26,725 nucleotides of DNA from a virus. Made by a program: the position numbers and the translations under genes. The DNA is taken from IMG/VR virus record IMGVR_UViG_3300027741_000235, positions 1 through 26,725 of that record, one strand, 5' to 3'. The notes beneath the pieces were generated by a model. It worked only from the letters and a program-made list of their open reading frames with translations. It searched no databases and was not told the DNA's origin. Position 1 is the first letter of the stretch; the number at the start of each line of letters is the position of its first letter. Positions 1 through 26,725 of this stretch are shown here, piece by piece.

Positions 1-146
1 TGCTATGCCAATTAAACACCTGTTTGAATTAGCTTGCGAAAGTTTAGGTTATACACTAGAGATTGATGCAGCAATAAACGAAAATGTAAGTAAGTTTTTA
101 CAATACGGGCATATTCTTGAACCTAGTCAGTTAACTTATTCGGATG
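1..146. repeat. Terminal overlap, left copy (circular join)
   Basis: Bases 1-146 recur at 26580-26725. The only differences are at positions 19 and 20 (CC here, TT at 26598-26599); bases 21-146 are identical. This is the pattern of a circular or circularly permuted genome assembled as a linear contig. Both differences are synonymous in the tail gene that crosses the join (His-Leu in each copy), which fits strain variation better than random error. Confidence 0.93.
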
Positions 147-1771
147 CGTGGAAATCATCTTTAAGTATTGGAGTAAAAGGGACGGCAACAAATACTAAGA
201 TTGTTCCAAGTACTGGCAGTCCAACAACGGATAATTTATGGAATAGAAATATGGTGGCTTATACTAATGCGGTTATCCCAAATTATAGCACATCAGGCAT
301 AAGAGATACTATTATCACCGTTGGCACAGCAATAAGAGTTCCAAAGGTAGGATTCAAAAACATGTTTATTCCAAAGGTATGGTTTAAGATTGATTATACT
401 TTATTAGCAGGAACTTATGACGATGAATTAACTGGGCTTACAGTTCAAATAATTCAAAGCATTTCAGGTGCGGAAACAGGGGTCAGTTCACTAGATTTAA
501 GTGTAGATTTAAGAAATCAAAATTTATACTTTGAGTTAGATGAATTTGAAAGTAGTCCAAACATTGAAGCTACTTATTATTTAAGAGTGTACATTGAAGG
601 TAGATTTAGGCAAACGGGAGCAATTGGCACTAATAGTTTAAGTATTGAGTTAAAACCAATAACAGCATCTATCCTTGACAATCCTAATGCAGTAGCAGGA
701 ACTTTGGGATTTATTCTTGAAAACGTTAGTACCAATGTAAACGAATCCTATCCTATTGAGGTAGGTCAATGTATTCCAAAAATTAAAGCAGTAGATTTAT
801 TAAAATACATCTGCAATTATGGTTTTGTATTTCCAAAAATTCAAGGCAAGACGATAACTTTAACTAGTTTGCAGACTAGCAGCATTTCAGGTACTACACT
901 TAATTGGTCAGGATTAGTTGATTATACAGACGGTGTAAAAGTAGATTTTAGAAATGATAACTATTCAAGAAATAATTTTTGGAGTTATAAAAGTGACGAT
1001 TTACTTGTAGGTGAAAAAGGCAATATACCTATGCTTAGTCGAACAACTACTAAAGATGCTACCATTTATGAAGCACCTTTTGCAATAAGTAATACTGCAT
1101 TTCCTCTATACGGATTTACTTATGCACAGCCTAAAATTTTAACACTTAAAGCACCAAATCAATATTTTATTTGGAATCAAACTAATCGAGGAACAAGGTA
1201 TGTTAAGGGCGATATTGTTTACGATGGTAGCAATTATTATGAATGTACGGTTGATGCGCTTAAACAATCAAGTCCAACTACTAATCCTGGATTCTTCAAA
1301 TTGGTACAATGGCATGAAGCGTTTCAAGCAGGTGTAAGCACTCCAATTATTTTATATTGGGATGGTCGTAAAACAGGTTTAGATTATTATCAAGTTACCC
1401 AAGTAGTAACAGATACGGCAGCAAGTTATGGTGATCCAAACACAGACGTAGATGTTTATGGTGTATCATGGGCAAATCTTAACGGTAGAGTAATTAGTCC
1501 GTTTGCAAATTTATACGCACAACTTCAATATGAGCCTACTTTTACCCAAGCCATAGCCACAGCATGGGCAAACATTCCAAAAGCTATGCAGGTATCAAGA
1601 AAGGTTTATGTATCTGTATATTTGGAATCGTGGCAAGTATCTGAATTGCTTGACAATTTGAATAGCTTAATTTATATTCAAGAATTGTCAATGAATTTTT
1701 ACCTAATGCAGCTAAACCAATACTATTTAGGTGCGCAACAACTTACTCAAGTAATCCTTTTACCTGCCTAA
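2..1771 (+). CDS. Large tail protein, C-terminal part (gene continues from 25969)
   Basis: This is the 3' part of a gene whose start lies at 25969 near the other end of the window. Joined through the terminal overlap, the frame gives about 793 residues. The first in-frame ATG here (position 5) is internal, because the right-hand copy shows 205 codons upstream in the same frame. The protein looks rich in beta strands and aromatic residues, as tail-tip, baseplate or fibre proteins are. At about 1190-1330 it has a motif resembling CBM5/12-type carbohydrate-binding modules (Y-x-x-G-D-I-V-Y, then Y-Y-E-C, then a Trp). The stop overlaps the ATG of the tape-measure gene by one base, suggesting coupled translation. 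The tail role rests on position, size and composition; I do not recognise a catalytic domain. Confidence 0.75.
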   Translation, partial: AMPIKHLFELACESLGYTLEIDAAINENVSKFLQYGHILEPSQLTYSDAWKSSLSIGVKGTATNTKIVPSTGSPTTDNLWNRNMVAYTNAVIPNYSTSGIRDTIITVGTAIRVPKVGFKNMFIPKVWFKIDYTLLAGTYDDELTGLTVQIIQSISGAETGVSSLDLSVDLRNQNLYFELDEFESSPNIEATYYLRVYIEGRFRQTGAIGTNSLSIELKPITASILDNPNAVAGTLGFILENVSTNVNESYPIEVGQCIPKIKAVDLLKYICNYGFVFPKIQGKTITLTSLQTSSISGTTLNWSGLVDYTDGVKVDFRNDNYSRNNFWSYKSDDLLVGEKGNIPMLSRTTTKDATIYEAPFAISNTAFPLYGFTYAQPKILTLKAPNQYFIWNQTNRGTRYVKGDIVYDGSNYYECTVDALKQSSPTTNPGFFKLVQWHEAFQAGVSTPIILYWDGRKTGLDYYQVTQVVTDTAASYGDPNTDVDVYGVSWANLNGRVISPFANLYAQLQYEPTFTQAIATAWANIPKAMQVSRKVYVSVYLESWQVSELLDNLNSLIYIQELSMNFYLMQLNQYYLGAQQLTQVILLPA

Positions 1772-4584
1772 TGGAAACTAAGATAATATCAATCAGCTAC
1801 AATTCAGACAAGCTTGCAGCACAAGCAGCGGATTTAGCTAAAAAGATTGAGGAAACAAAGGAACAACTGAAACAGCTAGATAAAACTAGCCCTGATTTTG
1901 CTAAGGCATCGGCTGAACTTAATGTTTACAAAAAGGAATATAGCAATATCAACAAGCAGATTGAAGCCAACATCGTTTTAAACAAACAGGATGGTAAAAG
2001 CGTGTATGAATTGCAGCAAGCCAACATAGCTTTAACTAAGCAATACGACAACCTAACTGAAGCTGAACGTAATAGTGAGGAAGTAGGCGGTCAATTACAG
2101 GCAAGTATTAAAGCAATTACAGACCAACTGAAAGGACTTGAAGGGCAAACAGGTCGCACGGGTCGAAATGTAGGTAACTATGAGGAAAGCATAGTTAGTG
2201 CTGCAAATACAATTGACGGCATGAAAGCTAAACTCAAAGACTTAGAAGCGCAACTTGCTGTAACAGATGTAAATTCAACTGACTTTAAAGCAATGCGTAA
2301 AGATGCGGATGATTTGACCTTAGGAATCATGCAAGCTACTGGCAAGGTCGATGAGTTTGGGGAGAAGATGGCAAAGAACCCAGCCAAAGAGGAAATGAAC
2401 ACTTTGGGAGATGTGGCAGTGGGGCTTACATCTTCACTTGAATTGCTCAATTTACAGGGTGACGAAAATAGCACGGCAGCGGAATTACAAGCCAAAGCCA
2501 CAAAAGCCTTAGCGGTTGCAAGTTTATTGCGTAATATCCAAATTGGGTATGGTAGCTTGATTGATGCCAAAGACATTGTAATCAAGAAAGCAAGCACCGC
2601 AGCGGAATACGCTAGGACGGTGGCAGTAAACGGCGCAGCAGCAGCACAAAGAGTGTTTAATCTAGTGCTAACCATGAATCCTATTGGGCTAGTCGTGGCA
2701 GCGATTGGACTTGCAGTGGTGGCATTTACTGAATTAACTCAAAAGAGTAAAATATTCAGCACAATCTTTCAAGCTTTAACACTTCAATTTCAGATAGCTT
2801 GGAAGTTATTGCAGCCATTATTGGAATCTATGGGATTGGTGGATTCTGAAGCAGAAAAACAGGCAGCTAAAAGGCAAGAGGAAACCCAAAAGCAAGCAGA
2901 CAATTTGGACAAGGTCGGCAAGAAATACAAAGACCAAGCGGACTTGCTTAAAGCCTTAGGAGGGGATGAAACTAAAATCCGTGAACTGCAAAGAAAGCAA
3001 TTGATTGAGCAATTGGCAGTAGTTGAAAAGGTAGCCAAATACACAAAAGACAAGAATGCCGAAACCATTGCATCTGACAAAGAGAAATATGAAGACCAAT
3101 TACAGGCACTAAAATTATTTGATGCTGAAAGTGGCAAAATTAAAGAGGCTCAATTTGATAAAGATGCTAAAGATTTACTAGATGCGCAAAAGAAAAAACG
3201 TGATTTAGCAAATAAAGAATTACAAGTTGCAGCGGACTTGCTCAATGCCAAAGCTGACCTAATGGACAAAGGAAGTAAAAAGGAGTTAAGCACTCGTATT
3301 CTTGCAATCCAAAAGATGAAGACGGCTGAATTAAACAATGCAGAATTGACGGCACAGCAACGGGAACTAATCAGCCTGAAATACAAGAAACAAGCAGATG
3401 ACCTTGTAAGCACATACAATCAAAAAATTGCGCAAGATAAAATCAATCTTGATTTATCTGTAATTGATAAAAAGCTATCAGCGGAAAAGCAAGGCAGTAC
3501 TGCATACTTTGAACTGCAAAAAGATAGGCTACTAAAGGAAAAGGAATTAAAGCTTATCAGTGCTAAAAACGACGTAACAGCTAAAACGTTGATTGAGGCT
3601 GAATACAATTTGAAATTACTCGAGATGACTAAGGCTCGTGTAATAGCTGAGGGCAAGATTAGCGAGGAAACTCAAATTGCTGCAATTAACACTAGACTAA
3701 ATGAGGTCGAAAAAAATAGTGCCGAAGAATTACGTCTGCAAAAAGAAAAGATTGATTTACAGCTAAAACTTGATACCGATAGGGTTAATGCCGAAATAGC
3801 TAATGAGGAACTAAAAAATGCAAAGATTAAAGAATTGAACTCAAAGGCAATAATTGACACTAAGGCAGCGGAGGATGCAAATGTAAAAGCTAATGCAGAT
3901 GCTAATAAAACAAAACAAGATAACGACAAAAAAACACAAGATGATAAAATAGCCCTTGTTCAACAAACATCTGACACGGTTGCAGGTATTGCAACTCAAT
4001 TAAATACTTTGCTTGCCACAATTGACACTGTTTCAAAAAACAAAGAATTAAAAGATGCAGGTAATAATGCCAAAAAGAAAGAGGAAATCGAAAAGAAATA
4101 CGCTGAAAAAGCTAAGCAAAGGCAAATAACTCAAATTACTATTGATACAATAGTAGGTGCTGCAAATGCTTTTATGAGTGGATTAAAGATTGACCCTAGT
4201 GGTATTTTAGGTGGTATATTGGCAGCCTTAGTAGTAGCGCAAGGTGCTGCATCTATTGCAGCGGTGGAAAGCCAAAGGTTTGCGTATGGTGGTGTGGTTC
4301 AAGGCTCGGGAAATGGTGACACAGTGCCAGCCATGCTCACACCGGGCGAGATGGTAATGCGCAAAGATGCTGTTAGTCAATACGGTGGAACTTTATCTGC
4401 AATCAATGAATCCGTAGGTGGTCGAGGCATTGCAGGTTTATCAGCATCAAGAATTACAGCACAACCAAACAATAACGACATAGTAAGCGCAATAAAGCAA
4501 ATGAAGCAACCAATCGTGACTGTAAGGGATTTACAGTTTGGCTTGCAAGACAATTCAGTAACTCAAGCAAGAACAACTATTTAA
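1771..4584 (+). CDS. Tail tape-measure protein
   Basis: This 937-residue protein sets tail length in siphoviruses and is threaded through the tail tube. The first 200 residues and residues about 360-750 are long, charged, Ala/Lys/Glu-rich coiled coils. A hydrophobic segment at about residues 300-322 (around MNPIGLVVAAIGLAVVAF) fits the membrane-spanning part found in many tape measures. The C-terminal region after about residue 838 has the Gly-rich GGVVQGSGNGDTVPA and LTPGE motifs that are common in phage tape-measure proteins. It overlaps the upstream tail gene by one base and is followed two bases later by the glycosyltransferase-like gene. Several open frames on the opposite strand are by-products of its biased codon use. 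Family usually 600-1500 residues, so length is normal. Confidence 0.92.
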   Translation: METKIISISYNSDKLAAQAADLAKKIEETKEQLKQLDKTSPDFAKASAELNVYKKEYSNINKQIEANIVLNKQDGKSVYELQQANIALTKQYDNLTEAERNSEEVGGQLQASIKAITDQLKGLEGQTGRTGRNVGNYEESIVSAANTIDGMKAKLKDLEAQLAVTDVNSTDFKAMRKDADDLTLGIMQATGKVDEFGEKMAKNPAKEEMNTLGDVAVGLTSSLELLNLQGDENSTAAELQAKATKALAVASLLRNIQIGYGSLIDAKDIVIKKASTAAEYARTVAVNGAAAAQRVFNLVLTMNPIGLVVAAIGLAVVAFTELTQKSKIFSTIFQALTLQFQIAWKLLQPLLESMGLVDSEAEKQAAKRQEETQKQADNLDKVGKKYKDQADLLKALGGDETKIRELQRKQLIEQLAVVEKVAKYTKDKNAETIASDKEKYEDQLQALKLFDAESGKIKEAQFDKDAKDLLDAQKKKRDLANKELQVAADLLNAKADLMDKGSKKELSTRILAIQKMKTAELNNAELTAQQRELISLKYKKQADDLVSTYNQKIAQDKINLDLSVIDKKLSAEKQGSTAYFELQKDRLLKEKELKLISAKNDVTAKTLIEAEYNLKLLEMTKARVIAEGKISEETQIAAINTRLNEVEKNSAEELRLQKEKIDLQLKLDTDRVNAEIANEELKNAKIKELNSKAIIDTKAAEDANVKANADANKTKQDNDKKTQDDKIALVQQTSDTVAGIATQLNTLLATIDTVSKNKELKDAGNNAKKKEEIEKKYAEKAKQRQITQITIDTIVGAANAFMSGLKIDPSGILGGILAALVVAQGAASIAAVESQRFAYGGVVQGSGNGDTVPAMLTPGEMVMRKDAVSQYGGTLSAINESVGGRGIAGLSASRITAQPNNNDIVSAIKQMKQPIVTVRDLQFGLQDNSVTQARTTI

Positions 4585-4586
4585 TT

Positions 4587-5360
4587 ATGAATACTAAGAA
4601 GTTCGTTTATTTAATACAAGCTAGGCAGTGGAATAGCTTTTACAATGACCTAGTGACAGACCATTCAGACCTAGTCATTTTGTTTTGGGATAAAAAACAG
4701 GTTTTTAAAAAAGAAGGTATTACTACAATTTATTACGGCAAGAATGAGGATGGCAGCCGTAGCAGTTGGAATCAAGGTCGTAACTATCTGTATGAGTATG
4801 CTAAAAAGAAAGGCTATGAGTACTTTATCTTTATGGACGATGACTTGTTAGTTAAAACTAACAAAGGTGTTAATCCATTTAGATACTTTGAACTAATGAT
4901 AAACCTAGTGAAGCCAGCGTGTGCGGTTGGCAATTACGATTGGCACTATCATGAAGGTAATGAACTAGACAAGCAAAGTAGCGTTCAAACAATCAGGGCG
5001 ACCGATGCAATACTTTACGCTATGCACAGGGATGCAGCTGAATTGCTTTTACCTTATCCTGAACAATGGGATAAAATATCATGGTGGAAAAGTCAAAACG
5101 CTATCAACAACCTAGCAATGACCTACTATAAAGGCGATGTGGTACAATTTAATGATTTGACTGTAAGCAATAGTATGCACAATGACTATCCAATTTGTGG
5201 TGCAAACAATTACAACGATGTTGAGGCTTTAATTTATCCACAATTACCTGATGTGTACAAGCCTAATTGGGTGGATTGGCAAACTTCACTTTACAAAGCA
5301 CATGGTGAGGTGGTTTGCAATGGCAATTATAAACGGGAGAAAACCATATTTTTAGACTAA
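4587..5360 (+). CDS. Glycosyltransferase-like protein (GT-A type)
   Basis: This 257-residue protein has features of a GT-A glycosyltransferase. A short beta strand leads into FIFMDDDLLVKT (Asp84-86), a DxD-type motif that in the family binds the metal of the nucleotide sugar, and a second acidic site ATD lies near residue 138. There is no signal peptide or membrane segment, so it probably acts in the cytoplasm. It starts two bases after the tape-measure stop and ends at a strong terminator, so it is read as the last gene of the tail operon. It may decorate virion proteins, host surface glycans or DNA; the sequence does not say which. The acceptor and sugar are unknown. The fold call is moderately sure. 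Confidence 0.65.
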   Translation: MNTKKFVYLIQARQWNSFYNDLVTDHSDLVILFWDKKQVFKKEGITTIYYGKNEDGSRSSWNQGRNYLYEYAKKKGYEYFIFMDDDLLVKTNKGVNPFRYFELMINLVKPACAVGNYDWHYHEGNELDKQSSVQTIRATDAILYAMHRDAAELLLPYPEQWDKISWWKSQNAINNLAMTYYKGDVVQFNDLTVSNSMHNDYPICGANNYNDVEALIYPQLPDVYKPNWVDWQTSLYKAHGEVVCNGNYKREKTIFLD

Positions 5361-5392
5361 AAAAGAGAGGCTACACAATAGCCTCTTTTTTT
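5361..5392. terminator. Bidirectional Rho-independent terminator
   Basis: A perfect 7-bp stem AGAGGCT / AGCCTCT (5366-5372 with 5380-5386) has a 7-base loop, an A-tract on the left (5361-5364) and a run of seven T on the right. It can stop plus-strand transcription after the glycosyltransferase-like gene and minus-strand transcription after the ribbon-helix-helix gene, which converge here. Confidence 0.85.
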
Positions 5393-5423
5393 GACCCTAA
5401 TACACCAAATTTAACCAAATTAA

Positions 5424-5564
5424 CTACTTATTTTTAGCTATGCTCTCCCGAATAAAGGTGCATAGTGATTGACCTTTGTCTTGCGCTTTTTTTATAGCTT
5501 GTTTTTTTTCATCGGGAGTTACCCTGATTTTAACTTGCTGATATTTGGTTTCTGACTTTTTCAT
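5424..5564 (-). CDS. Small ribbon-helix-helix DNA-binding protein
   Basis: This 46-residue protein is the only convincing minus-strand gene. It starts MKKSETKYQQVKIRVTPDEK and ends FIRESIAKNK. A basic beta strand (VKIRV), the turn TPDEKK, helix A, a GQS turn and helix B with FIRE match the ribbon-helix-helix (MetJ/Arc/CopG) pattern, in which strands of a dimer enter the major groove. The usual family length is 45-60 residues. The gene lies between convergent and divergent neighbours, ends at the shared terminator, and has a Bacteroidota-type promoter reading leftward. It could be an autorepressor or a regulator of the head operon that starts 46 bases away. A MobC-like or antitoxin ancestry is also possible; no partner toxin is visible. 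Confidence 0.85.
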   Translation of the reverse strand: MKKSETKYQQVKIRVTPDEKKQAIKKAQDKGQSLCTFIRESIAKNK

Positions 5565-5584
5565 GTGTACCAAATTAATTGTGA

Positions 5585-5617
5585 CAAAGATAATGATTTA
5601 ATGTTGCACTATGGCAA
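5585..5617 (-). promoter_or_regulatory. Predicted promoter for the ribbon-helix-helix gene
   Basis: Read on the minus strand, TATCTTTG (5592-5585) matches the Bacteroidota -7 consensus TAnnTTTG. A TTG lies 22 bases further upstream (5617-5615), slightly longer than the 19-20 seen elsewhere in this genome. The -33 part lies inside the first codons of the protease gene (ATG at 5611). A palindromic AATTAATT at 5573-5580 between the -7 box and the start codon is a possible operator. Confidence 0.55.
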
Positions 5618-6726
5618 CGAAGATAATTCGAATTCTAACGTCTATTGGTGAGGAACAATGGGAGTATTCAGCCCTTGTTTGTGCTGAACAACTTGACGGT
5701 TTAACTGCTAACGACAAACTAGTAGTAGAAATTGCATCAAATGGTGGCAGTGTTATCGAGGGCGAAAAGATATTCACACTACTTAGACATGCACCTTGTA
5801 AAGTTGAGATTAAAGCAATCGGATTAGTAGCATCAATTGCTACTTTGATTTATTTGGCTAGCCCAAACAGGTCGGCTTTAAGCAATGCAAGGTTTATGAT
5901 TCACTCCCCGTGGCTAAATGCAGGTAATGTGAATAGCAAACAGGCTTCACAAATTGCCGAAAACTTACAAGGTGAAGAAACTAGGTTAAAAGGCTTCTAT
6001 GCGCAAGCAGGAATTGATGTTAATTCTGAACGATTTACACAACTTTTTGAAAACGAAATCTTCTTTACAGCTACTGAAGCGCGTAAAATGGGATTTGTCA
6101 AGAATATCATTTACAAACAACCAGTACTCAATATGAACCCACTAGTAAAGCAGGCGAGAGCCTTGCAAAACAGTATGATTAATTTTGTTAACAAAGTAGC
6201 AGGATTAAAGGCAGAACTTGTCACGGTAACAACTACTGATGGCGTTGAACTAATTATCGATTGCGCAGGTGCTATGCCTGCAATTGGTGATATTTGTACT
6301 TATGCAGATGGTACTCCAGTTGAAGTTGGAGGTTACATGCTTGCAGATGGTAGTGTGATTAACATTGACGAAACGTCAACAATTGTTAGCATCACTCCTG
6401 ATGAGATTGAACCTGAAATGGATGGCATGGAAGAACCAAGCATGGAAGACTTGAAAAAAGAAAATGCTGCAATGAAACAAGAAATGGCAGCATTGAAATC
6501 AGGAATGAAGGAATGCGAGGCAGCAGTAGCTGAAATTACTAAGATGCACAGCGAGGCAGTAGCTAAAGTAAAAGCACTAGCCAAAGTAGCACCAATAAGC
6601 AATGGTGTAAAGCCAAATGCTAATATTCATGCTCAAAAAGCTAAAGAACAATTAGCAGGTCAAAAGAAGTCATCTTTAGGTGATATGCTTGTGGCTACCA
6701 AAGGGAATATCGACAATATTCGCTAA
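5611..6726 (+). CDS. ClpP-like head maturation protease with scaffold-like C-terminus
   Basis: This 371-residue protein is a prohead protease of the ClpP/crotonase fold. Residues about 1-170 carry SNGGSV (43-48), the nucleophile region GLVASIATL with Ser75, and the His site MIHSP with His98. A small beta-rich segment follows at about 197-260. Residues about 275-350 form a charged coiled coil starting at MEDLKKENAAMKQEM, as expected for a fused scaffolding domain. Such proteins trim scaffold and capsid N-termini during head assembly. The major capsid gene follows 39 bases downstream. The ATG is chosen because it begins the conserved strand directly. No Shine-Dalgarno site is seen. Confidence 0.88.
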   Translation: MATKIIRILTSIGEEQWEYSALVCAEQLDGLTANDKLVVEIASNGGSVIEGEKIFTLLRHAPCKVEIKAIGLVASIATLIYLASPNRSALSNARFMIHSPWLNAGNVNSKQASQIAENLQGEETRLKGFYAQAGIDVNSERFTQLFENEIFFTATEARKMGFVKNIIYKQPVLNMNPLVKQARALQNSMINFVNKVAGLKAELVTVTTTDGVELIIDCAGAMPAIGDICTYADGTPVEVGGYMLADGSVINIDETSTIVSITPDEIEPEMDGMEEPSMEDLKKENAAMKQEMAALKSGMKECEAAVAEITKMHSEAVAKVKALAKVAPISNGVKPNANIHAQKAKEQLAGQKKSSLGDMLVATKGNIDNIR

Positions 6727-6765
6727 TCTAAAATCTACTTACTAACTCTTAAACTTTAAATACAA

Positions 6766-7866
6766 ATGTCACAAATAGGACCTTATACCAGTCCCACCAC
6801 CTATGGGATTAGTAAACAGCTATTAGCAGAACAACTATCATTTCAGCCTAAAGTATTTGCAATGCCTGCATTTGCAGATTTAGGCATGCGAGTAATTACA
6901 GGTGCAAAAGGTCGTGTGCCATTGCAGACTATCAGACGTAGGCAGAATATGCTGAAGTTGGATTCAGGTCCCGGCACACCTACAGCATCAAGCGGAAATC
7001 GTGACATCTTCTACGCAGACTTAACTAGACTAGTTATGTTTGAACAATGGGGATGGGATGATTTGAAAGCTACATTGTCAGAGGTTTACATCTCAAGCGG
7101 TATGACAGGTATGCGTGGTGACTTAAACGAGTACATTACGCAGTTGTATCAATATCGCATGGCATCAGATTTAGCTGATAACATGATGCAATTAGCATGG
7201 TTAGGTAATGTGGATTCTGCTAACTCAAACTACACACAGCTTAACGGTTGGGTTCGTTTGATTCGTCAAGCCATCTATGATTATTCAGTAACACCTAGCT
7301 TCTTAAACACTAGGGTTGCACCTTACACATCTAGCACTGCATTAACAGCTAGTTCAGCAGGTGCGTTGGCAGGTTTTCAGCAATGCTACCAACAAGCAGG
7401 TGCTGAATTAAAAAGCGTTCCAGTAACTGAAAAGTTCTTCTTATGTTCTTTGGCGATGTACGACTATTACAGCCAATCATTACAAGGCATGAATAACCCA
7501 TTAGCGTGGACGTGGACTCAGACAACACCTACTGGTGAAACTTTGACTAAGTCAACTTTGACTTACATGGGTATTCCTATTTATCCAATCAGTGCGTATG
7601 ATAGATATGTTGCAGCGGATTTCAGCGCAAGTGGTGCTAGTTATTTACCTGCTAACTTTATCATGCTTGCAGCACGTGACAACATGGTGATTGCTACAGA
7701 TGCAGACAGTGCAACGGGATTACCTTTTGATGCTGCAATTGATTTCCGTGTTGAGTATGCTCCTTACGTTCGTGGTACTCTTATCACTTGCGAGCCAGCG
7801 TTTGGCGTTCAAATCGCAAATTTCCAAGAAATTTCAGTAGTAGGTTTTTCAGGCAAAAATTACTAA
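6766..7866 (+). CDS. Major capsid protein (HK97-like fold, probable)
   Basis: This 366-residue protein follows the protease directly, the usual place for the major capsid protein. The N-terminal part resembles an N-arm and E-loop region (residues 1-80, with GRVPLQTIRRRQ), and the C-terminal third (about 275-366, with ANFIMLAARDNMVIATD and VEYAPYVRGTLITCEPAFG) looks like the A-domain and P-domain strands that end HK97-type capsid proteins. It has no long coiled coil, so the scaffold function must come from the upstream protein. Codons and composition look like those of a highly expressed gene. The next gene starts 9 bases after its stop. The identification combines position, length and these C-terminal patterns. 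Confidence 0.85.
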   Translation: MSQIGPYTSPTTYGISKQLLAEQLSFQPKVFAMPAFADLGMRVITGAKGRVPLQTIRRRQNMLKLDSGPGTPTASSGNRDIFYADLTRLVMFEQWGWDDLKATLSEVYISSGMTGMRGDLNEYITQLYQYRMASDLADNMMQLAWLGNVDSANSNYTQLNGWVRLIRQAIYDYSVTPSFLNTRVAPYTSSTALTASSAGALAGFQQCYQQAGAELKSVPVTEKFFLCSLAMYDYYSQSLQGMNNPLAWTWTQTTPTGETLTKSTLTYMGIPIYPISAYDRYVAADFSASGASYLPANFIMLAARDNMVIATDADSATGLPFDAAIDFRVEYAPYVRGTLITCEPAFGVQIANFQEISVVGFSGKNY

Positions 7867-7875
7867 GAATTAGAC

Positions 7876-8448
7876 ATGGCAATTTGCAACGCAATTACTC
7901 AAAACCTAATATCTGCTTGCGCAGCTTTAGAAGCAGCAGGTGGAGTTCAAGACTTTGCTTACGTTCTTGAAAATAGAGCAGACTTAACTTATACCACTAA
8001 CGCAAATGGTGGTATTGCAACTATGACTTTAGCCACTGGAGTAAGCTTAGCTAAAATCACAGGTAAAAGATTAAGTAACAGTGCAAACTCAACTTTGACT
8101 AACAGTGATGACAGACGTAAATTCTTTAATCATGAAGTTAAATTTGGTGTTTACGCTAACAATAGCGCAGGGATTCATGCTTTGCAAGACTTAATTAAAA
8201 CTCAAAAGGCAGTGATATTCTTGCCTTTGAATGATAACACTATTAGAGTTTATGGTCTTGATTTTGGAATGCAAACCACAGCCTTTGAAAGTCCTACAGG
8301 AACAAAGATTGAGGATGGTATTTCTAAGATGATTACTTGGTCGGACATTCAGTTAAACTTGCCAGTGTATTGTGAAATAGGTGCTAGTTATGCTTTGACT
8401 AAAACGGCACTAGACAATCTAACATTTGGCAATTCATACACAGGATAA
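7876..8448 (+). CDS. Virion protein, possible tail tube or capsid decoration protein
   Basis: The gene codes for 190 residues, with an N-terminal helix (about residues 1-30) and then a beta-rich, Asn/Thr/Gly-rich body. It lies 9 bases after the capsid gene and just before a strong terminator, so it is read at the same high level as the capsid gene. Length and composition suit a major tail tube protein, and no other gene in the window is an obvious tube candidate. A capsid decoration role would also fit the position. I see no diagnostic motif, so the exact role is inferred from context. Confidence 0.6.
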   Translation: MAICNAITQNLISACAALEAAGGVQDFAYVLENRADLTYTTNANGGIATMTLATGVSLAKITGKRLSNSANSTLTNSDDRRKFFNHEVKFGVYANNSAGIHALQDLIKTQKAVIFLPLNDNTIRVYGLDFGMQTTAFESPTGTKIEDGISKMITWSDIQLNLPVYCEIGASYALTKTALDNLTFGNSYTG

Positions 8449-8457
8449 TTATTTAAT

Positions 8458-8484
8458 AGGGTAGGATAACACCTACCCTTTTTT
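8458..8484 (+). terminator. Rho-independent terminator after the capsid and tube genes
   Basis: A perfect 8-bp stem AGGGTAGG / CCTACCCT (8458-8465 with 8472-8479) with a 6-base loop ATAACA leads into a run of six T (8479-8484). It lies between the stop at 8448 and the next start at 8490. Leaky termination here would give high capsid and lower portal expression. Confidence 0.88.
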
Positions 8485-8489
8485 ACCTT

Positions 8490-8999
8490 ATGGCACTTGT
8501 ACCTGAAAAAGAACTTTTAGAACAAATTGCAGCGTTTTTAGATGCCGATGGTAGTCCAAGCGATTTATCAGTTGTGCAACGAGCAGCAGAACTTTACAAT
8601 TTAGCGACAGGCAATAGTGATTCTTGCAAGTCGTGTAATTTTTACACATACTATAATTATTTTAAGGCATTGTTTACAGTGCCATATTACGTTAAAATGA
8701 ATACACCACACTTGACTAAGTACAAAATTAACCCAATTCATGCAGACACAGGATGTTTTGTGCTTGATGGCGATAAAATACCTATTACTCAAATGAATAA
8801 TGGTATAGCTGAATTGTCACTTAGACGTGGATGCAATTGGGTAATACCTATGAGTGAAGCTGAAATTGCAGAAATGGAAGCACAAAAAATTGAAGATGCA
8901 ATAAATTTTGAAAAAGTAGAGGTTGAAGATGTTGCAGGTGCAATCATTATTTCAGAACCTAAGTTAGCAGTAGTAAAAAAAAGTAAAAGCAAAATCTAA
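8490..8999 (+). CDS. Uncharacterised protein upstream of portal
   Basis: This 169-residue protein is not recognised. It has a helical N-terminus (about 1-40), a CKSC pair (about residues 46-49) that could bind metal, an aromatic-rich centre and an acidic helix followed by a basic end (KKSKSKI). The start lies 5 bases after the terminator's T-run, and the stop (TAA) overlaps the portal ATG by one base. The tight link to the portal gene suggests a role in head assembly, head-tail joining or packaging, but nothing in the sequence proves it. Confidence 0.75.
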   Translation: MALVPEKELLEQIAAFLDADGSPSDLSVVQRAAELYNLATGNSDSCKSCNFYTYYNYFKALFTVPYYVKMNTPHLTKYKINPIHADTGCFVLDGDKIPITQMNNGIAELSLRRGCNWVIPMSEAEIAEMEAQKIEDAINFEKVEVEDVAGAIIISEPKLAVVKKSKSKI

Positions 9000-10411
9000 T
9001 GAGCATTAAAGTAAGTAAGTCACCTTTATTCATTTCCACCTATCGCAATGCAGGTGTGAATATGAAGGGCAATTCATTGAAGATTGGGTATACTCAATCT
9101 CAATCGCAATTTCCCTATGAGGCTTCTTACTTGTATCATTACGGATTTCTAAATAACTATCCTAATGAGCTCAAAAAGATTTTATCATTTAGCAGTAGCA
9201 GCCTTGCCTGTGCGTCTTTATTAGCTAATTACATATCAGCTAATGGATTTATAAGCAATTATTCTGCAAACCTAAAGGTAAATAACAATCAATCCGCAGA
9301 CCAAATACTTAGTCACATAGCTAAAGAGATTGTGCTTTGGGAGGGATTTGCTTTGCAAGTTTGGACAAACTTAGATAATGAAGTATGTAAGATTGAGTTA
9401 GTGCCATTTGAACTATTACGCAAGGCAACTGACGGTACATTTATTTACAATGAAACCTACAATCTAAACACCCCTAGAATTAGCGAGAAGGTTGAGTTTA
9501 GGGCATACAGTGCATTAAGTGACACAGATAGATTAGCACTAGGATTTCAAGATTTAGAAACCTATGGCGCAATTCAAGGTGAGATACTTTACTGCCAAAT
9601 GCCTAACACCTTATTTGATGGTGTTTACAACTATCCAAACTGGGCAAGTGATATTGATACAATTATAGCAGATTTTCTTGGCGCAAGATTCAGGATGGGA
9701 ATGTTTAAAGATGGTTTTATGCCATCTGCAATCATTACCTTAATTGATGATAACATGAGCCTTTCTCAGACGTTTGACGAAACTAATAAAGGGCAACCAA
9801 GTGAAACCTATCAAAGTCAAATATCAAATGCTTTAGACTCAATCAAAGGTGCTGATAATGCAGCCAAGATTTTAGTCAATGTAGTTGACAATAAAGACAA
9901 TGCTCCAATCATCAATAGTTTTGACTTAAAGCCAGTAATGGATGGAACTCAAAACATGACTGATTCAATTGATAAACGAGTTTGTAGGGTGTGGGGATTA
10001 GATCCGGCAATTATGGGATTGAGCGAGGGAGGTCAGCTAGGCAACAATCAACAACTTAAAATGCTGATTGACATTTTGAACAATGGCAAAATTAAAGGTT
10101 ACAAAGATTTGATTAAAACGGTTTTTAGAATGCTTTATCCTACTTTCAATTGGGATATTTCAACTTTCAATCCATTGCAGTCTATTGACGAACAGCAATT
10201 AAAGGTAATGACTAACGATGAGATTCGAGCATACTTTGGTCTTGAAGTTGTAGCTAACACTAATACTAAGTCTAATGTTGACATACTTAACAGTTTATCA
10301 CCTTTAGTAGCTACTAAAGTTCTTGAAACCCTCACACCTGATGAGATTCGAGCATTGGGCGGTTATCAACCTTCTACTATTGCACCTAATCCAAATACAA
10401 ACAATGCTTAG
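8999..10411 (+). CDS. Portal protein
   Basis: This 470-residue protein forms the twelve-fold ring at the head vertex through which DNA enters and leaves. The N-terminal half has the mixed helix-strand pattern of portals (for example a helix near IAKEIVLWEGFALQVW). At about residues 215-250 a long helix (IIADFLGARFRMGMFKDGF) leads into strand PSAIITL. A late region with IDKRVCRVWGLDPAIMGL and GGQLGNNQQ matches the conserved portal pattern preceding the clip and wing helices. It overlaps the upstream gene by one base and the next gene by eight bases. It is unusual in lying after the capsid gene and far from the terminase. Length is normal for portals. Confidence 0.85.
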   Translation: MSIKVSKSPLFISTYRNAGVNMKGNSLKIGYTQSQSQFPYEASYLYHYGFLNNYPNELKKILSFSSSSLACASLLANYISANGFISNYSANLKVNNNQSADQILSHIAKEIVLWEGFALQVWTNLDNEVCKIELVPFELLRKATDGTFIYNETYNLNTPRISEKVEFRAYSALSDTDRLALGFQDLETYGAIQGEILYCQMPNTLFDGVYNYPNWASDIDTIIADFLGARFRMGMFKDGFMPSAIITLIDDNMSLSQTFDETNKGQPSETYQSQISNALDSIKGADNAAKILVNVVDNKDNAPIINSFDLKPVMDGTQNMTDSIDKRVCRVWGLDPAIMGLSEGGQLGNNQQLKMLIDILNNGKIKGYKDLIKTVFRMLYPTFNWDISTFNPLQSIDEQQLKVMTNDEIRAYFGLEVVANTNTKSNVDILNSLSPLVATKVLETLTPDEIRALGGYQPSTIAPNPNTNNA

Positions 10412-11003
10412 TTTTAGCGACTTTTTAGCACATAGCAGGTTTCCAGCATCTTATAATCAGGTATGGTTTGCAGATGCTGAAAGGTACATAAGTGAGTTTG
10501 AACTTATGCCGATAACAGGTCGTAATTTGTGGCAAGCTTTGTCAAATGTCAGCACTAATGTTATTTCAGCGTACAATGTAATAACAAGCTATTCAATAGG
10601 TCAAACAGTACTTTATCAAAGCGTATATTATCGCAGTTTGACTAATGCTAACATAGGTAATATACCTTCAATAAGTTCTGCTTATTGGACGGTAAATGAT
10701 ACGCAGACTTTATACAGTAATTACGTTCAAATGTTCATGGCTAACGCTACTGCTCATTTGCTCGTAACAGACCATGGGATTCAGATTACTCCATTTGCTT
10801 TGTCAATTGCAGGTGCAACGAGTGGGGATGCAGCGGACAGCAAAGAAAGAGGTATTACTCTTACTATGTTGCAAAGAAAGAAAGAGAACTATGCAGCACA
10901 GATTAAGCAGACTTTAATAAATAAAAGTTATAAATTGGACGGTGTAAGTTATGAGCAAATTGTAACTCGTAACAATAATCGCAGCGGATTCTTTACGATA
11001 TGA
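10404..11003 (+). CDS. Probable head-tail connector or adaptor protein
   Basis: The gene codes for 199 residues. The start at 10404 is chosen because it overlaps the portal end by only eight bases; a longer in-frame extension to 10323 would lie within the portal coding sequence. The N-terminal helices (LSFSDFLAHSRFPASYNQVW) and C-terminal helices around an exposed basic stretch (MLQRKKENYAAQIKQ) fit a helical adaptor. Between them (about residues 57-98) is an insert with the pattern Y-S-I-G-x-x-V-L-Y then Y-Y-R-S then Y-W, resembling the carbohydrate-binding-like segment also seen in the large tail protein. The connector role is inferred mainly from its position after the portal. Confidence 0.65.
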   Translation: MLSFSDFLAHSRFPASYNQVWFADAERYISEFELMPITGRNLWQALSNVSTNVISAYNVITSYSIGQTVLYQSVYYRSLTNANIGNIPSISSAYWTVNDTQTLYSNYVQMFMANATAHLLVTDHGIQITPFALSIAGATSGDAADSKERGITLTMLQRKKENYAAQIKQTLINKSYKLDGVSYEQIVTRNNNRSGFFTI

Positions 11004-11557
11004 AAAGAATATTTATAGAGGCAGGGCATAATAATTCAGATTGTGGTGCAATCGGCAACGGTTACAAAGAAGCGGATCTGACCAAAGAGGCAAGAAACGG
11101 CATAATTGCTAATCTAAAGGCAATGAACTTTGCAGGTGAGATTATTGCGGATTCAGATGCACATAGTTTGGGCGACACAATAGCCTATTTTAACAGCAAA
11201 AAGCCAATGGCAAGTGATTTGCTTATTAGCTTGCATTTTAATGCAGCCACACCACAGGCACATGGCACTGAAGTGATTTACAGGGCAAATGCAAGTGAGG
11301 ATGTAAAGTTATTCTGCAGAAATTTGGCACGAACAATCGTAAAAGATAGCAATTGGACATTGAGAGGTGAGGGTGGAATAGTCAAAGAAACAGCCACACC
11401 ACATAAAAAACTGGGTATATTGCATTTGATTCCTTATAGTGCTTTGATTGAGTTTTGTTTCATTAGCAATGCAGATGAAATCAAGCAATATCAAGCAATT
11501 AAGAATAGCATCTTCAATAATTTAGCAGTTTACTTACTAAAATTAGCGCAATCATGA
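11000..11557 (+). CDS. N-acetylmuramoyl-L-alanine amidase (endolysin, Amidase_3 type)
   Basis: This 185-residue enzyme would cut the amide bond between muramic acid and the stem peptide of peptidoglycan. All key residues of the zinc amidase family are visible: His10 in IEAGHNNSDCGA, Glu24 in YKEADLT, His79 in SLHFNA, and catalytic Glu151 in LIEFCF. There is no signal peptide, so release would depend on a holin. There is no separate cell-wall-binding domain, as is usual for phages of Gram-negative hosts. It overlaps the preceding and following genes by four bases each, and opens the lysis cassette. Confidence 0.93.
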   Translation: MKRIFIEAGHNNSDCGAIGNGYKEADLTKEARNGIIANLKAMNFAGEIIADSDAHSLGDTIAYFNSKKPMASDLLISLHFNAATPQAHGTEVIYRANASEDVKLFCRNLARTIVKDSNWTLRGEGGIVKETATPHKKLGILHLIPYSALIEFCFISNADEIKQYQAIKNSIFNNLAVYLLKLAQS

Positions 11558-11784
11558 CACAAATTGACGAAAAAGTTACATTTAGCGTTCGTGAAAAAAC
11601 AACTATACTACCAAACGGTGTAATCGTTTCAATTTTAGGTGCTTTGACTACTGTTTTAATTTGGTTTATGGCTCACTTAAATGCAAATGTGGAAACTTTG
11701 ATAATCAAAGTTAATACACTTGAAACTAAAGTTGAGATGATAAACGGCAATCAAAATAAAATGACTTCTAATGAAGGCAATTAA
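11554..11784 (+). CDS. Small one-span membrane protein, lysis cassette
   Basis: This 76-residue protein has a charged N-terminus, one hydrophobic span at about residues 21-42 (GVIVSILGALTTVLIWFMA) and a C-terminal heptad-like helix (NVETLIIKVNTLETKVEMI). It overlaps the amidase gene by four bases and the next gene by 14. It may be a holin, an antiholin, or an XhlA-like partner, although XhlA has the reverse order with the coil before the span. Function is inferred from its place between the amidase and a two-span protein. Confidence 0.7.
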   Translation: MTQIDEKVTFSVREKTTILPNGVIVSILGALTTVLIWFMAHLNANVETLIIKVNTLETKVEMINGNQNKMTSNEGN

Positions 11785-12103
11785 AGACTTTATAGCAGGT
11801 TCATTTACTAATGATAAGGCAGGAGCAAGCGCAAGAAAGCTTACTGCTTTTGCTTTGGTCGTCTGCTATGTGTCTTCATTTGTAATTTATTGCCATTGCT
11901 TGATAAACTCCACTAAATGGGCAACGGATGTATTTATTGAGGTGCTGATTGTAACACTTTGCGGTGCTGGATTCTTTTTAGGTTTAATTTCAGTAACTCA
12001 ATTAATTCAACTTAAAAACGGCAAAAATGAAAGAGGAAATAATCAAGTTCCTACTGCTAATCCTGATCCTAGCAGTAGCAATCCTAGCGAGTTGCAGGGG
12101 TAG
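11771..12103 (+). CDS. Putative holin, two membrane spans
   Basis: This 110-residue protein has two hydrophobic spans, about residues 24-46 (TAFALVVCYVSSFVIYCHCL) and 55-79 (FIEVLIVTLCGAGFFLGLI), joined by a short polar turn, with a basic N-terminus. This is a class II holin-like layout; holins make the inner-membrane lesion that lets the amidase reach the wall. The hydrophilic tail (about 82-110) is Asn/Pro/Ser-rich. The last 77 bases also encode the signal sequence of the next gene in another frame, so the tail may be constrained by that overlap. Which of the two small membrane proteins is the true holin cannot be decided from sequence. Confidence 0.72.
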   Translation: MKAIKDFIAGSFTNDKAGASARKLTAFALVVCYVSSFVIYCHCLINSTKWATDVFIEVLIVTLCGAGFFLGLISVTQLIQLKNGKNERGNNQVPTANPDPSSSNPSELQG

Positions 12104-12548
12104 TAAAACCACTAGCAAGAAAAAGTTTACTAAGCTAGATTCTAGCTTTACTAGTCGCATAGATAGCCACAGTTTTACTTCAATCAAGGTCGTGGATTCA
12201 GTCTTTGCGATCCCTGAAAAGAAAGACACTTTAATCTTTAGGGGATTGCCTGAAAATCGAGATACTACTTTGCTTGAAGATGATACCATTAAAATTATAG
12301 GTCGCAAGTTGGCAGATGGTCGTATTAAGCTAATTGCTAAAATTAAGGCAAGAAAAGCACATAAACGCACCACTATTGAAACCAAATCGCAATCGCTTAC
12401 TTTGCAGCAACAACGAGTAAATAAAGCCTTAAAATCAATCTTTGAAAGTGCAACCATAATTAAACAACCTTTGCAGTGGTGGTCATGGTGGTGGGTCTTA
12501 CTTTTAATACTGATTCTGTATTTGATTTATAGGCTTTCAAGGCTTTAG
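12027..12548 (+). CDS. Putative unimolecular spanin (u-spanin)
   Basis: This 173-residue protein combines an N-terminal lipoprotein signal (hydrophobic core LLLILILAVAI, lipobox LAS-Cys23) with a C-terminal membrane span after a run of Trp (about residues 150-170, WWSWWWVLLLILILYLIY). An outer-membrane lipid anchor at one end and an inner-membrane span at the other is the defining layout of u-spanins such as phage T1 gp11, which fuse the two membranes in the last step of lysis. The periplasmic part of about 125 residues is of the expected size and rich in Lys, Thr and beta-prone residues. The gene overlaps the putative holin by 77 bases and is the last of the late operon, followed by a terminator. 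Confidence 0.75.
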   Translation: MKEEIIKFLLLILILAVAILASCRGSKTTSKKKFTKLDSSFTSRIDSHSFTSIKVVDSVFAIPEKKDTLIFRGLPENRDTTLLEDDTIKIIGRKLADGRIKLIAKIKARKAHKRTTIETKSQSLTLQQQRVNKALKSIFESATIIKQPLQWWSWWWVLLLILILYLIYRLSRL

Positions 12549-12577
12549 CTATTAATTATCCAACAAGCAATTAATGG

Positions 12578-12607
12578 GCATCTTCTATAAATGAAGGTGC
12601 TTTTTTT
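12578..12607 (+). terminator. Rho-independent terminator of the late operon
   Basis: Stem GCATCTTC / GAAGGTGC (12578-12585 with 12593-12600; 8 bp with one G-U pair) with a 7-base loop precedes seven T (12601-12607). An AT-only inverted repeat (ATTAATT at 12551-12557, AATTAAT at 12569-12575) lies just before it. It separates the lysis cassette from the early region. Confidence 0.85.
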
Positions 12608-12647
12608 ATGCTCAAATAAAAAAAATAAAAAATAATTTCAAAAAAAC

Positions 12648-12678
12648 TTGCTTTGTATAGTTTAATAGCCTACTTTTG
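12648..12678 (+). promoter_or_regulatory. Bacteroidota-type promoter, copy 1
   Basis: TTG (12648-12650), 20 bases, then TACTTTTG (12671-12678) matches the -33 and -7 elements of Bacteroidota sigma-ABfr-type promoters. It lies 24 bases before the ATG of the 12703 gene. The flanks (A-rich tract and AACTTGCTTTGT core, then TAAAGTA) are nearly the same as in the promoter at 13175. Confidence 0.8.
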
Positions 12679-12702
12679 TAAAGTAATAACACATCAAAAC
12701 AA

Positions 12703-13155
12703 ATGCAACCATCTAGACTTTTACCTGAAACCCAACTATTTTTTGTTAACGGTTTATTGTTTGATAAAAAAGACAATTCATGCGGATTTACTGTTACTGG
12801 CATAAATAGTGAGGTTGATGTGCTTAGCGTAAACGGTAGACTATACGCTAAATGTGCTGACGGTACATTCAGATTTTGCGATAAAGTAAAAGCAACTAGA
12901 GTTATTACTGAGGTAGTAGGTGACATTTACACTATGGATTCATTCATGCCAGTGTTATTAGCTGAAATCAAAGCATCTAAATTGGTATCTGTAGATTATG
13001 CTTGTTTTAGCTTATACTACACTTTTAACGGCAAGACATTCAGAGTATCTGACCATGATTCAGCCAATGGCGCAAAGAGAGGTTTAAGATTTAGAATTAA
13101 CAACGGCAAACTTACAATCACTTTGCCTAATCTATTTAGTATCATATTAAATTAA
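12703..13155 (+). CDS. Uncharacterised early protein
   Basis: This 150-residue protein is not recognised. It has alternating hydrophobic and charged residues typical of a small beta-rich fold, with Gly turns (NGLLFDKKDN, SVNGRLYAKCADGTF), and no signal peptide or membrane span. It is a single-gene unit directly behind its own strong promoter and is followed by a second, near-identical promoter, so it is probably expressed early and strongly. Genes in such a place in phage genomes often counter or redirect host functions; that is inference only. Confidence 0.8.
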   Translation: MQPSRLLPETQLFFVNGLLFDKKDNSCGFTVTGINSEVDVLSVNGRLYAKCADGTFRFCDKVKATRVITEVVGDIYTMDSFMPVLLAEIKASKLVSVDYACFSLYYTFNGKTFRVSDHDSANGAKRGLRFRINNGKLTITLPNLFSIILN

Positions 13156-13174
13156 AAAATAATTTAAAAAAAAC

Positions 13175-13205
13175 TTGCTTTGTGTTGTTTAATCGCATAC
13201 CTTTG
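13175..13205 (+). promoter_or_regulatory. Bacteroidota-type promoter, copy 2
   Basis: TTG (13175-13177), 20 bases, then TACCTTTG (13198-13205). It is similar to copy 1 over about 60 bases, including the A-rich upstream tract, AACTTGCTTTGT and the downstream TAAAGTA. It lies 28 bases before the 13234 gene and could drive the recombination and SSB genes beyond. Confidence 0.8.
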
Positions 13206-13233
13206 TAAAGTATTAAAACAATCACACTAACCA

Positions 13234-13440
13234 ATGGCAACGCTAAAAACTTCAAATCCTACTCTTTACAAAGCAATAATGACCGCTTGCGATGATTTGT
13301 ATGAAGAATTTTTCTTCACTTATCAATTTGTTGATGCTTGCATAGCTTTATTCCCAAACGTAGATGCAGATAAAATTACCAAAATCTGCAAAAACTATGA
13401 CAATGTAATAAGAGGTAATGACAACCTAATTGCTTACTAA
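13234..13440 (+). CDS. Uncharacterised small early protein
   Basis: This 68-residue protein is not recognised. It is mostly helical and acidic with several aromatics (EEFFFTYQF) and three Cys. It sits behind a strong promoter and is followed by a GC-rich hairpin. Its isolated promoter-gene-hairpin layout suggests an abundant early product. Confidence 0.75.
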   Translation: MATLKTSNPTLYKAIMTACDDLYEEFFFTYQFVDACIALFPNVDADKITKICKNYDNVIRGNDNLIAY

Positions 13441-13447
13441 CAATCAC

Positions 13448-13464
13448 AGCCCTTCGGGGCTTTC
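13448..13464 (+). terminator. UUCG-capped hairpin, possible weak terminator
   Basis: AGCCC-TTCG-GGGCT (13448-13461) is a 5-bp GC-rich stem with the very stable UUCG tetraloop, followed by TTTCATTT, a broken T-run. It lies 8 bases after the 13234 gene. It may be a leaky terminator or a processing and stability element between a small early gene and the recombination operon. Confidence 0.6.
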
Positions 13465-13501
13465 ATTTCAATCCCAAACAACACCCAAACCAATTACAAC
13501 A

Positions 13502-13771
13502 ATGGAAAACCTAGTAACACCTGACAATTTCATGCAAACTTTAGCGGACATGTTCCGTCCTGCAAATTGGTCGCAGCCATCACAGCCAACACAGGCAGAT
13601 TTTGAACCTGCAAAACTGATTGTTCAAATCAAAGGACATCAAGAACCTAGTATGTTACACCTAGAAGGTGACATTGACACAATAGATGACCTTATGGGTA
13701 TGGTAAACGGTTGCAGCTTATTAGCTGATTCAAATAAAACTTACAAAATCACTATCGAAGTTGTAAGCTAA
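13502..13771 (+). CDS. Uncharacterised protein upstream of Erf
   Basis: This 89-residue protein is not recognised. The start at 13502 is preferred over an in-frame ATG at 13430, because the longer form would translate the hairpin and overlap the preceding gene. The N-terminal third is Pro/Gln-rich (NWSQPSQPTQADFEP), followed by a beta-alpha-beta-like part (AKLIVQIKG, DIDTIDDLMGMVNG, YKITIEVV). Its stop overlaps the Erf start by one base, so it is probably co-translated with the recombination genes. Confidence 0.72.
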   Translation: MENLVTPDNFMQTLADMFRPANWSQPSQPTQADFEPAKLIVQIKGHQEPSMLHLEGDIDTIDDLMGMVNGCSLLADSNKTYKITIEVVS

Positions 13772-14382
13772 TGGCACTAATCCACACTAAATTAATTGCG
13801 ATTATGTCCGAGATTGGCGCAATCGCAAAAGACACAAAGTCTAAAGATTCAGGTATCAACTACGCCTTTCGGGGCGTAGATGATGTGTACAATAAATTGC
13901 ATCCGCTATTTTGCAAGCATGGTGTATTTTTAACGCAAAACATACTTGCTAGTGATTCTATGTTTTTTACCAATGCCAATGGCAAGCCAGTAAACAAAGC
14001 ATCAATCACCCTTGAAATCTTTTTGCACGCTGAGGATGGCAAAGAGTCTGTAAAAACTGCAGGTTATGGCGAGGCTTATGACCATAGCGATAAAGCCAGT
14101 TACAAAGCGCAAAGCATGGCAATGAAGTACGCACTAATTCAGATGTTTATGATTCCTACACAGGAAGTCAAAGACGTGGAGCATAGCAATATAGAACCTG
14201 TTAAGCCTTTGATTCGTGATAGTGAGATGCTTGATTTAATAGCATCAATCAAGACAATCATAAGTCTTGATAGTTTTGATGATACCAAAAAAGCACAGGT
14301 TAAAAAGTGGTTACTTAGCAATCCAAATAAGCAAAAATTGCAAGAAATGGAAAATAAATTACTCAACATCAATAATCAATGA
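13771..14382 (+). CDS. erf: ERF-family single-strand annealing protein
   Basis: This 203-residue protein belongs to the ERF superfamily of phage recombinases, which anneal complementary single strands. The family signature is clear: YAFRGVDDVYNKLHPLFCKHG (residues about 31-51) and GEAYDHSDKASYKAQSMAMK (about 99-118). The C-terminal tail (about 150-203) is a more variable helical region. Together with SSB and the RecE-like nuclease it could make a strand-annealing pathway that forms concatemers or repairs ends. It overlaps the gene before by one base and the gene after by four bases. Confidence 0.92.
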   Translation: MALIHTKLIAIMSEIGAIAKDTKSKDSGINYAFRGVDDVYNKLHPLFCKHGVFLTQNILASDSMFFTNANGKPVNKASITLEIFLHAEDGKESVKTAGYGEAYDHSDKASYKAQSMAMKYALIQMFMIPTQEVKDVEHSNIEPVKPLIRDSEMLDLIASIKTIISLDSFDDTKKAQVKKWLLSNPNKQKLQEMENKLLNINNQ

Positions 14383-14588
14383 AAAACTTTAAGGACAGCA
14401 AAGACTTGTACAAAATCATTTGCTTTGACTTGCTCAAAAACGGCAAAACAACTTCAATAACCGCTCGTGCTTTTATCAAATCCACTGTCGACGATGGTGG
14501 TTTTAGGACACTTGACAATCAAGCAAGAAAAGAATTAGGCATTCCACACATTCTAAAATTCAAAAATCAAAACAATGAGAAGTATTAA
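14379..14588 (+). CDS. Uncharacterised small protein between Erf and SSB
   Basis: The gene codes for 69 mostly helical, basic residues with no recognised domain. It overlaps the Erf gene by four bases and the SSB gene by 14 bases, so translation is likely coupled. Position suggests a small accessory factor of recombination or replication. Confidence 0.7.
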   Translation: MKNFKDSKDLYKIICFDLLKNGKTTSITARAFIKSTVDDGGFRTLDNQARKELGIPHILKFKNQNNEKY

Positions 14589-14928
14589 CATTATCGGACG
14601 TATCGGCAAAAATGCTGAAACTAAAAAGGCAGCAAACGGCAATGACTTTGTAAAAGTCAGCGTATGCGTAAATGAAGGCAAAGGTGAAGACCAAGTATCT
14701 ATTTGGTACGATTGCCTAAGTAGCAATACAAACCTTGCTAAATGGCTTGTAAAGGGTTCTGTGTTCCATGTTACTGGCACTCCTAGCGAAGCAGTTTACG
14801 AGGGCAAAATCCAACGCAGCATCCGCAATGCACAGTTCAACTTTATTCCTCAATCCAAGATTGCTGAGGATGGCAAACCTACTGGCAGTGCAATCAATAA
14901 AGACTTAAACGACGACTTACCATTCTAA
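14575..14928 (+). CDS. ssb: Single-stranded DNA-binding protein
   Basis: This 117-residue protein is an OB-fold SSB. It has the N-terminal strand pattern INIIGRIGKNAETKKAANGNDFVKVSV and the later WYDCLSSN and VKGSVFHVTGTPSEAVYEGK segments, and ends in the acidic tip NDDLPF that in the family recruits replication and repair partners. It is shorter than bacterial SSB (about 160-180) because the linker is short. It would coat single strands made by the helicase and nuclease. It overlaps the next gene by one base. Confidence 0.93.
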   Translation: MRSINIIGRIGKNAETKKAANGNDFVKVSVCVNEGKGEDQVSIWYDCLSSNTNLAKWLVKGSVFHVTGTPSEAVYEGKIQRSIRNAQFNFIPQSKIAEDGKPTGSAINKDLNDDLPF

Positions 14929-15230
14929 TGACCGAACATAAAGCTGATAAAGTTAGACTGCAATATCTTAAAACCTGCAATGATTTAATTCTTGCAGGTT
15001 CTATCAACCGCAGCGAATACGCTATTATCATGTTAATCTGTGATAAAGTGATTGAGCAAGGCAATGATTACAACCTGATACTAACTAGGGGCATGCGTGA
15101 GTACAAAAGCAGCATGTACTTAATGCAGAAAGTTGTTGCTAAGATTTACGACTTAAAATTATTTCAAATTACTAACAACGTGCAAGGCATGTATCGATTG
15201 CAGTGCATACTAAACAACCAAACCAATTAA
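14928..15230 (+). CDS. Uncharacterised, possibly winged-helix-like protein
   Basis: This 100-residue protein is all-helical in appearance, with possible helix-turn-helix spacing around residues 24-60 (INRSEYAIIMLICDKVI) and a last strand pair (LFQITNNVQGMYRL). No family is recognised. It is in the same run as SSB, overlapping it by one base. A DNA-binding role would fit but is not shown. Confidence 0.68.
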   Translation: MTEHKADKVRLQYLKTCNDLILAGSINRSEYAIIMLICDKVIEQGNDYNLILTRGMREYKSSMYLMQKVVAKIYDLKLFQITNNVQGMYRLQCILNNQTN

Positions 15231-15235
15231 ACATA

Positions 15236-15814
15236 ATGAATAAAGAAACAATTACACTTTATTACAATGAAACCGATAATACCATAACAGAAACACTTTC
15301 TGATTATGATACAAAAAGAAATGCTGTAAAAGGTCTTTCAAGATACATTACTGAAGGTCTTGAAAATAGTGGTCAATTTTTACAAAATGGATTTTTAACG
15401 GTTTCTTATACACCTATTGATGTTAAAATAAACACCGAACAGCCAACTAATATAGGGGATTTAATCCTTAAAACTATTAGAGATAAAGAGCATAAAGGAG
15501 TAGATAATTTAATGCAAATTATTGATAATCCTGAAAATTGGATACTACGAGACCCTAACAATTCTTTAGATTATGAAAAACATCAACTACCCGAAAAAAT
15601 AATTTCATGCTATAAACTTAATGTAAAGTTTTCAGAACATAATCATAATTTAATAATACTCCCTGATTATAGTGACGAAGAGGAAAATGAAATACCTATT
15701 TTTCAATTTAAGTCTTATGTTAAATCGTTAATGGAAAATCATGAATTAACATTAAACGATTGTGACATTGAAATAATAATTTCTTTTCCTGATGATATAA
15801 ATTTACTTGAATGA
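15236..15814 (+). CDS. Uncharacterised, AT-rich gene
   Basis: This 192-residue acidic protein is not recognised. The start at 15236 avoids the overlap implied by an in-frame ATG at 15203. It has a TI-TLYYN beta start, a helical centre and an acidic C-terminus (YSDEEENEIP, FPDDINLLE). Base use differs from its neighbours: 11 G+C of 60 in 15601-15660 and 13 of 60 in 15721-15780, against 27 of 60 in 15841-15900. That suggests a later insertion (a moron-like gene) into the replication operon. It overlaps the next gene by four bases. Confidence 0.72.
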   Translation: MNKETITLYYNETDNTITETLSDYDTKRNAVKGLSRYITEGLENSGQFLQNGFLTVSYTPIDVKINTEQPTNIGDLILKTIRDKEHKGVDNLMQIIDNPENWILRDPNNSLDYEKHQLPEKIISCYKLNVKFSEHNHNLIILPDYSDEEENEIPIFQFKSYVKSLMENHELTLNDCDIEIIISFPDDINLLE

Positions 15815-16074
15815 AAAACATAACGCAAGATTTTACTAAAATCAAACATCCCACTACTGGCAGTTGGTGGTGGGTGTTGCAAGTTACTGAAGATGTAATG
15901 CTTTGCTTCTGTCAAGTTAAAATAGCAAATAAGAACCGTGTAGCTTATCCGTACGGACTCAAAACCAAAGACGATAAGATGCAGCCATTAGGGCAAGCAA
16001 GTTCACAGGGTGAGGCACGGCTTGAACTGCAAAAGTATTTTAATGCAAACTTTGTACTTGCGGAATCTGAATAA
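15811..16074 (+). CDS. Uncharacterised small protein
   Basis: The gene codes for 87 residues with a Trp-rich strand (TGSWWWVLQVTEDVMLCF) and basic loops; it looks like a small beta-rich protein with no signal peptide. Its last codons carry the -33 element of the promoter at 16058. The gene ends the operon upstream of the predicted small RNA. No function can be assigned. Confidence 0.7.
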   Translation: MKNITQDFTKIKHPTTGSWWWVLQVTEDVMLCFCQVKIANKNRVAYPYGLKTKDDKMQPLGQASSQGEARLELQKYFNANFVLAESE

Positions 16075-16087
16075 TTTACTATCTTTG
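16058..16087 (+). promoter_or_regulatory. Promoter for the small RNA or the initiator operon
   Basis: TTG (16058-16060), 19 bases, then TATCTTTG (16080-16087), a full match to the Bacteroidota pattern. The predicted start of transcription, a few bases after the -7 box, coincides with the first hairpin of the structured RNA. The -33 element lies in the end of the preceding gene. Confidence 0.75.
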
Positions 16088-16090
16088 CAG

Positions 16091-16182
16091 TGTTAATTGT
16101 CTAGCAGCGGTTAACAACTAAAGACATTGGGAACAAAACCCATAGCCCTGCCAAGTCCTGCTAGATTGGTGGGGCTTTTTTT
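16091..16182 (+). ncRNA. Putative structured small RNA or leader with a loop-loop interaction
   Basis: About 92 bases between a good promoter and the initiator ATG hold three hairpins. P1 is TGTTAA / TTAACA (16091-16096, 16111-16116). P2 is TGGG / CCCA (16128-16131, 16139-16142). P3 is AGCCCTGCC / GGTGGGGCT (16144-16152, 16168-16176, two G-U pairs) and is followed by seven T, so it is a terminator. The P1 loop holds TCTAGCAG (16100-16107) and the P3 loop holds its exact complement CTGCTAGA (16158-16165), so the loops can kiss over 8 bp. This could be a stand-alone RNA or an attenuator of the replication operon. No known RNA family is recognised. Confidence 0.6.
16144..16182 (+). terminator. 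Rho-independent terminator upstream of the initiator gene
   Basis: A 9-bp stem AGCCCTGCC / GGTGGGGCT with a 15-base loop ends in seven T at 16176-16182, three bases before the ATG at 16186. It ends the upstream operon and the small RNA. Because no promoter fits between it and the ATG, the downstream genes need read-through. Confidence 0.8.
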
Positions 16183-16185
16183 ATT

Positions 16186-16974
16186 ATGAACCTAGCTACA
16201 TATCAATTTAGAGCCATAGATTATTCATTAGAGTTATTAGGTGACGGGAGTATAACTCATGCTGAGCAAACTGTTTATATTGCATTGCTTAGGGAATGGA
16301 ACAATAAAGGGTATAAAGAACTTAAAATATCATGTAGGTTTTTTGCTACAGGCTTCAATATCAGTATTAATACTTATCGCAAATCATTAATCATTCTTGA
16401 AAGTTTAGGCTTAATTAAGACTAGAAAAGGTAGTAATGATAATACGTTTGTGACTTTATGTGTATCATTCTTTGATACACTTGATGATACACTTAGTGAT
16501 ACACTTAGTGATACACTTGATGATACACTTGATGATACACTTAGTGATACAAATAATATACTTAATACTAAAGAACTAAATACTAATATAGATGATGTTG
16601 CTGAAGCAACACAGCCAGCACCACAAATTGAACTTTTTGAAAAAAATTACCCAATTAAGAAAAAGCGAAAACCTAGAGAGCCAAAAGTAGTAATTCCATT
16701 TGTCGCACCTACATTTGATGAGGTTGTAAAATTTGGTATTCAGCAAGCAGTTATTGACGGCAGTACTTCCTATGAAGGTGAAATGACTGGCAAAAAGTTT
16801 TATTTCAAAATGCTAGCCAAAGGATGGGCAAATGACAAAGGAGTTCACACAAAAGACTGGAGAGGTGATTTGATGATTTGGATTTACAATATAAAGCTAT
16901 TCAAAAAAGATAAACCACAATCAGGCACAGACGGAGTACGTTCCGCACAAAGCAGACCACTAGGATTAGACTAA
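16186..16974 (+). CDS. Replication initiator with internal iterons
   Basis: This 262-residue protein has an N-terminal winged-helix-like domain (about residues 25-95, with a recognition-helix region near SINTYRKSLIILESLGLI), a repetitive acidic linker (97-120, repeats of DTLD or DTLS), a basic stretch (KKKRKPREPK, about 158-167) and a C-terminal helical domain (about 175-245) with a GW and DW pattern seen in phage helicase-loader or DnaD-like proteins. The linker repeats come from tandem 12-bp DNA repeats, a candidate origin. The DnaB-type helicase follows 24 bases downstream, which supports initiation or helicase loading, like lambda O. The exact family is not certain. Confidence 0.78.
   Translation: MNLATYQFRAIDYSLELLGDGSITHAEQTVYIALLREWNNKGYKELKISCRFFATGFNISINTYRKSLIILESLGLIKTRKGSNDNTFVTLCVSFFDTLDDTLSDTLSDTLDDTLDDTLSDTNNILNTKELNTNIDDVAEATQPAPQIELFEKNYPIKKKRKPREPKVVIPFVAPTFDEVVKFGIQQAVIDGSTSYEGEMTGKKFYFKMLAKGWANDKGVHTKDWRGDLMIWIYNIKLFKKDKPQSGTDGVRSAQSRPLGLD
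16460..16600. other. Candidate replication origin (iterons plus AT-rich segment)
   Basis: Six perfect-length direct repeats lie at 16474-16545, preceded by an inverted half-repeat GTGTATCA (16460-16467) and followed by an AT-rich segment (about 16546-16600) that could melt. Iterons inside the initiator gene followed by an AT-rich segment is the layout of the phage lambda origin. Inferred from architecture only. Confidence 0.65.
16474..16545 (+). repeat. Six tandem 12-bp repeats (iterons)
   Basis: The units start at 16474, 16486, 16498, 16510, 16522 and 16534. Each is GATACACTT followed by GAT (type A) or AGT (type B), in the order A B B A A B. A seventh unit starting GATACAAAT at 16546 is degenerate. 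The unit is a multiple of three, so repeat number can vary without breaking the initiator frame. Confidence 0.9.
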
Positions 16975-16998
16975 TATACCCGTAAAACTTACAGAAAC

Positions 16999-18432
16999 AT
17001 GGCAAGGTTAAAAGATAAAGCAAAAACAGTAGTAGAATACGATAAGGACTTAGAAAGTTGCGTAGTAGCCTCTTTAATGATTGAAAAACCTTTGAGAGTT
17101 ATTGCATTTTCAATCCTCCCAAAAAAGGCAGCGGTTTTTGCAGATCCTATCATTTCAAAAGTCTATCAAGTCATATTAACTTTGGATGCTGAGGGATTGG
17201 ATGTGGACATGTTCACAGTAGCAAATAAGCTGAAAGAAAGCGCAATCATGCCAGCAAAAGAGGTTTATCCTTATCTAGGTGGTTTATGTTTGCTTATGAA
17301 TGGGTTTGAGCACTTTGAAACTTATTGCATGCTGATTGTAGACATGTATGTAAGGCGAGAGGCACAGGCAGCAAAAGATGATTATCAAAATTCATTGCTA
17401 GACCCTGAGCAAGATGTTGCAAGTGCAATCGAAACTCTAAACAAACGCAATGCCGAAATAGCTGAAGTTTACGCTAAAAGAAAAAGAGTTTATACAGCGC
17501 AAGATTTATTTGCTAGCATCCTGCAAAAATCCCAAGATGCAAGCCAAAACCCTAACACAGTAACAGGCATTGATACAGGCTTAAAAGTTCTCAATCAATT
17601 TTCCGCAGGATGGCAAAAAGGACATTTGAATATAATTGGTGCAAGACCTGCTATGGGCAAAACTATGCTTATGAATCATTTTGCAGCATCGGCAGCACTA
17701 AGCGGAAAGCGAGTGTTAGTATTTTCGATTGAAATGCCTAAAGAAGATATTGTAAGGCGTATGATTGCTAGTGAGGCAAAGGTTTCTAGCATGGATATTA
17801 AAACTGGCAAAGCTGATTTTAAGGCTTTGATAGATGCGGTTTCTAGTTTGGAGACAAAACACGCTGATAAGCTTTTTGTAGATGATAGCGGTGGAATCTC
17901 AATTTTTGAAGTTGAAGCAAAAATCAATCTAATCAAACCTGATATTGTTTTTATTGATTACCTTCAAATTATGGCAATCGCTGAATCAAATAACAGACGG
18001 GAGTGCATTGAGCAAAATTCTAGGGACTTAAAAATAATTGCTAAAAAGTACGGGATTAGCATAGTGGTACTTGCTCAATTAAGCAGGGATGTTGAAAAGC
18101 GAGGTAGTAAAATTCCCGTTATGAGTGACTTACGAGAGGCAGGTGGGATTGAGCAAGACGGGGACGTTATTGCAATGCTGCATAGACCTGCTTATTATTG
18201 TGAGGGTGAAGCTAGTGATGTAGAAAAATACCCAAACGAATTGCAGTTAATTATAACTAAGAATCGTGATGGAGAGGTAGGCACAATTTATCTTCATGCA
18301 GACTTAAGAACGCAAACGGTTACAGATTTACAGCCTCAATATAATAGCGCAGTAGGCTATAAAGCAGTCGAAATTATGCCACAATCAAAAATTCAAATGC
18401 CTGATACTTCACATTTCTCAACACCTTTTTAA
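16999..18432 (+). CDS. dnaB: Replicative DNA helicase, DnaB family
   Basis: This 477-residue protein is a DnaB-type hexameric helicase that unwinds the fork. The N-terminal DnaB_N-like domain spans about residues 15-120. The RecA-like core has Walker A GARPAMGKT (214-222), the catalytic Glu region FSIEMPKE (242-249), Walker B IVFIDYLQ (316-323), the strand LAQLSR (358-363) and the SDLREAGGIEQDGD segment (376-389) that is typical of DnaB. Length is close to bacterial DnaB (about 450-500). It follows the initiator gene, and the 18435 gene starts two bases after its stop. It probably loads through the upstream initiator or loader. Confidence 0.95.
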   Translation: MARLKDKAKTVVEYDKDLESCVVASLMIEKPLRVIAFSILPKKAAVFADPIISKVYQVILTLDAEGLDVDMFTVANKLKESAIMPAKEVYPYLGGLCLLMNGFEHFETYCMLIVDMYVRREAQAAKDDYQNSLLDPEQDVASAIETLNKRNAEIAEVYAKRKRVYTAQDLFASILQKSQDASQNPNTVTGIDTGLKVLNQFSAGWQKGHLNIIGARPAMGKTMLMNHFAASAALSGKRVLVFSIEMPKEDIVRRMIASEAKVSSMDIKTGKADFKALIDAVSSLETKHADKLFVDDSGGISIFEVEAKINLIKPDIVFIDYLQIMAIAESNNRRECIEQNSRDLKIIAKKYGISIVVLAQLSRDVEKRGSKIPVMSDLREAGGIEQDGDVIAMLHRPAYYCEGEASDVEKYPNELQLIITKNRDGEVGTIYLHADLRTQTVTDLQPQYNSAVGYKAVEIMPQSKIQMPDTSHFSTPF

Positions 18433-18434
18433 TC

Positions 18435-18659
18435 ATGCAAGAAATTCAAATATCGCACTGGAAGCCACACACTGAGGCTTATCCCGAAACTCCAAATCAA
18501 AACGACATAATGCTCGTTAAGTATGGCGACATAGTAAACTGCTTTCAAGAACTGCATGGTCAATGGGGAATTATTGAGGGAAATCAATGGTATAACATCG
18601 GCTATCTTGATGCAACTTTGAAGGAGTATAAATGGCTTTTAATTTCCGCAAATGAATAA
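18435..18659 (+). CDS. Small uncharacterised protein, DUF551-like pattern
   Basis: This 74-residue protein has an early Trp-Lys-Pro, a Pro-rich turn (YPETPNQND), a strand IMLVKYGD, GQWGI and a last Trp-Leu (YKWLLI). That order is reminiscent of small phage DUF551-like proteins, but the match is by eye and weak. It starts two bases after the helicase stop and overlaps the nuclease gene by eight bases. Confidence 0.7.
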   Translation: MQEIQISHWKPHTEAYPETPNQNDIMLVKYGDIVNCFQELHGQWGIIEGNQWYNIGYLDATLKEYKWLLISANE

Positions 18660-19011
18660 TCAACCTGAATACCACCTGCAATGTCAAGTTGTATCTTGGC
18701 TTGAATTGCAGCACCCAAAGGTAGTTTTTTGTGCTACTTTGGGCGGTGTGCATCAAACTATCTTGCAAGGTAACAGACTTAAAAAACAAGGTTACCGGAA
18801 AGGCATTCCAGACTTGTTAATTTTTGAGCAAAATCTCATGCACGTGGGATTGGCTTTGGAATTCAAGGCAGGCAAGAACAAGCCTAGTGAGCATCAAAAG
18901 GAATGGGCTTGCAAACTTACTTTAAGAGGCTGGCAGGTTCAAACGGTATGGGATTTTGATTTAGCTGTAAAAATTATTAATGAATACCTTTATTTGAAGC
19001 AGGACTTTTAG
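18652..19011 (+). CDS. VRR-NUC domain nuclease
   Basis: This 119-residue protein is a stand-alone VRR-NUC, a PD-(D/E)XK nuclease fold. The signature is visible: basic GYRKGIPDLLI with Asp54, then LALEFKAGKNKPSEHQKEW with Glu70 and Lys72, then a final strand and helix (WQVQTVWDFDLAVKIINEYL). Length is normal for phage VRR-NUC proteins. In this family such enzymes act on branched or flapped DNA, so it may resolve recombination intermediates next to the helicase. It overlaps the upstream gene by eight bases and is followed by the third early-type promoter. Confidence 0.92.
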   Translation: MNNQPEYHLQCQVVSWLELQHPKVVFCATLGGVHQTILQGNRLKKQGYRKGIPDLLIFEQNLMHVGLALEFKAGKNKPSEHQKEWACKLTLRGWQVQTVWDFDLAVKIINEYLYLKQDF

Positions 19012-19048
19012 CTTGAAATAAACGTAAAAAAAATAAATTAAAATAAAT

Positions 19049-19079
19049 TTGCTTTGTATTAATTAAACCACTACTTTTG
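19049..19079 (+). promoter_or_regulatory. Bacteroidota-type promoter, copy 3
   Basis: TTG (19049-19051), 20 bases, then TACTTTTG (19072-19079). The TTGCTTTGTAT core and A-rich upstream tract match copies 1 and 2. It lies 24 bases before the ATG at 19104, which argues that the upstream TTG codon at 19077 (part of the -7 box) is not the start. Confidence 0.78.
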
Positions 19080-19103
19080 ACCTATCAACTAAACAATAAC
19101 AAC

Positions 19104-19406
19104 ATGAGCATTATAGTACACATAGAAGACAGTAACATGTATGGAGTATTTACTCCTATCTTAGTTTACGCTTTCAGCGAGGGTAGCAGCACTTGGGATA
19201 GAAACCCCGAAACCGATACATCTGAATTAGACTTTGAAGTCTTGACTTTGTCTAAAGAAGAAGTAATTGCGCAATTGCAGAAACTACCAAACTATTACGA
19301 TTTAACGGACGAAGAATACAACGAGTATTTGACCGAATGCAATCGGATTGCGAATGGTAATTACAGGGAGGAAGAACTGTATGAACTAATCAAAAATAAT
19401 TACTAG
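19104..19406 (+). CDS. Uncharacterised acidic protein
   Basis: This 100-residue protein is not recognised. It starts with beta-prone residues (MSIIVHIEDSNMYGVFTPIL) and ends in an acidic helical part (LTDEEYNEYLTECNRI). The ATG at 19104 is chosen because the frame's earlier TTG at 19077 lies in the promoter. Small acidic early proteins can bind host proteins or mimic DNA, but nothing specific is seen here. The gene stands alone between its own promoter and a hairpin. Confidence 0.75.
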   Translation: MSIIVHIEDSNMYGVFTPILVYAFSEGSSTWDRNPETDTSELDFEVLTLSKEEVIAQLQKLPNYYDLTDEEYNEYLTECNRIANGNYREEELYELIKNNY

Positions 19407-19407
19407 C

Positions 19408-19488
19408 ATGGAAATCTTGATTAAACTAGGGTTAACAGCCCTAGTTTTCTATTCGTTTTATAATTCAGCCAAACAAGAAAGAAAATGA
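19408..19488 (+). CDS. Possible 26-residue membrane peptide
   Basis: The frame codes for MEILIKLGLTALVFYSFYNS then AKQERK: a short hydrophobic span and a basic end. It starts one base after the previous stop, and its TGA overlaps the next ATG (ATGA at 19485-19488), suggesting coupled translation. The same DNA forms a strong hairpin, so it could also be only a terminator region. Confidence 0.4.
   Translation: MEILIKLGLTALVFYSFYNSAKQERK
19423..19448 (+). terminator. Perfect 9-bp hairpin, possible terminator
   Basis: AAACTAGGG / CCCTAGTTT (19423-19431 with 19439-19447) with a 7-base loop is followed by a short T-run. It lies 17 bases after the 19104 gene. The short T-run makes efficient termination uncertain. 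Confidence 0.6.
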
Positions 19489-19886
19489 CACAATTAACAG
19501 GAAACGGCGCAATACCCGAGCCGATTGAAGGGTATAAGTTGGTGATTACAGATGTTGAGTATTTTATTAGTCCAAATAAGAATGTTTGGGTAAATTTAAA
19601 TTTCGATAGATGTCATTGTCCTACAGATATTCTTTCAGATGATATCGAATGGAAACTCGAACCAATCCTAGACAGCGGTGTTTGGGTTAAAGGAATGCCA
19701 TTGCCTAAACCGAAAGAAGGAACTTTGTTGTTGGCTGTATTTGGAGAATCAATTTTTGCGGCATACTCTAGCGAATTAAATACAGTTTGGTGTATGAATG
19801 GAATAGACCGACCAAGATGGCTAGAAGGTAAATTTTTAACGCAAGTAGTAGCATGGCAATGGATTTCAGCACCTAAAAACAACTAA
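19485..19886 (+). CDS. Uncharacterised protein with DUF551-like C-terminus
   Basis: This 133-residue protein has an N-terminal beta-rich part (IEGYKLVITDVEYFI) and a C-terminal part (about 62-130) with W-V-x-G-M-P-L-P-x-P, a strand TLLLAVFGESIFAAY, and AWQWISAP near the end. That order (Trp and Pro-rich start, strand, final Trp-x-x-x-P) resembles DUF551-like phage proteins, here more clearly than in the 18435 gene. Function unknown. It overlaps the preceding small frame by four bases and is followed after 5 bases by the next gene. Confidence 0.75.
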   Translation: MTQLTGNGAIPEPIEGYKLVITDVEYFISPNKNVWVNLNFDRCHCPTDILSDDIEWKLEPILDSGVWVKGMPLPKPKEGTLLLAVFGESIFAAYSSELNTVWCMNGIDRPRWLEGKFLTQVVAWQWISAPKNN

Positions 19887-19891
19887 CTAAT

Positions 19892-20140
19892 ATGAAAGAC
19901 TTATCCCAATTAATCCCTATTGTGTACGCTGAAATTAACACTGGCACGGACATCTTTGGATGCTTCTGCATCAAGCTGCATGGCAACTACTTTGATTTTG
20001 TAGGTGGTACGCATTACACTCAAAGTCAAATTGTAAACCACACAATCATTGACGATGAATCGTGGTATAATACGACAGGCACTATTCAGCAAAATGCAGA
20101 TATTGAAAATTACCGAAACATGAATAAACACTTAGCTTGA
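19892..20140 (+). CDS. Uncharacterised small protein
   Basis: The gene codes for 82 residues with beta-prone strands (FGCFCIKLHGNYFDFVGG) and a Cys pair. No signal peptide or recognised domain is seen. It ends just before the promoter of the RecE-like nuclease gene. Confidence 0.7.
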   Translation: MKDLSQLIPIVYAEINTGTDIFGCFCIKLHGNYFDFVGGTHYTQSQIVNHTIIDDESWYNTTGTIQQNADIENYRNMNKHLA

Positions 20141-20167
20141 TTTTGATTGCTCAATCCTCTATCTTTG
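20137..20167 (+). promoter_or_regulatory. Bacteroidota-type promoter for the nuclease gene
   Basis: TTG (20137-20139), 20 bases, then TATCTTTG (20160-20167), fifteen bases before the ATG at 20183. The flanks do not share the long core of copies 1-3, so this is a match to the promoter type and not a further copy of that repeat. Confidence 0.75.
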
Positions 20168-20182
20168 TAAAAACTAAACAAT

Positions 20183-20959
20183 ATGCTAACAGAATTAAAC
20201 TACCACAGCGATACAAGCCACATCTCAAAAAGTGGCTTAGACTTAATTAACCGTTCTCCTGCTCATTATTGGAATAGGTATTTATCGGGAATCTATCAAG
20301 AAACCGAAAATCAAGTATTCAAAATTGGATCTGCTTTTCATTGCTTAACTTTAGAGCCTAATGAGTTTAAAAATCGATACGCAGTTCTAAATACTTATCT
20401 TGATAAGCGCACAAAGGAAGGCAAGACACAATTGATGGACTTTATGTTTGAAAATCATGGCAAGCAAATTTTAACTCGTGACGAATTTACACAGGTTGAA
20501 AGCATGGCAGTAGCAGTGAATCAAAGCATAGGGGGAGAACTGATTGAACATGGGCAAGCTGAATCAATTTTTACATGGCTAGACATGTACACCAAAACAG
20601 CCTGTAAATGCAAACCTGACTTCATTAATGCAGATAGATTTATTATTGACTTAAAAAGCACTGAAGATGCAACGGCTCAATCCTTTGGGTTTTCAGCACG
20701 CAAATACAGATACGACGTTCAAGCTGCATTTTACATGGACGGGCTAACGGCTAACGGTATCAATCCCAAAGGCTTTATATTTATTGCAGTAGAAAAACAA
20801 GCACCTTTCAACGTAGGGATTTATCAAGTAGATGCGCAAACTTTAGAGACTGGCAGGAATAAGTACATTGATAATCTAAACACCTATAAAGATTGTCTAT
20901 TTACAGATGATTGGACTGGCATTCCAAACGTAATTCAAACTCTTCAATTTCCAAGCTAA
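20183..20959 (+). CDS. RecE/exonuclease VIII-like PD-(D/E)XK nuclease
   Basis: This 258-residue protein resembles the nuclease domain of RecE-type exonucleases, which resect double-stranded ends to give 3' overhangs for annealing. Visible landmarks are SKSGLDLINRSPAHYW (15-30), GSAFH (49-53), Glu127 in AESIF, CKCKPDF with Asp146, IIDLKS with Asp156 and Lys158, and RYDVQAAFY with Gln180 and Tyr184. This order matches the PD-(D/E)XK core plus the QxxxY motif of the RecB-like group. It is the natural partner of Erf, yet lies about 6.4 kb away with its own promoter. Its stop overlaps the next ATG by one base. Confidence 0.88.
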   Translation: MLTELNYHSDTSHISKSGLDLINRSPAHYWNRYLSGIYQETENQVFKIGSAFHCLTLEPNEFKNRYAVLNTYLDKRTKEGKTQLMDFMFENHGKQILTRDEFTQVESMAVAVNQSIGGELIEHGQAESIFTWLDMYTKTACKCKPDFINADRFIIDLKSTEDATAQSFGFSARKYRYDVQAAFYMDGLTANGINPKGFIFIAVEKQAPFNVGIYQVDAQTLETGRNKYIDNLNTYKDCLFTDDWTGIPNVIQTLQFPS

Positions 20960-21225
20960 TGGCATTTCCAAGAAAGAAACACCCAAAATGTAATCATCAG
21001 TGGATTCAAGCCTTAGACCAGCATCACTTAATGTACGGTCAAATTTGCTATGCTAGAATAAAGCCATTTAATGACCGTTATTCTATGACTGCAATGGCGT
21101 ACAATGCAAAGTTTTACATTAATGATGGTAATTACTTTGATGACTTAAACGATGCTAAGAATGCAGCTAATGAGTTTCTAAAAGAACAAACAACTATTTT
21201 TGTGGCATCTTTAGATTTACTGTAA
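20959..21225 (+). CDS. Uncharacterised basic protein
   Basis: This 88-residue protein starts AFPRKKHPKCNHQW, a basic Cys/His-containing head, and then has an aromatic-rich body (YGQICYARIKPF) and a C-terminal helix. The start at 20959 overlaps the nuclease stop by one base; an in-frame ATG at 20911 would lie inside the nuclease gene. No family recognised. Confidence 0.7.
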   Translation: MAFPRKKHPKCNHQWIQALDQHHLMYGQICYARIKPFNDRYSMTAMAYNAKFYINDGNYFDDLNDAKNAANEFLKEQTTIFVASLDLL

Positions 21226-21269
21226 TGAATATCTCAATTTGCTATAACAGGAAATTTTAGGAAATAAAT

Positions 21270-21560
21270 ATGGCACTACCTAGCACAGCATTCAAAAAAG
21301 GTGAAAGACCTATTGGAAGGGCAAAAGGAACACCAAACAAAGTCACGAAAAACACTAAGGAACTTATTGCTAATATTGTAGATAAGTTGGCAGAGAATTA
21401 CCTAGAAGATATTGAAGCAATGAAACCATCAGAAAGAATGGACATGCTCTCAAAACTTTTGGAATACATTGTGCCAAAACTTGGACGGATAGATAGTGTG
21501 GTTGAAAATGTGAACACAGTGCCACAGGTTATAAAAATTGAATTTGTAGGGGAAGAGTAA
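21270..21560 (+). CDS. terS: Terminase small subunit-like protein
   Basis: This 96-residue protein starts with FKKGERPIGRAKGTPNK (8-24), the Gly- and basic-rich motif seen at the start of DUF5681-like small terminase or packaging proteins, followed by helices. Helix around ELIANIVDKLAENYLEDI and a hydrophobic repeat MLSKLLEYIVPKL could form the DNA-binding and oligomer parts. It is the gene just before the large terminase, the usual place. An AGGA eight bases before the ATG is one of the few Shine-Dalgarno-like sites here. It is short for a TerS, so a related packaging role is also possible. Confidence 0.7.
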   Translation: MALPSTAFKKGERPIGRAKGTPNKVTKNTKELIANIVDKLAENYLEDIEAMKPSERMDMLSKLLEYIVPKLGRIDSVVENVNTVPQVIKIEFVGEE

Positions 21561-21629
21561 AATGAATCTATTGTTTAGTTTGATTTGTTCCATTAAATGC
21601 CTAGACTTTTGGTTTGGGCTTTTCTTGTT

Positions 21630-22931
21630 ATGCAGGTAAATCGAGCTTACAAACGGTTATTGAATAGTCAAGCTAGGTATCTGTTTGTGCTTGGCGGAGC
21701 GGGTGCCGGGAAATCTTTTGCGGTGGCTCAAAAAATTGCAATCCGTTCAAATACCGAAGTAGGGCATAAATTTCTAGTAGTTAGAAAGATTGACCGCACT
21801 ATCAAGGATTCAGTTTTTGCAGAATTACTAAGGGTATTAAATTTAATGGATGTTAAGTTTGTTCATACAGTTTCACCCAAAAAAATAACGCTTGCCAATG
21901 GCAATGAAATAATCTTCTATGGATTAGATGACCCTGAAAAGATAAAGTCCATTTCAGGTATTACATCTGTATGGGTGGAAGAAGCTACTGAATTAAACTA
22001 TCAAGATTTTGCACAGCTTACTTTAAGGGTGCGTGGTGAAACTCAAAACTATAAACAGTTCATACTATCATTTAATCCTATTGATGAATTACACTGGCTT
22101 AAAACTGATATTATAGACAAGCAGATTGAAGGGCTTGAAATAATCCATACAACTTATAAGAACAATTACTTTTTAGATGCTGAATACATTTCAATGCTTG
22201 AAAATCAAAACAAGCTAAATGAAACGATGTATCGGGTGTACACTTTAGGCGAATGGGGAAAAGTCGCCACAGGTGCTGAGTATTTCAAACTATTTCGACA
22301 ATCCAAAAACACAGGAATAACAACTTACAATCCTGATAAGCCTCTATTAATTAGCTTTGACTTTAACGTCAATCCTTACGTTTCTTGCAGTGTATGGCAA
22401 GTGAGCGGTACACATGCCTACATGCTTGAGGAAGTAACGCTGAAAAGCCCTAGAAATACCACACGGGCAGCTTGCAAGGAATTGCTTGACATGTACCCCA
22501 ATCATCAAACGGGCGTATTTATTTTTGGAGACCCTGCAGGAAAAGCGAGAGACACACGGACTGAATCGGGTGGCAATGATTATTCTATAATTCAAAGAGA
22601 ACTAGCAGAATGGCGACCACAATTTAAGATTCAGAATAAAGCACCATCTCTAAATATGAGTGGGCAATTTATCAATGAATGCTTTGCTATGGATTCACCA
22701 GTTAAAATAACTATTGGCAGTCACTGTAAATTGATGATTCAAGATTTGCTTTATCTCAAAGAGGATGCAGAAGGTGGAACACTAAAAGAGAAAGTCAAAG
22801 ACACAGCAACGGGTATTACATACGAAAAGTACGGACATTTAAGTGATGGGCTTCGGTACTTCATTACATCTGCATTTGCTGACCAGTATAAATTATTTCT
22901 ATCAAGCGGAAAGAAACTAAAACGAGTATGA
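21630..22931 (+). CDS. terL: Terminase large subunit
   Basis: This is the packaging motor and genome-cutting nuclease. From the chosen start the 433-residue protein has Walker A GGAGAGKS (22-29), Walker B VWVEEA (114-119), the coupling motif SFNP (147-150) and RNase H-like nuclease acids Asp244 (SFDFNVNPY), Asp301 (FGDPAGK) and Asp406 (HLSDGLRYF). ATG 21630 is preferred over 21597, because the family usually begins a few residues before the AR-x-F-V-x-x-GGAGAGKS strand and the extra 11 residues look non-conserved. The next gene overlaps by four bases. Packaging mode (cos or headful) cannot be read from the sequence. Confidence 0.93.
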   Translation: MQVNRAYKRLLNSQARYLFVLGGAGAGKSFAVAQKIAIRSNTEVGHKFLVVRKIDRTIKDSVFAELLRVLNLMDVKFVHTVSPKKITLANGNEIIFYGLDDPEKIKSISGITSVWVEEATELNYQDFAQLTLRVRGETQNYKQFILSFNPIDELHWLKTDIIDKQIEGLEIIHTTYKNNYFLDAEYISMLENQNKLNETMYRVYTLGEWGKVATGAEYFKLFRQSKNTGITTYNPDKPLLISFDFNVNPYVSCSVWQVSGTHAYMLEEVTLKSPRNTTRAACKELLDMYPNHQTGVFIFGDPAGKARDTRTESGGNDYSIIQRELAEWRPQFKIQNKAPSLNMSGQFINECFAMDSPVKITIGSHCKLMIQDLLYLKEDAEGGTLKEKVKDTATGITYEKYGHLSDGLRYFITSAFADQYKLFLSSGKKLKRV

Positions 22932-23563
22932 TTGAGATTCAAACAACTAAAGGCATTGCTTACGTTCCAAATTCATGGCATGAGGTTACACTTGAAGGGT
23001 TCTATCATGCTTGGCAAAATGGAGATATTGACTTGCTGATAAGCGGTGAAAGCAATGAGGCAATAGAACTAGCAAAGCCTTATTCATGTTTAAGTTTTGA
23101 AAGTATTGATATTTCCGCAAACTGTGCAAATGTGGATAACATTGTCCAAAAGTTTGGCAAGATGCGGTGGGCTAAATTTTTGGAACTTGAAATGTGCATA
23201 AAATCAAAGAATGCAGGTAATGTCATTGCATGTTTTCACAAAACATTCACAGCGGAAGAACTCAATCAAATGCCATGTACCTATTCAGTCAAAGCCCTAA
23301 TGGATTTGCTTAACTCTTATCATGGATTTCTTAAACCGTTTGCGATGGAAGCTAGATACTCACAGGCTCAAATTAATGCAGGTGTTCAAGAATTACAGAC
23401 GCTTGGAACATGGCTTACAATTCAGGAACTAGCAGAAGCCTACAGCCTTGACCCTGACGTAGTCTTGCGTTGGAACATTCAAAAAGTTTATGTTGATTTA
23501 TTTGCACGTCACAAAAAGGCAGAATATGTGAGGCAGTTAAATGAACAGGCTCATAAACAATAA
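22928..23563 (+). CDS. Uncharacterised, possible tail assembly protein
   Basis: This 211-residue protein looks mostly helical, with an early beta part (IEIQTTKGIAYVPNSWHEV) and a C-terminal helical domain (LGTWLTIQELAEAYSLDPDV). The position between terminase and tail genes and helical make-up would suit a tail assembly chaperone, but no slippery frameshift site with a long second frame is seen. It overlaps the terminase gene by four bases. I give no firm function. Confidence 0.7.
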   Translation: MIEIQTTKGIAYVPNSWHEVTLEGFYHAWQNGDIDLLISGESNEAIELAKPYSCLSFESIDISANCANVDNIVQKFGKMRWAKFLELEMCIKSKNAGNVIACFHKTFTAEELNQMPCTYSVKALMDLLNSYHGFLKPFAMEARYSQAQINAGVQELQTLGTWLTIQELAEAYSLDPDVVLRWNIQKVYVDLFARHKKAEYVRQLNEQAHKQ

Positions 23564-23581
23564 TTTAAGTAACTTTGTTGC

Positions 23582-24022
23582 ATGGACTACAAAGAATTGT
23601 GCACAGCAATATCAACCCTTGCGGACTCTACAGTTCCCGATTCAATCTTTGTAAGCGGATTGAAACAAAGGTTAGACGAGACAATGAACTCAAACCAATA
23701 CACGAAAAATGTAGTTTGGCTTATTGACGTGATGGCAGCGGGTTCTTTCCCTTCAGGAAGTGAATCCACTCAAATTAAAATCGGCATTGGTACAAAATAC
23801 AATAAGCAAGACCTTAGTCAAAACGAAGCTACTAAAATAGGGGATTGTCAAGACCTAGCCTATGCGTTTATTCGTGGGGCTTATCGCAATTTTAACCTGA
23901 TTGGCAGCGTTAATGGTTATAACGTTGCAGTAGCTTATGAGGGTTTGATGTTCACTGAATTTGTAGGCGTTATTATTACCTTAAACGTAGCATCTAAATT
24001 GCCTTGTTGGGATTTTAACTAA
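23582..24022 (+). CDS. Uncharacterised, possible tail terminator or completion protein
   Basis: This 146-residue protein has an N-terminal helix, then a mostly beta body ending in strands FVGVIITLNVASKLPCW. The size and alternation would suit a tail terminator protein, and it overlaps the gp10-like gene by one base, which is a common neighbour of such genes. The body has a GDCQDLAYAFIRG helix. The role is inferred from size and neighbours. Confidence 0.68.
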   Translation: MDYKELCTAISTLADSTVPDSIFVSGLKQRLDETMNSNQYTKNVVWLIDVMAAGSFPSGSESTQIKIGIGTKYNKQDLSQNEATKIGDCQDLAYAFIRGAYRNFNLIGSVNGYNVAVAYEGLMFTEFVGVIITLNVASKLPCWDFN

Positions 24023-24495
24023 TGATAACGCAAGACTTTGACATTAAACTTATTGAGCAAATTGTTAATCAACAATGTGAGGAATTAAAGGCTGACATAC
24101 GTGAAAAGCCTGTTACTCAATACGGTGCGTTCTATGCTTCAGGAAGATTAGAAGCATCAATACGTTATGAGGTCACAGTAAGTGAGATTGCAATTTTTGG
24201 CGAGGATTATTACAAAGCAGGTGAGCAAGGCAATCCGCAAGGCACGAGGGTATCACCTACTGTACTTCGTCAATGGATTCGGGATAAAAACATAGTTTAC
24301 AAAAAAGGATTGGAATATGCTTTTAAAAACTCAATCTTTAAAAAAGGAACTCTAATTTATCAACAAGGTGGCAACACTGGTTTATTTAGCGACACAATCG
24401 GCAAAGATTCTTTCTTTGTTAGACGTGTTGAAGATGAATTAAACAGTATGGCATCTCACATTATGTACAACACAGCACTAACTTTAATCTTATGA
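24022..24495 (+). CDS. HK97 gp10-like tail completion or head-tail protein
   Basis: This 157-residue protein has the pattern of the HK97 gp10-like group: N-terminal helices, then a strand with GRLEASIRYEV (about 45-55), a middle strand pair around IAIFGEDYYKAGEQGNP, and a helix beginning SPTVLRQWIRDK. It overlaps the gene before by one base and the gene after by four. In the family it helps join or finish the tail. The assignment is by pattern and position. Confidence 0.65.
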   Translation: MITQDFDIKLIEQIVNQQCEELKADIREKPVTQYGAFYASGRLEASIRYEVTVSEIAIFGEDYYKAGEQGNPQGTRVSPTVLRQWIRDKNIVYKKGLEYAFKNSIFKKGTLIYQQGGNTGLFSDTIGKDSFFVRRVEDELNSMASHIMYNTALTLIL

Positions 24496-25964
24496 GCTTA
24501 ATCCCAAACTATCTTTATCCGCATAATTGCCCGTTGAACTTTACAGGTTACGCACCTTATAAAATTGAGCCTGTAGTTCGTTATATTACAATAGGCACTG
24601 GAACTACTGGCTATATTGATTTAACACCTGCAGAAGCCAAAACTTTTGAAATTACAACAAGCACTACAATCATTAAATGGTATTGGTCGGAAGATGATTA
24701 TCGGTATTTAGAAACACCAGTTACAGTAACTTTAGAAAGTGGTAATTATAGAGTAACTATTGCAGATAGGATTAACGATGGGGGATTTGTATGTTTAGTT
24801 TATCCCATTGACGATGGTAAACGATTCTTAAAAATATGCGTAAAAGATACAGTTGATAATACTGATACTTTTTTGCTTGCTGACAAAATTATTGAAGTAG
24901 CAGTAGATGCTGATAAATACTACACCTTTAATGCTAACAGTTATGCTTTGCAATTCTTGCGAGCACCTGAATTAATTTACGACAATGAGTTTTCCAATCC
25001 AAATGGCGGATGGCTTGATATTGATAGTTATCGAGGTTCAGAAACTAGACTTAAAACTCTTTGTATAAGTGTGATAGATTTTACAAATATCAATTCAAAT
25101 TACGTTTTTGTAGGATGGCAAGCGCAAGGCTTTTTATATTATAATGATTTTAATGCAGCAGTACCACTAGGGTTAAACCCTGTAAATGTTTATTCATGGC
25201 TTAATGAAGGTAATAACTATCAAATTTATATTTGGCTTGATATTAAACTTAATGATTATTTGTATACGGATATTTTTGGCAATTGGAACGGTGGAAAAGC
25301 ACCAAGATTTATGGTCAATCGATGGTTTGATAATGAAGGCACTTATATTCTCAATGAAAATTTTGATGTCCCTGCTAATTTCACTCCAATATCAAATCCT
25401 ATTACTTGTCCCGTTCCTTATACTTTTGAGTTATATTATCCATTTGAACCGCCTACTAGCTTTACAGCACCTTTACTTTTTAATCTAAATACAAACATTA
25501 ACATTGACAATGTTGCTTTGCATTACGCTACTGGCACTGACATTGCGCAGCCTGTTTTGATGTGGTTTAATTTGATGGGTGGTGTTGAGTATCAGCAATT
25601 AAACGTGAATGAAGATGGCACGATTTATAAGGGCAAGTTTTCAGTTAAGCAGAATGAATCTGTTTATTACATTGACAATGCAAACGTAAAGCATGAAATT
25701 ACAAATGCACGAGTTATTGATTCAATGCAGTTGTCTGTTACTTTGATGCGTGAGCGCACAGCACAAAGTGATAGGTTATCCCAATTAGCACTAAGTAAGA
25801 ATGTGTACTTGTTTTATGGATTAGGTGCTGAAACAGATACACAAAATCGCACTAAAGTTCCATTGCTTGCCAAGCGCAATTCGTTTGTAAGGTTTGAAGG
25901 CGCAACAACGGTTCAATTGACAATGGAGTTTGATTTCGCACAAGACGTAGACATAAAACGATAA
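24492..25964 (+). CDS. Large beta-rich tail protein
   Basis: This 490-residue protein is aromatic- and Asn-rich and looks beta-sandwich-like throughout, with Trp-Gly turns (NPNGGWLDIDSYRGSE, DIFGNWNGGKAP). It has no signal peptide, coiled coil or catalytic motif that I can see. It is placed among tail genes, 4 bases before the other large tail protein. A distal tail, receptor-binding or tail-tip function is likely. A carbohydrate-binding domain cannot be excluded. Confidence 0.72.
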   Translation: MSLIPNYLYPHNCPLNFTGYAPYKIEPVVRYITIGTGTTGYIDLTPAEAKTFEITTSTTIIKWYWSEDDYRYLETPVTVTLESGNYRVTIADRINDGGFVCLVYPIDDGKRFLKICVKDTVDNTDTFLLADKIIEVAVDADKYYTFNANSYALQFLRAPELIYDNEFSNPNGGWLDIDSYRGSETRLKTLCISVIDFTNINSNYVFVGWQAQGFLYYNDFNAAVPLGLNPVNVYSWLNEGNNYQIYIWLDIKLNDYLYTDIFGNWNGGKAPRFMVNRWFDNEGTYILNENFDVPANFTPISNPITCPVPYTFELYYPFEPPTSFTAPLLFNLNTNINIDNVALHYATGTDIAQPVLMWFNLMGGVEYQQLNVNEDGTIYKGKFSVKQNESVYYIDNANVKHEITNARVIDSMQLSVTLMRERTAQSDRLSQLALSKNVYLFYGLGAETDTQNRTKVPLLAKRNSFVRFEGATTVQLTMEFDFAQDVDIKR

Positions 25965-25968
25965 GCAG

Positions 25969-26725
25969 ATGATAGAAGTATTTATAGCAGGTCAAAAGGC
26001 AAGCGGTGATTTTACTGACTTGATAGGACTTACAATCAATAATGTAAACTATCAAGACATCTCCCAAAGAACAATTACCTATACTAATCAATTAACGCTA
26101 AAGGGTACAATTGAGAATGACAAAATATTTTTCAGGCTCACTCAATTAAACCAAATTGAATTAACTATTGAGGAACTTAATCCTCCTTTTTACATCACTG
26201 AAAATGGAACTGTAATTTTAGAGGGTTATGTCATTCCCGTTGAAATGACTGCTGAAGTATCTTATAAAATTACACTTGTATCAAAAGAGGTTGATTTTTT
26301 GCAAGGTATTTCAGACGTAGAACTGCAAACGGTTGTAACGGATAAAGCTAAAACACTTCAAACAGATATTTACGGACAATCATGGGATGCTGGCACTACT
26401 CAATTGCCACAGCTTGCTTTGTGTTTGTATCGAAGCGTTGAAATGGTTATTTATCCTTTTGATATTTCTTTGGCTTCATACGTTCCACTTGCAGATATTG
26501 GCATTGCTGCAATAACTTTAGATAATGGTTATTTAGGTGTTCAAGCAGGTCGAAATATGGCAGGGCTTGATATGCGGTTTGCTATGCCAATTAAACATTT
26601 GTTTGAATTAGCTTGCGAAAGTTTAGGTTATACACTAGAGATTGATGCAGCAATAAACGAAAATGTAAGTAAGTTTTTACAATACGGGCATATTCTTGAA
26701 CCTAGTCAGTTAACTTATTCGGATG
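25969..26725 (+). CDS. Large tail protein, N-terminal part (continues at 2-1771)
   Basis: This is the 5' part of the gene that crosses the circular join. It begins MIEVFIAGQKASGDFTDL and stays open to the window end; through the overlap it continues in frame into position 2-1771 to give about 793 residues. The N-terminal domain (about residues 1-150) has a strand-rich pattern with YITENGTVILEGYVIPVEM, resembling the hub-type beginnings of tail-tip proteins, but I cannot name the family. The start at 25969 lies 4 bases after the previous stop. Confidence 0.8.
   Translation, partial: MIEVFIAGQKASGDFTDLIGLTINNVNYQDISQRTITYTNQLTLKGTIENDKIFFRLTQLNQIELTIEELNPPFYITENGTVILEGYVIPVEMTAEVSYKITLVSKEVDFLQGISDVELQTVVTDKAKTLQTDIYGQSWDAGTTQLPQLALCLYRSVEMVIYPFDISLASYVPLADIGIAAITLDNGYLGVQAGRNMAGLDMRFAMPIKHLFELACESLGYTLEIDAAINENVSKFLQYGHILEPSQLTYSD
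26580..26725. repeat. Terminal overlap, right copy (circular join)
   Basis: These 146 bases match 1-146 with two mismatches (26598-26599). They mark the circular join; they should be counted once in a circular map. Confidence 0.93.

Follow-up and report, generated by a model that had tools for sequence, protein, structure and literature searches.

A predicted leader RNA with complementary, hypervariable hairpin loops precedes the replication genes of Bacteroidota-type phages

The closest working parallel to the RNA element described here is the CI RNA of phage P4 (the seqA/seqB/seqC leader, together with IsrK and seqA-like RNAs), which halts transcription ahead of the replication genes by pairing with the seqA and seqC segments of the leader from which it comes (PMC4825925). 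Like the P4 CI and C4-type immunity RNAs, our element is a same-strand leader RNA with self-complementary segments located in front of replication genes, and the tie between CI pairing and transcription termination resembles a leader RNA in which a terminator loop is one of the partners. However, CI is processed from its leader, whereas here the partners are two hairpin loops, one of which belongs to the terminator. Additional differences from P4 CI and C4 are the Bacteroidota-type hosts, the lack of an Rfam match and the absence of a temperate-phage integrase: PF00589 was not found in 19 member records of up to 35.7 kb, which may be fragments, nor among the scanned proteins of the window, by which we mean the whole 26.7-kb phage record that was analyzed. 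The phages therefore appear to be lytic, as far as these possibly fragmentary records go, which makes the prophage-immunity parallel with P4 weak; strict prophage immunity was rejected because the integrase is missing from the same 19 records.

Short complementary loops also serve replication control in ColE1 RNA I/RNA II and the plasmid copy-control RNAs, and compatibility of ColE1 plasmids depends on loop sequences (PMC9458437). In ColE1 the partners come from opposite strands, whereas both loops of our element are carried by one sense-strand RNA. The opposite promoter of a ColE1- or pT181-type system was not found, since a minus-strand TAnnTTTG within 350 nt is absent from 21 of 23 representatives, including the window. 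Therefore, a counter-transcribed RNA is not needed, and an antisense RNA was discarded as a candidate for the window, which has no minus-strand promoter. Each molecule of phi29 pRNA has two different loops that are mutually complementary (PMC7357161), as does each leader RNA; however, pRNA uses 4 pairs and serves packaging, whereas the leader RNA has a terminator and adjoins replication genes. For guanidine-II riboswitches, a contact between loops of the same molecule is presumed (PMC7357161), and they share with our element two contacting hairpins before the regulated gene, although their loops are conserved (ACGR) and those reported here are hypervariable. The leader RNA also bears comparison with a small RNA of phage lambda. 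Lambda OOP RNA is encoded near replication genes, as is the leader RNA. The two are similar in size, OOP being a small phage RNA of 77 nt (PMC12197685), but OOP is antisense to cII and the leader RNA is sense to the replication operon.

By membership, the leader RNA fits none of these systems, having no Rfam match, no integrase, no antisense promoter in the window, and a terminator placed at replication genes. Comparison with Rfam 15 gave no match at the gathering threshold in the window or in 16 member loci, and the best sub-threshold matches were far below it. An earlier note made from the sequence alone had suggested a new structured RNA of a family it did not recognize, and this search likewise returned no family. 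The element is thus a new structured RNA without an Rfam match, as judged from open papers, although it may already have been described in a subscription journal.

Promoter, hairpins and terminator before the replication genes

The RNA element spans positions 16089-16182 of the window on the plus strand, as are all recognizable genes of the record, and consists of hairpin H1, a purine-rich linker, hairpin H2 and an intrinsic terminator, H3, for a leader RNA of roughly 95 nt (Table 1). A small open reading frame 5' of the element ends at 16074. The folding z-score of the RNA is −2.57. The two segments that the earlier note had paired are indeed exact reverse complements and both lie in loops, and its terminator just before the ATG was found by both the terminator scan and folding. 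An extra G-U pair that it had proposed is possible (G16099-U16166), but competes with the H3 stem pair A16154-U16166. H2 is variable, being 6 bp in a second lineage (lineage 2) and missing from the L227 clade. The terminator stems of L227, L366 and L347 are interrupted by an internal loop (such as TTGATACGAAC/GGAACTTGATA), which is conserved and may serve in protein binding or as a tertiary motif.

Table 1. Coordinates of the RNA element and adjoining genes in the window
Feature	Position	Strand	Basis and remarks
Bacteroidota-type promoter: TTG (16058-16060), 19-nt spacer, TATCTTTG (16080-16087)	16058-16087	+	Matches TAnnTTTG consensus
Hairpin H1: stem 16092-16098/16109-16115 (7 bp, plus 3 bp below a bulged A), 10-nt loop	16092-16115	+	Folding
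Kissing segment 1, TCTAGCAG, in H1 loop	16100-16107	+	Exact complement of 16158-16165; hypervariable across family
Purine-rich linker with UAAAGAC	16116-16127	+	Family trend UAARGA; comparable linker in most lineages
Small hairpin H2: only 4 bp (16128-16131/16139-16142)	16128-16142	+	Sequence, folding
Intrinsic terminator H3: 11-bp stem 16144-16154/16166-16176, loop 16155-16165, then U7 (U-tract 16176-16182)	16144-16182	+	Terminator scan, folding; stem covaries versus L001
Kissing segment 2, CTGCTAGA, in terminator loop	16158-16165	+	Complement of 16100-16107; compensated in L001
DnaD-like helicase loader or initiator	16186-16974	+	PHROGs 186 and 270, E 2e-5 and 6e-5
dnaB-like replicative helicase, next gene	16999-18432	+	PF03796, E 2e-70

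The −7 consensus TAnnTTTG is documented in Bacteroides and Flavobacterium (PMC7366714), and the motif is located just 5' of the RNA in nearly all members. What the earlier note had called a good promoter fits this consensus as TTG-N19-TATCTTTG; a sigma-70 promoter was rejected, as a sigma-70 scan found none overlapping the element in the window.

The gene that the earlier note had taken for an initiator encodes a DnaD-like loader or initiator and is followed by dnaB. In lineages with readable context the RNA precedes a DnaD-like gene, either directly or with one or two inserted genes, not counting L366, L362 and L352, whose first downstream gene was not identified; a gene other than DnaD lies directly 3' of the RNA in L001, L013, L240 and L366. 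In the window, the ATG of the DnaD-like gene is about 10 nt past the terminator stem, and in most lineages the start codon lies 7-11 nt beyond the stem, a distance that grows to 23-30 nt in lineage 2 and the L240 group. A gap of 7-30 nt leaves no room for a promoter, and therefore the downstream genes should need read-through or transcripts from upstream; it is on this inference that we label the terminator conditional. Given that the RNA is directly 5' of replication genes, the link to replication or copy control that had been suggested is reasonable. Within the DnaD-like gene itself, tandem repeats are found at 16470-16550 (DTLSDTLDDT...), with SDTPSDT as the counterpart in L001.

Distribution and loop pairing among relatives

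A descriptor composed of TAnnTTTG, a hairpin and a terminator hairpin with a complementary loop was run on phages fetched via DnaB. The same architecture was found first in lineage 2, and then in L240, L280, L298, L227/L268, L366, L347, L362 and L352, with L396, L398, L463 and the bacterial genome L381 as further members. The DnaB proteins of these groups are only ~30% identical to that of the window. Scrambled-promoter controls gave only chance matches or matches overlapping true members. The protein route into bacterial genomes yielded one true member, in genome G310 (L381), and pattern matches in genome contigs were dismissed as chance, coming mostly from GC-rich genomes. A covariance model of lineage 2 (R1), applied to 395 Bacteroidota genomes, returned mostly ordinary terminators. 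On the window, R1 matches exactly 16088-16181, but the match is weak (19.3 bits, E 0.056 over 582 kb), and therefore the case for a common ancestor of the two lineages is built less on sequence than on shared architecture and synteny. Among named phages we found no relative of the window DnaD protein, and the element is absent at the same place from Riemerella GRNRAP2, phage PJN03, Porphyromonas phage005a and Bacteroides C3_41T2LP. Members are nearly all environmental contigs without an isolated host, and the carriers are many environmental phages of Bacteroidota-type bacteria. That the RNA family exists is near certain.

By simple counting on the window alone, the chance of an 8-bp complement between two such loops is about 3e-4 per RNA, a rarity that the earlier note had pointed out, and coincidence is conceivable for a single sequence. 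The homologues make it untenable. In the nearest relative, L001, which retains the promoter, linker and terminator and whose terminator stem covaries with that of the window, the loops read TCAGCCAG/CTGGCTGA; three of the eight kissing pairs carry changes in both partners, and pairing is preserved at all eight positions. Alignment with MAFFT was poor between lineages, and covariation was therefore counted within lineage 2, with loop matching as the measure between lineages. The seven kissing pairs of lineage 2 form in 100% of cells and five of them show double changes, a signal that was lost when every partner was slid by one to three columns; both sides have changed in 6 of 11 pairs of the H1 stem. 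The covariation that the earlier note had proposed as a check is therefore present in both comparisons.

In addition, homologues were gathered with patterns of conserved non-loop sequence only, ignoring the loops, which gave 47 distinct RNAs. At least seven Watson-Crick loop-loop pairs are formed in 46 of these, and the remaining homologue, L011, has nine pairs including one G-U (read by eye); homologues that had lost the complement, named beforehand as evidence against the pairing, were not seen among the 47. For 21 representative loop pairs, delimited by hand, the longest within-RNA complements sum to 158, compared to a permutation maximum of 104 (0 of 100,000 permutations). Chance complementarity of the two loops was accordingly rejected, as it would have to account for 47 of 47 homologues and for a sum that no permutation reached, and we regard it as scarcely credible. 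Judged from this strong covariation, the loop-loop complement is under selection.

Approximately 20 distinct loop pairs occur across the phages, examples of which are GATACCAGC/GCTGGTATC, TGGTGGTGCA/TGCACCACCA, ATTGCAGA/TCTGCAAT, TCCGTACA/TGTACGGA, GTAGGAG/CTCCTAC, GTCGGAT/ATCCGAC and ATGCGAC/GTCGCAT. None of the loops is palindromic, and loop duplex energies range from −7 to −14.5 kcal/mol. The RNAs of L310 and L331 are nearly identical save for the two loops and the H3 closing pairs, and there the loops are unrelated (ATTGCAGA versus GTCGGAT), replaced as a matched pair. Likewise, changes in the H1 hairpin of lineage 2 go together with changes in the terminator loop while the intervening H2 is constant or independently swapped, and the kissing partners remain matched where the H2 region is swapped. 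This pattern of turnover is what self-recognition loops would show, and it could also arise by recombination or free covariation.

Recurring or similar loop types are found in L298, L227, L268 and L381, as well as in L280 and type C of lineage 2; because types recur or resemble one another across groups, not all of them are orthogonal. An identical pair in swapped order (GTCGCAT/ATGCGAC) is present in L463 and L347, and GTAGGAG is found in two unrelated lineages (L280 and L017). If kissing acts in trans, phages sharing loop pairs in this way (L463 with L347, L280 with L017) could cross-talk.

Possible modes of action

What the matched variable loops point to is a previously undescribed element for phage replication, either an RNA switch or a self-recognition tag. 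The reading that we prefer, with a probability of roughly one half, is that the terminator of a promoter-driven leader RNA acts as a gate to the DnaD-DnaB operon, with loop kissing in cis or in trans setting termination. Transcription of the leader RNA would begin at the element's own promoter, which heads the replication operon (DnaD-like loader, DnaB). Most transcripts would end at the terminator and build up as a small RNA, and read-through would yield the replication mRNA. A kissing helix of 7-10 bp between the H1 and terminator loops would alter how often the terminator acts. A finished short RNA might also kiss a leader still being transcribed from a second copy of the same genome, competing with the contact in cis and giving feedback in trans on replication or superinfection. 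Transcription, read-through control, action in cis or trans and replication feedback are all deduced here from comparison of sequences, in which the promoter, hairpins, terminator, selected loop complement and site before DnaD-DnaB are conserved.

Loop pairing could be intramolecular, forming a pseudoknot, or could occur between molecules. By a straight-rod estimate, kissing in cis is feasible for the window and also for the L227 clade if a bend is assumed, and is tight for L280, L298 and lineage 2; this calculation is crude, with hand-entered helix lengths and with bending and fraying ignored, and cannot decide between cis and trans. Given that no loop is palindromic, H1-H1 dimers are not intended. 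As the loop pair is hypervariable yet always self-matching, self-specific recognition is its most likely use. A tentative extension is that the RNAs form a widespread class of identity tags, with lock-and-key loops under diversifying selection through which a phage could detect how many copies of itself are present, or that a sibling has co-infected the cell, and gate its replication operon for kin alone.

Some of the same features would be expected of a stand-alone, stable small RNA acting in trans on host or phage mRNAs, in which kissing only compacts or protects the molecule and the site before DnaD is simply where a free promoter-terminator unit fits. Such an RNA would explain the promoter of its own, the strong terminator and the retention of the element where the downstream gene differs (L001, L013, L240 and L366). 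Nevertheless, the site before replication genes is kept in many unrelated lineages, the downstream genes would be left promoterless, and a conserved seed is expected, whereas the exposed loops are the least conserved part, so that we consider this unlikely, if still a serious contender. We think it rather improbable that the contact is no more than a structural pseudoknot within some ordinary attenuator or ligand riboswitch, with loops free to drift provided that they pair: the guanidine-II riboswitch sets a precedent for an intramolecular contact (PMC7357161), and members of a clade share a conserved linker and internal loop of H3, but loops differ wholly between otherwise near-identical RNAs, which is faster than ordinary helix drift, and the lineages share no ligand-like core.

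Two further proposals seem distinctly doubtful to us. Head-to-tail kissing of H1 and H3 loops could build dimers or rings with a structural role in replication or packaging, as for phi29 pRNA, whose protomer design of two different, complementary, never palindromic loops is the one seen here (PMC7357161), and the short linkers that leave cis kissing tight in L280, L298 and lineage 2 would agree with this. Yet one partner is a terminator loop, the hairpins are short with H2 optional, and the RNA lies in the replication module, away from the terminase (21597). Alternatively, the transcript could prime or open an origin at the loader gene, with kissing regulating an RNA-DNA hybrid as in ColE1 RNA II. 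Both the adjoining DnaD-like initiator/loader and dnaB genes and the use of kissing loops by ColE1-type control favor an origin RNA, but the strong terminator with a start codon immediately after it, the lack of conserved sequence suggestive of an origin beyond the RNA and the lack of an antisense promoter in the window argue against it.

To return to the gated operon, if the terminator does gate replication, the element would control lytic replication by RNA alone in Bacteroidota-type phages, for which few RNA regulators are described in the literature searched. The ~20 hypervariable loop pairs constitute a natural set, most of them mutually distinct, and their matched nature makes kin recognition between co-infecting phages directly testable.

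Other predicted RNAs and structured stretches before phage genes

The starts of the downstream genes of L463 (1390-1500) and L298 (2407-2520) are nearly identical, and the RNAs upstream of them are alike in architecture and unrelated in sequence, which suggests module replacement. A different RNA occupies the same place before the DnaD-like gene in the related phages L008 (2636-2760) and L006 (~880-1040). This RNA has an H-type pseudoknot (ACAACACAATGA..GGGGGTGC..TCATTGTGTTGT..GCGCCCCC, followed by a U-tract) that covaries in L006, and in L008 the pseudoknot segment TCATTGTGTTGT is also complementary to the start region of the next gene. Finally, in Bacteroides phage C3_41T2LP (L469, 1450-1540), a TATATTTG promoter and a further structured stretch (GGTGGCGA...TCGCCACC) are located immediately before a helix-turn-helix gene.
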